DNA of 64,000 nt from an uncultured Bacteroidota bacterium. Its GTDB lineage: Bacteria > Bacteroidota > Bacteroidia > Flavobacteriales > Flavobacteriaceae. Below the pieces are notes generated by a model. That model was given only the letters and a program-made list of their open reading frames with translations, ran no database searches and was not told where the DNA came from. The position numbers were made by a program, and so were the translations under genes. Within the stretch, counting starts at the first letter, position 1, and each line of letters begins with the position of its first letter. The stretch covers positions 1-64,000 of the forward strand of contig CABZAD010000006.1 in the NCBI GenBank assembly GCA_902523665.1, in the 5' to 3' direction. Positions 1 to 64,000 of this stretch are shown piece after piece.

Positions 1-734
1 CATATCAAATTGGAAATTTACCAGTTCTAGCAAAATATATTAATCAAAAAGTTGTTTGCGATTTTAGAGTACAAGATATAGAATTAGGTGGTCAGGGTGC
101 ACCTCTAGTCCCTGTAGGTGAAAAGTATCTTTTTCCAGAATATAATACATTAATTAATCTTGGAGGATTTGCTAATATTACTAAGAAAATTAAAGATAAT
201 TTAATTGCTTATGACATATGCCCAATAAATATTGTATTTAACCATTTATCAAGAATAATGGAATTAAAATATGATGATCGAGGATATATTGCATCTATTG
301 GAAACATGAATGATGATTTGTATATTCATTTACAAAGATTAAATTATTATGGAAAAGTCCCCCCCAAATCCCTAGGTGTTGAATGGGTTAATGATCAAAT
401 TCTTCCAATTTTGAGGAACTTCAACAATTTACCAATTAAAGATTTAATGAATACATTTTCAAATCACTTTGCATTTCAAATTGCAAAAAATATTGGAGAA
501 CAAGATCAAGTATTAATCACAGGTGGGGGTGCATATAATGATTATCTTATTGATAGAATAAAAAAATTAACAAATTCAAAATTAACCATTCCAGACCCAA
601 AAATATTAGAATATAAAGAAGCTTTGATATTCTCTTTTTTAGGTCTATTAAGGGTTTTAGGAATAAACAATTGTTATTCTTCAGTTACTGGAGCAAAAAA
701 AGATCATTGTTCAGGTATAATATATAATCCTTAA
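1..734 (+). CDS. anmK: Anhydro-N-acetylmuramic acid kinase, C-terminal part (5' end outside window)
   Basis: AnmK opens and phosphorylates 1,6-anhydro-MurNAc released during peptidoglycan turnover, giving MurNAc-6-phosphate for cell-wall recycling in the cytoplasm. The ORF track begins at an internal ATG (258), but the same frame is open to the window edge, so about 243 codons of a roughly 350-370 residue family are present. The family signatures GGQGAPLVP and INLGGFANIT lie upstream of that ATG, and VLITGGGAYND lies near the end. The missing part is the N-terminal third with the first phosphate-binding loop. No sign of damage. Confidence 0.93.
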   Translation, partial: YQIGNLPVLAKYINQKVVCDFRVQDIELGGQGAPLVPVGEKYLFPEYNTLINLGGFANITKKIKDNLIAYDICPINIVFNHLSRIMELKYDDRGYIASIGNMNDDLYIHLQRLNYYGKVPPKSLGVEWVNDQILPILRNFNNLPIKDLMNTFSNHFAFQIAKNIGEQDQVLITGGGAYNDYLIDRIKKLTNSKLTIPDPKILEYKEALIFSFLGLLRVLGINNCYSSVTGAKKDHCSGIIYNP

Positions 735-740
735 TATTTA

Positions 741-759
741 TTTTTTTTTAATAAATTAG
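741..759 (+). promoter_or_regulatory. T-tract plus TAAATTAG element upstream of secreted-family copy A
   Basis: A run of nine T is followed by TAAATTAG, 22 nt before the ATG at 782. The same arrangement (T-run then TAnATTAG 22-25 nt before ATG) precedes the two other copies of this family. It resembles a variant of the Bacteroidota -7 box TAnnTTTG but has no TTTG at -33. Promoter role is inference. Confidence 0.4.
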
Positions 760-781
760 TCGTTTACCTTAAATCATTTTC

Positions 782-1477
782 ATGAGAAATGCTTTTATAG
801 TCTTGAATACTTTTTTTACGTTTTCATTATGTGCGCAAAATATTACTTGGCAAAATGTAAATTTAAATGTGCCTTTTGAAAATACACAAGCTGTATTTAA
901 CCTTATTGATGGTTTCTACTCTAATATTGAAATTCCTGATGGAATAAGAGTTTCATTTTGGAGCATTGAATATAAAGGGCCAAGTGAAAAGGCTACTCAT
1001 ATTCTCAATTTAGCAGGCACTAAAGAAAGTCTTGTTGAATTTGAATCAAGAAAACTTACTTCAGAATGGGATGCATATCTATCTAAACTAAACTCTCTAA
1101 CAAATAGAGATGGATTTTCTGTTACTGCAGGAGTAACTTTAGTTAGATATAATATTGATAAATGGCAAGAGACAATTGCTCAATCCCATCAATGGAAGGT
1201 TAAAGATCCTCTGAAATTTATTAGTGCTTTTGCTAATTTAATGTCTGTATTTGGTGATTCATCCGGTTATGTATCAATCGGTCAAACTACACACGGAGTT
1301 GAGAATGGAGAGACACACTATATATATGGAACCTATCCAGATTTAATTTCTGCTCTTGATTTTGGAAATGTAGAGAATCAAGACGAATCTGAAGCAATTG
1401 TTGATTGGTTGGAAGCTACTAAAAATGAAGAATATACAAGAAGTATAACAAGAGTTATGCTTAAATCATGGGAATAA
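782..1477 (+). CDS. Secreted protein of unknown family (copy A of three paralogs)
   Basis: 231 residues with an N-terminal signal peptide (hydrophobic stretch ending in LCAQ), so probably periplasmic or extracellular. I do not recognise a named domain. It is clearly related to the protein at 12588 (also 231 aa) and the frameshifted one at 11815. Shared features are the signal peptide ending in AQ, a W near residue 23, the blocks FYSNIEIPDG and ATHILN in the first half, and GYVSIGQ and ETHYIYGTYP in the second half. The two halves look like a duplicated alpha/beta unit, each ending in a TH-x-I type motif. It lies 11 bp before nhaD, so it may be cotranscribed with it. Function unknown. Confidence 0.85.
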   Translation: MRNAFIVLNTFFTFSLCAQNITWQNVNLNVPFENTQAVFNLIDGFYSNIEIPDGIRVSFWSIEYKGPSEKATHILNLAGTKESLVEFESRKLTSEWDAYLSKLNSLTNRDGFSVTAGVTLVRYNIDKWQETIAQSHQWKVKDPLKFISAFANLMSVFGDSSGYVSIGQTTHGVENGETHYIYGTYPDLISALDFGNVENQDESEAIVDWLEATKNEEYTRSITRVMLKSWE

Positions 1478-1488
1478 AACTTATTTAA

Positions 1489-2814
1489 ATGGAAACAATT
1501 TTATTAGGAATTTTTATTGCAGGTTATTTACTTATTACACTCGAACATAGTCTAAGGATTGATAAGCTAATCCCTGCGCTTGGAATGATGGCCTTTTTGT
1601 GGGCAATTATAGCAATTTTTAACATACCTGTTTTTGAGGTAGATACTGAATTGCGGAATTTAATACCTACTAAAGTCAAAAAAATAATGGCTTATCATCT
1701 TTCTCATACATCAGAAATACTAATATTTCTTTTGGGAGCAATGACAATAGTCGAAATAATTGATTATTACAATGGGTTTGAGAAGATTAAATCATTTATA
1801 AGAACAAAATCTAAAAAAAGATTATTATGGATATTTGCTATCCTGGCTTTTATATTATCTGCAATAATCGACAACTTGACTGCAACAATAGTATTAATTA
1901 CAATCTTACAAAAGATTATTAGAGATAAAAATTTAAGATTATGGTTTGCTGGTTTAATTGTGATTTCTGCCAATGCTGGAGGTGCTTGGTCTCCAATTGG
2001 TGATGTAACAACAACTATGCTATGGATTGCAGATAAAGTTACAGTGCCTATGTTATTATATTATGTTTTCATTCCATCGATTGTTTGTATGGTAGTTCCA
2101 GTTTATGCTGCATCATTTCTTAAGCCATTTAGAGGAAATGTTAGTAGTGTAGATAATGATGAAAGTAACATAACAAGTATAGGCACCACAATGTTGTGGT
2201 TAGGATTGGGCGGTATAATATTTGTTCCTGTATTTAAGGTTATAACCGGTCTACCTCCATATGTTGGGATGATGTTATCACTAGCTATTGTTGCGACTTT
2301 TGCCGAAATATTTAGTGGTACAAAGTTTAACATTACCACGCCAAACGATGATAGTATAAAGCATAGTAAGAGTCCCGTTCATAGTGCTCTAACAAAAATT
2401 GAATTACCAAGTATACTTTTCTTTTTAGGAATTTTAATGGCTGTAGCTGCTCTAGAATCTATTGGATATTTATTTCAGTTTGCTCAATATTTAGAGGTAG
2501 TAATACCGGATATCAGAATTGTCGCAGGTCTTTTAGGTCTTGGTTCAGCAGTTATTGATAATGTTCCATTAGTAGCTGCCTCAATAGGTATGTTCTCTCA
2601 GCCAATTGATGATTCTCTATGGCATCTAATAGCATATTCAGCTGGTACAGGTGGAAGTGTATTAGTAATTGGATCTGCAGCAGGAGTTGTTGCAATGGGA
2701 ATGGAGAAAATTGAATTTTTCTGGTATCTTAAGAAGATTGGTTGGTTAGCTTTTATTGGATTTATTTCTGGATTTATAACTTTTGTTCTTCTTGAAGCAT
2801 ATGTATTAGTATAA
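1489..2814 (+). CDS. nhaD: Na+/H+ antiporter NhaD
   Basis: 441-residue inner-membrane carrier of the NhaD branch of the ion transporter superfamily, exchanging internal Na+ (or Li+) for external protons. Many hydrophobic segments are visible, with the family hallmarks IDNLTATIV (around residue 126) and SANAGGAWSPIGDVTT (around 160), and a second NVPL-type half motif (VIDNVPLVAAS) late in the protein, matching the inverted-repeat fold. It fits the sodium-based energetics suggested by nqrABCDEF later in the window. It sits 11 bp after secreted copy A and 4 bp before folC, probably one transcript. Length is normal. Confidence 0.93.
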   Translation: METILLGIFIAGYLLITLEHSLRIDKLIPALGMMAFLWAIIAIFNIPVFEVDTELRNLIPTKVKKIMAYHLSHTSEILIFLLGAMTIVEIIDYYNGFEKIKSFIRTKSKKRLLWIFAILAFILSAIIDNLTATIVLITILQKIIRDKNLRLWFAGLIVISANAGGAWSPIGDVTTTMLWIADKVTVPMLLYYVFIPSIVCMVVPVYAASFLKPFRGNVSSVDNDESNITSIGTTMLWLGLGGIIFVPVFKVITGLPPYVGMMLSLAIVATFAEIFSGTKFNITTPNDDSIKHSKSPVHSALTKIELPSILFFLGILMAVAALESIGYLFQFAQYLEVVIPDIRIVAGLLGLGSAVIDNVPLVAASIGMFSQPIDDSLWHLIAYSAGTGGSVLVIGSAAGVVAMGMEKIEFFWYLKKIGWLAFIGFISGFITFVLLEAYVLV

Positions 2815-2818
2815 TATA

Positions 2819-4021
2819 TTGGACTATAAGAACACAGAAAATTGGGTTTTAAGTAGATTACCTTCATATCAATCTATTGGGAAAAAAGCATATAACCCAG
2901 GACTAAATAATGTTGTAAAGTTTGTGTCTACCTTAAACTTACCCATTGATAGACTAAATCTTATACATGTTGGAGGTACAAATGGAAAAGGGAGTACATC
3001 ATCTTATATTTCATCTATTTTACAAGAGTCTGATTATCAAGTTGGAATTTTTTCCTCTCCCCATTTTTTTGATTTTAGAGAAAGAATTAAAATAAATAAT
3101 CAAAAAATAAGAAAATCTTTTATTGTTGATTTTGTAAATAAAAATAAGAGTACAATAGAAGAATTAGAATTAAGTTTTTTTGAGCTTTCGTTTTGTATTT
3201 CTTTAGCCTATTTTATTCATAATGGTGTAGATTATGCAGTAATTGAAGTTGGTTTAGGTGGGAGATTAGATGCAACAAATATTATTAATCCATTGATTTC
3301 TGTAATAACTAATATCTCACATGATCATACTGATATTCTTGGTAACACACTAGAAATGATTGCTATAGAAAAAGCAGGTATTTTTAAAAAAAAATCCTGT
3401 ATAATAATAGGAGAAAGAAATGATGCTGTTGATGAAATTTTTATTAAAAAAGCAAAAGAGGTTTCTTCAAAAATAACATTTGTCCCAGATTATAATGACC
3501 AAAAACAATACTCTACAGTAAATTATTTGAATACAAACATAAAGACTGCAATATATGCTTGTAAAGCACTTAATACAGAAAGTGTTAATAATAATTCAAT
3601 TATGGCTGGTATATCTAATATTAATAAAAATTGTCACCTAATTGGACGATGGTCTACAGTAAGTGAGAATCCTAAAGTTATATTTGATGCTGCTCATAAT
3701 CAAGCTGGGTTTAGAATTATTTCTTCTCAATTGGAAAAAGTTAGCTATAATAAACTTCATATTATTTTAAGTTTTGTTAAAGGAAAGAATATTAAAGAAC
3801 TAATAGCTGAACTACCTTCCAATTCAAAAATTTACTATACATCTCTCAATATGGAAAGAGGTATGAAGTTAAATGAGTTAATTCAAAATGTAGGAAGAAA
3901 TATTATCTTTGATAATAACACTAAAAGATTACTTGGGGTTGTAAAAAAGGATTGTACAGATAAAGATTTAATATTAATAACAGGTAGTAACTTTATTGCA
4001 AAAAATATTTATGAAAAATAA
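2819..4021 (+). CDS. folC: Bifunctional folylpolyglutamate / dihydrofolate synthase
   Basis: 400 residues, cytoplasmic. Mur-ligase family enzyme that adds glutamate to dihydropteroate and extends the polyglutamate tail of folates. The ATP-binding loop GGTNGKGST is at about residues 52-60. EVGLGGRLDATN, ITNISHDHTDILG and FDAAHNQAG are the other family motifs, in order. The start is TTG four bases after the nhaD stop; the next in-frame Met would remove conserved N-terminal sequence. The 3' end overlaps the next gene by 11 bp if that gene starts at 4011. Confidence 0.93.
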   Translation: MDYKNTENWVLSRLPSYQSIGKKAYNPGLNNVVKFVSTLNLPIDRLNLIHVGGTNGKGSTSSYISSILQESDYQVGIFSSPHFFDFRERIKINNQKIRKSFIVDFVNKNKSTIEELELSFFELSFCISLAYFIHNGVDYAVIEVGLGGRLDATNIINPLISVITNISHDHTDILGNTLEMIAIEKAGIFKKKSCIIIGERNDAVDEIFIKKAKEVSSKITFVPDYNDQKQYSTVNYLNTNIKTAIYACKALNTESVNNNSIMAGISNINKNCHLIGRWSTVSENPKVIFDAAHNQAGFRIISSQLEKVSYNKLHIILSFVKGKNIKELIAELPSNSKIYYTSLNMERGMKLNELIQNVGRNIIFDNNTKRLLGVVKKDCTDKDLILITGSNFIAKNIYEK

Positions 4022-4715
4022 ACTACTTTTTCTTTTAATAATATTTCAATTATCAAATATAAATTCTCAGATAGTCACTGACAGACCAAGTCAGACTGAC
4101 TCTCCCTTTGTTATTGAAAAAGGCTATATTCAAATTGAAACCGGAATTACTATTGACGAAATACAATCAGATATTAACTCATTAATTAGAATTGGAATGT
4201 TTGATGGTATTGAATTAAGAATAAATAGTAATTACATAATTAATGATGAAATTTCGTTTCAAAAAAAGTCTTCTTTCGACGATTTTGAGATTGGGTCAAA
4301 GTTTAGAATTATTGAAAAAAATGAAAATAACATAAACATTAGTTTCTTAACATATATTTCAATCCCTACTTCTCCAGAGGTTTTCTCTTATAATGAATAT
4401 GGTTTTTTAAACAAACTATTATTTTCTCATAATTTGAACTCTGATACAAAAATTGGATATAATATTGGGTATGATAAATTTAACAATCATGATGATAAAT
4501 TTAAATATTCATTAATTTATGGTAAAACTCTTAGTTCCTTTTCAATATTTTTTGAATTATTCGGGAATTCATCTGCTGATATTTCTAATCTTAATTTTGA
4601 TTCTGGATTGACTTACATACATAACAATGATAAACAATTTGATTTATCAATTGGAAAAGGTTTAAATAATAATTTATTTTTTTTTAATATTGGTTTCAGT
4701 TTTAGAATATATTAA
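4011..4715 (+). CDS. Outer-membrane beta-barrel protein, phenol-degradation MetA-like transporter family
   Basis: The track starts at 3996 (TTG), but ATG at 4011 gives a clean signal peptide (MKNKLLFLLIIF to NSQ) and a 234-residue protein, so I choose that start. After the signal peptide comes TDRPSQTDSPF then GYIQIETG, typical of the MetA-pathway-of-phenol-degradation outer-membrane family (PF13557 type), followed by alternating strands and a C-terminal aromatic residue (FSFRIY), as expected for an outer-membrane barrel. The substrate is unknown; the family name is historical. It overlaps folC by 11 bp and ends convergent to the DUF1295 gene. Confidence 0.75.
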   Translation: MKNKLLFLLIIFQLSNINSQIVTDRPSQTDSPFVIEKGYIQIETGITIDEIQSDINSLIRIGMFDGIELRINSNYIINDEISFQKKSSFDDFEIGSKFRIIEKNENNINISFLTYISIPTSPEVFSYNEYGFLNKLLFSHNLNSDTKIGYNIGYDKFNNHDDKFKYSLIYGKTLSSFSIFFELFGNSSADISNLNFDSGLTYIHNNDKQFDLSIGKGLNNNLFFFNIGFSFRIY

Positions 4716-4756
4716 AAACACTATATTTTAATTTTGAAATTTAATAAAGTATAGTA

Positions 4757-5596
4757 CTATATAAACAGAAATAACCTCGGTGTTTTTTTCTGATAGTCTT
4801 TATATTCTTTTAGATGTCCCCATTTTTTTTCTGCACTTTTTTCTAATAAATTTATTCCACTTACATGCACAAGGAGTAAATACGTAAATATTGGAGATAC
4901 AAGAGTGAATAGTTGATATATCCCCAAAGAAGAGTAGCTTATTACACTCACTCCAGTCCAAAGTATTATTTCACCTAAATAATTAGGATGTCTAGAGTAT
5001 TTCCATAATCCCGTTGTTATGAATTTATCCTTATTGTCTTCAATTTTTCTAAAATTTGTTTTTTGGTTATCTGAGATTATCTCTATTGTAAATCCAATAA
5101 TAAATATTATTATACCAATATAAGTAACACTTGTTAGTTCTATTCCATTTGAGATTCCAGTTAATGCACAAATCGAACATATAGATACCCACATGCCCGA
5201 AACAGTAAATGCCATGAAAAACCAACTAAATGATTTTTTAATTTCTCTAAACCTCTTATCTTCACCTGCCTTTTTTATTCTTGTAAATAAAAATATACCT
5301 AATCTTAAAGTCCATATAATTATTAGAGATGAAACAATTATATTTCCATAGTTATCAATACCATCATTTGATGATAAAAGAACGAACAAAACTATTGATA
5401 TGTAAGAAATACTCCCAGTTAAGTCATAAAATTTCTCTGTTTTAAAGACATAAGCAGGAATAAATAGTAACCAATGAATGATAAAAGACAATATTATTCC
5501 ATTCCTTACCTCTTCTATTCCTGTCAATATTCCAAGTGATACTGATATAAAAACAGCACCAAAGGATATTATATAATTTAATAGACTATTTTTCAT
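4757..5596 (-). CDS. DUF1295 / steroid 5-alpha-reductase-like membrane protein
   Basis: 279-residue integral membrane protein with about seven hydrophobic segments. The C-terminal half carries WKYSRHPNYLGEIILW, the hallmark of DUF1295 (PF06966) and related isoprenylcysteine methyltransferase and 5-alpha-reductase folds, where this helix pair binds NAD(P)H or SAM. The reaction is not known for bacterial members. Its start overlaps the end of the homocysteine methyltransferase gene by 11 bp, so the two are probably translated from one message. Confidence 0.82.
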   Translation of the reverse strand: MKNSLLNYIISFGAVFISVSLGILTGIEEVRNGIILSFIIHWLLFIPAYVFKTEKFYDLTGSISYISIVLFVLLSSNDGIDNYGNIIVSSLIIIWTLRLGIFLFTRIKKAGEDKRFREIKKSFSWFFMAFTVSGMWVSICSICALTGISNGIELTSVTYIGIIIFIIGFTIEIISDNQKTNFRKIEDNKDKFITTGLWKYSRHPNYLGEIILWTGVSVISYSSLGIYQLFTLVSPIFTYLLLVHVSGINLLEKSAEKKWGHLKEYKDYQKKTPRLFLFI

Positions 5597-6478
5597 AGTT
5601 ATCTATTTCTTCTCTCATTTTTTTAATATCATCATACCCAACCCTACAACATCCACCTATGATATCAGGTGATAAACTTAACCATTTTTTGATCATTTTG
5701 TCTTTATATAATTTATTTCCAGTCCAAATTTTTTCTACTGGATTATAAATTTCTCCTGAGTTAGGGTAAATTATAATTTTCTTTTTTGTGTTCTTTTTTA
5801 ATACTTTACATGCCTCTTTAACATATAGCGGTGAAAAACAATTAAGACCAATAGTAGATATATTATCAAACTCAGATAATATATTACAAGCTTCTGGAAT
5901 TGAAGAACCATCCCTAAAATTAATATCATCATTACATGTCATAGAAACCCATATCTCTTTATCTAGTTTATCAAAAATCATTGAAAGTATTTTGATTTCT
6001 CTTAAACTAGGTATAGTTTCATATAAAATAATTTCATAGTCGATATCTTTAATAACATTAATGTTATTAGTATGAAAATTATATATATCTTCATCGGTAG
6101 AATCATAAATACCAATATATTCTGAAGCATTTTTTTTGTAAGATGCAAAAGGACCTAAACTACCTACAACTTTAATATCCTTTTTTGTGTTAGCTTCAAT
6201 TATGGCCTCTTTAGCTAGATCCAAAGATTTTTGAAATACTTCTTTTATTTCTTCTAAATCAATTCCTTTTTCTTTTAATATATCATAGCTAATTTGATAT
6301 GAAGAAGTTAATAAATAATCAGCACCTGAATCAATATAGCCTTTATGAATTTTTTTTTAATGAGTTCAGGATTATTAATTAAAGCATCTCCAGTCCAAAG
6401 TCTATTATTAAGATTATAACCATCTAACTCTAACGGATATGACATACTTCCATCTAAAAGTTTGATTTTATTTTCCAT
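5586..6478 (-). CDS. mmuM: Homocysteine S-methyltransferase, frameshifted
   Basis: Moves a methyl group from S-methylmethionine (or SAM) to homocysteine, giving methionine. The track shows only the C-terminal 212 residues, but ATG at 6478 begins a matching N-terminus (LLDGSMSYPLEL, RLWTGDALINN) in another frame. The two join at a run of nine A (coding strand, plus-strand T 6350-6358); ten A would restore one frame of about 297 residues, normal for MmuM. Zinc ligands are visible as GLNC and GGCCRVG. The homopolymer break looks like a sequencing or assembly error, or a recent mutation. Confidence 0.82.
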
Positions 6479-6542
6479 TTAACTAAATTAAAAAAGTATT
6501 AATAGGAAATCTAAAATAAACTATATTTACATCCTATTTTTA

Positions 6543-6617
6543 GGGCGCTTAGCTCAGTTGGTTTAGAGCACCTCGTTTACACCGAGGGGGTCGGGGGTTC
6601 GAATCCCTCAGCGCCCA
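6543..6617 (+). tRNA. tRNA-Val (TAC anticodon)
   Basis: 75 nt cloverleaf: acceptor GGGCGCT pairs with AGCGCCC, D-stem GCTC/GAGC, anticodon stem CCTCG/CGAGG with loop TTTACAC (anticodon TAC, reads GTA), T-arm with TTCGAAT loop. The CCA end is not encoded. A TATATTTA box 13 nt upstream (6522-6529) could be its -7 element. Confidence 0.97.
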
Positions 6618-6634
6618 CATCTTATCATTAATAT

Positions 6635-9411
6635 TTAGTTGTTGCTTTTTAATTTATTGTCTAATAATTCATAGCCTTGATTAATACCCTTCTCAATTGC
6701 TGGAACACCTCTAACCATCCACAAAGGTTCTGGATCACCTTTCAGATAATGGTCAAAAAACTGTTGCATTCTTATATTAAAGTCTTTTCTGTTTTGCAAC
6801 TTTAGTGGCCAATGACGTGCATCATTATAATTTAATAACCAAGATGGTTTACCAAGTCGTCTTAAACTGACAAAGAACTCAATACCCTGGTACCATGGAA
6901 CATGCCCATCAGCATCATTATGCATTATTAATATTGGTGTGTTTATCTTATCAATATTATATATTGGCGAATTTTCAAAGTATCTTTGTGGATATTCCCA
7001 TGGTGTTCCTCCAATTCTGCTTTGGGTTCTTTCATATTGAAACTGACGGCTTAATCCAGTATCCCATCTTATACCTCCAAACGCACTAATCATATTTACA
7101 ACTGGAGCTCCAGACTCTGCTGCTTTAAAAATATCTGTTTTAGTAACTAGATATGCTATCTGATAACCACCCCAACTGTGTCCTTGGACACCAATATTTG
7201 TCTCATCCACAAATCCTTTCTCTATTAAAGAAGTTACACCTGGTATAACACTATTAAATGCACTTTCTCCAGGATACCCAACTCTGTAATATACATCTGG
7301 ATTAAATATTAAATAGCCTCTACTAGTGTAAAAACTATAATTAATTGATGATCTTCCTGGTGATGGGGCTCTGTGAGCATGAAGACTATTTGAACTTTTT
7401 TCATAAAAGTTCACGATCATTGGGTACTTTTTATTTGAATCAAAATTTTCTGGTTTTATCAATATTCCTGTTAATTGCAAACCATTTAATGAGGTCCAAT
7501 TAACTAACTCAGCAGTTCCCCAATTATAATCTTTTTGCTGAGTGTTTACATCGCTTATTAAATTAATTGATTCAAAATTTAAATCTGAAACTCTTATGTC
7601 TGGATATTCTTTGAAAGATTGTCTGGTAAAAATTACAATTTCACTTAATCTTGCTTTTTTTGGATTTGAATATCTAAATGGGCCATCTAATAATTGGTAA
7701 CCAGATTTATTTTTGTAATTATATTTATAATATCCTGAGTTTTTTGTTATCTCATTGAAAGTAGTCATAAGAATTTTTTTGGAATCTTCAATGAATGTTT
7801 TTTCAGAATCTAATTTTACATATCTGAATATAGTTTTAGTCTCTCTTCCTTTAGTGAGTCTTCTACTTGATCCATCGTCTGGATTAAATTCCCATATATC
7901 ATAGCGATCATAAATAAGAAGCTTATTATCTTTCTCTGTCCAACCAGCAAAACCATATGATCTAGGATAATCAGGAGAATCATTAAGCTCATCATAAAAA
8001 ACTTTTCCTTTTGTTAATTCAACATACTTTGAGGTCTTAACGTTATATGTAAACCAAGTGCTATCAATTTGATTATAACCAAAAGCATATTCTCCTTTTG
8101 GGCTAAATCTTGCAGTACTTGGGTTAGATTTAATTGCTAGTTTTGTATCCCCATTATTAATATTTATTATAGCTAAATCATTCATAGAATATAATGCTGT
8201 CCATTGTGAACTTAATTGATATGGTATAGGATTGCTTATTAAAGCAAAGTCACCATTTCCTTCATCTGATAATATTGCGATTGGAAATTCTTTAGTTGCT
8301 ATTTGGATCAATCTGTTATCTTTTATGTGGTAAACCGTTTGAAATGATTTTTTTTATATCATTTTCAATTTGTTTTTCCTGAACAGTATATAATCTTGGC
8401 TCATCATAAGTCCAAACCTCAACATTTACAATTTCCTCATCTAATAATAATGTATCCTGAACAATTTCTGGAAGACCTAATCCAAAATATAATTTCCTCT
8501 CATTTTTTGAAAATTTAATATCACCATAGGGAGACACTTTGTAACCATAAGGTGAACTATCCATATCTAGAATCAACTTTGATTTTTTTTGAGACGAGTC
8601 CCACAGATAAAGTTCGTATGGTCTTTGATAGGTCTTTGTAGAATCAGCATCTTTAACAAAAGCTAGTTTATCACCAGAATTACTAAAGTTGAGTTTAAAA
8701 TATTTTGTTTTTTCATGAGATATATGAATCTGTTTACTGCTGTTTGTTTTTAAATTATTGATGTAGACACCAGGATTTATTGAGTCCTTTAGACCTGATG
8801 TGGAATATGATAATACCATGCCTTCTTTTGCAAAAGTATAGTTTGTCACAAAAGGTATTGTATCTTCCTTGTTTGTTTTAAGATTTCTTATTATTAAAGG
8901 GTATCCTTTTTTCACTATTTATAGAGTCTTTTAATTTATTATTTTGCTCTAAAGGAGTTTTATCATATGTATAAGCTAAGAAACCCGACCATTTTTCTGG
9001 AAGTTTATAAGACTTTACATTTGCAATTTTATGTAAAGAATTATTTTCTAGATTAAAAAGACCAATTGAATCTCTAGGCAATTTTTCTTTTTCAACATTT
9101 TTTCTTTTCATTTCAGTGATACTATCTTTCCAGGCCTTTATCTTAAAAACGGCAAACTTCGAATCATAGGTAAACTTTCCATCCTCAGAACGTTCATAAT
9201 CAAATATTAAATTACCTTCATTGTCCTTTATTTTAATATGCTGATCCTTTTCACCTTTTTCAATTGAATACATTATAAAGTTACCTTTAGAACTAATTTC
9301 TTGACTTACAATTTTATTCCAAATATCAAAATCAGGATGATCTAGAATTTTTTTCTGTGAAAATGTAATTAAGCTTATAAGCATAAAAGCAAAACATAAA
9401 ATATTTCTCAT
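6635..9411 (-). CDS. Secreted S9-family peptidase (prolyl-oligopeptidase type), two frameshifts
   Basis: Three consecutive ORFs (8878-9411, 8316-8915, 6635-8311) are parts of one gene. Part one has a signal peptide (ending in TFSQ) and the start of a beta-propeller. Part two continues the propeller. Part three ends it and carries the alpha/beta-hydrolase domain with GHSWGGY (nucleophile Ser), DADGHVPW (Asp) and ARHWPL (His). The breaks are at an A-run (plus T 8907-8912) and at AAAA (plus T 8321-8324). Removing one base at each gives a single frame of about 924 residues, normal for large flavobacterial S9 peptidases. It probably degrades peptides in the periplasm. Confidence 0.85.
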
Positions 9412-9436
9412 AACTTTTTTTTTAAATTAATTTTTA

Positions 9437-10825
9437 TTAAAATCTACTACCTTTCCCTTTCCTGCCTTTTAAATTATCACCTAATTCAATTCTTGCTTTT
9501 TCAGCAAGTTCTTCCATTTTTTCTGCAATCTCAGGAAATTTATCATAGACATCAATTCTCTCCTGAGGATCATCCTTTATATTATATAATTCATTTTTAT
9601 CTACAGAATTCATTTCATACTTTACAGGAATTCCATCTTTACCTCCAGCTTTTCCATTAAGTGACCTGTAAGTCCTTGAGAAATGAATTTTCCAATTATT
9701 CATTCTAATTGAATGTAGTTCATTTACCCTGTAGTAGAAGTATAACTTTTCATGAGGAGTTTGATCTACTTCACCAGATAATAAAGGCCAAATATCTTTT
9801 CCATCAATTTTATTTTGTGATAATTTTGACATAGTAATATTTGCAAAAGTTGGCATCCAATCAATAGCCATTACTGGCTCATCAATTATTGATGGCTTTA
9901 ATCCATTGGGAAACTTTATAATGCTAGGAACTCTAACTCCACCTTCCCACGTAGTCCCTTTACCTTCTCTATAAATTCCGGATGAGCCTGAATGATCTCC
10001 ATAAGAGAGCCACGGTCCATTATCAGATGTAAAAACAACAATTGTGTTTTCAGTTAAACCACTCTCTTCTATTTTATCTAAAACCCTTCCCACTGAATAA
10101 TCAATTTCTTTTATAACATCAGCATATAGTCCATTTCCAGTTAAATCTTCAAAATCTTCAGATACAAAGAGTGGAACGTGAGGCTGAGGATGGGCAATAT
10201 ATAGAAAGAAAGGATTATCCCTATTTTTTTCGATAAAGTTTACACTCTCAGTTGTAATATCTTTTGTTAAGTTAGACTGATCTATTATCTCTTTTAAGGC
10301 ATTTTCATTTCTGTATAAAAGTAAATCTTGTGGATATCCCTCAGGATTTTCTGGATGCCATCTCCACATATCATTTGAATACAGTATTCCATAGAATTCA
10401 TCAAATCCATGATTTGTGGGAAAGAATTCTTTATTGCTTCCAAGATGCCATTTACCAAAAATTCCTGTTTCATAACCATTATCTTTTAACATCTCAGCTA
10501 GGGTATATTCATTATGACTTATACCTGAATCTGATGTAGGCCCAAAGGCATTATAAATCCCTATTCTATTTGGATATACACCTGTAAGTATAGCTGCTCT
10601 TGAAGCTGAACAAACTGGTTGAGCAGCATAATAAGACGTTAATTTAACTCCATCCTCAGCAAGTTTATCAATATTAATTGTATTTATTGTTTCTGATCCA
10701 TAAGATGATAGGTCACCATATCCAAGGTCGTCAGTTAAAATGAAGACAATATTCGGACTATTATTATTTTTTTCACAGGAAAAAATGACTAGTAATATTA
10801 TTAAGTATATAATTCTTTTTAACAT
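9437..10825 (-). CDS. Arylsulfatase-type sulfatase, lipoprotein
   Basis: 462 residues. A lipoprotein signal peptide ends in IFSC (Cys17). The sulfatase fold follows: TDDLGYGD metal site at about residue 31, then CSASR (Cys72), the C-x-A/S-x-R signature whose Cys is oxidised to formylglycine by a maturase. KWHLG and TSDNGPW are further active-site blocks. It should hydrolyse sulfate esters of algal polysaccharides or other organosulfates at the cell envelope; substrate not predictable. It is 25 bp upstream of the S9 peptidase on the same strand. The window shows no maturase and no SusCD pair, so this is not a full polysaccharide utilisation locus. Confidence 0.92.
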   Translation of the reverse strand: MLKRIIYLIILLVIFSCEKNNNSPNIVFILTDDLGYGDLSSYGSETINTINIDKLAEDGVKLTSYYAAQPVCSASRAAILTGVYPNRIGIYNAFGPTSDSGISHNEYTLAEMLKDNGYETGIFGKWHLGSNKEFFPTNHGFDEFYGILYSNDMWRWHPENPEGYPQDLLLYRNENALKEIIDQSNLTKDITTESVNFIEKNRDNPFFLYIAHPQPHVPLFVSEDFEDLTGNGLYADVIKEIDYSVGRVLDKIEESGLTENTIVVFTSDNGPWLSYGDHSGSSGIYREGKGTTWEGGVRVPSIIKFPNGLKPSIIDEPVMAIDWMPTFANITMSKLSQNKIDGKDIWPLLSGEVDQTPHEKLYFYYRVNELHSIRMNNWKIHFSRTYRSLNGKAGGKDGIPVKYEMNSVDKNELYNIKDDPQERIDVYDKFPEIAEKMEELAEKARIELGDNLKGRKGKGSRF

Positions 10826-10942
10826 TCTAATTTTAATAACTTTAAAATTAAATTTTGCTAGGTAGTTTAATTTATGAAATAAATTTAATTAATATTTCTT
10901 GTAAGGTTAATATCTTAATAGTATGGTTTGAAAAATACAAAA

Positions 10943-11691
10943 ATGAAAGTACTTTTAACAGGATCATCAAAAGGCATTGGACACAAAATAGCAGAGGATC
11001 TTTTAGCTGAGGGACACCAACTTGCTCTTCATTACAATAAAAATAAATCTCTTTTAGAAGCATTGTTGAAAAAGGATAAAAAAGGTTCATTTTCTATTCA
11101 AGCCGACCTTTCAAATAAAGATGAAATAAAAAAAATGGTTGTGAATACAATCGATAAATTATCTTTCCTGACTGTATAATTAATAATGCAGGTATTGCTG
11201 AATCAGCAGATATCTCACTTGACATTGATAGTTGGAGTAAAATGTTTGATAAAACAATTGATGTAAATCTTAAAGCACCTACATTGATTTTTAAAGAATT
11301 TCTTAAATATAAAAGAGAGAAAAAAATCAATTCAAGATTAAGAATTATAAATATTGCATCTAGGGCTGCGTTTAGGGGAGAACAACAAGACTATATTTCA
11401 TACGCATGTTCCAAAGGGGGAATTATTTCACTAACAAAAACTATGTCAAGATCATTTGGGGAATCGGATAATATTGTAGCAATTAGTATTGCACCTGGAT
11501 TTGTAAGGACTGAAATGGCTCAAAGTTTTATTGATAAACATGGTGAGGATGTTGTAAGACAGGGGATTACTTTAGACAGGCTTACAGAACCAAAAGATAT
11601 ATCACCATTAGTATCATTAATAGTTTCAGCTAAAATGGATCATTCAACTGGCTCAACAATTGATGTAAATGGCGGAAGCTTTTTTAGATAG
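10943..11691 (+). CDS. SDR-family oxidoreductase, frameshifted
   Basis: Two ORFs (10928-11179 and 11242-11691) make one short-chain dehydrogenase/reductase. The first gives the dinucleotide-binding TGSSKGIG. The second frame, read from about 11170, gives DCIINNAGIAES, the catalytic YACSK motif and APGFVRTEMA. The frames join at TCTTTCC (T 11164-11166); one extra T yields a continuous protein of about 249 residues. I prefer ATG 10943 (MKVLLTGSSKG) over the tracked TTG at 10928. The protein is closest in style to 3-oxoacyl-ACP reductase-like SDRs; substrate unknown. Confidence 0.8.
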
Positions 11692-11775
11692 ATTTATTCC
11701 TCAAGTTAATTTATTAATAAAAGTTTATTACAAGTTTTACAGCAAAAACTGTTGAAGAGCTAATTCTTTTGTAAC

Positions 11776-11789
11776 TTTTTTTATATTAG
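11776..11789 (+). promoter_or_regulatory. T-tract plus TATATTAG element upstream of secreted-family copy C
   Basis: Seven T followed by TATATTAG, 25 nt before ATG 11815. It matches the element before copies A and B in sequence and spacing, which suggests shared transcription signals. No -33 TTTG is present. Confidence 0.4.
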
Positions 11790-11814
11790 CATCATTAACT
11801 ATAAATTAATTAAA

Positions 11815-12508
11815 ATGAAAAAATTTATTTTACTATTACTTGTTATCTTAACAAGTGTCAATTTAAACGCTCAGACTCCCACTTGGGTTTGTTTAAATGT
11901 TAGCGTTGAATCCGAGGGTCAAGAAAAATTTATTGAATCTTTGGATAATCTAATGGAGTCAGTTGATGATTTTCCATACACTGTAACTTTATTTGAAACA
12001 CAATTTGGTAATAGTGATGTTAACTTCTCACATCAGCTGTGTTTTTTTGGGTGAGTCGGCAGAGGACTTTGCTCAATGGGGTGTAGGCGGAAATCCTCCA
12101 ACTGTTGAAGGAGTCGTCTTCTTTAATGCTTTCCAAGACTTTGTTGAGGTTGAGCAGATAGTTCTTGGACAACCAATGATTTTTGATCCATCTAATTTAG
12201 AGTCTGACTTTCAAGCTGTATTTGCAATTAATGTAACTGATGTGCAAAAATTTGGATCTGCTTTTGGTAAGATGATGAATTCATTAGATTTTGATGAAGG
12301 ATCTTTTGAATTACACGATGCAGTCCTTGGTGCAGAGGAAGGAGTAACTCATTATTGGGTTGTTAGAGCTAATAATCTTGCAGACTTTTTAGATGGAAGA
12401 TCTGAATTTATTAATTCTGGCGCAGCAGGTCAATTTGGAGGAGATGCTTCTGGTTCTTTTGAATTTGTATTTGGATTTGGTAGTAGAACTATTAAAAATT
12501 ATAACTAA
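11815..12508 (+). CDS. Secreted protein of unknown family (copy C of three), frameshifted
   Basis: Signal peptide MKKFILLLLVIL to NAQ, then a protein in the same family as copies A and B. The first frame runs to VNFSHQLCFFG and stops at TGA 12052; the second frame continues with GESAEDFAQW. The join aligns with ATHILNFIG in copy B. Removing one base from TTTTTTTGGG (12042-12051) gives a single frame of 230 residues, against 231 for both paralogs, so the gene was recently whole. The second half keeps FGSAFGKMMNS and GVTHYWV, equivalent to FGEAFAELMDS and RTHYIYA in copy B. A terminator follows. Function unknown. Confidence 0.8.
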
Positions 12509-12527
12509 TCAGTTTCTGCTAAAATTT

Positions 12528-12556
12528 AAACCCCTTTTTATAAGGGGTTTTTTTTT
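12528..12556 (+). terminator. Intrinsic terminator between secreted copies C and B
   Basis: Stem AAACCCCTT / AAGGGGTTT with a 5-nt loop and a run of nine T. It closes the copy C transcript and lies 32 bp before the copy B start. Confidence 0.88.
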
Positions 12557-12563
12557 ATATTAG
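12548..12563 (+). promoter_or_regulatory. T-tract plus TATATTAG element upstream of secreted-family copy B
   Basis: The T-run of the preceding terminator leads into TATATTAG, 24 nt before ATG 12588, the same element seen before copies A and C. Here terminator tail and putative promoter overlap. Confidence 0.4.
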
Positions 12564-12587
12564 CCAATAATCATAAATCAAATTAAA

Positions 12588-13283
12588 ATGAAAAAAATAT
12601 TTTTTATTTCTTTAGCCTTGATAGCTTTTATAAATAAAGCTCATGCTCAAGATCAAGTGCACTGGGAGGAAGTAGCAATAGCTGTTGAATCTGGAAGTGC
12701 AGGAATTGTATATCAATTAGTTGATGATTTTTATTCAAGTATTGAAATACCAGATGGTGCCTCTGTAACCCTTGCAGGTGTTGTAAATGCATCTCAGTGG
12801 AATGAGGCTACTCATATTTTAAATTTTATTGGAAGTGCTAAAGCTTTATCTGAGTTAAGAGATTTAAGATCAGGTGAAACTTATTCTGCATACAATAGAA
12901 ATATTACTCAAGTTGCAGAGATAGTTTCTATAACTCAAGGTAAAACTTTAATTAGAATTCCTGGTGAACAAGGTCAAGATGTATATTCTTCTCAGGAATG
13001 GTCTTTTTATGTTGAGGATCAGAGAGAATTTGGAGAAGCTTTTGCTGAGCTAATGGATTCTACAGAAACAGATGGATATGTTTCTTTAGGTCAATACACG
13101 GCTGGAGAATCAGGAAGGACTCACTATATTTATGCTAATTATCCAAATTACGTCTCACAATTGAATACTGGACCAAAGAATGCTTCTGAACAGGCTGCCT
13201 TTGAAAAGTTTTTTAAAAGAGTTAACCCTATATCAACTTATAGAGGATCAGTCACAACTCAAAATGGTGGATACTGGGACTAG
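12588..13283 (+). CDS. Secreted protein of unknown family (copy B of three paralogs)
   Basis: 231 residues with signal peptide MKKIFFISLALIAFINKAHAQ. It is the intact close relative of copy A, sharing WEEVAIAVE, FYSSIEIPDG, ATHILNF, W-x-V-x-D, GYVSLGQ and RTHYIYANYP. The first half (to about residue 85) and the second half (from about 140) show the same order: beta strand, helix with F/Y and L/M, strand, then TH-x-I. This suggests a tandem duplication of a ferredoxin-like or dimeric alpha-beta-barrel unit (inference). It lies between two terminators, so it may be monocistronic or read through into glpK. No catalytic motif is recognisable. Confidence 0.85.
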   Translation: MKKIFFISLALIAFINKAHAQDQVHWEEVAIAVESGSAGIVYQLVDDFYSSIEIPDGASVTLAGVVNASQWNEATHILNFIGSAKALSELRDLRSGETYSAYNRNITQVAEIVSITQGKTLIRIPGEQGQDVYSSQEWSFYVEDQREFGEAFAELMDSTETDGYVSLGQYTAGESGRTHYIYANYPNYVSQLNTGPKNASEQAAFEKFFKRVNPISTYRGSVTTQNGGYWD

Positions 13284-13317
13284 ATTTATTTTAACAGTAC
13301 AAATCTATTAAAAATTG

Positions 13318-13343
13318 AACCCTCCATTGGAGGGTTTTTTTTT
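13318..13343 (+). terminator. Intrinsic terminator 19 nt before glpK
   Basis: Perfect 8-bp stem AACCCTCC / GGAGGGTT with loop ATT, then nine T. It follows the copy B gene by 34 bp and ends 19 nt before the glpK ATG. There is little room for a glpK promoter after it, so it could also act as a conditional attenuator for the glycerol operon. Confidence 0.9.
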
Positions 13344-13362
13344 AAATTGCAATAAAGAATTT

Positions 13363-14850
13363 ATGAGCAAGTTTATATTGGCTATTGATGCAGGAACTAC
13401 AAGTTCTAGAGCAATTATTTTTAATAAAAGGGCTGAGGTAATTGAAATTACCCAATATGAGTTCAGTCAATTTTTTCCTAAGGAAGGATGGGTAGAACAT
13501 GATGCTATTGAAATATGGAATACTCAACTAAAGGCTATAAAAGATGTAATTAGTAAATCAAAAATTAATCCTAAAAGTATTGACTCAATAGGAATTACTA
13601 ATCAAAGAGAAACAACAGTAATTTGGAATAAAAAAACTGGAAAACCTGTTTATAATGCAATTGTATGGCAAGATAGAAGGACTGCAAGCTTTTGTGACAA
13701 GCTAAAAGAAGATAATAAAAGTGAACTGATTCAAAATAAAACTGGATTGGTTATTGACGCATACTTTTCTGGAACAAAAATAAAATGGATTTTAGATAGT
13801 AAAAGGGAGATTAGAGAACAAGCTGAGAAAGGTCAACTTATTTTTGGTACAATAGATACTTGGTTAATATGGAATTTAAGTAAAGGAAAATATCATATAA
13901 CAGATCCTTCTAATGCTAGTAGAACTCTACTCTATAACATAAAAGACGACAAATGGGATGATGAATTATTGGAAATTTTTGATGTTCCAAGAAATATACT
14001 ACCAGAGGTTGTGGATTCATCTGCAATATCAGCATATATAGATGATGAAATTATAGGCACTAAAATACCAATTGCTGGAATAGCTGGTGATCAACAAGCT
14101 GCGTTATTTGGTCAGTTATGTGTCAATCCTGGGGATATAAAAAATACATATGGTACAGGTTGTTTTTGTGTTATGAATACAGGAAAATCATCAGTAAAAT
14201 CAAAAAATAAAATGCTTTCAACAATTGCTTGGAGGATAAACGGAGAAATTACTTATGCACTTGAAGGAAGTGTGTTCGTAGCTGGTGCTCTTATTCAATG
14301 GCTTAGGGATAAATTAGGTATTATAAAGGATGCACCTGAAGTTGAAATTCTTGCAAATACAGTAGAAGACAACGGTGGTTTAACTTTTATACCAGCATTA
14401 TCTGGTTTAGCTGCTCCCTATTGGGATCCTTATGCACAGGGAACAATATTTGGTATAACCAGAGGAACTGAAAATGGACATATAGCAAGAGCAGCACTTG
14501 AATCAATTGCTCTTAGGACAAGAGACATAATTATTGAAATGCAAAAAGATGCAAAAATAAAATTCACAAACTTAAAAGTAGATGGTGGAGCTAGTAAAAA
14601 TAATCTTTTAATGCAGATACAATCCGATTTATTACAAACCAATGTTTTAAGACCAAAAACTACTGAGACAACAGCACTTGGAGTAGCTTTTTTAGCTGGA
14701 TTAGCCTCCGGTTTTTGGAAAAATATTTCAGATTTAAATGATTTATGGACAGAGGATAAATCCTTTAACCCAAATTTGAAAAATGATTCATCACATATAA
14801 TTAATCTTTGGGAGATTAGAATTAATAAACTTCTTAAGGTTAATGAATAG
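13363..14850 (+). CDS. glpK: Glycerol kinase
   Basis: 495 residues, FGGY carbohydrate kinase family, ATP + glycerol to sn-glycerol-3-phosphate. The tracked start (13315) would translate the terminator hairpin; ATG 13363 gives MSKFILAIDAGTTSSRAI, the standard N-terminus. WQDRRT, GDQQAALFGQ, YGTGCFC and LKVDGGASKNN are the substrate and ATP-binding blocks. It is first of glpK-glpD-glpF-SDR-glpQ, all close or overlapping (8 bp with glpD). Together they take up glycerol and glycerophosphodiesters and feed them to central metabolism and the quinone pool. Confidence 0.96.
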   Translation: MSKFILAIDAGTTSSRAIIFNKRAEVIEITQYEFSQFFPKEGWVEHDAIEIWNTQLKAIKDVISKSKINPKSIDSIGITNQRETTVIWNKKTGKPVYNAIVWQDRRTASFCDKLKEDNKSELIQNKTGLVIDAYFSGTKIKWILDSKREIREQAEKGQLIFGTIDTWLIWNLSKGKYHITDPSNASRTLLYNIKDDKWDDELLEIFDVPRNILPEVVDSSAISAYIDDEIIGTKIPIAGIAGDQQAALFGQLCVNPGDIKNTYGTGCFCVMNTGKSSVKSKNKMLSTIAWRINGEITYALEGSVFVAGALIQWLRDKLGIIKDAPEVEILANTVEDNGGLTFIPALSGLAAPYWDPYAQGTIFGITRGTENGHIARAALESIALRTRDIIIEMQKDAKIKFTNLKVDGGASKNNLLMQIQSDLLQTNVLRPKTTETTALGVAFLAGLASGFWKNISDLNDLWTEDKSFNPNLKNDSSHIINLWEIRINKLLKVNE

Positions 14851-16390
14851 AAATGACTCCATTATTAAATTAAACAAAGTCCTTGAATGGGATATTGTAA
14901 TTATAGGTGGAGGTGCCTCTGGTCTTGGAATTGCAGTTGATGCTTCAAAAAGAGGTTATAAGACTTTATTATTAGAAAAATATGACTTTGGAAAAGGTAC
15001 TTCATCAAGAAGTACGAAACTTATTCATGGAGGGGTTAGGTATTTACAAAATGGTGATATTACCTTAGTAATTGAATCCTTAAAAGAAAGAGGAATTCTT
15101 AAGAGAAATGCTCCACATCTGGTTCAAGATTTAAGCTTTGTAATACCCACATATGATTGGTGGGCTAGTCCTTTCTACGGAATTGGAATGAAAATTTATG
15201 ATATGATGGCAGGAAAGCTTGGTTTAGGAAAATCAGTAATTATATCCAAAAAAGAAACAGAAAAATTAATACCAAATGTGAATAAAAAAGGACTTAGAGG
15301 TGGGGTTATATATCACGACGGACAATTTGATGATTCCAGAATGGCCATCACTCTAGCACTTTCTGCAAATTCTAAAAAAACTGCTTTATTGAATTATTGT
15401 AATGTAGATGGTTTAATAAAAAAAAATAAAGAAATTGTTGGATTGAGTTTTACAGATTCTATAAACTCCATAAAATATCAAGTTAAAAGTAAAGTTGTAA
15501 TCAATGCAACTGGAGTTTTTGCAGAGGAAATAATCAGGATGGATCAACCTAAAATTGAAAAAATGATACAACCAAGTCAGGGTGTACACATTGTTTTGGA
15601 AAAAAAATTCTTAAAAAGTAAACATGCAATTTTAATTCCTCAGACCTCTGATGGGAGAGTCTTATTTGCTGTTCCATGGAAAAATTATGTTGTTGTTGGA
15701 ACAACTGACACTCATATCAAAGATGCAAATGACGAGCCTAAACCTTTAAAGGAAGAAATTGAATTTATTTTAAAGAATGCTGGAAAATACATGACTATTA
15801 AGCCAAAGAGAGATGATATAAAAAGTGTATTTGCAGGACTAAGACCACTTGCAGCAACTTCTGATAAGAAGTCAACAAAAGAAGTTTCTAGAAGCCACAA
15901 AATTGATGTTTCTCCTTCAGGTTTAATCAGTGTTCTTGGCGGTAAATGGACTACTTACAGAAAAATTGCAGAAGATGCAATTGATGCTGCAATTTCAATA
16001 AACAAACTCAAAAAGAAAAAATGTAGAACTGAAAAAACAAAACTCTTTGGCTATAAAAAAAATATAGATTGGTCTGACCATATGCATGTATATGGATCTC
16101 TAAAGAAAAAGGTAGAATCTTTGGGAGGGAAAGAAGATAATAAGTCATTATCAAGTAAATTTTACATATCCAATAATATGATTAAATGGTCAATAATTCA
16201 CGAAATGGCAATTACTTTAGAGGATATTTTAGCCAGAAGGACCAGATGTGTTTTCCTAGATTCCAATGAATCTAAAAGAATAGCACCTTGCGTTGCAAAA
16301 AAGATGGCAGAAATTCTCGAGAAAGATCAAGTATGGATTGATTCCGAGTTAAAAAATTTTAATAAATTAATTAAAAATTATACAGTATGA
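14843..16390 (+). CDS. glpD: Aerobic glycerol-3-phosphate dehydrogenase
   Basis: 515 residues, FAD-dependent, membrane-associated. It oxidises glycerol-3-phosphate to dihydroxyacetone phosphate and reduces quinone. The FAD-binding loop is IIGGGASGLG at about residue 20, followed by SSRSTKLIHGGVRYL, then FAVPWKNYVVVGTTDT and GLRPLA, and SVLGGKWTTYRKIAEDA near the flavin. The C-terminal domain (EMAITLEDILARRTRC) is complete. It overlaps glpK by 8 bp and glpF by 4 bp, so it is part of the same transcript. Confidence 0.95.
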   Translation: MNRNDSIIKLNKVLEWDIVIIGGGASGLGIAVDASKRGYKTLLLEKYDFGKGTSSRSTKLIHGGVRYLQNGDITLVIESLKERGILKRNAPHLVQDLSFVIPTYDWWASPFYGIGMKIYDMMAGKLGLGKSVIISKKETEKLIPNVNKKGLRGGVIYHDGQFDDSRMAITLALSANSKKTALLNYCNVDGLIKKNKEIVGLSFTDSINSIKYQVKSKVVINATGVFAEEIIRMDQPKIEKMIQPSQGVHIVLEKKFLKSKHAILIPQTSDGRVLFAVPWKNYVVVGTTDTHIKDANDEPKPLKEEIEFILKNAGKYMTIKPKRDDIKSVFAGLRPLAATSDKKSTKEVSRSHKIDVSPSGLISVLGGKWTTYRKIAEDAIDAAISINKLKKKKCRTEKTKLFGYKKNIDWSDHMHVYGSLKKKVESLGGKEDNKSLSSKFYISNNMIKWSIIHEMAITLEDILARRTRCVFLDSNESKRIAPCVAKKMAEILEKDQVWIDSELKNFNKLIKNYTV

Positions 16391-17124
16391 TAAGTCCTTA
16401 TATCGCAGAATTTGTTGGAACTGCTATATTACTTCTGCTTGGTTCTGGAATTGTTGCCAATGTTAGCCTTTCAAAAACTAAGGGTTATAATCAGACTCCA
16501 TTAATTACCATTACAACTGCATGGGGTTTTGCTGTGTTTGTTGCAGCATTCATTACTGGTCAATTTAGTGGAGCTCATTTAAATCCTGCAGTTACAATTG
16601 GTTTAGTTGTTGCTGGAAAATTCTCAAGTGAATTAATGATAGGGTATATTATTGCTCAAGTTCTAGGAGCTATGCTAGGAAGCTGGTTAACATACTTATT
16701 TTATATTGATCATTATAGATCAACAGCTGACGAGAGCAAGGTTATGGGTTCTTTTTGCACCTCACCTGCTATTAGAAACTTAAAAAATAATTTTTTTAGT
16801 GAATTTCTTGCTACTTTTATATTGATATTTGGTATTCTTTACATAGTAAAACCTAATATTTTAATTGAAGGAATGAATGCAAACTTTGGAATTGGGTCAC
16901 TCGATGCTCTTCCAGTAGGAATATTAGTTTGGGTAATTGGACTTAGTCTAGGAGGGACAACTGGATATGCAATTAATCCTGCAAGAGATTTAGGTCCAAG
17001 AATTGTCTATCAATTAATTCCAAGAAAAAATAAAATCCCAGACTGGGCTTACAGCTGGGTCCCAGTTATAGGACCCTCTCTTGGTGCTGTAGCTGCTGGT
17101 CTTTTATATTTATATTTTAACTAA
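16387..17124 (+). CDS. glpF: Glycerol facilitator (aquaglyceroporin)
   Basis: 245 residues, six membrane spans with both NPA boxes: HLNPAVTIG in the first half and AINPARDLGPR in the second. The D after the second NPAR is the usual marker of glycerol-conducting members. It allows glycerol entry by diffusion, trapped by GlpK phosphorylation. The four-base ATGA overlap with glpD supports coupled translation. Confidence 0.94.
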   Translation: MISPYIAEFVGTAILLLLGSGIVANVSLSKTKGYNQTPLITITTAWGFAVFVAAFITGQFSGAHLNPAVTIGLVVAGKFSSELMIGYIIAQVLGAMLGSWLTYLFYIDHYRSTADESKVMGSFCTSPAIRNLKNNFFSEFLATFILIFGILYIVKPNILIEGMNANFGIGSLDALPVGILVWVIGLSLGGTTGYAINPARDLGPRIVYQLIPRKNKIPDWAYSWVPVIGPSLGAVAAGLLYLYFN

Positions 17125-17880
17125 ATGAGCGAAAAAAAAATTGCATTAATAACAGGGGCTACTTCTGGTATTGGAGAATCAACTTCATTTGAATTAGCAA
17201 ATCAGTTTTCATTAATAATATGTGGAAGAAATAAATATAAACTCGATGAGCTATCTAATGAACTTTCAAAAAAAACAAATGTAAAAACCTTAGAATTTGA
17301 TGTTAGAGATAAGAAAGATGTAAGAGAAAAAATATCTAGTTTAAGCGATGATTGGAAAAACATCGATATTCTTATAAATAATGCTGGGAATGCTCATGGA
17401 TTAGATTTTATTCATGAGGGGAAAATCTCAGATTGGGATATGATGATTGACACTAACGTTAAAGGTTTACTCTATGTTAGTAAATATGTTTTAAACATAA
17501 TGATAGAGAATAATAGGGGGCATATTATTAATATAGGTTCAATTGCAGGAAAGGAAGTTTATCCAAAAGGAAATATCTACTGTGCATCTAAGTTTGCTGT
17601 CGATGCAATTTCTAACGGAATGAGAATTGATCTTAACAAGCATAATATTAAAGTTTCTCAAATTAATCCAGGTTTAGTTGAAACTAACTTTTCAATGGTT
17701 AGATTTAAAAATGATCAGGAAAGATCAAACTCCGTTTACTCTGGATTAAATCCTCTGGTTGGAGATGACATTGCTAAAGTAATATCTTATGTTATCAATT
17801 GTCCTGAAAATGTAAATATTAGCGACATAACAGTACTTGCAAAATCTCAAGCATCTTCTACAGTTTTAAATAGAAAATAG
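17125..17880 (+). CDS. SDR-family oxidoreductase (YdfG-like)
   Basis: 251 residues with the Rossmann motif TGATSGIG near residue 10, NNAGNAHG around 90, and catalytic Y-x-x-x-K (YCASK) around 152. The C-terminal region (QINPGLVETNFS) is as in NADP-dependent serine/3-hydroxy acid dehydrogenases of the YdfG type. It starts directly after the glpF stop and lies inside the glycerol operon, but nothing in the sequence fixes its substrate. Confidence 0.85.
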   Translation: MSEKKIALITGATSGIGESTSFELANQFSLIICGRNKYKLDELSNELSKKTNVKTLEFDVRDKKDVREKISSLSDDWKNIDILINNAGNAHGLDFIHEGKISDWDMMIDTNVKGLLYVSKYVLNIMIENNRGHIINIGSIAGKEVYPKGNIYCASKFAVDAISNGMRIDLNKHNIKVSQINPGLVETNFSMVRFKNDQERSNSVYSGLNPLVGDDIAKVISYVINCPENVNISDITVLAKSQASSTVLNRK

Positions 17881-17882
17881 TT

Positions 17883-18635
17883 TTGAAGAATTTTATTTTT
17901 CTCTTAATTATTGCTCTTCTAAACTCATGTATCTCAAATAAAGATATTTTGGTTGTTGGTCATAGAGGTGCAATGGGCCATGTGCTTGAAAATACAATTG
18001 AATCAGTTCAAAAAGCTATAGAATTAAATGTTGACGGAATCGAAATTGATGTATTCAAATCAAAAACTGGTGAGTTAGTTGTATACCACGATCCATTTTT
18101 AAGCCGATTAACAAATTCAAATGCATTTATCGAGCAAATATCCCTAGACTCAATAAAAAAAGTTCAACTAATTGGAGGGTATTTCATTCCTACCCTGAAA
18201 GAAATAGTAGACATAATTCCAGAAAAAATTTTTTTAAATATTGAACTTAAAGGACAAGATACTGCTTTTGAGACTAATAAAATTATCACTAACTATTTGA
18301 ATACGTATAATTTTCCTGCATCAAAATTTATTATTTCAAGTTTTAGATGGAATGAATTAAAAAAAATTAGAAGTATTAATAAAGTTATTCCAATTGCAAT
18401 TCTTGTTGATTCATTATATAAAATTGATGATGCAATTAAACTAGCTAAACAAATTAATGCTGTTGCTCTAAACCCAAATAAAGAGTTTATTACAAAGGAG
18501 ATAGTAAATAAAATACAATCAAATAACATTAAAGTTTACCCATACACAATAAATACTCCGAAGAATATTAGGAGAGTGCGATCTATGGGAGTTGATGCAA
18601 TTATAACTGATTATCCAGAAAGAATTAAAAGATAA
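17883..18635 (+). CDS. glpQ: Glycerophosphodiester phosphodiesterase, lipoprotein
   Basis: 250 residues, TTG start 2 bp after the SDR. A lipoprotein signal (LLNSC) places it in the envelope. VGHRGAMGHVLENT, DGIEIDVF and YHDPFLSR are the GDPD-family metal and substrate site, with NIELKG downstream and TDYPERI at the end. It hydrolyses glycerophosphodiesters to glycerol-3-phosphate and an alcohol, matching the glpKDF neighbours. The convergent downstream gene begins after 2 bp and there is no obvious terminator. Confidence 0.92.
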   Translation: MKNFIFLLIIALLNSCISNKDILVVGHRGAMGHVLENTIESVQKAIELNVDGIEIDVFKSKTGELVVYHDPFLSRLTNSNAFIEQISLDSIKKVQLIGGYFIPTLKEIVDIIPEKIFLNIELKGQDTAFETNKIITNYLNTYNFPASKFIISSFRWNELKKIRSINKVIPIAILVDSLYKIDDAIKLAKQINAVALNPNKEFITKEIVNKIQSNNIKVYPYTINTPKNIRRVRSMGVDAIITDYPERIKR

Positions 18636-18637
18636 GT

Positions 18638-19552
18638 TTAGCTAAAATCCTTGGTATCAGCTATTACAAAATGTTCGAGCTTGAAAATATGCTTCTCGGC
18701 TATCATTCTTCCAACTGGAGCAAAATATTTAGAATTTAGATCAGCTAATGTTTTGTTCTCAATTAAGGTAAAACCATTTTGAGATAGTAATTCCTGAATT
18801 TCTTCGGCAGAATAAAATGAAATCCATGGCTCACCTACCTTTGCTGCTCCATTTGTAATAAATTTAATTGCTTTTTCAGGTTTTAAATAACCGATGCCAA
18901 AACAAGCCTTGGAGTCTTTTAAAAGAAGTTTATTTACATATGAAATAAAAATTTTTGAATTAGAATTTGGGTTTAAATTAGCTATTTCTTTTAAGGTTAA
19001 GTCAAGAGATTCTTTTGGAATGTACTGTGATACACCCTCAAGTGTATAAATGGTTGATTTACTTTTATCAAATCCAGCTTTCAAAAGTTGTTCTTCAAGG
19101 GATTGGTAATTAAAATCAATACCAACATAAATTACATTTTCTCTATTTGATATATTATTAGGAAGTTTAGATAGCTTTATTCCTTGAACTTCAGGCTGAT
19201 CAACCTCAAATATTTTTAATTTAAGAGGAAGTTTTAGACGATGAGCTCTTGAGTCATAGCCTGCACCCAGGATAACATATTGTTCAATACCAGCTGAAGT
19301 GCTTTCTTCAATTAAATCATCAATAAATCGTGTTCTGCAGATTAAATGTTCATGCATTCCAAGGACAATCTTATCTCCTAACCAAACACTAATTTTGTGT
19401 CCTAAAAGCTTTATAATACCGGCTCCAATTACAAAATATTTAGCATAGGGGTCATAAATAACACGTTTATTAGGTTTTGCAATTGATTCAATCAACCTCT
19501 GCTTCGCGACTCCTTGAGCAGTTCCATCTTTTCTGAATATTAAGTTACACAT
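18638..19552 (-). CDS. SAM-dependent methyltransferase, leucine carboxyl methyltransferase family
   Basis: 304 residues, cytoplasmic. RLIESIAKP, the basic RTRFIDD segment, YVILGAGYDSRAHRL (SAM-binding loop) and FEVDQPEVQ (acidic residue for the SAM ribose) are typical of the TIGR00027-type putative methyltransferases related to LCMT. YTLEGVSQYIP is the later family block. The methyl acceptor in bacteria is unknown. It stands alone between convergent glpQ and the divergent UPF0173 gene. Confidence 0.86.
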   Translation of the reverse strand: MCNLIFRKDGTAQGVAKQRLIESIAKPNKRVIYDPYAKYFVIGAGIIKLLGHKISVWLGDKIVLGMHEHLICRTRFIDDLIEESTSAGIEQYVILGAGYDSRAHRLKLPLKLKIFEVDQPEVQGIKLSKLPNNISNRENVIYVGIDFNYQSLEEQLLKAGFDKSKSTIYTLEGVSQYIPKESLDLTLKEIANLNPNSNSKIFISYVNKLLLKDSKACFGIGYLKPEKAIKFITNGAAKVGEPWISFYSAEEIQELLSQNGFTLIENKTLADLNSKYFAPVGRMIAEKHIFKLEHFVIADTKDFS

Positions 19553-19617
19553 TGTTGGTATTTATTGATTTCTTAATTACTATTTCTAAACCATTTTTAT
19601 TAAATTAAATAAAAAAA

Positions 19618-20295
19618 ATGAAAATTACTTTTTTAGGTCATGCAACCCTAGAAATCCAAATCAATGAGTTTAATTTATTAGTTGATCCCTTTATATCAGG
19701 TAATCCTATGGCATCTGATGTTGATTTGGAGGATTTAAAGCCAGACTTCATTCTTATTACTCATGCACATCAAGATCACACCCTTGATGTTGAAAAATTA
19801 GCAAAGGATAACAACTCGCTAATAATCTCAAATTTTGAAATTGTTAGTCATTTTCAGAACAAAGGATTAAATGGTCATCCAATGAATCATGGGGGTATGT
19901 GGAATTTTGATTTTGGTGAGTTAAAATATGTTAATGCTATTCATACATCTACATTTCCTGATGGTTCAAATGGTGGACAACCAGGTGGATTTATTATAAC
20001 TTCAAATAAAAAGTCTATTTATATTGCTGGTGATACCGCATTAACATATGATATGAAACTAATCCCAATAAATTATAATTTAGATTTAGCAATACTTCCA
20101 ATTGGTGATAATTTTACTATGGGATATAAAGACGCAATAATTGCCTCAGATTTTATTAAATGTAATAAAATATTAGGATACCACTTTGATACATTTGGTT
20201 TAATTGAGATTGATAAAAAAAAAGCTGTCGAGGGATTTAAAAAAGTAAATAAAGAATTAATAATAATAAAACTCAAAGAACATATAATAATTTAG
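19618..20295 (+). CDS. UPF0173 metal-dependent hydrolase (UlaG/metallo-beta-lactamase fold)
   Basis: 225 residues. FLGHATLEI at the start, THAHQDHTLD (H-x-H-x-D-H metal site, around residue 50), NHGGMW, YIAGDT and LGYHFDTF follow in the order of the UPF0173 family. It should bind two metal ions and hydrolyse an ester or lactone bond; the natural substrate is unknown. It is complete and directly followed (2 bp) by the DUF2834 gene. Confidence 0.9.
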   Translation: MKITFLGHATLEIQINEFNLLVDPFISGNPMASDVDLEDLKPDFILITHAHQDHTLDVEKLAKDNNSLIISNFEIVSHFQNKGLNGHPMNHGGMWNFDFGELKYVNAIHTSTFPDGSNGGQPGGFIITSNKKSIYIAGDTALTYDMKLIPINYNLDLAILPIGDNFTMGYKDAIIASDFIKCNKILGYHFDTFGLIEIDKKKAVEGFKKVNKELIIIKLKEHIII

Positions 20296-20297
20296 TT

Positions 20298-20600
20298 ATG
20301 AAAAAAATTTATATAATATTATGCATACTAGGAATAGCACTGCCTTACTATAATCTAATTAATTATTTAAATATAAATAACTGGTCAATGGATGGTTTTT
20401 TTAGGCTTCTATATGAAAATTATGCTGTTTCAATGATATCAATGGATTTAACAGTAGCAGCCTCATCCTTCTTGATTTTTTTAATATATAATTTCAGAAA
20501 GAAACCAATTAAAATTATTCGATATTTAATCCCTATGTTTTTAGTAGGTTTTTCTTTAGCGTTGCCTCTCTATCTATATGATACTCACAAATCTAATTAG
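20298..20600 (+). CDS. DUF2834 small membrane protein
   Basis: 100 residues with three hydrophobic segments. The pattern (GIALPYYN, then DGFFRLLYENYAVSMISMDLTVAASSFLIF) fits DUF2834, a family of unknown function. It is cotranscribed with the UPF0173 hydrolase and overlaps the convergent small gene by 8 bp. Confidence 0.72.
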   Translation: MKKIYIILCILGIALPYYNLINYLNINNWSMDGFFRLLYENYAVSMISMDLTVAASSFLIFLIYNFRKKPIKIIRYLIPMFLVGFSLALPLYLYDTHKSN

Positions 20601-20781
20601 ATAACTCTTTAGATTTTATCATTATACATATTCCAGCATTAATTAGAATAAGAGATATTGTTCCTATTGTAAAAAAATCTAAATTTTGATATTTTCTAAT
20701 AATTGCTTCTCCAAATATGCATAGTCCTGAGCTAAAAATTAAAATGCCTAAAGTTCCTATAATTGTATACTTATTAATCAT
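20593..20781 (-). CDS. Small two-span membrane protein, unknown
   Basis: 62 residues with two hydrophobic helices (IIGTLGILIFSSGLCIFG and FFTIGTISLILINAGICI) and a short basic tail. No family recognised. It fills the only space between DUF2834 and the M48 protease, has normal codon use for the region and an ATG start. It could be real; a chance ORF with two good membrane helices is less likely. Confidence 0.5.
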   Translation of the reverse strand: MINKYTIIGTLGILIFSSGLCIFGEAIIRKYQNLDFFTIGTISLILINAGICIMIKSKELSN

Positions 20782-20809
20782 CTTTCATTACATTTAAAAC
20801 TAAAATAAT

Positions 20810-20817
20810 TAAATTCG
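20810..20817 (+). promoter_or_regulatory. -7-like box TAAATTCG, 4 nt before the M48 protease ATG
   Basis: One mismatch to the Bacteroidota -7 consensus TAnnTTTG. The ATG begins 4 nt after the box, the same geometry as several other genes here, which suggests a transcript with almost no 5' leader. Confidence 0.35.
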
Positions 20818-20821
20818 ATTT

Positions 20822-22087
20822 ATGACAGCTCAATTATGGTTTTTTATAATTATTTCATTAGTAATTTTTAACTACTTATTTTCAAATCTTTTAGATTATA
20901 TAAATCATAGAAATTGGAAAGATGAAATTCCAAACGAGTTAAAAGATTTTTATGATAAAGAGAAATATAAGAAGGCAAAAAATTATGCATTAAGTAAAAA
21001 TAAGATTAGTCTCTTTTCAAGTTCGATAAGTTTTTTACTTGTAATTTCACTTCTTGTATTCAATGGTTATGGAATTATTGATCAATTTGTTAATTCTAAT
21101 ATTTTTAATTTATTTGAGTCACTTCAAATTAGTTTAAACTTTATCCAATCTGGGGTTTTCTTTTTAATTTTATTCATACTGAATTCTGTTATATCCATAC
21201 CTTTCTCATACTATAACACATTTGTAATTGAAGAAAAATTTGGATTCAACAAAACGACAAAGTCTACATTTTTTATTGATATTATTAAATCAACTTTATT
21301 ATCCTTTTTTATTGGAGGTATTCTTCTTTTTCTTGCCTTATATCTCTTCGATAATTTAAATGAAGGATTCTGGCTATGGTTGTGGATTGGGATTTCATTG
21401 TTGATGATTTTTATTAATATGTTCTATGCTGATTTAATTGCACCAATTTTTAATAAGCTTACTCCTTTAGATGAAGGGGTGTTAAGAAATAAAATAGAAA
21501 ATTATTCTAAAGATGTTGGGTATCTTTTAAAAAATATATATGTTATTGATGGATCAAAGAGATCCACAAAAGCAAATGCTTTTTTTAGTGGTTTAGGCCC
21601 AAGAAAAACTATTGCGCTTTATGATACTTTAATTCAAAAACATACAGAGAACGAACTTGTAGCGGTACTTGCTCATGAAGTAGGTCATTTTAAGAAAAAA
21701 CATATTTTCTCTGGATTAATTATGTCGATTATCCAGATTGGAATCATGTCTTTTTTCTTTGAATTATGTCTTAAACTCCCTGAGATTTCAATTGCTCTTG
21801 GTGGTTCAGAATCAAGCTTCCATTTAGGTCTTGTAGGTTTTAGTATTATTTTTTCACCTATCTCAATATTATCAGGGATAATAATGAATTACAATAGTAG
21901 AAAAAATGAGTTTGAAGCAGATGCGTATGCAAGAGAAACATTTAATGGAGAGGATTTATCTTTGGCATTAAAAAAATTATCTGTTGATAGTCTTTCTAAT
22001 ATTTACCCACATCCACTTTATGTATTTTTCCATTATTCACATCCACCACTTATTCAAAGATTAAGAGCATTAAACAAAAAAATATGA
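20822..22087 (+). CDS. M48-family (Ste24/CAAX-like) membrane metalloprotease
   Basis: 421 residues with several membrane spans, zinc motif HEVGH at residues 285-289 and the third ligand in NEFEADAYA further on. The long N-terminal membrane region and the pattern FNKTT, AFFSGLGPRKTIALYDTL match the Ste24-type M48A family. It is probably a membrane-protein quality-control protease; bacteria here have no farnesylated proteins, so CAAX processing is not implied. It overlaps the next gene by 4 bp. Confidence 0.92.
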   Translation: MTAQLWFFIIISLVIFNYLFSNLLDYINHRNWKDEIPNELKDFYDKEKYKKAKNYALSKNKISLFSSSISFLLVISLLVFNGYGIIDQFVNSNIFNLFESLQISLNFIQSGVFFLILFILNSVISIPFSYYNTFVIEEKFGFNKTTKSTFFIDIIKSTLLSFFIGGILLFLALYLFDNLNEGFWLWLWIGISLLMIFINMFYADLIAPIFNKLTPLDEGVLRNKIENYSKDVGYLLKNIYVIDGSKRSTKANAFFSGLGPRKTIALYDTLIQKHTENELVAVLAHEVGHFKKKHIFSGLIMSIIQIGIMSFFFELCLKLPEISIALGGSESSFHLGLVGFSIIFSPISILSGIIMNYNSRKNEFEADAYARETFNGEDLSLALKKLSVDSLSNIYPHPLYVFFHYSHPPLIQRLRALNKKI

Positions 22088-23040
22088 GAAGGAGAAATTT
22101 TATTTTTGATATATTTAGTATTGGATTTATTTCTTCCATGACTCCCAAAGTCAATGCAAAAGAGTTTATAAATAAAAATATGGTTAGATCAATTTCAACA
22201 TGGAAAACAACTGAGGCTAATCTAAAAGCTGGATTAATGCTAGATAAAGGAATTGATGGACTTAGTGCTGCCGTTTCTGGTGTTGCTATTGAAGAAGAAA
22301 ATCCAAAGAATACCACCGTTGGATTTGGGGGAGCACCTGATAGATCAGGAAGAGTGACTCTTGATGCATGTGTTATGAATCATCTTGGAGATTGCGGTTC
22401 TGTTGTAGCTGTAGAAAATATTGTGAATGTTGCTAGACTTGCAAAGGATGTAATGGAAAAAACACCTCACGTTATGTTAGCTGGTAAGGGTGCTGAAGAA
22501 TTTGCTATTTCCCAAGGTTATGAAAAGAAAGATTTGCTGACAGAAAAGTCAAAAGAGGATTGGAAAAAATGGCTTGAAAATGAAGATTATAAGCCTATAA
22601 TTAATATTGAAAATCATGATACTATTGGTATGTTATGCCTTGACAAGAATAATAATATTTCTGGGGTCTGTACAACCAGTGGCCTAGCATATAAAATGAA
22701 AGGGAGAGTTGGAGACTCACCAATAATTGGTTCTGGTCTATTTATTGATAATAAAATAGGTGGAGCTGTTGCAACTGGTCTTGGAGAAGAAGTCTTAAAA
22801 ACTGTCGGATCTTTTTTAGTAGTTGAGTTAATGAGACAGGGAATGTCTCCGCAAGAAGCTTGTGAAGCTTCAGTTAAAAGAATAGTTTCATCAAATTCTC
22901 AAAAAAATAAATTTCAAGTTGCTTACATAGCTATGAATAAAAATGGAGATGTTGGCTCTTTTAGTGTTGAGCCAGGATTCACATATATGGATTATTTCAA
23001 TGGTGAAAACAATGAGAAGATTACCGAGTCTGCATTTTGA
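22084..23040 (+). CDS. Asparaginase 2 / N4-(beta-N-acetylglucosaminyl)-L-asparaginase family Ntn-hydrolase
   Basis: 318 residues. The N-terminus (MRRRNFIF, then a hydrophobic run ending near VNA) looks like an export signal with a twin arginine. GFGGAPDRSGRVTLDACVM and the autoprocessing site HDTIGML (nucleophile Thr after cleavage) are typical of glycosylasparaginases, with GDSPIIGSGLFID and ATGLGEE as substrate loops. It should self-cleave into two chains and hydrolyse Asn-linked amides or isoaspartyl peptides in the periplasm. ATGA overlap with the M48 gene. Confidence 0.9.
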   Translation: MRRRNFIFDIFSIGFISSMTPKVNAKEFINKNMVRSISTWKTTEANLKAGLMLDKGIDGLSAAVSGVAIEEENPKNTTVGFGGAPDRSGRVTLDACVMNHLGDCGSVVAVENIVNVARLAKDVMEKTPHVMLAGKGAEEFAISQGYEKKDLLTEKSKEDWKKWLENEDYKPIINIENHDTIGMLCLDKNNNISGVCTTSGLAYKMKGRVGDSPIIGSGLFIDNKIGGAVATGLGEEVLKTVGSFLVVELMRQGMSPQEACEASVKRIVSSNSQKNKFQVAYIAMNKNGDVGSFSVEPGFTYMDYFNGENNEKITESAF

Positions 23041-23814
23041 TTAAGAGAATATAGATTTCATCTTATCCATTTCTTCTTCAGCTAACTTTGGATCTACTAA
23101 TATTCTACCACTATATTCATCAGTAATAATTTTTTGCCTTGAAGCAATTTCCATTTGAACTTGAGGAGGTATAGTAAAGTACGAGCCTCCTGATGCATTT
23201 CTCTCTATAGGTACTATTGCTAAACCATTTCTAACATTTGATCTTATTCTCTTGTATGCAGCAATTAGATTATCTTCAATTTTTTTTTCAAATTCCTTTG
23301 ACTTTTCCAATAATGCTTTCTCCTCTTTTTCAGTCTCTTTCAAAATTTCACCTAATTCTGAGTTTTTACTTTTCAGGTGAGAAGCTCTATCCTCAATCTT
23401 ATCTTTTAGTTCGTCACTAACAACAGTTTTGCTCTCAATTGTTTCTTTATATTGAGCAATCTTTTTTTCTGAGAGCTTAATCTCTAATTCTTGATATTCT
23501 TGTTCTTTTACGATGGCATTATACTCTCTATTATTTCTGACTTTTTTTAAATCACCTTCATATTTTTTATGATTTTCTTTCGAAGTTTTAATTGAGTTTT
23601 CTTCAAACTTAATCCCATCTTGACTTTCTTTAATTTCATTTTCAAAACCTACAAGTCTTTTATTTAATCCCTCGATTTCACTTTCAAGATCTTCGACCTC
23701 TAGAGGAAGCTCACCTCTAATACTTCTTATTTGATCAATTCTTGAATCAATTAACTGAAGATCAAAAAGAGCTCTTAACTTTTCTTCGACTGATGTCTCA
23801 ATTTTTTTTGCCAT
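23041..23814 (-). CDS. Coiled-coil CdsZ/zf-RING_7-type protein with degenerate zinc ribbon
   Basis: 257 residues. Residues 1-180 are a long, highly charged coiled coil. The C-terminal ribbon (NASGGSYFTIPPQ ... KIITDEYSGRILVDP) aligns with the C4 zinc ribbon of PF02591 proteins, where the positions read C-x-x-C and C-x-x-C; here all four Cys are replaced (S, S, D, S). The protein therefore should not bind zinc this way. The fold and the IPPQ motif remain. It forms a pair with the NIF3 gene (1 bp gap), a common arrangement in Bacteroidota. Function unclear. Confidence 0.82.
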   Translation of the reverse strand: MAKKIETSVEEKLRALFDLQLIDSRIDQIRSIRGELPLEVEDLESEIEGLNKRLVGFENEIKESQDGIKFEENSIKTSKENHKKYEGDLKKVRNNREYNAIVKEQEYQELEIKLSEKKIAQYKETIESKTVVSDELKDKIEDRASHLKSKNSELGEILKETEKEEKALLEKSKEFEKKIEDNLIAAYKRIRSNVRNGLAIVPIERNASGGSYFTIPPQVQMEIASRQKIITDEYSGRILVDPKLAEEEMDKMKSIFS

Positions 23815-23815
23815 T

Positions 23816-24610
23816 TTAATAATATTTAACAGGGTTAATGTTTCCCTCAGATAAAAGGAGCGTAAAATTAGGTAATTTTTTATTAAGAAATTCTTTAATT
23901 ATCAATTTTATATGGTTTTCACTCTCATAATGACCAATATCAACTAAAATTGCTTTGTTATCTGCCTCATAAAAATTATGATACTTTAAATCTGATGTAA
24001 TAAATGCATCTACTTCTGAATCTAATGAGTTTTTTATTGCAAAGCTTCCTGAGCCAACAACTATAGAGACTTTCGATATAGTCTTATTTATTTTTTTTGA
24101 ATGTCTAATGTGTTTGAGATTTAGTTTATCCTTAAGTAAATCAAAAAAACTATCCTCATCTTTTGGTTCATCTAATTTTCCAATTATACCCAACCCAGTT
24201 TTAATTCCCTCTAAATTATTTGTTTTTGGAATAAGTGTTGAAAGATTTTTTAAACCAATTTTTTTTGCCAAAAAATAGGTTATTCCCTCTGGGTGATTAT
24301 CTAATGAAGTATGAATTGCATATATAGAAATATTATTCTTAACAGCATTAATTATTGACTTTTGAACATATCCAGAGTCAGATGTTATTTTCTTCAAGCC
24401 ATTGAATATTATAGGATGATAGCTTATTATAAGATTACAATTTTTTTTAACAGCCTCATCTATCACGTCATTAGTTGCATCTAATGTGACTAAAATATTT
24501 TTAACTAAAGATTCAGGGTTACCTATAATTAGCCCAACATTATCGAAGTCTTCTGCAATAGATCTTGGCATCCAATTATTTAGAATTTTACTAATTTCAC
24601 TAACTTTCAT
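23816..24610 (-). CDS. NIF3/YbgI-family dinuclear-metal protein (GTP cyclohydrolase I type 2-like)
   Basis: 264 residues. WMPRSIAEDFDNVGLIIG at the N-terminus, ISYHPIIFNGLK and IYAIHTSLDNHPEG (metal-binding His and Asp), then VVGSGSFAI, DAFITSDLKYH and DIGHYESE (further ligands) are the NIF3 pattern. It assembles as a hexameric toroid in known members. The biological role is unresolved. It lacks the extra central domain found in many Bacteroidota NIF3 proteins of about 365 residues. Confidence 0.9.
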   Translation of the reverse strand: MKVSEISKILNNWMPRSIAEDFDNVGLIIGNPESLVKNILVTLDATNDVIDEAVKKNCNLIISYHPIIFNGLKKITSDSGYVQKSIINAVKNNISIYAIHTSLDNHPEGITYFLAKKIGLKNLSTLIPKTNNLEGIKTGLGIIGKLDEPKDEDSFFDLLKDKLNLKHIRHSKKINKTISKVSIVVGSGSFAIKNSLDSEVDAFITSDLKYHNFYEADNKAILVDIGHYESENHIKLIIKEFLNKKLPNFTLLLSEGNINPVKYY

Positions 24611-24628
24611 ATAAGTGTAGTTTCATTG

Positions 24629-24636
24629 CAAATATA
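24629..24636 (-). promoter_or_regulatory. -7 box TATATTTG for the NIF3 gene
   Basis: Minus-strand TATATTTG matches TAnnTTTG exactly, 18 nt before the NIF3 ATG. No TTTG at the -33 position. Confidence 0.35.
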
Positions 24637-24653
24637 ATATTATCTTTCCCAAG

Positions 24654-25679
24654 GTGAAAAAATTAAAATTTTTATTATACCCCTTTTCAGTATTATATAG
24701 CATATACTCATCATTTCGAAACTTATTATTTGATTTTGGATTAATCGACTCAATCGAATATAAAATTCCAACAATTGGTATTGGAAATTTATCGACTGGT
24801 GGAACAGGGAAATCAATAATTGTTGATTATCTAATTGAGAAATTTAAGAAAAATAAAAAAATTACAACTCTGAGTAGGGGATATAACAGAAAAACAAAGG
24901 GATTTGTTCATGCATCTAAAAGAACAGATGCATATGAAATAGGTGACGAACCTTTTCAATTCTTTTCAAAGCATCCTGAAATTAACGTAGTTGTATGTGA
25001 GGATCGAAGAAAGGGCATGAATATTCTTCTAAAAAACTTGTCTGATACAGAATTATGTATTTGGGATGATGTATTTCAACATAGATTTGTAAAACCAGGT
25101 TTAATGATATTATCAACATCATTCAAATACCCTTTTTATAAAGATGAGATTCTTCCAGTCGGAAATTTAAGAGAGAATAAAGATTCTTCAAAAAGGGCTG
25201 ACATAATTGTTGTGACGAAATGTCCAATTGATATGCAAATTAATGATAAAAAATCGTTTATTAAGTCTTTAAATCCACTTAATAATCAGAAGGTTTTTTT
25301 CAGCACATTATCTTATAAGCAAAAAATTAAATCTGATGTTGATCAAATAAATATTGATACTTTAGCTGAAAGTGATTTTATTTTAGTGACCGGAATAGCA
25401 GATTCTTCTTACCTAGTTGGATTTCTAAAAAGTAAGGCATTTAAATTCAAGCATTTAAAATATTCTGACCATTACAATTTTAATAAACTTTCAATAGATA
25501 AAATAAGGAGTCTATCTATTGGTAAAAAAATACTGACAACGGAAAAAGATTTTGGAAGACTTAAACCAAAGATCAGTGATAGAAATATTTATTACATTGA
25601 AGTATCAATGCAATTTAATTCTGAAGTAAATGATTTTAACTTTGATGAGACAATTTCTGAATATATAAATCAGAACTAA
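24654..25679 (+). CDS. lpxK: Tetraacyldisaccharide 4'-kinase
   Basis: 341 residues, GTG start. Phosphorylates the 4' position of the lipid A disaccharide at the inner membrane. The Walker A motif is IGNLSTGGTGKS at about residue 43-54. The N-terminal hydrophobic segment, LSRGYNRKTKGF, VVCEDRRKGM and DDVFQHRFVKPG (the metal and catalytic region) follow in family order. Its stop codon overlaps that of convergent lipA by 4 bp (CTAA). Confidence 0.93.
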   Translation: MKKLKFLLYPFSVLYSIYSSFRNLLFDFGLIDSIEYKIPTIGIGNLSTGGTGKSIIVDYLIEKFKKNKKITTLSRGYNRKTKGFVHASKRTDAYEIGDEPFQFFSKHPEINVVVCEDRRKGMNILLKNLSDTELCIWDDVFQHRFVKPGLMILSTSFKYPFYKDEILPVGNLRENKDSSKRADIIVVTKCPIDMQINDKKSFIKSLNPLNNQKVFFSTLSYKQKIKSDVDQINIDTLAESDFILVTGIADSSYLVGFLKSKAFKFKHLKYSDHYNFNKLSIDKIRSLSIGKKILTTEKDFGRLKPKISDRNIYYIEVSMQFNSEVNDFNFDETISEYINQN

Positions 25680-26593
25680 AGCACATGCTTGTGAGCCTTA
25701 TATGATGATCTAACAAGAGGCCCACTTTCGACGTGTCTGAACCCCATCTCTTTTGCAATAATTTCATATTCTTTAAATTCTTCAGGGGTAACAAAACTGG
25801 TAACTGGAAGATGTTTTTTTGAAGGCTGAAGATACTGACCCAGAGTTACGACATCTACTCCAACATTTATAAGATCATTTAAAGTTTCCAAAACTTCATG
25901 TTTTTCTTCTCCAAGTCCCAACATAATACCTGACTTTGTTCTATTTATTCCATTATCTTTTAAATATTTCAATACATCTAAACTTCTATTATATTTAGCT
26001 TGAACTCTAACTTCTCTAGTAAGCCTTCTCACTGTTTCAAGATTATGTGAAACCACTTCGGGCGCAACTTCAATAATTCTATCGATATTCTCAGTTTCAC
26101 CTTTAAAATCAGGTATAAGAGTTTCAATTGTTGTTTTTGGATTTAAATCTCGAACAGCTTTTACAGTTTCAGCCCATATTATAGAACCTCCATCTTTCAA
26201 GTCATCTCTATCCACTGATGTCAAGACCGCATGTTTAACTCCCATTATATTAATTGATCTTGCAACTTTGAATGGTTCAAATTCATCTGCTGGAAGAGGA
26301 CTACCAGTCTGAACATTACAAAAGCTACAAGATCTTGTACAAATATTTCCAAGAATCATAAATGTAGCAGTTCCTTCTGTCCAACACTCTCCCATATTAG
26401 GACAATTACCAGAGACACAAATTGTATGAAGATTATTCTTCTCTACAGTTGATCTAAGCTCAGTGTATTTTTTACCGATTGGAAGTTTAACACGAATCCA
26501 GCTTGGCTTCTTAGTGCTGACCTTATTGTCAGACGTTTTCTTAGGTAAACTAAGTTTTACCCATCCTTTATTTACTGTTTTAGAAACTGACAT
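25676..26593 (-). CDS. lipA: Lipoyl synthase
   Basis: 305 residues from ATG 26593; the tracked TTG at 26608 lies upstream of a strong promoter box and is unlikely. Radical SAM enzyme that inserts two sulfurs into octanoyl groups on pyruvate dehydrogenase and similar complexes. The auxiliary cluster Cys motif is CVSGNCPNMGEC and the radical SAM motif CTRSCSFC. SHNLETV, GIMLGLGEE and the C-terminal RSSYKAHK complete the family pattern. Confidence 0.96.
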   Translation of the reverse strand: MSVSKTVNKGWVKLSLPKKTSDNKVSTKKPSWIRVKLPIGKKYTELRSTVEKNNLHTICVSGNCPNMGECWTEGTATFMILGNICTRSCSFCNVQTGSPLPADEFEPFKVARSINIMGVKHAVLTSVDRDDLKDGGSIIWAETVKAVRDLNPKTTIETLIPDFKGETENIDRIIEVAPEVVSHNLETVRRLTREVRVQAKYNRSLDVLKYLKDNGINRTKSGIMLGLGEEKHEVLETLNDLINVGVDVVTLGQYLQPSKKHLPVTSFVTPEEFKEYEIIAKEMGFRHVESGPLVRSSYKAHKHVL

Positions 26594-26597
26594 CTTA

Positions 26598-26628
26598 CAA
26601 AGATACAAACTAAATAAACCTAGTCAAA
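26598..26628 (-). promoter_or_regulatory. Canonical Bacteroidota promoter for lipA
   Basis: On the minus strand: TTTG (26628-26625), exactly 19 nt, then TATCTTTG (26605-26598), a full match to TTTG-N19-21-TAnnTTTG. The lipA ATG begins 4 nt after the box. It overlaps the tail of the Nramp-like gene and decides the lipA start. Confidence 0.65.
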
Positions 26629-27824
26629 ATATATCCTAAAGCAAAAAGACTAAGAAACAAAATTCCTGTGATACTAAGAATTCTCATTGATTTAGAAGGT
26701 CTTTGTGATTCTGGCATGTTTTTACTTACAACTAATTTGTAATTTAAAATTGCATAAAAGGGTGCAGTAACGAAGGATAATACAGTGGCTATTTCAACTA
26801 ATGCCCCCATTTCAGATAGTAGATAATAAAATATTAACATTGTCCCTAATGATAAAACTGAAATCCAATAAAAATAATAGTTTTTATTAATCTGGTTTGT
26901 TAATAATTGAGTTGCCCTTGACATTGTTCTGGGCGATGCATCCATACACGTAATTGTGGTACTGAGCATTGTTGTAAATGCACAAATTGAAATTATTAGA
27001 TAAAAACTATCTCCCAAATTAGATGTATATAATTCTATTAATTGTCCTGCAAATACGCTACCACTATTTGAAAAACTAACTCCTGAATTATACATTACTA
27101 ATGCACCTAGACTTACAAAACAAATTCCCAAAATAACAGTAGCTAAATATCCAACATTGAAATCAAATAAACTTTCTTTATTTGTTAATTTTTGATTTTT
27201 ATTTTTTTCTATTGCCCAAATTGAATGCCATATTGAAATATCAAGTGGTGCCGGCATCCAACCCATAAAAGCAACTAGAAACACAATACCAGTACCAGTA
27301 GGAAAAACCTGTTCGAAGCTATACACCTCATCTGAATTAAGAGATGCAACTCCAGTGGAAAAAATTGTGCTTACAGCTAAAATTAAAATTATTATTTTAA
27401 TCATTTTATCTAAAAGCTGATATCTACCAAATAAAAGAATTACATAACATCCAATTGTAATTATCAGGCTCCACACAACCATGTTGTCCGTTATTCCAAA
27501 AAGACTAGATGCTAAACCTGCAGTAACGATAGTAACTGCAGTTTGAATAGTAAACATTGTAGCAAGATTCATAATGAAGTATATTATTAAAAATATTTTG
27601 CCAATTTTGTAATAACCATCCAATAAGCTTTCTCCAGTAGCCATTGCATATCTTGGACCATACTGAAAAAATGGATATTTAAAAATATTTACCAATATGA
27701 GAGCCCAAATTAAACCCCATCCAAAATCAGCACCAGCACGAGTTGATTGAACCAAATGCGAAACTCCAATAGCAGCTCCCGCAAAAAGTAAACCAGGCCC
27801 AAGCTTAGAAATTAATTTGATCAT
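26610..27824 (-). CDS. Divergent Nramp-family transporter
   Basis: 404 residues with about eleven membrane spans. GPGLLFAGAAIGVSHLVQSTRAGADFGW aligns with the Nramp first helix, but the metal-binding D-P-G-N is replaced by G-V-S-H, and the sixth-helix M-P-H reads M-P-A (WMPAPLDIS). A classical Mn2+/Fe2+ substrate is therefore doubtful. TTITCMDASPRTMSRA and the overall layout still support the LeuT/Nramp fold. It overlaps the upstream cysteine-rich small gene by 4 bp. Confidence 0.82.
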   Translation of the reverse strand: MIKLISKLGPGLLFAGAAIGVSHLVQSTRAGADFGWGLIWALILVNIFKYPFFQYGPRYAMATGESLLDGYYKIGKIFLIIYFIMNLATMFTIQTAVTIVTAGLASSLFGITDNMVVWSLIITIGCYVILLFGRYQLLDKMIKIIILILAVSTIFSTGVASLNSDEVYSFEQVFPTGTGIVFLVAFMGWMPAPLDISIWHSIWAIEKNKNQKLTNKESLFDFNVGYLATVILGICFVSLGALVMYNSGVSFSNSGSVFAGQLIELYTSNLGDSFYLIISICAFTTMLSTTITCMDASPRTMSRATQLLTNQINKNYYFYWISVLSLGTMLIFYYLLSEMGALVEIATVLSFVTAPFYAILNYKLVVSKNMPESQRPSKSMRILSITGILFLSLFALGYILTRFI

Positions 27825-28018
27825 TTGATTTCATTAGCACATTCTGAGCCTGAGGGAATTTTCCCACATATACTACATGGTTCATCCGATTTGTTCAAAA
27901 AAGGACTCTGACTAGCACAAGTACCAGAAAACTCTCCATTTTTTTTAAAAATTAGCTTTATTGCAATACCTGAAAAAGCAATAGCAATTAGTCCAACAGA
28001 TATTAGAAATATCTCCAT
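27821..28018 (-). CDS. Small cysteine-rich membrane-anchored protein
   Basis: 65 residues: one N-terminal membrane helix, then a short soluble tail with GTCASQSPFLN and EPCSICGK, four Cys in all plus a fifth near the end. Small proteins of this layout recur in Bacteroidota. The C-x-x-C with surrounding Cys could bind metal or form disulfides (inference). It has a -7 box right before its ATG and overlaps the Nramp-like gene, so they share a transcript. Confidence 0.68.
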   Translation of the reverse strand: MEIFLISVGLIAIAFSGIAIKLIFKKNGEFSGTCASQSPFLNKSDEPCSICGKIPSGSECANEIK

Positions 28019-28022
28019 TGGA

Positions 28023-28030
28023 CAAAGCTA
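28023..28030 (-). promoter_or_regulatory. -7 box TAGCTTTG before the small cysteine-rich gene
   Basis: Exact TAnnTTTG on the minus strand; the ATG (28018) starts 4 nt after it. No clear -33 TTTG. It would drive the Cys-rich protein and the Nramp-like carrier. Confidence 0.42.
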
Positions 28031-28067
28031 TAAAAAAATCGTAATTTTAGTTGTGCTTAACTTAATT

Positions 28068-28523
28068 ATGAATATTAAGTTTTATTTAGTTTGGTTGTTA
28101 ATAATATTTGCAACTGTCTCTTGTGATACTAACAATGTTAGGGTTTCTGATTCTGAAATTCAATCAGCTTCTGCTTGGAGTATTAATGATCAGCCTCCCA
28201 CATTTCCTCAATGTGAAAATTTAAAAAATAATGAGCACTTGGATTGTTTTAAAAATATTATCGAAGTTGAAATAAATAGTTTTCTTTATGATAAGGTTTT
28301 TCCTGCTGATACATCTGAGTTTATATTAACATTAAAAATTGATACAACAGGTAAATTTTCTTTAGATGATCTTAGTGTTTTAGGAAAATTAAATTCTACA
28401 TCAAAAGACATTATAAAAAATGCTGTAGAAAATATTCCGAATGCACTACCTGCAATTAAAACTAATGTTGGAGAGTTTGTTGAAGTAACTTTTAACCTTC
28501 CATTTAAATTTAATTATGAATAA
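28068..28523 (+). CDS. Lipoprotein with TonB-C-terminal-like domain, unknown role
   Basis: 151 residues from ATG 28068, which gives a lipoprotein signal (VSC near residue 20); the tracked GTG at 28053 adds only five residues. The mature part has PPTFPQCENL, a short Cys-containing segment and LTLKIDTTGKFS ... LPAIKTNVGEFVEVTFNLPFKF, resembling the TonB C-terminal fold seen in many short Bacteroidota lipoproteins. It lacks the Pro-rich linker of a real energy transducer. It overlaps ruvC by 8 bp. Confidence 0.65.
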   Translation: MNIKFYLVWLLIIFATVSCDTNNVRVSDSEIQSASAWSINDQPPTFPQCENLKNNEHLDCFKNIIEVEINSFLYDKVFPADTSEFILTLKIDTTGKFSLDDLSVLGKLNSTSKDIIKNAVENIPNALPAIKTNVGEFVEVTFNLPFKFNYE

Positions 28524-29079
28524 TAAATTAAACGATAGTTTAGTAATCATGGGAATTGACCCTGGCACCAATATTATGGGCTTTGGAATAATTAAAGTTG
28601 AGAAAAAAGAGATGAGATTGATTGATATGATAGAATATAAACTCCCAAAATCAGATAATCACAATATAAAGCTTTCCAAAATTTTTAAAAAAACAACGGA
28701 GTTAATTAAAATTCATAGACCAAATTATATTTCCATCGAGTCACCTTTTTTTGGAAAAAATGTTCAATCAATGTTAAAATTGGGAAGAGCTCAAGGAGTA
28801 TCAATTGCTGCTGCGTTAAATTCTAAAATTCCTATTACTGAATATTCACCTAAAAAAATAAAAATGGCAATTACTGGAAATGGTAATTCAAGCAAAGAGC
28901 AAGTTGCTAAAATGTTGAAAAGTATGCTAAAAATCAGAGAACTCCCTAAAAATCTTGATTCAACTGATGGCTTAGCTGCCGCAGTATGTCATTTTTTTAA
29001 TTTTCAAAATGAAAAACAGAAAAAAAAATACTCAAGCTGGTCAAGTTTTATTGATAAAAACCCAAATAAATTAGCTTAA
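28516..29079 (+). CDS. ruvC: Crossover junction endodeoxyribonuclease RuvC
   Basis: 187 residues. Resolves Holliday junctions with RuvAB. The first catalytic Asp is D15 in MGIDPGTN; SIESPFFGKNVQSMLKLGRAQG gives the Glu, and DSTDGLAAAVCHF the C-terminal acidic residues. Normal length. Its stop shares TTAA with the convergent dipeptidase gene. Confidence 0.95.
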   Translation: MNNKLNDSLVIMGIDPGTNIMGFGIIKVEKKEMRLIDMIEYKLPKSDNHNIKLSKIFKKTTELIKIHRPNYISIESPFFGKNVQSMLKLGRAQGVSIAAALNSKIPITEYSPKKIKMAITGNGNSSKEQVAKMLKSMLKIRELPKNLDSTDGLAAAVCHFFNFQNEKQKKKYSSWSSFIDKNPNKLA

Positions 29080-30458
29080 TCGCCAAAATGCTTATAAAAA
29101 TTCTGAATTGTTTCAATGCCTATAAAGAAGTTCTTTAAACCAAAATTCTCGTTAGGAGAATGAATTGCATCACTATCAAGCCCAAATCCCATTAAAACAG
29201 ACTTAATACCCAAAATGCTTTCAAACATAGGAACTATTGGAATACTCCCACCATCTTTTTGTGGAATAGGCTCTGTTCCAAAGCTATCTTTGTAGGCATT
29301 TACTGCTGCTTCATAACCCTTAAAGTCTTCTGGAGTAACATAAGGATTTCCTCCGTGATGAGTTGAAACTTCAACTGAAACTGTATTAGGAGCAATACTA
29401 TGAATATAATTTTTAAATAGCTCACTTATTTTTTCCCAATTTTGATTTGGAACTAACCTCATTGAAATTTTTGCATTAGCTTCACTTGGTATAACTGTTT
29501 TAGATCCCTCACCAATATATCCACCCCAAATCCCATTAACATCAAGTGTTGGGCGTATAGATTTTCTCTCTAATGTAGAATATCCTTCTTCACCTTTTAT
29601 CTCAATTAGACCTAATGAATCCTTAAATTTCTGATCGTTAAATTTTGATTTTTCTTCAATAATATCTCTTTTAGATTTTTCAATTTCAATTACATCATCA
29701 TAAAATCCTGGAATAACAATTTTACCTTTCTCATCCATTAGTGAACTAATAATTTCTGATAATGTATTGATTGGATTAGCAAGTGTCCCACCATAAGTGC
29801 CAGAGTGAAGATCTCTATTAGGACCAGTTAATTTAATTTCCATATATGATAAACCTCTAAGTCCGACTGTAAGGGTTGGATTATCCAGATTACTCAACCC
29901 GGTATCTGAGATAAGAATAACATCAGCACTTAGTTTGGGCTTATTATCAACAAGAAATTTCTCTAAATTTTCACTTCCAACCTCTTCTTCACCTTCAATC
30001 ATAAACTTTACATTACAATTAAGATCATTTTTCTTTACAAGCTGTTCAAACGCCTTGACATGCATAAAAACTTGACCTTTGTCATCACATGCACCTCTAG
30101 CAAAAATTGCTCCCTCTGGATGAATATCAGTTTTCTTAATTATTGGTTCAAAAGGGGGGCTATTCCAGAGCTCTAATGGATCAGGTGGTTGTACATCATA
30201 GTGACCGTAAACAAGAATTGTTGGATATGATGGGTTAATTATTTTTTCACCATAAACTATAGGATGTCCATTGGTTTCATAAACTTTTGTTGAATCACAA
30301 CCGGACTTTAAAAGCTCATTTGATAGCCAATTTGCTGTTGTGTTCATGTATTTTGAAAATTTTGAGTCTGCGCTCACAGATGGTAGCTTCAAAAATTCAA
30401 AAAGTTCTTCCAAGTATTTACTTTTTTCCTCCTTAGATAATGTACTTATAGTTGACAT
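29076..30458 (-). CDS. M20-family dipeptidase
   Basis: 460 residues, cytoplasmic (no signal peptide). Zinc ligands are in LVYGHYDVQPPDPLELW, ARGACDDKGQ, EGEEEVGSENL (catalytic Glu and a ligand) and SPNENF near the C-terminus, with a lid domain between. This is the CNDP-like group of M20 peptidases hydrolysing dipeptides. It lies downstream of tRNA-Leu, which is on the other strand. Confidence 0.92.
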   Translation of the reverse strand: MSTISTLSKEEKSKYLEELFEFLKLPSVSADSKFSKYMNTTANWLSNELLKSGCDSTKVYETNGHPIVYGEKIINPSYPTILVYGHYDVQPPDPLELWNSPPFEPIIKKTDIHPEGAIFARGACDDKGQVFMHVKAFEQLVKKNDLNCNVKFMIEGEEEVGSENLEKFLVDNKPKLSADVILISDTGLSNLDNPTLTVGLRGLSYMEIKLTGPNRDLHSGTYGGTLANPINTLSEIISSLMDEKGKIVIPGFYDDVIEIEKSKRDIIEEKSKFNDQKFKDSLGLIEIKGEEGYSTLERKSIRPTLDVNGIWGGYIGEGSKTVIPSEANAKISMRLVPNQNWEKISELFKNYIHSIAPNTVSVEVSTHHGGNPYVTPEDFKGYEAAVNAYKDSFGTEPIPQKDGGSIPIVPMFESILGIKSVLMGFGLDSDAIHSPNENFGLKNFFIGIETIQNFYKHFGD

Positions 30459-30476
30459 ATTTTTTAAAAACTTATT

Positions 30477-30484
30477 TATATTTG
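30477..30484 (+). promoter_or_regulatory. -7 box TATATTTG for tRNA-Leu
   Basis: Exact TAnnTTTG, 10 nt before the mature tRNA-Leu 5' end. GTTG 22 nt upstream could serve as the -33 element. Confidence 0.5.
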
Positions 30485-30494
30485 TTCACCTTTT

Positions 30495-30576
30495 GCGGGT
30501 GTGGTGAAATTGGTAGACACGCTAGACTTAGGATCTAGTGCCTAACAGCATGGGGGTTCGAGTCCCTTCACCCGCA
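30495..30576 (+). tRNA. tRNA-Leu (TAG anticodon)
   Basis: 82 nt with acceptor GCGGGTG / CACCCGC, anticodon stem CTAGA/TCTAG around CTTAGGA (anticodon TAG), a short variable arm and a TTCGAGT T-loop. CCA is not encoded. Confidence 0.96.
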
Positions 30577-30581
30577 CTATA

Positions 30582-32192
30582 TTAGTCAGAGGGGCTATAT
30601 CCAGCTCCTTTAACAAATCTACCAGGAAATTTACCTGTATGATTACTTTCAGATAAAACCTGAACACCATTCACAAAAACTTCCTCGACACCAACTGCAA
30701 ATTGAAGTGGTTCCTCAAAAGTTGCTTTATCTTCAATAAGCTTGGGATCAAAAATAACAACATCTGCAAAAAAGCCAGGTTTTAAATAACCTCTATTTTT
30801 AATTCCAAGATTATCGGCAGGAAAGCCAGTTAGTCTTCTAATAGCCTCCTCCATTGATATTAATTTCTCATCCCTTACATATTTGCCAAGAACTCTTGCA
30901 AAACTACCAAAAGCTCTGGGATGTGTTATAAAATCTTTTGAAATGTCAGAATAAGATCCAGCATCAGAGTCAAAGGCAACCCATGGTAACTTAATTTTTT
31001 TTCTTACATTTTCTTCTGACATACTAAAATATATGCATTGAATTCTACTACCATCTTCAATAATTAGATTAACTATTGCTTCTTCAGGGGATTCACCTCT
31101 TAATTTAGAAGCTTCAGCGATTGTCATACCTCTATATTTATTTGACATAGACTGTTTGTTAAAACCAACCATTAAAATGTCTTCTGGTGGTTGCTCAGAT
31201 AATTCCTTCCTTATATCTTTAAAAAGCCTTTCCCTTATATCAGGTTTTTTCATTCGATTAATCCAAGCCTGTCTACCGCCCTCTTGAACCCAAGTCGGAA
31301 TAACACCAGTTAGACCAGTTGATGAAGCAGGATAAGTATACATATCAGCAGTAATTTTTAAACCGTTTGCTCTTGCATCTTCAACTTTATTAATAACGGT
31401 GTCTAATAGATGCCAATTAGGTTTTCTTGAAGTTTTGAGATGATATATTTGAGCAGGTATGTTAGCTTTTTCAGCAATTTCAAGTAATTCATCAAGTGCT
31501 GCAAGAACATTTGAGTCTTCGTTCCTCAAGTGAGAAATATATCTCCCACCGTATGATGAAGCTACCTTTGATAACTCTACCAATTCATCTGTATCTGCGT
31601 AGTCGCCTGGAGCATAAATTAGAGAAGACCCTATGCCTATTGCACCCTGCATCATAGCGAGCTTGACAATGTTTCTCATTGATTCCATTTCACTTGCAGT
31701 AGCCTTTCTATTTGCATATCCAATTTCTTGAATTCTAACAGTTGCAGCACCAAGGTAAGAGGCGATATTTGTAGAGACTCCATTTGATTCTAAATTCTCC
31801 ATTGCTTCTCCAAAAGAAACATAATTATTTGTGTTTATCGAACCTCTTGGGCCAGGAGATGTCCCCTCCCCAAAAACTTCTAATGTGACTCCTTGTTTTA
31901 AATCACTTAGTGATCTACCATCCTGCATTAAAGTGTTATACCCCCAACTTAACATATTTATAAAGCCTGGAGAAACTATTTTTCCTGAGGCATCAATTGT
32001 TTGCTTAGCAAGAAAATTATTTTTTTTACCTACATATAAAATTGTATCATTGTTTATAGCAACATTACCGATATATCCCTTCATTCCTCTGCCATCATGA
32101 ATAATTCCACCACTAATTAAAACATCAACATCAGTGGGTTCACTTTTACATGATAAGGTGATTAATACAAATAGTAAAAGTAATTTTTTCAT
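30582..32192 (-). CDS. D-aminoacylase / N-acyl-D-amino-acid deacylase family amidohydrolase, lipoprotein
   Basis: 536 residues with lipoprotein signal TLSC (around residue 15). An amidohydrolase of the N-acyl-D-amino acid deacylase group: DASGKIVSPGFIN (the usual H-x-H metal pair reads NMLSWG here, so one metal site is lost, as in several D-aminoacylases), YISHLRNEDSNV, AQIYHLKTS and AFDSDAGSYS. It likely releases D-amino acids or dipeptide fragments in the periplasm. It overlaps the alkaline phosphatase gene by 4 bp. Confidence 0.85.
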   Translation of the reverse strand: MKKLLLLFVLITLSCKSEPTDVDVLISGGIIHDGRGMKGYIGNVAINNDTILYVGKKNNFLAKQTIDASGKIVSPGFINMLSWGYNTLMQDGRSLSDLKQGVTLEVFGEGTSPGPRGSINTNNYVSFGEAMENLESNGVSTNIASYLGAATVRIQEIGYANRKATASEMESMRNIVKLAMMQGAIGIGSSLIYAPGDYADTDELVELSKVASSYGGRYISHLRNEDSNVLAALDELLEIAEKANIPAQIYHLKTSRKPNWHLLDTVINKVEDARANGLKITADMYTYPASSTGLTGVIPTWVQEGGRQAWINRMKKPDIRERLFKDIRKELSEQPPEDILMVGFNKQSMSNKYRGMTIAEASKLRGESPEEAIVNLIIEDGSRIQCIYFSMSEENVRKKIKLPWVAFDSDAGSYSDISKDFITHPRAFGSFARVLGKYVRDEKLISMEEAIRRLTGFPADNLGIKNRGYLKPGFFADVVIFDPKLIEDKATFEEPLQFAVGVEEVFVNGVQVLSESNHTGKFPGRFVKGAGYSPSD

Positions 32193-33241
32193 TTATTTAA
32201 GATTGATTTCAATTTATCAAAAATTTCAGTATTATCATAAATACCAGTGAAGTTTGAAGAATTATATCCATAACTATAAACTGGAACCATTTCAGCGGTG
32301 TGATTCTCTGATGAGTACGCGGTTTTTACAATGGATTCTTCTACATCACCATCAATTATTGAAGCGCCTCCTGTTTCATGATCAGCTGTTACCACAACTA
32401 GGGTATTTTTATTATTATCAGCATAGTCATAAGAACTTTTAATGGCACTGTCAAACTCTAGCATCTCACTTAGTAAATATTCAGGATCATTATCGTGTTC
32501 AGCCCAATCAATTTGAGATCCCTCAACTAAAAGGAAGAAAGGCTTATTATAACTTTTAAGTTTTTGAAGAGTAATATCAATAATATCATCAAGGGATGGC
32601 TCCCTACCAAGATACTTTTCACTAGGGTCATCATAGGCTGTAAAAAATCCAATATTTTTTGAATCAGTATTTTTATATTCTTCTAAATTATTTACAAACA
32701 CATAGCTTTTCATCTCTTCTATTAAATTCCTATTATCCTCTCTATCATTAAAGTATCTTTCTCCACCTCCAACAAATAAATTAATATTACTTTTCGATAA
32801 TTCAACAGCGATATTATCATAATCGTATCTGCTTTTTGACTTTGAATAATAAGCTGCAGGAGTAGCATGTACTATAGTAGAAGTTACCAAAATTGCAGTC
32901 ATGTAACCTTTATCTCTACAAATCTCTAGAATAGATTTGACAGGATTGAAGTCTTTATCCATTCCCAATACCCCATTGTAGGTTTTTACTCCACTAGATA
33001 ATGCAGTTCCACTTGCGGCTGAATCAGTTATAAGATCGTCAACAGCATGAGTCTTGCTTAAACCTATATATTCTGACCTTTCAAGTGGAGTATAATTATC
33101 ATTTGAATACATACTAGTTGAAACTTGAGATATACCCATACCATCACCTATCATCATTATGATATTTGGAGATTCAGATTGATTATCGCAAGAATTTAAT
33201 ACTGATGAAATTAATATTATCAATGTAGATTTTTTAAACAT
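32189..33241 (-). CDS. phoA: Alkaline phosphatase, lipoprotein
   Basis: 350 residues; lipoprotein signal LNSC near residue 18. MIGDGMG (Asp33 metal ligand), TDSAASGTAL (nucleophile Ser74), HATPAAYYSKSKSR, VEGSQIDWAEHDND and TADHETGG are the PhoA-family metal and phosphate sites. It releases phosphate from organic esters in the periplasm. Shorter than E. coli PhoA (about 450 residues), without its crown-type inserts. Translationally coupled to the amidohydrolase downstream. Confidence 0.9.
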   Translation of the reverse strand: MFKKSTLIILISSVLNSCDNQSESPNIIMMIGDGMGISQVSTSMYSNDNYTPLERSEYIGLSKTHAVDDLITDSAASGTALSSGVKTYNGVLGMDKDFNPVKSILEICRDKGYMTAILVTSTIVHATPAAYYSKSKSRYDYDNIAVELSKSNINLFVGGGERYFNDREDNRNLIEEMKSYVFVNNLEEYKNTDSKNIGFFTAYDDPSEKYLGREPSLDDIIDITLQKLKSYNKPFFLLVEGSQIDWAEHDNDPEYLLSEMLEFDSAIKSSYDYADNNKNTLVVVTADHETGGASIIDGDVEESIVKTAYSSENHTAEMVPVYSYGYNSSNFTGIYDNTEIFDKLKSILNK

Positions 33242-33245
33242 GTTC

Positions 33246-33253
33246 CAAATTTA
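33246..33253 (-). promoter_or_regulatory. -7 box TAAATTTG before the alkaline phosphatase gene
   Basis: Exact TAnnTTTG on the minus strand; the ATG (33241) starts 4 nt after it. No TTTG at -33. Confidence 0.42.
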
Positions 33254-33263
33254 ATTTTTAAAT

Positions 33264-34502
33264 TTATAAATAATGTATTTTACCTGTTAAGGAATCAATA
33301 AACTTTTTATTTTTTTTAATATTATCAATAATGTATTTTGAGTTAGCTTTTCCAGATTTATTTCTAAGCTCTTCTGATTCATATAACTCAGTAAAACATT
33401 TGTAAAACTCATCAGAATTCTTAACTGAGAATACTCCACCCAAAGAAGTTAAATCTTCAGCTTCTGAAAAACCTTGAAAATTTTTACCAATTAGAATTGG
33501 AATAGAGAAGACAGCAGGTTCCAGAATATTATGAAGACCTTTATTCCCCATTCCTCCTCCAACGTAGGCAATGTCTGCATACCTATATAAATATTTTAGA
33601 ATACCAATTGAATCAATTATTAAAATGTTTTTTTTGAAATCATATTTATTCTTTAAATCTGAAAATTTAATACAATTATCTCCGTAATTTTTTTTTAAGT
33701 TATTTATAAAATTTATGGATATATCATGAGGAGCTATAATAGATTTAATATTACTCTTTATTACTTTATCAATCAATTCAATATCTTTTTCCCAAATACT
33801 TCCAGCTATAAAACAGCTTTCATTATTTATAAATTTTTCAACTTTTAATATTCGTTTATTTTTGTTTAATGTGTTTGTAACTGAAGTATATCTTAAATCA
33901 CCAGAAATATGTACATTTTTAAATGAGTTTTTTTCAAGTATTTTTTTTGAATTATTATCCTGAACATAAAAAAAGTCAATTTTCTTGAGTTGTTTAAGAA
34001 ACCAGTACCCGTAAAATTTAAAATAAAACTGAGATTTATTAAACTTGGATGATAAAGAATAAATTACAGAATCATTTTGCTTTAAATGGTTAACGTAATT
34101 AGACCAAATATCATTTTTAATAAAAATTACAATCCTAGGGTTCACATAACTCACAAATCTTTTAGCATTAAAAGATGTATCAAGTGGAAGGTATAGTTTT
34201 AGATCTGCAAATCTGTACTTTTTAGAGTTTTCATATCCTGATGGAGAAAAGAATGTTACAATAATTTTAATATTATCAAACCTCTCTTTTAATCTCTCAA
34301 TAATTGGTTTAACTATTTCAAATTCACCGAGAGAAGAAACATGAAACCAGATATTTTTTTCATTAGGGTCGACTTCCTTCTTTAAAATTTTAAATGATTT
34401 CTTCCTTCCTTTATAAGACAAATTAATTTTATTAGACATAAGCCTTAAAGGCTGACATATTATGAATGCTAGAACAATAAAAAAATCATAAATAAATTTC
34501 AC
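33264..34502 (-). CDS. waaA: 3-deoxy-D-manno-octulosonic acid (Kdo) transferase
   Basis: 412 residues, GTG start, inner-membrane anchor at the N-terminus. Transfers Kdo from CMP-Kdo to lipid A precursor. HVSSLGEFEIVKPIIERL is the conserved N-terminal block with the catalytic Glu, FFSPSGYE and AYVGGGMGNKGLHNILEPAVF (the CMP-Kdo and acceptor region) follow. Together with lpxK it shows ordinary lipopolysaccharide core synthesis. Confidence 0.93.
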   Translation of the reverse strand: MKFIYDFFIVLAFIICQPLRLMSNKINLSYKGRKKSFKILKKEVDPNEKNIWFHVSSLGEFEIVKPIIERLKERFDNIKIIVTFFSPSGYENSKKYRFADLKLYLPLDTSFNAKRFVSYVNPRIVIFIKNDIWSNYVNHLKQNDSVIYSLSSKFNKSQFYFKFYGYWFLKQLKKIDFFYVQDNNSKKILEKNSFKNVHISGDLRYTSVTNTLNKNKRILKVEKFINNESCFIAGSIWEKDIELIDKVIKSNIKSIIAPHDISINFINNLKKNYGDNCIKFSDLKNKYDFKKNILIIDSIGILKYLYRYADIAYVGGGMGNKGLHNILEPAVFSIPILIGKNFQGFSEAEDLTSLGGVFSVKNSDEFYKCFTELYESEELRNKSGKANSKYIIDNIKKNKKFIDSLTGKIHYL

Positions 34503-34515
34503 TTAATCCTTTTTC

Positions 34516-34523
34516 CAAAAATA
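34516..34523 (-). promoter_or_regulatory. -7 box TATTTTTG for waaA
   Basis: Exact TAnnTTTG on the minus strand, 13 nt before the waaA GTG. It faces the -7 box of the divergent DegT gene. No -33 TTTG. Confidence 0.3.
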
Positions 34524-34529
34524 CTTTTT

Positions 34530-34537
34530 TAATTTTG
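34530..34537 (+). promoter_or_regulatory. -7 box TAATTTTG before the DegT aminotransferase gene
   Basis: Exact TAnnTTTG; ATG 34544 begins 6 nt after it. The tracked TTG at 34535 is part of this box, which argues for ATG 34544 as start. Confidence 0.42.
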
Positions 34538-34543
34538 TTTTTA

Positions 34544-35674
34544 ATGAAAAAAATTAATATGGTTGACCTAAATGGTCAATACAGAAAAATTAGGTGGCAA
34601 GTAAACAGGGAGATAAAAAAAGTAATTAAGTCTTCTTCTTTTATAAATGGTCCGATTGTCAAAGAATTTCAGAATAATTTACAAGAATATTTAAATGTTA
34701 GGCATGTGATACCATGTGCTAATGGGACAGATGCTCTTCAAATTGCACTTATGGCATTAGATTTAAAAAAAGGAGATGAGATCATAACTACAAACTTTTC
34801 ATTTGCTTCAACAATTGAAGTTATTCTTTTACTTGGCCTAAAACCAGTTATAGTAGACATAGATATAAGAACTTTTAACATTGACCCAAGTTTAATTGAG
34901 AATAAAATAACTGAAAGAACTAAAGTCATTATACCAGTTCACCTTTTTGGTCAGTCATGTAGAATTGAGGAAATAATTGAAATCGCAAATAGAAATAATA
35001 TACAAGTTATAGAGGATAATGCTCAAGCACTTGGATCTAAATATAAGTTTTCAAATTCCAAAAAACAGATGACAGGTACAATTGGGGATATAGGCACAAC
35101 ATCTTTTTTCCCTTCAAAAAACTTAGGCTGCTATGGAGACGGAGGTGCAATATTTACTAATTCAGAAAATTTAGCATATAAAATGAGAGGGATTGTTAAT
35201 CATGGGATGTATAAGAGATATTATCATGATGAAATAGGAGTAAACTCAAGACTTGACTCGATGCAAGCTGCTATTCTAAATGTTAAACTAAAGTATTTAG
35301 ATAAGTATAACCAAAAAAGGCAGCAATCTGCAAATCTTTACAATCAAGCATTTGAAAAAGTTGACAAGATTCAAACACCATTTGTTGAGTCAGATATTGA
35401 TTCTCATGTTTATCATCAATATACTCTCAAAGTTCCATCTAAAACTAGAGATAAACTAGCAGAACATCTATCAAAAAATAACATTCCATTTGGAATATAT
35501 TATCCTTTGGGTTTCCATGAACAAAAAGCATATAAACAAGAGTTTTTTTCTGATAAGGATTTTACTGTAACAAATAAGATTAAAGATCAGGTGATCTCTT
35601 TACCAATGCATACTGAACTATCAAGGAGGCAGATAAATCACATAACTAATACTATCATTAGTTTTTTTGAATAA
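34544..35674 (+). CDS. DegT/DnrJ/EryC1-family sugar aminotransferase
   Basis: 376 residues from ATG 34544. PLP enzyme that aminates keto sugars linked to nucleotides. CANGTDALQIALMAL (PLP phosphate), VIEDNAQALGS (Asp that contacts the pyridine N), SFFPSKNLGCYGDGGA (Schiff-base Lys), and NSRLDSMQAAILNVKL are all present. It probably works in surface-glycan or lipopolysaccharide synthesis, next to waaA, but no other glycan genes are adjacent. Confidence 0.9.
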   Translation: MKKINMVDLNGQYRKIRWQVNREIKKVIKSSSFINGPIVKEFQNNLQEYLNVRHVIPCANGTDALQIALMALDLKKGDEIITTNFSFASTIEVILLLGLKPVIVDIDIRTFNIDPSLIENKITERTKVIIPVHLFGQSCRIEEIIEIANRNNIQVIEDNAQALGSKYKFSNSKKQMTGTIGDIGTTSFFPSKNLGCYGDGGAIFTNSENLAYKMRGIVNHGMYKRYYHDEIGVNSRLDSMQAAILNVKLKYLDKYNQKRQQSANLYNQAFEKVDKIQTPFVESDIDSHVYHQYTLKVPSKTRDKLAEHLSKNNIPFGIYYPLGFHEQKAYKQEFFSDKDFTVTNKIKDQVISLPMHTELSRRQINHITNTIISFFE

Positions 35675-35696
35675 TTGATCAATTAATTTACTTTAG
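35666..35696 (+). promoter_or_regulatory. Promoter TTTG-N19-TACTTTAG for the secreted amidohydrolase
   Basis: TTTG (35666-35669), 19 nt, TACTTTAG (35689-35696, one mismatch to TAnnTTTG), with the ATG 12 nt further on. The -33 element lies in the end of the DegT gene. Confidence 0.48.
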
Positions 35697-35708
35697 TTAA
35701 AAATAGTT

Positions 35709-36983
35709 ATGAAAAAATTAATATTTTTTTTATTTGTGACATCATCTTTAATATCCCAAGATAAATATATTTACGCTGGAAAGATATATGACTCTAATTC
35801 TGGTAAATATCTTTTAAATAAGACAATTATAATTTCAAAAAATATTATTAGTTCTATAGAGAATGGATTCATTGAACCCAAAAATGATAATGAAGAGCTT
35901 ATTGATTTAAAAAATAAAGTACTACTTCCTGGATTAATTGATTTTCATGTTCATATGGAAAGCGAATCAGGTGGAAAGGAAAAATATATAAATAGATTTC
36001 AAGACAGTAAAGCAGATGTTGCATTCAAGTCTACAGTTGTTGCAAAAAAAACACTCTTAGCAGGGTTTACGACTGTAAGGGATGTTGGAGGTTCAGGAGT
36101 TAATATTGCCCTTCGTAATGCTATCAATAGAGGTATTGTAGTTGGACCACGAATTTTTACTTCAGGTAAAACTATTGCTACAACAGGTGGTCATGGTGAC
36201 CCAACAAATGGATACAGGGCAGACTTAGTTGATGATCCTGGCCCTGAGGATGGTGTTGTTAACTCAATAAGTGATGCAAGAAAAGCTGTAAGATATAGAT
36301 ATAAAAATGGTGCTGATCTAATAAAAATTACCGCCACGGGAGGGGTTATGAGTATGGCAAAAAATGGACAAAATCCTCAATTTACAGAGGAAGTAATGAG
36401 AGCTATAGTAAATACAGCTAATGATTATGGGATGCACGTTGCAGCACATGCTCACGGAGATGAAGGCATGTATAGAGCAGTAAAAGCAGGAGTTAAAACA
36501 ATTGAACATGGCTCAATAATGAAGGAGAGAACAATGAAACTTATGAGAGAAAAAAATGCTTACTTAGTACCGACAATTAGTGCAGGTGAACACGTTGCAA
36601 AAATGGCTAGTATTCCAGGATATTATCCTGAGATTATTATTCCAAAAGCGTTAGAGGTTGGAGTTCAGAATAAAGCTTCGACAAAAAAAGCATATGAGAT
36701 GGGTGTTCCATTATCTTTTGGTACTGATGCAGGTGTTTTTCCACATGGTGATAATGCAGGTGAATTCGTTTATTGGGATGAGATAGGAATTCCAGCTGAA
36801 TATTCTTTAAAAGCTGCAACCATAACAAATGCAAAGCTTTTAAACATGGAAAATTTATTAGGTCAAATTAAAAAGGGTTATCTTGCTGATATAATAGCCA
36901 CTGATGAAAGTCCAACAAAAGATATTTCCACACTTAAGAATGTTGTTTTTGTAATGAAGGATGGAAAAGTTTACAAGAAATAG
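35709..36983 (+). CDS. Secreted imidazolonepropionase-like amidohydrolase
   Basis: 424 residues, signal peptide ending near LISQ. Metal ligands: HVHMES (H-x-H), TATGGVMSMA, AAHAHGDEGMYRAVKAGVKTIEHG, and SFGTDAGVFPHG (final Asp). This is the Xaa-Pro/Xaa-Arg-type amidohydrolase group often annotated as imidazolonepropionase-like; several members cleave dipeptides. It adds to the other exported peptide-degrading enzymes in the window. Convergent to fabD with one base between. Confidence 0.9.
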   Translation: MKKLIFFLFVTSSLISQDKYIYAGKIYDSNSGKYLLNKTIIISKNIISSIENGFIEPKNDNEELIDLKNKVLLPGLIDFHVHMESESGGKEKYINRFQDSKADVAFKSTVVAKKTLLAGFTTVRDVGGSGVNIALRNAINRGIVVGPRIFTSGKTIATTGGHGDPTNGYRADLVDDPGPEDGVVNSISDARKAVRYRYKNGADLIKITATGGVMSMAKNGQNPQFTEEVMRAIVNTANDYGMHVAAHAHGDEGMYRAVKAGVKTIEHGSIMKERTMKLMREKNAYLVPTISAGEHVAKMASIPGYYPEIIIPKALEVGVQNKASTKKAYEMGVPLSFGTDAGVFPHGDNAGEFVYWDEIGIPAEYSLKAATITNAKLLNMENLLGQIKKGYLADIIATDESPTKDISTLKNVVFVMKDGKVYKK

Positions 36984-36984
36984 T

Positions 36985-37857
36985 CTAAATCCTGTCTACA
37001 ATTAGTTCTCTATTTATTTTTCTGATTAATCCTTGAAGTGTATTCCCCGGACCTACTTCATAAAATTCATTTACCCCATCCTCAATCATTTTATTAATAC
37101 TCTGTTTCCAAAGAACTGCGCCTGTTAATTGGCTCAGTAGATTTATTTTAATTTTAGCAGGATCTTTTTCAGGATTCCCAGTGAAATTTTGATAGATTGG
37201 ACACAAAGGTTTTCTAAATTCAGTTTCTTCTATTCCTTTTTTTAATTCACCAACAGCAGAATTCATTAACTCAGAGTGGAATGCTCCACTAACGGGAAGA
37301 ATTAATGCTCTTCTTGCGCCTTTTTCTTTTAGTATTTCACAAGCTTTTTCAACTGATTTAATTTCACCTGAAATTACCAACTGTCCAGGACAATTATAAT
37401 TTGCTGGATTTACTATTCCATCAATTTCATTACATGATGACTCGATAATGTAATCAGATAGCCCAAGGATTGCAGCCATGGCTCCTTTTGTATTTTGACA
37501 TGCTTTCTGCATTGCATTAGCTCTAATCGAAACTAATTTTAGACCATCTTCAAAACTTATGGAATTTGATGCAACTAATGCAGAAAATTCTCCTAAGGAA
37601 TGTCCTGCACATACATCAGGACCAAAGGACTTTGTAGTTAGAGCTAATATAGCTGAGTGAATAAAAATAGCTGGCTGAGTAACCTTTGTTTGAAGTAAGT
37701 CTTTGTCTGTACCTTCAAACATCAATTCTGTAATATTAAAATTTAAAATTTTATTAGCTTTTTTAAAAAGCGTTCTAGACTCTGTTACATCATTATACAA
37801 GTTCTGTCCCATTCCTGTTTTTTGAGAGCCTTGTCCTGGGAATACATAAGCTTTCAT
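36985..37857 (-). CDS. fabD: Malonyl-CoA:ACP transacylase
   Basis: 290 residues. Loads malonyl groups onto ACP for fatty acid synthesis. FPGQGSQKTGMG at the start, nucleophile Ser87 in AGHSLGEFSAL, SGAFHSELM with the catalytic His, and VGPGNTLQGLIRKI near the end. It is the last gene of a minus-strand run with folA, thyA and the BFN gene, spaced 1-3 bp or overlapping. Confidence 0.95.
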   Translation of the reverse strand: MKAYVFPGQGSQKTGMGQNLYNDVTESRTLFKKANKILNFNITELMFEGTDKDLLQTKVTQPAIFIHSAILALTTKSFGPDVCAGHSLGEFSALVASNSISFEDGLKLVSIRANAMQKACQNTKGAMAAILGLSDYIIESSCNEIDGIVNPANYNCPGQLVISGEIKSVEKACEILKEKGARRALILPVSGAFHSELMNSAVGELKKGIEETEFRKPLCPIYQNFTGNPEKDPAKIKINLLSQLTGAVLWKQSINKMIEDGVNEFYEVGPGNTLQGLIRKINRELIVDRI

Positions 37858-37858
37858 G

Positions 37859-38350
37859 TTATTTTCTTTTATAGGTTAGGAATGAGTACTTAATCTTTTC
37901 ATCACCATTTGTTTCATTAGTTTCTTCATTAACAAGTTTAAATTTTTCTTCTGGGATTTCAGGAAAATATGCATCTCCATCATAAATTTTGTACACCCTG
38001 GTTAATTCAATTTTATCTGCAATGTCTATTGTTTGACTATATATTTCTCCTCCTCCAATAATAAATGGTTGTGAGTCATTCTTACAATGCAAAAGTGCCT
38101 CTTCAATACTTTTACAAACAATAATTTCCTCATTATTATAACTAGTATTTCGAGTTACTACTATATTTAATCTATTGGGTAATGGATATGGGAGAGACTC
38201 AAAGGTTTTTCTTCCCATTATTACCGAATGATTTAAAGTAAGTTCTTTAAACCTAATTAGATCTTTAGATATATGCCATATAAGTTTGTTTTTCTTCCCT
38301 ATAACATTATTAATTGAGGCTGCAGCAATTATTGTAAGTTCGTTAGTCAT
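37859..38350 (-). CDS. folA: Dihydrofolate reductase
   Basis: 163 residues. TIIAAASINNVIGKKNKLIWH (substrate pocket; the usual acidic residue follows), VIMGRKTFESLP, NIVVTRN (NADPH) and FIIGGGEIYSQ are the DHFR pattern. It regenerates tetrahydrofolate used by ThyA, encoded just upstream, so the pair is a functional unit. Three bp separate it from thyA. Confidence 0.95.
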   Translation of the reverse strand: MTNELTIIAAASINNVIGKKNKLIWHISKDLIRFKELTLNHSVIMGRKTFESLPYPLPNRLNIVVTRNTSYNNEEIIVCKSIEEALLHCKNDSQPFIIGGGEIYSQTIDIADKIELTRVYKIYDGDAYFPEIPEEKFKLVNEETNETNGDEKIKYSFLTYKRK

Positions 38351-38353
38351 GAA

Positions 38354-39178
38354 TCAAACTGAAATTTTACCTTTTATTGGAGGGTGAGAATTATAATTTA
38401 TTATCTCAATATCCTCAAATTTAAAATCTTCTATATTCTTAACCTTTTTGTTTAATTTTAGTGTAGGAAGTGGCATTGGTTCTCTAGTTAATTGCAGCTC
38501 AACTTGTTCAATATGATTTAAATATATATGAGTATCACCAAAGGTATGTATGAAATCACCTACTTCGTATTTACATACCTGGGCTATCATATGTGTTAAT
38601 AGAGAGTATGATGCAATATTAAAAGGAACACCTAAAAAAACATCGGCACTTCTTTGGTACATTTGGCATGAAAGTTTATTTTCAGAAACATAGAATTGAA
38701 AAAAAGCATGACAGGGGGGTAAAGCTGCTTTACCATTTCTAACATTTTCATCAAAAGATTTTGAGCTATTGGGAATAATATTAGGGTTCCATGCAGTTAC
38801 AATCATTCTTCTGCTTGAGGGGTTAATTTTTAGTGATTTTATAACATCATCAAGTTGATCAATTCCATCACTATTCCAATTTCTCCACTGATATCCATAT
38901 ATAGGGCCAAGATCTCCATTTCTATCTGCCCATTCGTCCCAAATAGTCACACCGTTATCCTTCAAGTATTTAATATTTGTATTACCATTAATAAACCAAA
39001 TTAACTCATGTATAATTGACTTTAAATGTAATTTCTTTGTTGTAACTAATGGAAAGCCATTTTGAAGATTAAATCTCATTTGATGTCCAAAAACACTTAT
39101 TGTTCCAGTTCCTGTTCTATCCTTTTTTTCGACTCCGTTTTCTTTTATATGTTTAAGTAAATCAAGGTACTGTTTCAT
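38354..39178 (-). CDS. thyA: Thymidylate synthase
   Basis: 274 residues. Makes dTMP from dUMP with methylene-tetrahydrofolate. [18 protein letters not shown], active-site Cys156 in [12 protein letters not shown], and [21 protein letters not shown] with [12 protein letters not shown] are diagnostic. It overlaps the BFN gene by 4 bp. Presence of the classical enzyme means no need for ThyX. Confidence 0.97.
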
Positions 39179-39783
39179 TTTATACTTTTTCTGAAATTGA
39201 GTTCATCTCTGAGTCTTGCTGCCATTTCATAATCTTCATTTTGCAAACTGTTTTCAAGCATCTTCCTGATATTATTTGTTGAAATTTTTTTTATGTTCTT
39301 ATAATTTTTATTAGAATTCTCATCTTTAAAGAAATTATTATCAGTAAAATTAATTTCTTTAGAATACTTCTCATCATCGGCAAATCCAGCCTCATCCAAA
39401 ATATCTTTTTTTACAAAAATTGGTGCATTGAACCTAATTGATAATGCGATTGCATCTGATGTTCTAGAGTCAATTTTGATTATATCATCATTATTCTCAC
39501 AAACAATATTTGAAAAAAATACTCCATCTTTAAGCTTACTGATAATAATATAGTTGAGTTTGATTCCAAATTTTTCGGCAAAACTCTTAAAAAGTTCATG
39601 AGTAAGTGGTCTTGATGTTTTTATTTTTTTATCTAAACCGATTGTAATTGATTGAGCTTCAAAGCCTCCTATTACTATTGGTAACTTTCTGGAACCATTT
39701 GTTTCTTGGAGAATAAGAGCAAATGCACCCGAGGTATTATCACTATAAGTAATTCCTTGAATTTTTAGCTCTACTAGTTCCAT
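39175..39783 (-). CDS. Bifunctional-nuclease (BFN/DUF151) protein with C-terminal UVR motif
   Basis: 202 residues from ATG 39783 ([11 protein letters not shown], the usual family start); the tracked GTG 39801 adds six residues. BFN domain: [48 protein letters not shown] linker follows, then [18 protein letters not shown], a UvrB/UvrC motif. This fusion is typical of Bacteroidota. Plant members have nuclease activity; the bacterial role is not settled. Confidence 0.9.
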
Positions 39784-39885
39784 GCAAAAATATAATGACA
39801 CAAATTAATTAAATAAAATTTAAATCTCATTAGAGCACTATAGGAAATATTTTTTTTATGTTTAAATTCGCATAAAAAATTCTAT

Positions 39886-40863
39886 ATGAAAACAGTTCAG
39901 TTTAGAGAAGCAATATGTGAAGCTATGTCGGAAGAAATGAGGAGAGATGAAAGTATCTACTTAATGGGAGAAGAGGTAGCAGAATACAATGGTGCATACA
40001 AAGCTTCAAAAGGTATGCTTGATGAATTCGGTGAACTAAGAGTAATTGATACACCAATATCTGAAGCTGGATTTTCAGGAGTTGGTGTTGGTTCTACGAT
40101 GGTTGGAGCAAGACCTATTATTGAATTTATGACATTTAATTTCTCTTTAGTAGGTATTGATCAGATAATCAATAACGCTGCAAAGATTAGACAGATGTCT
40201 GGAGGTCAATTTCCATGTCCAATTGTATTTAGAGGTCCAACTGCCTCTGCTGGACAGCTTGGAGCAACTCATTCTCAAGCTTTTGAGAGCTGGTTTGCAA
40301 ACTGTCCTGGTTTAAAAGTAATTGTACCATCAAACCCTTATGATGCAAAAGGTTTGTTGAAATCTGCAATTAGAGATGATGATCCAGTAATTTTCATGGA
40401 ATCAGAACAAATGTATGGCGATAAAGGAGAAATTCCTGAGGGGGAATATACACTTCCAATAGGAGTTGCCGATATAAAAAAGAAAGGTAAAGATGTAACA
40501 ATTGTATCATTTGGAAAAATAATAAAAGAAGCATATAAGGCCGGTGTCGAACTTGAAAAAGAAGGAATTGAATGTGAAATTATTGATCTAAGGACATTAA
40601 GACCACTTGATTATGATACAGTTTTAGAGTCAGTTAAAAAGACTAACAGACTTGTAATTTTAGAAGAAGCTTGGCCTTTTGGAAATATTTCTACTGACAT
40701 ATCTCACAAAATCCAAAATGAGATTTTTGATTTTCTAGATGCACCAGTTGAAAAAGTAAATAATGCAGATACTCCAACTCCCTACTCTCCAGTGCTACTG
40801 GAAGAGTGGCTTCCAAATAGTGAGGAAGTAATTAAAGCAGTTAAAAAAGTTCTATATATTTAA
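39886..40863 (+). CDS. pdhB: Pyruvate dehydrogenase E1 component, beta subunit
   Basis: 325 residues. Forms the E1 heterotetramer with PdhA (not in this window) to decarboxylate pyruvate with thiamine diphosphate. [27 protein letters not shown] (Glu that activates TPP), [15 protein letters not shown] and the transketolase C-terminal domain ([12 protein letters not shown]) are present. The stop codon overlaps that of hppA through TTAA. Confidence 0.94.
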
Positions 40864-42983
40864 CTAACAAGAAGTGGAGCTATAACTAGAGCAACAACAG
40901 CAATTAATTTAAGTAGAATATTTAATGAAGGTCCAGATGTGTCTTTAAATGGATCACCAACTGTGTCACCAACAACTGCCGCTTTATGAGCTTCAGAACC
41001 CTTCCTTCCATCCTCTTCAATCATCTTTTTGGCATTATCCCAAGCACCACCAGCATTTGATTGAAAAATTGCCATCAAAACACCACATGATGTAACTCCA
41101 GCTAAAAGACCACCAAGCATTTCTGCACCACCAGCAAATCCAATTATAACTGGAACAGATATTGCCATTAAGCCCGGAAGAACCATCTCTCTTAGAGCAG
41201 CTTGTGTAGAAATTTCAACACATTTACTATACTCTGCAACACCATCAGCATCATTAAAGATCTTTAAATCTTCTTTTGATGCATTTGAAAGGTCTGAGTC
41301 ATACTTTCTCATAATCTCAAGCGCTGCTTTTAATTTTGGTAAATCTTTAAATTGTCTTCTTACTTCCTCTATCATACTCATCGCTGCTTTACCAACTGCC
41401 TTCATTGAAAGAGCAGAAAAAACAAATGGTAACATTGCACCAAGTAACAGACCAGCCATAACAACTGGTTTTGAGATATCAATTGCAGAAATTTGAGCAG
41501 TTTGCATATATGCTGCAAATAAAGCTAGAGCTGTTAGAGCAGCTGATGCAATAGCAAAACCTTTTCCTATTGCAGCAGTTGTATTTCCAACTGCATCAAG
41601 CTTATCTGTTCTTTCTCTTACTTTGGGATCTAACTCTGCCATTTCCGCAATACCTCCAGCATTATCAGAAATAGGTCCATAGGCATCAACTGCTAACTGA
41701 ATACCAGTATTAGCAAGCATACCAACAGCAGCAATCGCTATACCATAAAGGCCTGCAAATTCATACGAAAATAATATTGCAGCACATATAAAGATAATTG
41801 GAAGAGCTGTGGATATCATTCCAACACCAAGACCACTTATAATTGTTGTTGCAGGACCAGTCTCTGATTGTTTAACAATTGATAGAACTGGTTTTTTCCC
41901 AGTTGCAGTATAATATTCTGTTACTTTACCAACCAAGAGACCTGCTATTAAACCACTGATTGTAGCAATGAAAACTCCCACTGAAGTGTATTCAGTATTA
42001 TTAAAAACCCATGATTCAGGAAGTAAATATTGTATTAAGAACCATGTTATAGCAATCATTAATCCAGCTGAAATGAATTCACCCAGATTCAAGGCCTTGT
42101 GAGGATCACCACCTTCTTTGACTTTAACGAAGAAAGTCCCTATTATGGACATAATTATTCCAGAAGCAGCTATGAACAATGGGAGTAATACTGCATTAAT
42201 TTCAATTCCGGAAAATTCGCTTAAACCAACAAAAGCAGCGCCTAATACCATTGCTCCTATAATTGATCCAACAAACGATTCAAATAAATCTGCTCCCATT
42301 CCAGCAACATCTCCGACATTATCTCCAACATTATCCGCAATAGTTGCAGGATTCAAAGGATGGTCTTCAGGGATACCAGCTTCAACTTTTCCTACTAAAT
42401 CAGCACCAACATCTGCAGCTTTGGTATATATTCCACCACCAACTCTAGCAAACAATGCAATAGATGAAGCACCAAGTGAGAATCCAGATAAAACTTGTAT
42501 TACAGTATTTATGTCTGTAAACATTGGTCTGTATATAATAAATAGAGAACCGACTCCTAAAACACCTAATCCAACTACACCCATTCCCATTACAGAACCA
42601 CCGGAAAATGCAATTTCAAGTGCTTTTCCAAGGGAATCTTGAGCAGCGTTAGTAGTCCTTACGTTAGCCTTTGTTGCAACTTGCATACCGATAAAACCTG
42701 CAAGACCAGAACATAATGCTCCAACTACAAAAGAAACAGCAACTAACCAACTACTTCCTTCATTAATCCCTTTAAATGCAAGTAACACAGCGGTAATAAT
42801 TACAAAAACTGATAATATTTTATATTCGGCCTTCAAAAATGCCATTGCGCCATCTGCAATATTCTTTGCAATTTTGGCCATTTTTGCATTTCCAACTTCT
42901 TTCTTAGAAACTGATGAATTTTTTATAAAAACAAAAATTAATGCGATAACACCAGCTAATGGTATTAGATTTATGTATTCCAT
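40860..42983 (-). CDS. hppA: Membrane-bound ion-translocating pyrophosphatase
   Basis: 707 residues, about sixteen membrane spans. Hydrolyses PPi and pumps H+ or Na+. The PPi site is [35 protein letters not shown], with [20 protein letters not shown] and [18 protein letters not shown] as further Mg-PPi loops. The position that sets K+ dependence reads [10 protein letters not shown]: Ala, not Lys, so a K+-dependent type is expected. Na+ versus H+ cannot be decided by eye. The protein complements the sodium pumps NqrA-F and NhaD. Confidence 0.95.
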
Positions 42984-42998
42984 TTTTCAAATTTTTTT

Positions 42999-43032
42999 CA
43001 AATATAATATAATGCTAAAAATGGAAAGCAAA
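42999..43032 (-). promoter_or_regulatory. Probable hppA promoter (TTTG-N22-TATATTTG)
   Basis: Minus-strand TATATTTG (43006-42999) is an exact -7 box, 15 nt before the ATG. A TTTG lies at 43032-43029, a spacing of 22 nt, slightly longer than the usual 19-21. Confidence 0.42.
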
Positions 43033-43051
43033 TATATTGAGAAAGATATAA

Positions 43052-43654
43052 TTAAAGTTCCTTTTTTATTAATTTTAGGACTGTGTCATAATCTGATTTG
43101 TTCTCAACAAAATCAAGATCGTCAACATTAATTTTTAAAAGTTTACCACTATCATAATTAGTAATCCAGGCTTCATATCTTTCATTGAGTCTACTTAAAT
43201 ATTCAATACTAATCGTTTTTTCATAATCTCTTCCTCTTTTATGTATCTTATTTACAAGGTTAGGAATGCTACTTTGAAGGTATACCAATAAGTCTGGTGG
43301 ATTAACTAAATTAAGCATTGTCTCAAATAGAGATAAGTAATTTTCATAATCCCTCTGAGGCATTAAGCCCATTGAATTTAGATTGGGTGCAAAAATGAAA
43401 GCATCTTCATATATGGTTCTGTCTTGAATTACATTTTCTTTAGAATTGTCGATTGAAACTAATTGTTTAAATCTACTATTTAAGAAATAAATTTGAAGAT
43501 TAAACGACCACCTCTCCATGTGATTATAAAAATCATCTAAGTAAGGATTAGCAATGACATCCTCATAATAAGCTTTATATTTCAAACTTTTAGATAGTTG
43601 CTTAGCCAGACTTGTTTTCCCGGCACCAATATTTCCTGCTATGGCTATTCTCAT
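43052..43654 (-). CDS. Deoxynucleoside kinase (dGK/dAK type)
   Basis: 200 residues from ATG 43654 (MRIAIAGNIGAGKTSLA, P-loop at residues 7-14); the tracked TTG at 43666 is less likely. ANPYLDDFYNHMERWSFNLQIYFL (substrate Glu and Arg region), DRTIYEDAFIF (the DR-x motif) and a lid segment KIHKRGRDYEKTIS follow. It phosphorylates deoxynucleosides in salvage and would complement ThyA. Confidence 0.9.
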   Translation of the reverse strand: MRIAIAGNIGAGKTSLAKQLSKSLKYKAYYEDVIANPYLDDFYNHMERWSFNLQIYFLNSRFKQLVSIDNSKENVIQDRTIYEDAFIFAPNLNSMGLMPQRDYENYLSLFETMLNLVNPPDLLVYLQSSIPNLVNKIHKRGRDYEKTISIEYLSRLNERYEAWITNYDSGKLLKINVDDLDFVENKSDYDTVLKLIKKEL

Positions 43655-43702
43655 AATTTTAGCCAAAATAACAGGTTTTTTTTAAAGAAAAAAGTAGAAT
43701 AA

Positions 43703-43732
43703 TTTGAAATAAATTTTTTTTGTTTAATTTTA
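43703..43732 (+). promoter_or_regulatory. Possible promoter of the met operon (TTTG-N18-TAATTTTA)
   Basis: TTTG (43703-43706) and TAATTTTA (43725-43732, one mismatch) are 18 nt apart. Transcription would start near 43738, just before the riboswitch P1 stem. Spacing and -7 are imperfect. Confidence 0.4.
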
Positions 43733-43740
43733 CTTTAAAC

Positions 43741-43791
43741 AGAGGAAGGATTTGACTGATTGCAACCTCTTAAAAAAATTGCTAAAGCAGT
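43741..43791 (+). ncRNA. SAM-II-type riboswitch upstream of metK
   Basis: P1 stem AGAGG (43741-43745) with CCTCT (43766-43770). The loop contains GATTTGACTGATTGCAA, very close to the SAM-II core (GAUUU, then UUGCAA). An A-rich linker leads to GCTAAAGCAGT (43781-43791), matching the conserved GCUAAA end. ACTG (43755-43758) pairs with CAGT (43788-43791), giving the expected H-type pseudoknot. It lies 48 nt before metK, and the operon makes SAM and its precursor, so the biology fits. No terminator follows, so the mechanism of control is unclear. Confidence 0.8.
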
Positions 43792-43839
43792 AATTCTTTT
43801 ACCTGCAATCATTCACTTTTTTTCTCAGAAATCTATTTT

Positions 43840-45093
43840 ATGTCGTATTTGTTTACCTCTGAGTCTGTGAGTGAAGGACACCCTGATAAAGTTTCAGATC
43901 AAATAAGTGATGGAATACTTGATAACTTTTTAGCTTTTGATCCTAATAGTAAAGTTGCTTGTGAAACTCTTGTAACTACTGGTCAGGTTATACTTTCAGG
44001 TGAAGTAACAAGCAATACCTATATAGATGTTCAAGAAATTGCAAGAAATATTATAAAGGACATTGGTTATAATAATGATAGGTATAAATTTTCTGGGGAA
44101 TCATGTGCAGTTATGTCATTAATTCATGAACAATCAGAAGATATTCTTAGAGGAATAAAAAGAAGCGTAAAAGAAGAACAAGGAGCTGGTGATCAAGGAA
44201 TAATGTTTGGTTATGCATGTAATGAAACTGAAAATTTAATTCCTTTAACTCTGGACATTGCAAATAGACTTTTACTAGAGCTATCAAAACTCAGAAAGTC
44301 TAAAGAAATTCCATATTTAAGACCAGATTCAAAATCTCAGGTAACTATAGAGTATGACGAAAACGATGTACCTGTAAGCATAGATACAATTGTTGTATCA
44401 ACTCAACATGATGAATTCGACAGTGATGATGAAAAAATGTTAAATAAAATAAGAAAAGACATAGTTGAAATTCTGATTCCAATTGTGAAAGATTCTTATG
44501 ACCCTGAAATACAAAAATTATTTAATAATAATATTAAATTCTACGTTAATCCAACAGGAAAATTTGTCATTGGTGGTCCTCATGGTGATACTGGCTTAAC
44601 TGGTCGAAAAATTATAATTGATACATATGGAGGGAGAGGAGCGCATGGTGGAGGATCTTTTAGTGGAAAAGATCCAAGTAAAGTTGACAGAAGTGCAGCA
44701 TATGCTGCAAGACATATTGCAAAAAATTTAGTTAAGGCTAGAGTATCTGATGAAATATTAGTTCAACTTAGCTATGTTATTGGAGTTGCTGAACCGGTAT
44801 CACTAAATATAGATACTTGCGGTAAGTCCAAAATTAAAATTTCAGATTCTGAGCTATCGAAAATTATAAATGAAATTTTTGATTTGAAACCTCATTCGAT
44901 AGAATCAAGATTTAAACTTAGAGATCCTATTTATCTTGAAACTGCATCATATGGTCATATGGGTAGAAAATCTGAAAAAAAAACTAAGACATTTAACTCT
45001 AAATACTCGGGAGTTAAAAAAATTGAGGTTGAGCTTTTCCCTTGGGAAAAATTAGAGTATGTGAATCTATTAATTAAAACACTTAAATTATGA
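43840..45093 (+). CDS. metK: S-adenosylmethionine synthetase
   Basis: 417 residues. Makes SAM from methionine and ATP. TSESVSEGHPDKVSDQISDGILD (ATP and metal), GAGDQGIMFGYA, and FVIGGPHGDTGLTGRKIIIDTYGG with GGGSFSGKDPSKVDRSAAY are the three family blocks. First gene behind the SAM-II-like element; it overlaps metY by 4 bp. The operon metK-metY-metX-osmC covers homoserine activation, sulfhydrylation and SAM formation. Confidence 0.97.
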   Translation: MSYLFTSESVSEGHPDKVSDQISDGILDNFLAFDPNSKVACETLVTTGQVILSGEVTSNTYIDVQEIARNIIKDIGYNNDRYKFSGESCAVMSLIHEQSEDILRGIKRSVKEEQGAGDQGIMFGYACNETENLIPLTLDIANRLLLELSKLRKSKEIPYLRPDSKSQVTIEYDENDVPVSIDTIVVSTQHDEFDSDDEKMLNKIRKDIVEILIPIVKDSYDPEIQKLFNNNIKFYVNPTGKFVIGGPHGDTGLTGRKIIIDTYGGRGAHGGGSFSGKDPSKVDRSAAYAARHIAKNLVKARVSDEILVQLSYVIGVAEPVSLNIDTCGKSKIKISDSELSKIINEIFDLKPHSIESRFKLRDPIYLETASYGHMGRKSEKKTKTFNSKYSGVKKIEVELFPWEKLEYVNLLIKTLKL

Positions 45094-46361
45094 GTCAAAA
45101 TGATCAAACGCTGGCATTACATGCCGGGCATAACACGACAAAAACAGAGGGAACTAGAGCAGTCCCAATATATCAAACAACATCATATGTGTTTGAAGAC
45201 ACTGACCATGCAGCAAAATTATTTTCACTTGCTGAACCTGGGTATATTTATACAAGACTTAACAATCCTACAGCAGATGTGCTTGAACAAAGGTTAGCAT
45301 CTATAGAAGGTGGAATAGCTGCCGTTGCAACTTCGTCTGGTTCTGCAGCTTTAGCAACAACATTATTGACACTTTTGAAGACTGGAGATCATATTGTTTC
45401 TTCAAACAGTCTTTATGGAGGTACATATAATTTATTAAATGTAACACTTCCTAGGTATGGAATCACAACAACTTTTGTTGATCCAAATAAAGTTGACAAT
45501 TTTTCTAAAGCAATCAATAAAGATACAAGAGCAATTTACATTGAGAGTATGGGAAATCCAAAGTTAGATGTTCTTGACATCGAAGCAATTTCAAAAATTG
45601 CAAAAAAAGCAAAGCTCCCACTAATTGTTGATAACACTGTTGCTACTCCATATTTGCTAAAACCAATAAATTATGGTGCTGATATTGTTATTCACTCAAC
45701 AACTAAATACATTACAGGTAATGGAACCTCAATTGGGGGTGCAATAATAGATGCAGGTAATTTTGATTGGAGCAGTGGATTATTCGATGAATTTACAGAA
45801 CCATCCCCAGGGTATCAAGGTTTAGTTTATCATGATGTATTAGGTCCAGCGGCATTTATTGCTAAAGTTAGGATTGAAGGATTGAGAGATCTTGGAAGTG
45901 CACCAAGTCCTTTTAACTGTTTTCAAACAATTCAAGGATTAGAGACTTTATCTGTTAGAATAAAAAAACATTCTGAAAATGCATTAAAGGTTGCAAAATG
46001 GTTAGAGAATCAATCTCAAGTGGCTTGGGTTAATTATCCAGGGCTTAAATCCTCAAGATATTATAAATTGTCACAAAAATATTTGAAAAATGGTCAAAGT
46101 GGTATTGTAACATTTGGTTTAAAAGGTGGATTTGATTCTGCAAAAAAATTAACTGATAGCACTAAAATATTCTCGCTATTGGCCAATTTTGGAGATTCGA
46201 AGTCTTTAATTATACACCCTTCAAGTACTACTCACCAACAATTAAATGAAGAACAACAAAAGTCAACGGGTGTGACGTCTGATTTGGTTCGACTGAGTAT
46301 TGGCCTTGAAGATCCAATTGATTTAATTGAGGACTTGCAGAATGCCATAAAATCATTGTAA
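45090..46361 (+). CDS. metY: O-acetylhomoserine aminocarboxypropyltransferase (sulfhydrylase)
   Basis: 423 residues, Cys/Met metabolism PLP family. Direct sulfhydrylation of O-acetylhomoserine to homocysteine. HAGHNTTKTEGTRAVPIYQTTSYVF at the N-terminus, TSSGSAALATTL (PLP phosphate), IVDNTVATPYLLKP, and VIHSTTKYITGNGT (Schiff-base Lys) are diagnostic; the length over 400 favours MetY over cystathionine enzymes (about 380). The substrate is supplied by MetX encoded next. Confidence 0.93.
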   Translation: MSQNDQTLALHAGHNTTKTEGTRAVPIYQTTSYVFEDTDHAAKLFSLAEPGYIYTRLNNPTADVLEQRLASIEGGIAAVATSSGSAALATTLLTLLKTGDHIVSSNSLYGGTYNLLNVTLPRYGITTTFVDPNKVDNFSKAINKDTRAIYIESMGNPKLDVLDIEAISKIAKKAKLPLIVDNTVATPYLLKPINYGADIVIHSTTKYITGNGTSIGGAIIDAGNFDWSSGLFDEFTEPSPGYQGLVYHDVLGPAAFIAKVRIEGLRDLGSAPSPFNCFQTIQGLETLSVRIKKHSENALKVAKWLENQSQVAWVNYPGLKSSRYYKLSQKYLKNGQSGIVTFGLKGGFDSAKKLTDSTKIFSLLANFGDSKSLIIHPSSTTHQQLNEEQQKSTGVTSDLVRLSIGLEDPIDLIEDLQNAIKSL

Positions 46362-46364
46362 AAT

Positions 46365-47330
46365 TTGAAAGATGATTTAAAAAAGATATTAATTGAAGAT
46401 TTTGAATCCTCATCTGGTAAGAAACTTCAAAATCTTAAATTAAGCTATCAATTTTTTGGGAAAAGATTTGGAACTGCTCCAATTATTCTTATTAATCATG
46501 CATTAACTGGAAATTCTATAGTATCTGGAAAGGACGGATGGTGGAGTGAAATTGTTGGAATAAATAGGGCAATTGATCTAAATAAATTTACTGTGCTTTG
46601 TATTAATATTCCAGGAAATGGGTTTAATGAAGAAAACTTTAATTTCAGCATTGAATTAGACTTAGGAGATGTAGCACATATTTTTGTTAAGGCTTTAAAT
46701 AAATTAAAAATTTCAAAATTATATGCTATAATCGGTGGATCAATTGGAGGATGTTTAACATGGGAGATGGCTGCAATAAAAAATGATATTGCAGAGAAGA
46801 TTATTCCTGTAGCTTCGGATTGGAAAGCAAATGATTGGTTAATAGCAAATACTTTTTTACAAGATAGAATTTTAGAAAATTCAAAAAATCCTATAGGAGA
46901 TGCAAGAATTCATGCAATGACATTCTACAGAACACCTGAGTCTCTTAATCAAAGATTCACGCGATCTAAGAATATTGAAAAAGGAATGTATAATGTTGAA
47001 TCATGGCTCGATCACCATGCGATAAAACTTAATCAAAGGTTTAGCCTTAACTCTTATAAATTTTTAAATAAGCTTTTAAGATCTACTGATATTACAAGAG
47101 ACGATTCAATATTAGAGTCAAAAATTATGCCTTCAAAATCAGAGATTCATATAATTTCAGTTGATTCAGATATTTTTTTCTTACCTCATGAAGATAGAAT
47201 CACTACTCAAAGGCTCAAAAAACAAAAAGTTAAAATCAAAAATCATGTGATAGAATCAATTCATGGTCATGATGCATTTTTAATTGAAACAAAACAAATT
47301 TCGGATATCTTTACTAAAATTTTAACATAA
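46365..47330 (+). CDS. metX: Homoserine O-acetyltransferase (alpha/beta hydrolase type)
   Basis: 321 residues, TTG start 3 bp after metY. INHALTGNS, GWWSEIVGINRAID and CINIPGNGF shape the substrate pocket; the nucleophile Ser is in IGGSIGGCLTWEMA. Asp and His of the triad are in ISVDSDIFFLP and HGHDAFLIE. It acetylates homoserine with acetyl-CoA. Shorter than many MetX (about 350-380), mainly in the lid region. It overlaps the OsmC gene by 1 bp. Confidence 0.9.
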   Translation: MKDDLKKILIEDFESSSGKKLQNLKLSYQFFGKRFGTAPIILINHALTGNSIVSGKDGWWSEIVGINRAIDLNKFTVLCINIPGNGFNEENFNFSIELDLGDVAHIFVKALNKLKISKLYAIIGGSIGGCLTWEMAAIKNDIAEKIIPVASDWKANDWLIANTFLQDRILENSKNPIGDARIHAMTFYRTPESLNQRFTRSKNIEKGMYNVESWLDHHAIKLNQRFSLNSYKFLNKLLRSTDITRDDSILESKIMPSKSEIHIISVDSDIFFLPHEDRITTQRLKKQKVKIKNHVIESIHGHDAFLIETKQISDIFTKILT

Positions 47331-47758
47331 TGGCAATTTATTTAGACAGAATTAATGACAAGTATTTATTTGAACTTTCAAATGAAAATGGACATAAAGT
47401 TTTACTGGATCGAAAATATTCTCAAGATTATAATGTACAAGGTGCAAGTCCTATGGAGCTTTTACTAATGGGAGTTGCTGGTTGTAGTAGTATTGATGTT
47501 ATATCAATATTAGAAAAACAAAAGCTTGACCCAGATTCATATAAAATGGAGGTTGAAGGGGAAAGAGAGTCTAAACCAGGAAAACCATGGAAAAAAATAC
47601 ATGTCAAGTTATATATTGAGGGAAATATTCCTAGTAGTAAAATTGTTCGTGCCGCAGCGTTGAGTTTTGATAAATATTGTTCAGTTTCAAAGAACCTTGA
47701 GAAGTCAACTTTAATTGAGCATTCAATTTATCTCAACGGTTCCTTAATTAAAAAATAG
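47330..47758 (+). CDS. OsmC-family protein
   Basis: 142 residues. MELLLMGVAGCSSIDVISILEKQ carries the first reactive Cys, and FDKYCSVSKNL the second, the thiol pair that reduces organic hydroperoxides in OsmC/Ohr proteins. Its position as last gene of the methionine operon is unexplained; protection of thiol intermediates is one possibility (inference). No terminator is visible directly after it. Confidence 0.87.
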   Translation: MAIYLDRINDKYLFELSNENGHKVLLDRKYSQDYNVQGASPMELLLMGVAGCSSIDVISILEKQKLDPDSYKMEVEGERESKPGKPWKKIHVKLYIEGNIPSSKIVRAAALSFDKYCSVSKNLEKSTLIEHSIYLNGSLIKK

Positions 47759-47767
47759 GCTAAAAAG

Positions 47768-47798
47768 TTTGTTTTTGTTGATACCTATTATACTTTTG
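47768..47798 (+). promoter_or_regulatory. Canonical promoter of the pheA operon (TTTG-N19-TACTTTTG)
   Basis: TTTG (47768-47771), exactly 19 nt, then TACTTTTG (47791-47798): a full match to the Bacteroidota primary sigma-factor promoter. Transcription would begin at about 47803-47805, at or just before the leader peptide ATG. Confidence 0.72.
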
Positions 47799-47804
47799 TA
47801 AATT

Positions 47805-47870
47805 ATGTTGAACAATTTTAATTTTTATTTTAATTCTTATTTCTACTTCTTAGATAAGAAGGCAGGATAA
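47805..47870 (+). CDS. Phe/Tyr-rich attenuator leader peptide (pheL-like)
   Basis: 21 codons, ATG to TAA, absent from the ORF track because of its size. Residues 3-15 read NNFNFYFNSYFYF: five Phe and three Tyr within eleven residues (5-15). It lies between a canonical promoter and a terminator that ends just before pheA, with competing hairpins between. This is the layout of leader peptides that sense charged tRNA-Phe and tRNA-Tyr by ribosome stalling. Sequence and position are seen directly; the sensing role is inferred. The near absence of a 5' leader before its ATG suggests initiation on a leaderless RNA. Confidence 0.78.
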   Translation: MLNNFNFYFNSYFYFLDKKAG

Positions 47871-47906
47871 TTATGTAATTAAATATTAAAATATTATAGT
47901 CCTGTC
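47846..47906 (+). promoter_or_regulatory. Attenuator switch: pause hairpin and antiterminator
   Basis: Segment 1-2: CTTCTTA (47846-47852) pairs with TAAGAAG (47855-47861), covering the last Tyr-Phe-Leu codons. Antiterminator: GGCAGGAT (47861-47868) pairs with GTCCTGTC (47899-47906; two G-T pairs), which removes the 5' arm of the terminator. A ribosome stalled on Tyr/Phe codons would leave GGCAGGAT free; one at the stop codon (47868-47870) would cover it and let the terminator form. Confidence 0.7.
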
Positions 47907-47925
47907 AAATCAGGACTTTTTTTTT
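47898..47925 (+). terminator. Intrinsic terminator (attenuator) 2 nt before pheA
   Basis: Perfect 7-bp stem AGTCCTG / CAGGACT, loop TCAAAT, nine T. It ends two bases before the pheA ATG, so it can only act on the pheA operon itself. Confidence 0.92.
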
Positions 47926-47927
47926 AT

Positions 47928-48740
47928 ATGAAAGTATCTATTCAAGGAGTCAAAGGATCATTTCACCATCTGGTGACTGCTAACTATTTTAGTTCGTTCG
48001 AACTAAATGAATGTTCAACTTTTGATATGCTTGTAAAGTCAATCATTGATGAAGATTCTGAATATGGGGTAATGGCTATTGAAAATTCTATTGCTGGATC
48101 TATACTTCCTAATTATGCTTTAATTGATGAATATAATCTGACAATTACTGGAGAATACAGTCTTAGTATTGATCATAATTTAATGTGTCTTCCTGGACAG
48201 AGTATTGATAAAATTGACGAAGTCCATTCTCATCCAATGGCATTACTTCAGTGTACTAAATTTTTTACTAAATATCCTAATATAAAGTTAATTGAGAGTG
48301 TTGATACAGCCTTATTTGCAAAAAAAATCAGTGAAAATAAAATTACTGGAGTTGGAGCAATAGGTAGTAAAGAAGCTGCAAAGATATATAATTTAGAAAT
48401 TTTAAATTCTTCAATACAAACAATTAAAAATAATATGACAAGATTTGTTATAGTTGAAAAAAATAAAAAACATATATCGAACTTTAATAAAGCTGCGCTT
48501 AAATTTATACTTGATCACAAAAGAGGTAGTCTAGCATCTGTATTGAATATGATGAGTGACTGTAACTTGAATCTTACAAAAATTCAATCTCTGCCAGTGA
48601 TTAAGATGCCTGGTAAGTATGCTTTCTTTGTTGATATCACTTTTGATTCAATTGAAAATTATCAAAAAGCTATTAAGATTATTGATCTTATGGCTCAAGA
48701 GTTTAAAATACTCGGAGAATATAAAGATCAAAAATTATGA
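47928..48740 (+). CDS. pheA: Prephenate dehydratase
   Basis: 270 residues, monofunctional (no chorismate mutase part; that is fused to DAHP synthase downstream). Converts prephenate to phenylpyruvate. The N-terminal domain has SIQGVKGSFHHLVA-like start and VMAIENSIAGSI; the catalytic Thr-Arg-Phe is in NNMTRFVIV. A C-terminal ACT domain (RGSLASVLNMMSDCNLNLTKIQSLP) should bind Phe for feedback. It overlaps tyrA by 4 bp. Expression is probably controlled by the attenuator right before it. Confidence 0.94.
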   Translation: MKVSIQGVKGSFHHLVTANYFSSFELNECSTFDMLVKSIIDEDSEYGVMAIENSIAGSILPNYALIDEYNLTITGEYSLSIDHNLMCLPGQSIDKIDEVHSHPMALLQCTKFFTKYPNIKLIESVDTALFAKKISENKITGVGAIGSKEAAKIYNLEILNSSIQTIKNNMTRFVIVEKNKKHISNFNKAALKFILDHKRGSLASVLNMMSDCNLNLTKIQSLPVIKMPGKYAFFVDITFDSIENYQKAIKIIDLMAQEFKILGEYKDQKL

Positions 48741-49585
48741 AAGTTGGTATAGTAGGTTTAGGATTAATAGGAGGTTCGATAGCACTTAAATTGAAAGATT
48801 TATTTGATAACCTAACCATATATGGGTATGATATTGATCATGAATCAATTAGCTACACAATTAAAAATAAAATTATTGATGCAAAATATGATGAAGATCT
48901 ACTAAATGAATTAGATTATATATTTCTTGCTATACCTGTTGAATCAATCAAAAAACAACTTCAAAATTACTTGGATAAGATTTCAGAAAAAACTTTGATA
49001 ATTGATCTTGGTTCAACAAAGTTCCAAATATCTAATTCAGTTAAGGATCACAAGAAAAGAAAGAATTATCTTGCTGCCCATCCGATTGCTGGTACAGAAT
49101 TTTCAGGACCTGGTTCAGCCTCAAAGGATTTATTTAAAAATAAAGTTATGATTCTATGTGATACTAAAAAAACTGATAGTAATTTATTATTAAATGCTAA
49201 AAAAATTATTGAATCTATTGGTATGATTATTAAAATTATGGATTCAAAAGAACATGATAGACAAATAGCATATGTGTCTCACTTATCGCATATTTCATCA
49301 TTTATGTTAGGTAAAACAGTAATGGATAAAGAAGATGATGAACAAGCAATTTATAATATGGCTGGTAGTGGATTTGAATCAACAGTAAGATTAGCAAAAA
49401 GTTCACCTGAAATGTGGTCTTCAATCTTTGTTGAGAATAAAAAAAATATTATTGAGTCTCTTGATGAATACATCTCAAATATTAATAATTTTAAAAAATT
49501 AATTGAGAAGAGCGATAAAAAAACTCTTAATAATGAGATGAGAAGAATTAATGGGATTAAGGAAATATTAAATGGAATAAAATAA
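48737..49585 (+). CDS. tyrA: Prephenate dehydrogenase
   Basis: 282 residues. NAD-binding VGLGLIGGSIAL at the N-terminus, IDLGSTKFQI, AHPIAGTEFSGPGSA (substrate binding) and SHLSHISSFML (catalytic His) in order. It makes 4-hydroxyphenylpyruvate for tyrosine. No ACT domain, so feedback would come from elsewhere. Six bp separate it from the DAHP synthase gene. Confidence 0.94.
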   Translation: MKVGIVGLGLIGGSIALKLKDLFDNLTIYGYDIDHESISYTIKNKIIDAKYDEDLLNELDYIFLAIPVESIKKQLQNYLDKISEKTLIIDLGSTKFQISNSVKDHKKRKNYLAAHPIAGTEFSGPGSASKDLFKNKVMILCDTKKTDSNLLLNAKKIIESIGMIIKIMDSKEHDRQIAYVSHLSHISSFMLGKTVMDKEDDEQAIYNMAGSGFESTVRLAKSSPEMWSSIFVENKKNIIESLDEYISNINNFKKLIEKSDKKTLNNEMRRINGIKEILNGIK

Positions 49586-49591
49586 ATAATT

Positions 49592-50674
49592 ATGGAAAAC
49601 AAAAATGAATATAGAAACTGGCTAAATCAAATGAATCTTGAACATCCGATAGTAATAGCTGGTCCATGTAGTGCTGAGACTGAGGAACAGGTTCTAAAAA
49701 TTGCTAATCAATTAAAAGAAAGTGATGTAACTGCTTATAGAGCTGGAATATGGAAGCCTAGGACTAGACCAGGAATGTTTGAAGGGGTGGGGGCTATTGG
49801 ATTGAAGTGGTTGCAGAAAGTTAAAGAGGAAACTGGGCTTATGATTGCTACTGAAGTTGCCAATTCTGTTCATGTTGATCTTGCTTTAGAACATGATTTA
49901 GATATATTATGGATAGGAGCCAGATCCACGGTCAGTCCATTTATAGTTCAGGAAATTGCAGATGCACTTAAAGGAACAGATAAAATAGTTTTAATCAAAA
50001 ATCCTGTGAACCCCGATTTATCCTTGTGGATGGGTGGGCTGGAAAGAATTTATTCTGCTGATATAAAAAATATTGGAGTAATTCATAGAGGATTTTCATC
50101 TTACGATAAATCAAAATATAGAAATAACCCAGAATGGCAGATTGCCGTTGAATTTCAAAATAATTTTCCAGACATCCCATTAATATGTGACCCTTCTCAC
50201 ATTGCTGGAAGAAGAGATCTAATTTTTGACTTGAGTCAAACATCGCTTGACTTAAACTATGACGGACTAATGATTGAATCTCACTGGGATCCAGATAATG
50301 CGTGGAGTGACGCAGCTCAACAAGTTACTCCAAATCGTTTAATTGAAATAATGAAAGACCTTAAGATTAGAGATAAAACTTCCCAGGGAGAGGATTACCA
50401 AAACAAACTCAATAATCTAAGATCACAGATAGATTCAGCTGATCAAAATTTATTGACAACTCTTGGAAAGAGAATGGAAGTTGCCAAAGGAATTGGAAAA
50501 CTTAAATCAGAAAATAATGTAGCAATTCTTCAGAACAAAAGGTGGAATGAAATATTAGGGAAGATGATTTTAGATGGAGAAGACCATGGGTTAAGTGAAG
50601 AATTTATTTTAAGAATTTTCAAAGCAATTCATCAAGAGTCAATTAACAACCAAAAAAAAATATTAAATAAATAA
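49592..50674 (+). CDS. DAHP synthase fused to chorismate mutase
   Basis: 360 residues. N-terminal 1-260: type I-beta DAHP synthase, with AGPCSAETEEQ, YRAGIWKPRTRPGMFEG, LWIGARSTVSPF, LIKNPVNPDL and CDPSHIAGRRD. C-terminal 270-350: AroQ chorismate mutase (NLRSQIDSADQNLLTTLGKRMEVAKGIGKLK). It joins the first shikimate step to the branch step of Phe/Tyr synthesis; this fusion order is typical of Bacteroidota. The mutase domain often lets prephenate inhibit the synthase. Confidence 0.94.
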   Translation: MENKNEYRNWLNQMNLEHPIVIAGPCSAETEEQVLKIANQLKESDVTAYRAGIWKPRTRPGMFEGVGAIGLKWLQKVKEETGLMIATEVANSVHVDLALEHDLDILWIGARSTVSPFIVQEIADALKGTDKIVLIKNPVNPDLSLWMGGLERIYSADIKNIGVIHRGFSSYDKSKYRNNPEWQIAVEFQNNFPDIPLICDPSHIAGRRDLIFDLSQTSLDLNYDGLMIESHWDPDNAWSDAAQQVTPNRLIEIMKDLKIRDKTSQGEDYQNKLNNLRSQIDSADQNLLTTLGKRMEVAKGIGKLKSENNVAILQNKRWNEILGKMILDGEDHGLSEEFILRIFKAIHQESINNQKKILNK

Positions 50675-50684
50675 AAACAGGAAA

Positions 50685-51866
50685 ATGTTATCAGATAAAA
50701 TAAATTCTTTACCAATCTCTCAAACGGTTGCAATGACAGCTAAAGCTCATGATTTAAAAAATCAAGGTATTGATGTAATTACTTTGAGTGCAGGAGAACC
50801 CGATTTTAATATCCCAGATTACATTAAAGATGCAGCCGTAAACGCTATTAATGAAAACTACCATAAATATTCACCAGTTGATGGATTCTTAGACCTAAAA
50901 AAAGCCATATGTAAAAAGTTTAAAAGAGATAATAATTTAGATTATGATGCAGATCAAATTGTAGTTTCAACAGGAGCAAAACAATCCATTGCCAATGTTT
51001 GTATGTCTTTAATAAATAAGGGTGATGAGGTTATAATACCTACTCCTTACTGGGTAAGTTACAGTGCAATGGTCTCTCTTGCTGACGGAATTTCTGTTTT
51101 TGTAAACCCCAATAAAAATTCCAATTATAAAGTGACTGCAAAACAGCTTGAATCTGTAATTACGGATAAAACAAAAATGGTTATGTTCAACTCTCCTAAT
51201 AACCCAAGCGGATCAGTTTTTACAAAAGAAGAATATATAGAGTTTTCTAAGGTGTTAATGAAATATCCGAAAGTTATAGTTGTTTCAGATGAAATTTATG
51301 AGCATATTAATTATGGAGTTGAAACTGTAAGCTTTGCATCTTTACCAGGAATGTATGAAAGAACAGTCACAGTAAATGGTATATCAAAAGCATTTGCAAT
51401 GACAGGCTGGAGAATAGGTTACCTTGGAGCTTCCAAGACTTTAGCTAAAGCATGTAACAAAATGCAAGGTCAAATAACTAGTGGTGCAAATTGTATTGCT
51501 CAAAGAGCTGCTATAACTGCTTTAGAAGAGTCACCTGAAAGAATAAAATACATGGTTGATGAATTTAAAATAAGGCGTAATTTGATCATAGATCTTGTAA
51601 ATCAAATTAACGGTTTTAAAGTTAGCCAACCACCATCAGGTGCCTTTTATATTTTTCCAGAGGTCTCTGAACTATTTGGTAAGAAATTTGGAGGCCAATT
51701 AATAAATAATGCAAATGATTTATCAATGTTAATTCTTGAAAAAGCTCATGTTGCAACTGTCCCAGGAGATGCTTTTGGATATCCTGAATGCATAAGGATT
51801 TCATATTCTGCATCTAGAGAACATATAAAAGAAGCAATAATTAGGATTAAAGATTTATTATCTTGA
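50685..51866 (+). CDS. aspC: Class I/II aminotransferase (aspartate/aromatic type)
   Basis: 393 residues. LSAGEPDFNIPDYIKDAA, STGAKQSIANV, FNSPNNPSGSVFTKEE, VSDEIYEHINYG and SKAFAMTGWRIGYLGA (Schiff-base Lys) are the fold-type I PLP blocks of the AspC/PatA group. In this operon it probably transaminates phenylpyruvate, hydroxyphenylpyruvate or prephenate, completing Phe and Tyr synthesis. It overlaps rsmG by 4 bp. Substrate preference is inferred from context. Confidence 0.9.
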   Translation: MLSDKINSLPISQTVAMTAKAHDLKNQGIDVITLSAGEPDFNIPDYIKDAAVNAINENYHKYSPVDGFLDLKKAICKKFKRDNNLDYDADQIVVSTGAKQSIANVCMSLINKGDEVIIPTPYWVSYSAMVSLADGISVFVNPNKNSNYKVTAKQLESVITDKTKMVMFNSPNNPSGSVFTKEEYIEFSKVLMKYPKVIVVSDEIYEHINYGVETVSFASLPGMYERTVTVNGISKAFAMTGWRIGYLGASKTLAKACNKMQGQITSGANCIAQRAAITALEESPERIKYMVDEFKIRRNLIIDLVNQINGFKVSQPPSGAFYIFPEVSELFGKKFGGQLINNANDLSMLILEKAHVATVPGDAFGYPECIRISYSASREHIKEAIIRIKDLLS

Positions 51867-52489
51867 ATGACTTAGATAAACATTTTTTAGACTTATCTAA
51901 AAATCAACTCAAAAAATTAAATTGTTTAATTGAACTATATAGATTTTGGAACTCAAAAGTGAATCTAATTTCAAGAAAAGATATTGATAACCTTTATGTA
52001 AATCATATTCTTCATTCTTTATCTGTTGCTAAAATTCAACAATTTGTTGATGGAACAGATGTTCTTGATGTTGGAACCGGAGGAGGATTGCCTGGCATTC
52101 CACTTGCAATTCTTTTTCCCAAGGTAAATTTTACACTTTTAGATAGTATTTCAAAAAAAATTAGAGTTGTAGAGGATATTAGAAAAAATTTAAATATCTC
52201 AAATGTCATTACGATCAATGATAGAGTAGAAAATCATGATTTAAAATACGATTTTGTTATTTCAAGAGCAGTATCTAAAATGGATAAATTTTATTCATTG
52301 GTAAAAAATAATATCAAATCAAAATCCAAAAATAGTATGCCTAACGGCATAATATCACTAAAGGGAGGAGATCTTGAATCTGAACTTAAACAGTTTAATA
52401 ATTTTAAAGTTTTTGAAATATCAAAATTTTTCTCAGAAGATTTTTTCCAAACTAAAAAAATCGTATATATACCTTTCCAAATTAAATAA
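51863..52489 (+). CDS. rsmG: 16S rRNA (guanine527-N7)-methyltransferase
   Basis: 208 residues, TTG start overlapping the aminotransferase stop. RFWNSKVNLISRKDIDNLYVNHILHSL, then DVLDVGTGGGLPGIPLAILFP (SAM loop), and DFVISRAVSKMDKF are the RsmG (GidB) pattern. It methylates G527 in the small-subunit rRNA. It lies in the attenuated transcript although it is not an amino-acid gene. Confidence 0.94.
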   Translation: MNDLDKHFLDLSKNQLKKLNCLIELYRFWNSKVNLISRKDIDNLYVNHILHSLSVAKIQQFVDGTDVLDVGTGGGLPGIPLAILFPKVNFTLLDSISKKIRVVEDIRKNLNISNVITINDRVENHDLKYDFVISRAVSKMDKFYSLVKNNIKSKSKNSMPNGIISLKGGDLESELKQFNNFKVFEISKFFSEDFFQTKKIVYIPFQIK

Positions 52490-52492
52490 ATA

Positions 52493-53206
52493 GTGAATTA
52501 TTACATTAATATTTTTCTAGCTTCGTTAATATTGATAATCAAAGGATGTAATAGTCCAGCTGAGAGTATTAATAAAAAATTAAAAATTATTGAGGATATA
52601 GACATCAATATAAAAGATGAAAAGGTACTTTCAGATGAAAAAATTGTGGAAGATTTTAAATTAACAGATGAAAATGCAATAGACTTTCTTTTTGAATACG
52701 AAAAAAAAAATAAGGAGAATAAAGTAAAGATATACACTAACTTCGGTAATATTGAAATATTACTGTTTTCAAACACACCTTATCACAGATCAAATTTTAT
52801 TTACTTAACCAAAAAAAATTATTTTGAGGGGACACAATTTTACAGAGTCGTAAATGATTTTGTCATTCAAGCTGGAAATAGTGATAATAGAAAAATTTCC
52901 TCAAAAAGACAAAGAATTGGAAAGTACCTTTTGCCAAACGATTTTAACAAAGGACACACTCATAAAAGGGGAATGGTCAGTATGCCAAGTAGTTCAATTG
53001 ATAATCCCTATAAAATGGCATCCCCCTATGAATTTTTTATTGTTCAGAAAAAAGAAGGAGCCCATCACTTAGATGGGAACTATACAATTTTTGGAACTGT
53101 TATTGATGGAATGGAAGTTGTTGATATCATTGCCAATTTGCCAACAGATGAAAGAGATTGGCCTTTAAATAATGTTTACATCAATAGAATTGAAATAGTC
53201 AATTAA
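52493..53206 (+). CDS. Cyclophilin-type peptidyl-prolyl isomerase, lipoprotein
   Basis: 237 residues, GTG start 3 bp after rsmG. A lipoprotein signal ends in KGC (around residue 19). A charged linker of about 60 residues leads to the cyclophilin domain: VKIYTNFGNIEILLF, TQFYRVVNDFVIQAGN (active-site F and Q), and FGTVIDGMEVVDIIANL. It should fold proteins in the periplasm. The stop codon shares TTAA with convergent pruA. Confidence 0.9.
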   Translation: MNYYINIFLASLILIIKGCNSPAESINKKLKIIEDIDINIKDEKVLSDEKIVEDFKLTDENAIDFLFEYEKKNKENKVKIYTNFGNIEILLFSNTPYHRSNFIYLTKKNYFEGTQFYRVVNDFVIQAGNSDNRKISSKRQRIGKYLLPNDFNKGHTHKRGMVSMPSSSIDNPYKMASPYEFFIVQKKEGAHHLDGNYTIFGTVIDGMEVVDIIANLPTDERDWPLNNVYINRIEIVN

Positions 53207-54828
53207 CCCATAAAAGGATATTTGAAGTCTTTTGGTGGAACAAAAACCTCTTTAATTAATCTAGGTGAAACCCATCTTAATAGATTTAGATATGATCCAG
53301 CTTTATCATTTGTCCCTGACCCTCTAGCACCACCAAATGGTTGTTGTCCAACTACTGCTCCAGTACATTTATCATTTATATAGAAATTACCAGCGCAATT
53401 TTTTAATTTATTCACTGCATCACTAAGTATGTATCTGTCTTCACAAAAAACTGCACCAGTGAGTGCATATTTAGAAGTTTCATCAACAATCTTTAATGTT
53501 TCATCCCATTTATTATCATCATATTCATAGATTGTAACCACTGGTCCAAATAATTCAGTCTCCATTGAATAGTATTTTGGATTTGTTGTCTTAATTACTG
53601 TAGGCTCTATGAAATATCCTTTTGATTTGTCATAACCACCTCCAATAACTACTTTAGCATCCTTATCAGATTTTGCATTTTTAATTGCATTAACAAGTTT
53701 GTCAAAAGATGCCTCATGGATTACAGCAGTCATAAAATTTTTAAAATCCTCAGGGCTACCCATTTTAATTTTTGAAATTTCAGATTCTAATTTGCTAAAA
53801 AATTTCTTTGATATTGATGATGGTACATATACTCTTGATGCGGCTGAACACTTTTGACCTTGAAATTCAAAAGCTCCTCTAATCACTGCAGTAACAAATT
53901 CATCTAAATCTGCAGATTTATGACCAATTATAAAATCTTTACCTCCAGTTTCACCAACAATTCTAGGATAAGAATTATAATTTTCAATATTGCCACCTAT
54001 TTTTTTCCATAAACCTTTAAAAACTGATGTAGATCCTGTAAAATGAATACCCGCAAAATGTTTTGACTCAAGAATAGTGTTAGTTATCATTTCGGGATCA
54101 CCATAAACAGCATTAATTACTCCATCTGGAAGTCCAGCTTCTATAAATATATCTATAACAGTCTTGGCTGAAAATATTTGATGATCACTAGGTTTCCAAA
54201 CAACTGTATTCCCCATCATTGCAGCACTGCCTGGAAGATTTCCTGAGATAGCAGTAAAATTAAAAGGAGTCACTGCATAAACAAATCCCTCAAGTGGTCT
54301 ATATCCCAATCTATTCCATACACCTGAGTCAGATTTTGGTTGTTGACTATATATGTGTTGCATGCTAAAAACATTAAATTTTAGAAAGTCAACTAATTCA
54401 CATGCAGCATCAATCTCAGCTTGAAAGATAGTTTTTGACTGAGCTAGCATAGTTGCCGCGTTAATTTTATCTCTGTATGGACCCGCTACAAGTTCTGCAG
54501 CTTTTAGAAATATTGTTGCTCTTTCTTCCCATCTCATTCCAGCCCATTTTTCTTTTGCATCTAAAGCAGATTTTATAGCCATTTCTACATGTTTTTTCTC
54601 TGCTAAATAGAATTTGCCAAGTATATGTTTATGATCATGTGGAGGGGACATATTTGATGTCTTTGAACTTTCAATAAATTTTCCTCCGATCCACATTTTA
54701 ACATCAATAGTTGAATCCTTGAGATTTTTATACGTTGCTAAAACTGATTCTTTCTCAGGACTATTTGGTTTGTAATCTTTAATAGGTTCATTTATTGGTA
54801 TTGGAACATTAACTACAGAGTTATTCAT
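53203..54828 (-). CDS. pruA: L-glutamate gamma-semialdehyde dehydrogenase
   Basis: 541 residues. Oxidises pyrroline-5-carboxylate-derived semialdehyde to glutamate with NAD, the second step of proline use. GETGGKDFIIGH with the catalytic Glu, Cys327 in FQGQKCSAASRVYVP, and QPFGGARGSGTNDKAG are those of the P5CDH branch of aldehyde dehydrogenases. A stand-alone enzyme: no proline dehydrogenase domain. No promoter box is obvious upstream. Confidence 0.95.
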   Translation of the reverse strand: MNNSVVNVPIPINEPIKDYKPNSPEKESVLATYKNLKDSTIDVKMWIGGKFIESSKTSNMSPPHDHKHILGKFYLAEKKHVEMAIKSALDAKEKWAGMRWEERATIFLKAAELVAGPYRDKINAATMLAQSKTIFQAEIDAACELVDFLKFNVFSMQHIYSQQPKSDSGVWNRLGYRPLEGFVYAVTPFNFTAISGNLPGSAAMMGNTVVWKPSDHQIFSAKTVIDIFIEAGLPDGVINAVYGDPEMITNTILESKHFAGIHFTGSTSVFKGLWKKIGGNIENYNSYPRIVGETGGKDFIIGHKSADLDEFVTAVIRGAFEFQGQKCSAASRVYVPSSISKKFFSKLESEISKIKMGSPEDFKNFMTAVIHEASFDKLVNAIKNAKSDKDAKVVIGGGYDKSKGYFIEPTVIKTTNPKYYSMETELFGPVVTIYEYDDNKWDETLKIVDETSKYALTGAVFCEDRYILSDAVNKLKNCAGNFYINDKCTGAVVGQQPFGGARGSGTNDKAGSYLNLLRWVSPRLIKEVFVPPKDFKYPFMG

Positions 54829-54910
54829 ATCATAATTTTTGGTTATCTAAATTAGTTTAAATTGATAATAATTTTAATAAAAATACTTTTTTTTCTTAAC
54901 GTCTTATTAT

Positions 54911-54918
54911 TAAATTTG
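54911..54918 (+). promoter_or_regulatory. -7 box TAAATTTG for the nqr operon
   Basis: Exact TAnnTTTG, 20 nt before the nqrA TTG start. At -33 the sequence is TTTT rather than TTTG. Confidence 0.42.
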
Positions 54919-54938
54919 CGACATAAAACTATTGTTGA

Positions 54939-56291
54939 TTGATCACTAAAGAAATAAGCATTAAAGATGGTGCCAGCCTGAATCTTAAAGGCATTGCAGT
55001 AACTGAACTTGAAGTCGCAAAAACTAGCTTAAATTATGCTCTAAATCCTGATGACTTCTTTGGTTTAATTCCTCGCATGCTTGTTAAAGAAGGAGACAAA
55101 GTCTCTCTTGGCCAGCCAGTTTTTCACGACAAAAACGATGAATCTATCAAAATAGTTTCACCGGTTAGTGGAAAAGTTATTGAAATTGTAAGAGGAGCTA
55201 AGAGAAAAATATTAAATATTATAATTAATAAAGAAGGTGATAACAGTATCAATTTTAAAATACCAAGTCTTTCAAATATTGGTAAGGATATCATTCTTCA
55301 ACTTCTTACAGAATCAGGATCTCTTGCTTTTATAAGACAGAGGCCATACAATATAGTTGCAAGACCTAGTAAACTTCCCAAATCTATTTTTGTATCAATC
55401 CACTCTACTGCGCCTTATGCGGCTGATTATGATTTTATTCTAAGAAAAAGAATGAATGAGTTTCAAATTGGTATTGATATGATGAGTAGATTGATAGGTA
55501 AGCCAATAAATCTCTCAATTTCTCACAGTTGTAAAATTAAAAATGCTAATCTTAAGAATGTTGAAATATTTAAAATCAAAGGTGCACATCCCTCAGGAAA
55601 CGAAAGCTTTCAAATCAATAGAATTGATCCCCTCAATTCCGGTGAAATAGTATGGGTAATTAAACCAGAGGACGTCGCAAATATTGGATCTTTTTTTGAG
55701 ACAGGTGTTTTTAATCCTAAAAGAACTGTAGCTGTCTCGGGGGACTCTTTGAAATCACCTAAGTACTATGATACCATTATAGGATCGTCTATTTCTTCTT
55801 TAGTAGACTCAAAAGAATTATCTAACATAGAAGATTATAGATTTATAAATGGCGATCCTCTTTCAGGATCTAAAGTTGAATATTCAGACTTTCTAGGATT
55901 TTACAATAATACTTTAAGCGTTATTAGGGAAGGCAATCAGTTTAGAATGTTAGGGTGGCTTCCTTTTATGTACAACAATATTCCAAGTTTTTCAAAAACA
56001 TCTTTATCTTGGTTGCTAGGCGGTGAAAAAAAAGTCAATACAAATCTAAATGGAGAGGAGAGAGCAATTGTCGTAACTGGAGAAATGGAAAAATATTTTC
56101 CGATGGATATATTTCCCATGCAATTAATCAAAGCGTGTATGAGAGGAGATATAGAAAAAATGGAATCTTTGGGTATTTATGAAGTTGTCCCAGAAGATTT
56201 TGGTTTAGTTGATTTTTCTTGTACTTCAAAAATTGAAGCTCAAGAAATAGTTAAAAGTGGAATTGAAATAATGTTAAAAGAAGTAGGCTAA
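54939..56291 (+). CDS. nqrA: Na+-translocating NADH:quinone reductase, subunit A
   Basis: 450 residues, TTG start. Peripheral cytoplasmic subunit of the Na+-NQR complex. LNYALNPDDFFGLIPRMLVKEGDKVSLGQPVFHDK has the lipoyl-like hairpin seen in NqrA and RnfC; AGAHP-like KGAHPSGNESFQINRIDPL and YEVVPEDFGLVDFSCTSKIEAQEIV complete the family. First of seven closely packed genes (nqrABCDEF, apbE), ending 1 bp into nqrB. The complex couples NADH oxidation to Na+ export. Confidence 0.95.
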   Translation: MITKEISIKDGASLNLKGIAVTELEVAKTSLNYALNPDDFFGLIPRMLVKEGDKVSLGQPVFHDKNDESIKIVSPVSGKVIEIVRGAKRKILNIIINKEGDNSINFKIPSLSNIGKDIILQLLTESGSLAFIRQRPYNIVARPSKLPKSIFVSIHSTAPYAADYDFILRKRMNEFQIGIDMMSRLIGKPINLSISHSCKIKNANLKNVEIFKIKGAHPSGNESFQINRIDPLNSGEIVWVIKPEDVANIGSFFETGVFNPKRTVAVSGDSLKSPKYYDTIIGSSISSLVDSKELSNIEDYRFINGDPLSGSKVEYSDFLGFYNNTLSVIREGNQFRMLGWLPFMYNNIPSFSKTSLSWLLGGEKKVNTNLNGEERAIVVTGEMEKYFPMDIFPMQLIKACMRGDIEKMESLGIYEVVPEDFGLVDFSCTSKIEAQEIVKSGIEIMLKEVG

Positions 56292-57448
56292 TGGATTTTA
56301 TCAGAAAACAAGTTGATGTATTAAAAAAGCCTTTTACTAAGGGAGGCAAATTAGAGAAGTTGTATCCGGCATTTAACGCGTTTGAGACTATGCTTTTTGT
56401 CCCTGATCACACTACCTCAAGAGGCTCCCATATTCGTGATGGCGTTGATTTAAAAAGAACAATGATAACAGTTATAATAGCTCTTGTTCCTGCTCTTTTT
56501 TATGGTATGTATAATACAGGATATCAATATTATATTCAAACTGATATTCAGTTTACTTTTATTGATGCTGTCCTGCATGGTGCATATAAAATTTTTCCAA
56601 TGATCGCTGTTTCTTATGCTGTTGGTTTAGCAATTGAATTTGCATTTGCAGTTTACAGAAATCACCCAGTTAATGAAGGTTATTTAGTTACAGGACTTCT
56701 TATACCAATGATAATGCCAATCGATATGCCTCTTTGGATGCTTGCAATATCTGTAGTATTTGCTGTATTAATTGCAAAAGAAGCTTTTGGTGGAACTGGA
56801 ATGAATATTTTAAATCCTGCTTTAACTGCTCGTGCTTTTGCATTTTTTGCATATCCTACTTTTATGTCAGGTGATAAAGTATGGGTTTCTGAAGCAACTA
56901 ATGTTGATGGAATTTCTGGTGAAACAATTCTAGGAACTTTAGCTGCTAACGGAGAAGTTGCATATTCATCAGCTAGTATGTTTATGGGGTCAATACCTGG
57001 ATCAGTTGCTGAGACTTCTGTTTTCTTTGTCTTAATTGGAGCATTGATTCTAATCTTAACTGGAGTGGGTAGTTGGAGGATTATGGTAAGTGGAGTAATC
57101 GGAGCTTCAGTAGTTGGAATTTTATTTAATCTTTGGGGAGCAAATTCTCTTATGAGTTTTGAATGGTATAACCATCTGTTAGTTGGAGGTTTTGCATTTG
57201 GTATTGTTTTTATGGCTACTGATCCGGTTTCAGCTGCTCAAACAACAAAGGGTAAATGGATATATGGATTTCTAGTTGGTGTATTTTGTATACTTATCAG
57301 AGTATTTAATCCTGCCTATCCGGAAGGAGTAATGCTCGCAATTTTATTAATGAACGTTTTTGCTCCATTGATAGACCACTACGTAATAGAATCTAATATG
57401 AGTATGAGAAGAAAAAGATGGCAAGGTGTTAAATTAGAAACTACATAA
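56291..57448 (+). CDS. nqrB: Na+-translocating NADH:quinone reductase, subunit B
   Basis: 385 residues, about ten membrane spans. DGVDLKRTMITVIIAL near the N-terminus, the flavinylation site VDGISGETILG (Thr212, FMN attached by ApbE), GGTGMNILNPALTARAF and FMATDPVSAAQTTKGKW follow. The last matches the RnfD/NqrB family. Overlaps both neighbours by 1 bp. Confidence 0.96.
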   Translation: MDFIRKQVDVLKKPFTKGGKLEKLYPAFNAFETMLFVPDHTTSRGSHIRDGVDLKRTMITVIIALVPALFYGMYNTGYQYYIQTDIQFTFIDAVLHGAYKIFPMIAVSYAVGLAIEFAFAVYRNHPVNEGYLVTGLLIPMIMPIDMPLWMLAISVVFAVLIAKEAFGGTGMNILNPALTARAFAFFAYPTFMSGDKVWVSEATNVDGISGETILGTLAANGEVAYSSASMFMGSIPGSVAETSVFFVLIGALILILTGVGSWRIMVSGVIGASVVGILFNLWGANSLMSFEWYNHLLVGGFAFGIVFMATDPVSAAQTTKGKWIYGFLVGVFCILIRVFNPAYPEGVMLAILLMNVFAPLIDHYVIESNMSMRRKRWQGVKLETT

Positions 57449-58164
57449 TGAATAGAGAGTCAAATAAACATACATACATTTTTGCCGCTATTATGGTTGT
57501 CTCTGTAGCTTCTGTGTTATCCTTTACATCAGAGTCATTAAAAGATCTTCAGAGTTCAAACATAAAAAAAGAGAAGATGCAAAATATTCTCTCATCGGTT
57601 GGAATTAATGTAAGTAGAGATGAATCAGAATCACTATATGGTGATTATATTAAAGAGGAGCTCTCTTTAAAGTCTGATGGATCAGTTGATGAACAATTAA
57701 GTGCGTTTAATATTAATCTTGCATTGGAAATAAAAAAAAATCAAGATATTCAAAGATTTCCCTTGTATGTAGCTAATGTACAAAATCAAAAATTTTATGT
57801 AATACCCTTAAGAGGAGCAGGTTTATGGGCAGAAATTTGGGGTTATATTGCCTTAAAAGAGGATATCAATACAATAAAGGGAGTCTCATTTGATCATAAG
57901 TCAGAAACAGCTGGTCTAGGTGCAGAAATAACTGAAGATTGGTTTATTGATAGTTTTAATGATGAAAAAATCAGGGACTCAGACGGAAATTTTGTAGGAG
58001 TATATCTTACAAAGACAAATAATGATCCTGGTAATTCTGACAAAATGGATAATGAAATTGATGCAATTTCTGGTGCTACAATTACTGGTGATGGTGTATC
58101 TGACATGATTATTGAAAGAATAGAAAACTACTTGCCATATTTTAACAGTTTAAATAATGAGTAA
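57448..58164 (+). CDS. nqrC: Na+-translocating NADH:quinone reductase, subunit C
   Basis: 238 residues, one N-terminal membrane helix and a periplasmic FMN-binding domain. The attachment site is DAISGATITGDGV, Thr211, with the standard S-G-A-T. PLRGAGLWAEIWGYIAL and HKSETAGLGAEI belong to the FMN-binding domain. It overlaps nqrD by 8 bp. Confidence 0.96.
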   Translation: MNRESNKHTYIFAAIMVVSVASVLSFTSESLKDLQSSNIKKEKMQNILSSVGINVSRDESESLYGDYIKEELSLKSDGSVDEQLSAFNINLALEIKKNQDIQRFPLYVANVQNQKFYVIPLRGAGLWAEIWGYIALKEDINTIKGVSFDHKSETAGLGAEITEDWFIDSFNDEKIRDSDGNFVGVYLTKTNNDPGNSDKMDNEIDAISGATITGDGVSDMIIERIENYLPYFNSLNNE

Positions 58165-58804
58165 AGAAAAAGAGCCTTTATTTTCAAAAAAGAATAGAGC
58201 ATTACTTACTGATCCACTAGATGACGATAATCCAATCACAGTACAGGTTTTAGGTATTTGTTCTGCTCTAGCAATTACTGTTAAGCTTGAGCCTGCAGTT
58301 GTTATGACACTTTCAGTAATTTTTGTAATGGCAGCAGGAAATGTTATTGTCTCTATATTAAGAAATATTATACCAACAAGAATAAGAATTATTGTGCAGC
58401 TATTAGTTGTAGCAACACTTGTTGCACTTGTCGATCAATTTTTAAAAGCATATGCTTATGACGTTAGTAAACAATTAGCAATTTTTATTGGATTAATAAT
58501 TACAAATTGTATAATAATGGGAAGATTTGAGGCTTTTGCTCTTGGTAATGGTGTTTGGAAATCTTTTCTGGATGGAGTTGGAAATGCTGCTGGATATGGA
58601 TGGATTTTAATTGTTGTCGCTTTTGTTAGAGAACTATTCGGTTCTGGAGAACTATGGGGAATCCCTATAATTCCTAAGTTTGTGTATGATTTAGGCTATG
58701 AAGATAATGGACTTATGCTTCTCTCACCAATGGCATTAATTGTAGTTGGTATTTATATATGGATTCAGAGATATTACAACAGAAAACTAATAGAGAACGA
58801 TTAA
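58157..58804 (+). CDS. nqrD: Na+-translocating NADH:quinone reductase, subunit D
   Basis: 215 residues, six membrane spans. NPITVQVLGICSALAIT, ITNCIIMGRFEAFALGN and GWILIVVAFVRELFGSG are hallmark blocks of the NqrD/RnfE family; the Cys residues in the first and second blocks are the ligands of the intramembrane Fe cluster shared with NqrE. It directly precedes nqrE. Confidence 0.96.
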   Translation: MSKEKEPLFSKKNRALLTDPLDDDNPITVQVLGICSALAITVKLEPAVVMTLSVIFVMAAGNVIVSILRNIIPTRIRIIVQLLVVATLVALVDQFLKAYAYDVSKQLAIFIGLIITNCIIMGRFEAFALGNGVWKSFLDGVGNAAGYGWILIVVAFVRELFGSGELWGIPIIPKFVYDLGYEDNGLMLLSPMALIVVGIYIWIQRYYNRKLIEND

Positions 58805-59422
58805 ATGGAAGACTTAGTTAACTTATTTATTAAGAGTATATTCATTGAAAATATGGTATTTGCCTATTTTCTTGGTATGTGTTCCTATCTTGCAGTTTCA
58901 AAAACTGTAAAAACAGCTGATGGACTGGGTAAAGCAGTAATATTTGTTTTGACAATCTCTGTTCCTATCAATTATTTAATTGACCAGTATTTGTTAGCTC
59001 CTGGAGCACTTACATGGATAGGACCTCAGTTTCAAGATGTAAATTTATCTTTTTTAACATTTATAATGTTTATAGCTGTTATTGCATCAATGGTTCAATT
59101 AGTTGAAATGATTGTTGAAAAACTATCTCCTACTTTATACGGAAGTTTAGGAATATTTCTTCCTCTTATTGCTGTTAACTGTGCAATACTTGGAGGCTCA
59201 CTATTTATGCAACAAAAAGATTTTATAAATACTTTTGAGTCAGCTGTTTATGGTTTTGGTTCTGGAATTGGTTGGTATTTGGCAATAGTTGCAATAGCTG
59301 CAATTAGGGAAAAAATTACATATTCTAGTATTCCAGATCCACTAAGAGGTCTTGGAATAACTTTTATAATTACTGGTTTAATGGCTCTTGGTTTTATGAG
59401 TTTTATGGGAATAAAAATTTAA
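58805..59422 (+). CDS. nqrE: Na+-translocating NADH:quinone reductase, subunit E
   Basis: 205 residues, six membrane spans in inverted topology to Nqr[18 protein letters not shown] and [19 protein letters not shown] contain the two Cys for the shared Fe site. Complete and of normal length, 4 bp before nqrF. Confidence 0.96.
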
Positions 59423-59426
59423 AATA

Positions 59427-60722
59427 ATGGATATAAATGTAATTATTGCTAGTACAGTTGGTCTTTTTGTAATAACTCTTCTTTTAGTTACTATGCTATT
59501 AGTTGCAAAAGAGAAACTTTTACCATCTGGTCCTGTAAAACTTATGATAAATGGTGAAAAGGATGTTGAAGTTAGCTCGGGTGATACCTTGTTAACTACT
59601 CTTGGTAATAATAAAATATTTCTTCCATCAGCATGTGGTGGGGGTGGAACATGTGTTCAATGTAGATGTCAAGTATTAGAAGGGGGTGGTGAAATATTAC
59701 CTACAGAGGAACCTCATTTTACTAGAAAAGAAATATCTGATGGTTGGAGACTCGGATGTCAAGTTAAAGTAAAACAGGATATGAAAATTGAAGTTCCTGA
59801 AGAAGTCTTTGGTATAAAAAAGTGGCAAGCTAAGGTCAAAAGTAATTATAATGTTGCATCGTTTATCAAAGAGTTTGTTATTGAAATTCCTGAGGAAATG
59901 GATTATAAAGCTGGAGGATATATTCAAATTGAAATACCAGAGTGTGATATTAATTATCAGGATATAGATATTACATCTCATCCTGAAGAACATCCAGATG
60001 ATCCACTAAAATTTAAACATGAATGGGATAACTTTAACCTATGGCCACTTAACATGAAGAATAATGAAACTGTTGAAAGAGCATACTCAATGGCATCTTA
60101 TCCAGCTGAAGGAAGGGAAATAATGTTAAACGTCAGAATAGCAACCCCGCCATGGGATAGTAAAAAAAATAATTGGATGTCTGTAAATCCTGGTATTGCA
60201 TCCTCTTATATTTTTTCAAAAAAACCTGGAGATACTGTAACAATTTCAGGCCCTTATGGTGAATTCTTTATTAATGATTCAGATGCAGAGATGCTCTATG
60301 TTGGGGGAGGTGCTGGAATGGCACCAATGAGATCTCATTTATATGAATTATTTAGAACTATCAAGACAGGTAGAAAAGTTACTTTCTGGTATGGTGGTAG
60401 ATCCAAAAGAGAGCTTTTTTATGTTGAACATTTCAGGGCTTTAGAAAAGGATTTTCCAAATTTTAAATTTTATATCGCTTTATCAGAACCTCTTGAGGAG
60501 GATAATTGGAAAGTTAAAGATTCCCTTGAGGGAGACGGTGATGGTTTTGTAGGGTTTATTCATCAAGTGGTTATTGATAATTATCTTTCCAAGCATGATT
60601 CACCAGAGGATATTGAAGTCTATTTCTGTGGGCCTCCTCTAATGAATCAAGCGGTTGATAAAATGGCTGAAGATTTTGGTGTCCCACCAGAAAATGTAAG
60701 GTTTGATGACTTCGGCGGTTAA
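59427..60722 (+). CDS. nqrF: Na+-translocating NADH:quinone reductase, subunit F
   Basis: 431 residues. N-terminal helix, then a 2Fe-2S domain with Cys70, Cys76, Cys79 and Cys111 ([10 protein letters not shown] and LGCQV), an FAD domain ([20 protein letters not shown]) and an NADH domain ([26 protein letters not shown]). The NADH entry point of the complex. It overlaps apbE by 1 bp. Confidence 0.97.
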
Positions 60723-61720
60723 TGAATATTTTAGTTAAAATAATTTCTTTTCTATCATTATTACTTATTAGTTGTAATGTTGATTCATTAAATTACAAAA
60801 GGATACAGGGTGATGCTCTTGGCACTACTTACCAAGTGATACTTCAATCTGAGTCTAATTCAAGTAAAATTAAACAGAGTATTGACTCGATTTTTGAGGT
60901 TGTAAATAATTCAATGTCAACATATAGGTCTAATTCAATAATATCTAGAGTTAATCAATCTCAAGATTCAGTTAAAGTTGATAAACATTTTATTGAAGTT
61001 TTTAATAAATCACAAGAGATATGGAAACTCACAAATGGATATTTTGATCCTACAGCTGGTTCTATTGTTAATTTATATGGAATGGGACCAAATATAAATA
61101 TTCAGTCAATTAATAAATATAAAATTGATAGCGTTATGCAATATGTAGGTCTAGACAAAGTATACCTAAACCAACAAAACTATATAGTGAAAGAAAATGA
61201 AAATATTTATATTGATTTTAATGCAATTGCCAAAGGTTATTCTGTAGATTTAATTAAAGATTTATTATTGAGCATAAACTCAAGTAATTTTCTAATTGAG
61301 GTAGGGGGAGAACTGATAACTATGGGTGTGAATGAAAAAAACAAAAAATGGAAAGTTGCAATCCAAAATCCTGTTGATATGAATAGTTATTATTCTGAAA
61401 TTACACTTGATGGAATGTCATTAGCTACTTCTGGAAACTATAGAAAATTTAGGGTTGATTCAGAGACTGGTTTAAGATATGCCCACATTGTTAACCCAAT
61501 TAATGGTAGGTCAATGTCAAATAATATACTAAGTGCCTCAGTAATCACTAATTCTTGTATTGAAGCTGACGCATGGGCAACCAGCTTGATGTTAATGGAT
61601 CCAGAGGAGGCCATAGAAATAATAAATAATACTGAAGATATAGAAGTTTTAATATTGACTGCAATAAATGATCAGATTATACCTATCAAATCTGATGACT
61701 GGGACTTAGTTACTGGGTAA
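60722..61720 (+). CDS. apbE: FAD:protein FMN transferase, lipoprotein
   Basis: 332 residues with lipoprotein signal LLISC (around residue 18). GDALGTTYQVIL, MSTYRSNSIISRVN, YFDPTAGSIVNLYGMGP, DFNAIAKGYSVDLI and EVGGELITMG are the ApbE flavin site. It attaches FMN to the Thr residues of NqrB and NqrC, so its position at the end of the nqr operon fits. It overlaps the convergent methyltransferase gene by 15 bp. Confidence 0.95.
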   Translation: MNILVKIISFLSLLLISCNVDSLNYKRIQGDALGTTYQVILQSESNSSKIKQSIDSIFEVVNNSMSTYRSNSIISRVNQSQDSVKVDKHFIEVFNKSQEIWKLTNGYFDPTAGSIVNLYGMGPNINIQSINKYKIDSVMQYVGLDKVYLNQQNYIVKENENIYIDFNAIAKGYSVDLIKDLLLSINSSNFLIEVGGELITMGVNEKNKKWKVAIQNPVDMNSYYSEITLDGMSLATSGNYRKFRVDSETGLRYAHIVNPINGRSMSNNILSASVITNSCIEADAWATSLMLMDPEEAIEIINNTEDIEVLILTAINDQIIPIKSDDWDLVTG

Positions 61721-62470
61721 CTTTTTTCCAATTGGTATTAAATCATCTTTCATTAGACCATATTTTAGAATTAAATCTTGTGAAATTTTCTTTGAATAGT
61801 TAATCATTTCAACTTTAAATCCTGCCTGCTCAACTCTATCTTTAAAATCCAGTCCATACTCTCTGACATGGTCATATTGTCCAAAATATTTTTCTCTTTG
61901 AATTTTTGACTTAATTGATAAATCTTCAAATGTATTTTCTCTTTTTACATTTATAGGCACTTGTAAAATTGATATACCGTTATACTTTAAAATTCTATAC
62001 ATCTCATCTAATGCTGATTTGTCATCTTCTATATGTTCAAGTACATGATTGCAAATTATTAAATCAAAAGATTCATCTTTAAAGTTAGTAGATGTTAAAT
62101 CTCCTTTGATATCTGCAATTGGAGAATTTAAGTCAAAAGTAAAGTATTCCCAATTTTTTAATTTTTTAAATTTTTTATAAAAAACTTGTTCAGGGGCAAC
62201 ATGTAAGACCTTTAAATTTGAACTTAAAAAATTCGTTTCTTTATCAAGATATAGCCAGAGAAGTCTATGTCTTTCAAGTGATAAAGTACCAGGACATAAA
62301 GCATTTTTCCTAACTGTTTTATACCCATATGATAGAAATTTTGAATAATTACTGTCATCAATCGGATCGGCATATTTTTTTCCGTAAAATATTATTCTGA
62401 GTATCGGTGTTATTAGAAAGCTATATTTTATTAAAAATTTCCTTGGTAGGAATTTCAAAATATACTTCAT
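61706..62470 (-). CDS. Class I SAM-dependent methyltransferase
   Basis: 254 residues. VLHVAPEQVFYKKF is the SAM loop region, FDLNSPIADIKGDLT holds the acidic ribose contact, and FDLIICNHVLEHIEDDKSALDEMYRILKYNG is typical of the methyltransferase type 11 group. A basic N-terminal segment with a short hydrophobic part may attach it to membranes. Substrate unknown. Overlaps map by 4 bp. Confidence 0.87.
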   Translation of the reverse strand: MKYILKFLPRKFLIKYSFLITPILRIIFYGKKYADPIDDSNYSKFLSYGYKTVRKNALCPGTLSLERHRLLWLYLDKETNFLSSNLKVLHVAPEQVFYKKFKKLKNWEYFTFDLNSPIADIKGDLTSTNFKDESFDLIICNHVLEHIEDDKSALDEMYRILKYNGISILQVPINVKRENTFEDLSIKSKIQREKYFGQYDHVREYGLDFKDRVEQAGFKVEMINYSKKISQDLILKYGLMKDDLIPIGKKLPSN

Positions 62471-63279
62471 GAATCAAAAAATTTTTTAAACTTCATTTCT
62501 TCGTTTGAATCAATTCCAAGCTCATCATAAATAAAATTAAATGTAGATAGAATTTCAGGCTCTCCATTTATTATAGCAATATTATGCTCAAAATGAGCAC
62601 TTACTAATCCATCTTGGGTTACAAAAGTCCAACCATCATCTTCTAATCTTATCTTTTCTGTTCCCATATTTATCATAGGTTCAATTGCTAAAACTAATCC
62701 ATCTTTTAAAATTTTACCTGTTCCAGATTTACCATAATTTGGAATTTCAGGTTCTTCATGTAAGTTTTTTCCTAAACCATGACCAACTAATTCTTTAACT
62801 ATTCCATAACCATGTTGATTAACATAATTTTGAATAGCACTGCCAATATCACCAACTCTGTTATTAACCTGCATTTTTTCTATGCCTACATAGAGTGACT
62901 CTTTAGTAACACTCAACAATCTTTCAATATTTTCTGAAACATCTCCAACCTTGAATGTATAAGCATGGTCACCATAGTATCCATCTTTAATTACTCCACA
63001 GTCTACTGATATTATATCACCATTATTAAGTGGTTTATTACATGGAATCCCATGTACAACCTGGTTGTTTACACTTACACATAATGTATTGGGAAAGTTG
63101 TTGTAACCTTTAAATCCAGGTTTTGCATTATTATCAAGAATAAATTCTTCTGCGATTTTATCAAGATATAGTGAATCTACCCCTGGTTTAATTTCTCTCG
63201 CCATTATACCCAAAGTTTTAGATACTAATTGAGCACTATCTCGAATTTTATTTATTTCTTCGATTTGTTTTAATATCAT
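62467..63279 (-). CDS. map: Methionine aminopeptidase, type I
   Basis: 270 residues. Removes the initiator Met. Metal ligands are in ISVDCGVIKDGYYGDHAYTF (two Asp), VGHGLGKNLHEEPEIPNYG (His), LAIEPMIN (Glu) and SAHFEHNIAII (Glu). GFKGYNNFPNTLCVSVNNQVVHGIP provides the substrate His. No N-terminal extension. Overlaps the thioredoxin-like gene by 4 bp. Confidence 0.95.
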   Translation of the reverse strand: MILKQIEEINKIRDSAQLVSKTLGIMAREIKPGVDSLYLDKIAEEFILDNNAKPGFKGYNNFPNTLCVSVNNQVVHGIPCNKPLNNGDIISVDCGVIKDGYYGDHAYTFKVGDVSENIERLLSVTKESLYVGIEKMQVNNRVGDIGSAIQNYVNQHGYGIVKELVGHGLGKNLHEEPEIPNYGKSGTGKILKDGLVLAIEPMINMGTEKIRLEDDGWTFVTQDGLVSAHFEHNIAIINGEPEILSTFNFIYDELGIDSNEEMKFKKFFDS

Positions 63280-63776
63280 TCTGAATAATATACGTTTATG
63301 TACCCCATATTATTTACTATTTTATAGATATCCTTCTCTAAATTTTCATAAGGAAATTCAACTATTCTATTTTCTTCATTTGAATTTTTGAGAAAGATAA
63401 TAGTGGGAGTATTTGTTATGTTTTTGCCTATTTCAAGTCCATTTGTAGTTTTCTTATCAGAATTTAATAAAATTATCCTGAGATTTTCTTTAGAAAAATT
63501 TAATGAATTTAAAATTTTTAAAAATCTTGGAACTTCTCTTTCACTATCATGACATTTAGTATTCATAAAAATTTCGATATTAAATTCATTTAATTTTGAG
63601 AAATCTTTATTTAGAGTAATATCATCTACTATATATGATTCATAATTTTTTTGAAACCAAGCAGTGTTTGGAGAGTTAAATAAGTAATCAGTATCAACCT
63701 CTCCCTCCACTAATTGGTAGTTATTAGAGGTACAAGCTACAATTGAAATAGCAATAAAATAAATTATATTTTTCAA
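63276..63776 (-). CDS. Thioredoxin-like (TlpA-type) lipoprotein with a single active-site Cys
   Basis: 166 residues; lipoprotein signal VAC near residue 15. IEIFMNTKCHDSEREVPRFLKILNSL matches the active-site helix of TlpA/thioredoxin-fold proteins, but the C-x-x-C reads C-H-D-S, leaving one Cys. TNTPTIIFLKN keeps the cis-Pro. It may act as a monothiol reductase or chaperone; function unknown. Overlaps gpmI by 4 bp. Confidence 0.78.
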   Translation of the reverse strand: MKNIIYFIAISIVACTSNNYQLVEGEVDTDYLFNSPNTAWFQKNYESYIVDDITLNKDFSKLNEFNIEIFMNTKCHDSEREVPRFLKILNSLNFSKENLRIILLNSDKKTTNGLEIGKNITNTPTIIFLKNSNEENRIVEFPYENLEKDIYKIVNNMGYINVYYSE

Positions 63777-64000
63777 TTTATTAAGGATTTTCCACTCATC
63801 TCATCTGGTTTTTGAACACCCAGTATATCTAGTACTGTAGGCGCAATATCAGCTAATATTCCATTATTTATCTTATTGCTATTTGAGTTTACAATAATGA
63901 TTGGAACAGGGCTCACTGTATGCGACGTATTTTCAGATCCATCACTATTTATCATTATTTCGCAATTTCCATGGTCAGCAATTATAATGGTTACATAGTC
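63773..64000 (-). CDS. gpmI: Cofactor-independent phosphoglycerate mutase, C-terminal end (continues past window)
   Basis: About 75 codons of the C-terminus; the frame is open to the window edge. TIIIADHGNCEIM carries the metal-binding Asp and His of the phosphatase domain, then TSHTVSPVPIIIVN and LADIAPTVLDILGVQKPDEMSGKSLI are the standard GpmI ending. The tracked Met (63955) is internal. It interconverts 2- and 3-phosphoglycerate in glycolysis. Confidence 0.92.
   Translation of the reverse strand, partial: DYVTIIIADHGNCEIMINSDGSENTSHTVSPVPIIIVNSNSNKINNGILADIAPTVLDILGVQKPDEMSGKSLIN

Follow-up and report, generated by a model that had tools for sequence, protein, structure and literature searches.

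SAM-II riboswitches are classed in reviews as acting by direct occlusion, with the Shine–Dalgarno (SD) sequence lying within the pseudoknot (PMC10907184). In the metX/Sargasso Sea example (PDB 2QWY) and in metA of S. meliloti, it is an SD inside the aptamer that is occluded (PMC10907184, PMC9373788); the other platform type described for the class is the intrinsic terminator, which accompanies SAM-II aptamers in alpha- and beta-Proteobacteria (PMC2258182). The form first defined in 2010 from Bacteroidetes and marine sequence, under the name 'SAM-II long loops' (RF01726; Weinberg et al. 2010, PMC2864571), is represented by a model that ends at the aptamer. How might such a switch work where there is no SD to be hidden? 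In Flavobacterium, initiation takes place without an SD, and is tuned by the structure around the start codon and by A-rich bases upstream of it (PMC6847099). SAM-II serves as the standard example of direct SD occlusion, and yet it is nearly universal at metK in the Flavobacteriaceae, a family whose mRNAs are without an SD.

We consider here one such leader, in a 64,000-nucleotide stretch of DNA (the window) from an uncultured member of the Flavobacteriaceae, a small-genome (streamlined) representative of the Bacteroidota. It resembles the published RF01726 loci in aptamer sequence and fold, in its Bacteroidota host and in having methionine/SAM genes downstream, and in the aptamer itself there is no difference; what the RF01726 model does not cover is a strand further downstream that is complementary to the aptamer, and which we term the anti-aptamer. 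The ligand-binding architecture is shared with the metX/Sargasso Sea and metA aptamers, and repression by SAM is to be expected, but this leader has no SD, its start codon is 45 nt downstream of the aptamer, and a separate anti-aptamer strand would compete with the aptamer. With the proteobacterial terminator-linked examples it shares the aptamer class but not the terminator, which is absent here and from 161 related leaders. Neither of the described SAM-II platforms applies to this leader. There is also a likeness to the sequester/antisequester translational riboswitches (PMC10907184), in which, as proposed here, mutually exclusive helices set access to the start site, but in the window the alternative helix would be an almost complete antisense of the aptamer strand, and the part to be hidden would be a start region lacking an SD. 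We think it likely that metK-metY-metX-osmC is governed by a SAM-II riboswitch in its leader, with the anti-aptamer as the expression platform. No description of this Bacteroidota platform was found in a literature search that covered the main text of open-access papers, so its novelty is provisional.

The aptamer, its promoter and its operon

A sequence-only reading of this DNA had placed a SAM-II-type riboswitch at the head of metK-metY-metX-osmC, and this is now backed by the covariance model, by the identities of the genes and by conservation. In the Infernal/Rfam check proposed with that reading (a cmscan of the 64-kb stretch against all of Rfam, from which the E value in Table 1 derives), the leader aligned over the full RF01726 model (1–60), with no non-standard pairs flagged and with a score far over the gathering threshold. 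The elements that had been named were all found at 43741–43791: P1, the GATTTGAC...TTGCAA core, GCTAAAG and the ACTG/CAGT pseudoknot. P1 covaries among the relatives, being GAGG/CCTC in 168 loci, GTGG/CCAC in 32 and AAGG/CCTT in one. Score and covariation both go against the refutation put forward with the sequence-only reading, which was a sub-threshold score combined with a lack of covariation in related genomes. The P2 pseudoknot (loop ACTG with 3' CAGT), present in the window, is ACTG/CAGT in 105 loci, TCTG/CAGA in two and ACAG/CTGT in locus L214, and its outermost pair is not strict, since TCTG/CAGT or ACTG/CAGC occurs in some loci. Because of the RF01726 match, the occurrence in related genomes and the covariation of P1, the aptamer can be regarded as an unremarkable representative of an established class, and it would be expected to bind SAM. 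It is the single copy in the genome: the next-best match reached 20.6 bits, and the remaining 33 weak matches (at most 20.6 bits, E at least 0.1) are noise.

Table 1. Features of the metK leader and operon (positions in the window)
Feature	Position	Strand	Basis or comment
Putative Bacteroidota-type promoter, TTTG (43703-43706) and TAATTTTA (43725-43732)	43703..43732	+	Sequence; genus conservation
SAM-II aptamer (RF01726)	43736..43795	+	80.8 bits, E 3.9e-14, gathering score 44
P1 5' strand, GAGG	43742..43745	+	Partner of 43766-43769; GTGG/CCAC is the covarying form in relatives
P1 3' strand, CCTC	43766..43769	+	Covariance model and covariation in relatives
GCTAAAG (from 43781) and CAGT (43788-43791), pseudoknot 3' strand	43781..43791	+	Sequence, covariance model and comparison with relatives
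Anti-aptamer, TGCAATCATTCACTTTTTTTCTC	43804..43826	+	Colinear reverse complement of 43742-43764
TTCACT (43812-43817) and CTCAGA (43824-43829), possible 5' arm of OFF hairpin	43812..43829	+	Minimum free energy (MFE) fold without the aptamer; weak
metK, methionine adenosyltransferase	43840..45093	+	TIGR01034, 506.8 bits (cut-off 309.4)
metK codons TCTGAG (43858-43863) and AGTGAA (43870-43875), would-be 3' arm of OFF hairpin	43858..43875	+	Weak
metY, O-acetylhomoserine aminocarboxypropyltransferase	45090..46361	+	TIGR01326, 632.6 bits (cut-off 495.1)
metX-like homoserine O-acyltransferase, TTG start	46365..47330	+	Alpha/beta hydrolase fold, PF00561
OsmC-family protein	47330..47758	+	PF02566, 69.6 bits

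The metK and metY genes overlap by ATGA, and the best model for the metX-like product is MetX (169 bits, under that model's cut-off of 331). A deoxynucleoside kinase gene (dNK; PF01712) lies upstream of the aptamer on the opposite strand, and the order dNK / metK-metY-metX-osmC-pheA-tyrA is kept across the genus. In one locus (L296:1556-1673, genome G303) metY is absent between metK and metX, the other operon genes being intact. Among the relatives is the uncultured Bacteroidetes AG-912-I19 (L038), with 87% MetK identity.

The candidate promoter of the sequence-only reading, with a start just before P1, is plausible: TAATTTG ... TAATTTTG/TACTTTTG is conserved at equal spacing in 23 loci of the genus. 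These boxes fit the Bacteroidota-type promoter, with a -7 box TAnnTTTG, from which the window's own -7 box deviates at the final base. The putative promoter would set the start of the transcript 0–6 nt before P1. The single plus-strand match to a sigma-70 type promoter (43752–43779) falls inside the aptamer and is attributed to chance, the Bacteroidota-type boxes fitting better.

The distribution given for SAM-II in the same reading (mainly Alphaproteobacteria and marine metagenomes, with some Bacteroidota) was incomplete. RF01726 scores above the gathering threshold in 276 of the 301 genomes of the family and in 22 of the 25 of the genus (several of which are incomplete). The metK genes of Bacteroidales (Alistipes, Barnesiella, Odoribacter and Muribaculaceae) are also preceded by SAM-II, with P1 GTGG/CCAC for GAGG/CCTC. 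Among the 172 SAM-II loci of the family, metK was recognized downstream by a sequence motif in 161, and later inspection added two more.

A complement of the aptamer in the leader

The 48-nt gap between aptamer and metK ATG (43840) was as the sequence-only reading had described it, but that reading had missed the complement of the aptamer which lies within the gap. Twenty of the 23 positions of 43804–43826 pair without a bulge with 43742–43764 (three of them as G-U), giving a duplex of -23.0 kcal/mol (z -5.6) which none of 100 shuffles equalled. The MFE structure of the leader alone is one long hairpin between the 5' half of the aptamer and this same strand (-27 kcal/mol, z -3.4, with 1 of 200 shuffles equally good). 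The two folds are mutually exclusive, because 43804–43826 competes with P1, the core and the loop strand of the pseudoknot. The RNAalifold consensus of 14 loci of the genus picks the anti-aptamer hairpin. A single compensatory pair occurs, in L130; the hairpin's pairs are otherwise mostly invariant, so the genus alignment alone says little about covariation. The predicted anti-aptamer in the window's leader is, in our view, well supported.

In the wider family, we oriented the 172 SAM-II loci and compared the duplex energy of the aptamer 5' strand and its own leader with that of dinucleotide shuffles. Over 167 loci the median z was -2.84, with 70% under -2, compared with -0.70 and 20% for the rest of the aptamer. 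For the 161 metK loci it was -2.83, with 73% under -2 (about 27% thus failing that level), and in the same loci the 60 nt preceding the aptamer gave +0.25 (3% under -2) and the first 60 nt of metK +0.30 (2%); Bacteroidota metK leaders without a detected SAM-II gave +0.25 (n = 17). When aptamer and leader were folded together, three strands that bind SAM, GATTTGAC, TGATTGC and GCTAAAG, were paired with the leader to fractions of 0.68, 0.60 and 0.54, compared with 0.37, 0.24 and 0.21 in shuffles.

Leaders are matched to their own aptamers. With one locus taken per distinct aptamer strand (n = 45; L211, L026 and L151 are examples), the leader fitted its own strand better than a foreign one by 2.33 kcal/mol (0 of 5000 permutations, sd 0.32); in L211, for instance, the unusual aptamer strand AATAATTTGGTCTGATTGC is matched by GCAATCTGACCAAATTATT in the leader. 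Where P1 has GTGG, the leader has TCCAC in seven loci and TCCTC in one, and where it has GAGG the corresponding counts are one and 22 (Fisher 2e-5, a value that ignores relatedness, these and all our other counts coming from related, non-independent loci). The register of the complement differs by lineage (GCAATC.. for the genus of the window, GTCAAATC.. for the majority of the family and AATCCTTC.. for L134 and L135), but complementarity to one and the same aptamer strand is kept despite these shifts. Many leaders (among them L035, L168, L180, L209 and L281) also hold CTTTAGC, the complement of the pseudoknot strand GCTAAAG, and therefore mirror most of the aptamer in reverse order. Complementarity is weaker in Bacteroidales (median z -1.5, 31% under -2), and for this reason we do not claim the anti-aptamer for the whole phylum; the Bacteroidales figures rest on named loci, and the phylum-wide sample, which is mostly of one class, says little there.

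A proposed link from the anti-aptamer to the start codon

The proposed switch would run as follows. The mRNA would begin a few bases before P1. At low SAM, 43804–43826 would pair with 43742–43764 in the long hairpin, destroying P1 and the binding site and leaving the A/U-rich start region (43827–43842) open, so that metK would be translated. With SAM bound, the P1/pseudoknot fold would hold the 5' strand and release the anti-aptamer; the freed strand, or adjoining leader, would then fold over the start region and lower initiation at metK, and probably at metY too, through the ATGA overlap. It is most likely on the start of translation that the anti-aptamer acts, and we infer that SAM lowers metK expression.

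The start region was examined by folding energies that omit the pseudoknot and SAM. Of 138 family loci, 74 are predicted to need over 1 kcal/mol more to open -12..+12 with the aptamer out of play (SAM-bound) than with it paired to the leader, the difference being below -1 in five; within the genus opening is costlier in the OFF state in 13 of 23 loci and the reverse in one, and for the window the predicted values are 1.5 (ON) and 5.5 (OFF). As the ON hairpin reaches to -14, a footprint taken from -15 or -20 reverses the sign of this effect in the window and genus. Compared with shuffles, the opening energy of the SAM-bound start region was not higher (z about 0), and only the ON state was distinctive, in being more open.

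What might cover the start codon seems to differ between lineages. The cleanest version of the switch is that of about 20 relatives in which a hairpin of 8–12 bp joins the sequence directly after the pseudoknot to bases 1–7 nt before the AUG, with the anti-aptamer mostly in its loop and with compensatory changes (GTTGCTTTTA/TAAAAGCAAC, TTTACTTTTTAG/CTAAAAAGTAAA and GGCTTTGCAA/TTGCAAAGTC). This hairpin was sought in the window's genus and is absent there (leader self-fold z 0.16). The partner of the freed strand in this genus may instead be the metK coding sequence. In the window the predicted pairs between leader and coding sequence are CTCAGA/TCTGAG with TTCACT/AGTGAA, and other loci have CTCAC/GTGAG, but set against shuffles this pairing is weak, with z at -2.1 in the window and a median of -0.8 in the genus.

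Could the complementarity be no more than a chance product of a U/C-rich leader opposite a purine-rich aptamer strand? Both are indeed biased in composition, and the P1 segment taken alone is barely above shuffles (0.65 versus 0.54), but the dinucleotide shuffles, the test with foreign strands and the controls (upstream DNA, coding DNA and leaders free of SAM-II) rule this out as a general account, and we regard it as extremely improbable. Among functional alternatives the least improbable, though still unlikely, is control of transcription, in which SAM would free the strand for Rho loading or some other stop before or inside metK, and pairing with the aptamer would hide it. The freed strand is suitably C/U-rich and G-poor, and many SAM-II elements beyond the Bacteroidota are tied to transcription termination (PMC2258182, PMC6061858). 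The window's leader, however, lacks a terminator, as the sequence-only reading had noted, and the 161 related metK leaders hold none either, with 3.5 expected by chance; moreover, the covarying hairpin close to the start codon in about 20 relatives points towards translation.

Direct occlusion, with the bound pseudoknot covering the ribosome site and the complement merely tuning SAM affinity or folding kinetics, has in its favour that it is the described mechanism of SAM-II at the level of translation (PMC10907184, PMC9373788). It would have to operate over the 45 nt that separate aptamer and AUG in the window (40–113 nt in relatives), and the only known case of such distant control, metA of S. 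meliloti (PMC9373788), relies on an SD inside the aptamer, which is unavailable here: the window's leader offers no SD for occlusion, and only two of the 161 related metK leaders have SD-like sites. We judge this reading to be distinctly less probable than transcriptional control. Less probable again is an effect on mRNA stability, by which the long ON hairpin, which would sit a few nucleotides from the 5' end, would protect the transcript, and the SAM-bound form would be cut in the freed U-rich strand; SAM-II of S. meliloti does alter mRNA stability, but in the opposite direction, SAM there being stabilizing (PMC9373788).

Returning to the anti-aptamer platform acting on translation, we may speculate further, with a good deal of doubt, that SAM-II loci of the Flavobacteriaceae, and probably of Bacteroidota more widely, share a hitherto undescribed platform for SD-less mRNAs in which the leader is antisense to the aptamer (5' strand, core and often GCTAAAG), and that the metK codons GTGAGTGAAGG of the window's genus mimic GAGGAAGG of the aptamer, so that a single leader strand would alternate between the two and thereby expose or close the start codon. 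If this platform with its anti-aptamer is real, it shows a way for riboswitches to govern translation where an SD is lacking, it implies that the regulatory half of SAM-II varies between phyla while the sensor is constant, and it makes a precise, mutable prediction in the culturable Flavobacterium. The conserved complement of the aptamer suggests a route for switches in bacteria that have neither SD sites nor terminators at such positions.

Other SAM-II arrangements among the relatives

In the Bacteroidales loci L070, L081 and L090, GCTAAA is only about 5–8 nt before the metK start, and a leader-sized space is absent; such organisms may have a direct-occlusion arrangement. Some SAM-II elements precede genes other than metK: metY in L034 and L163, a gene for a DUF6580 membrane protein in L158, and in L258 the N-terminal portion of metH, which encodes the homocysteine methyltransferase. 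A second SAM-II element precedes a QueF-like gene (PF14489, 73 bits) in L300:1517-6189 (G306:C39), and also in L012, L140, L143 and L159. QueF carries a catalytic Cys motif, and at the expected site of this motif the QueF-like protein of these loci reads GVYEQPDF, so that it is Cys-less; in L300 its gene is followed by those for a DUF6580-like protein and MetH-like proteins, in what would be a methionine operon under SAM control. Finally, in the Flavobacterium-like SAM-II copies of L277–L286 the loop that separates P1 from the pseudoknot holds an extra hairpin or two. Their aptamer matches are 100–117 nt long, and in these loci too the leader's complement to the aptamer is kept.
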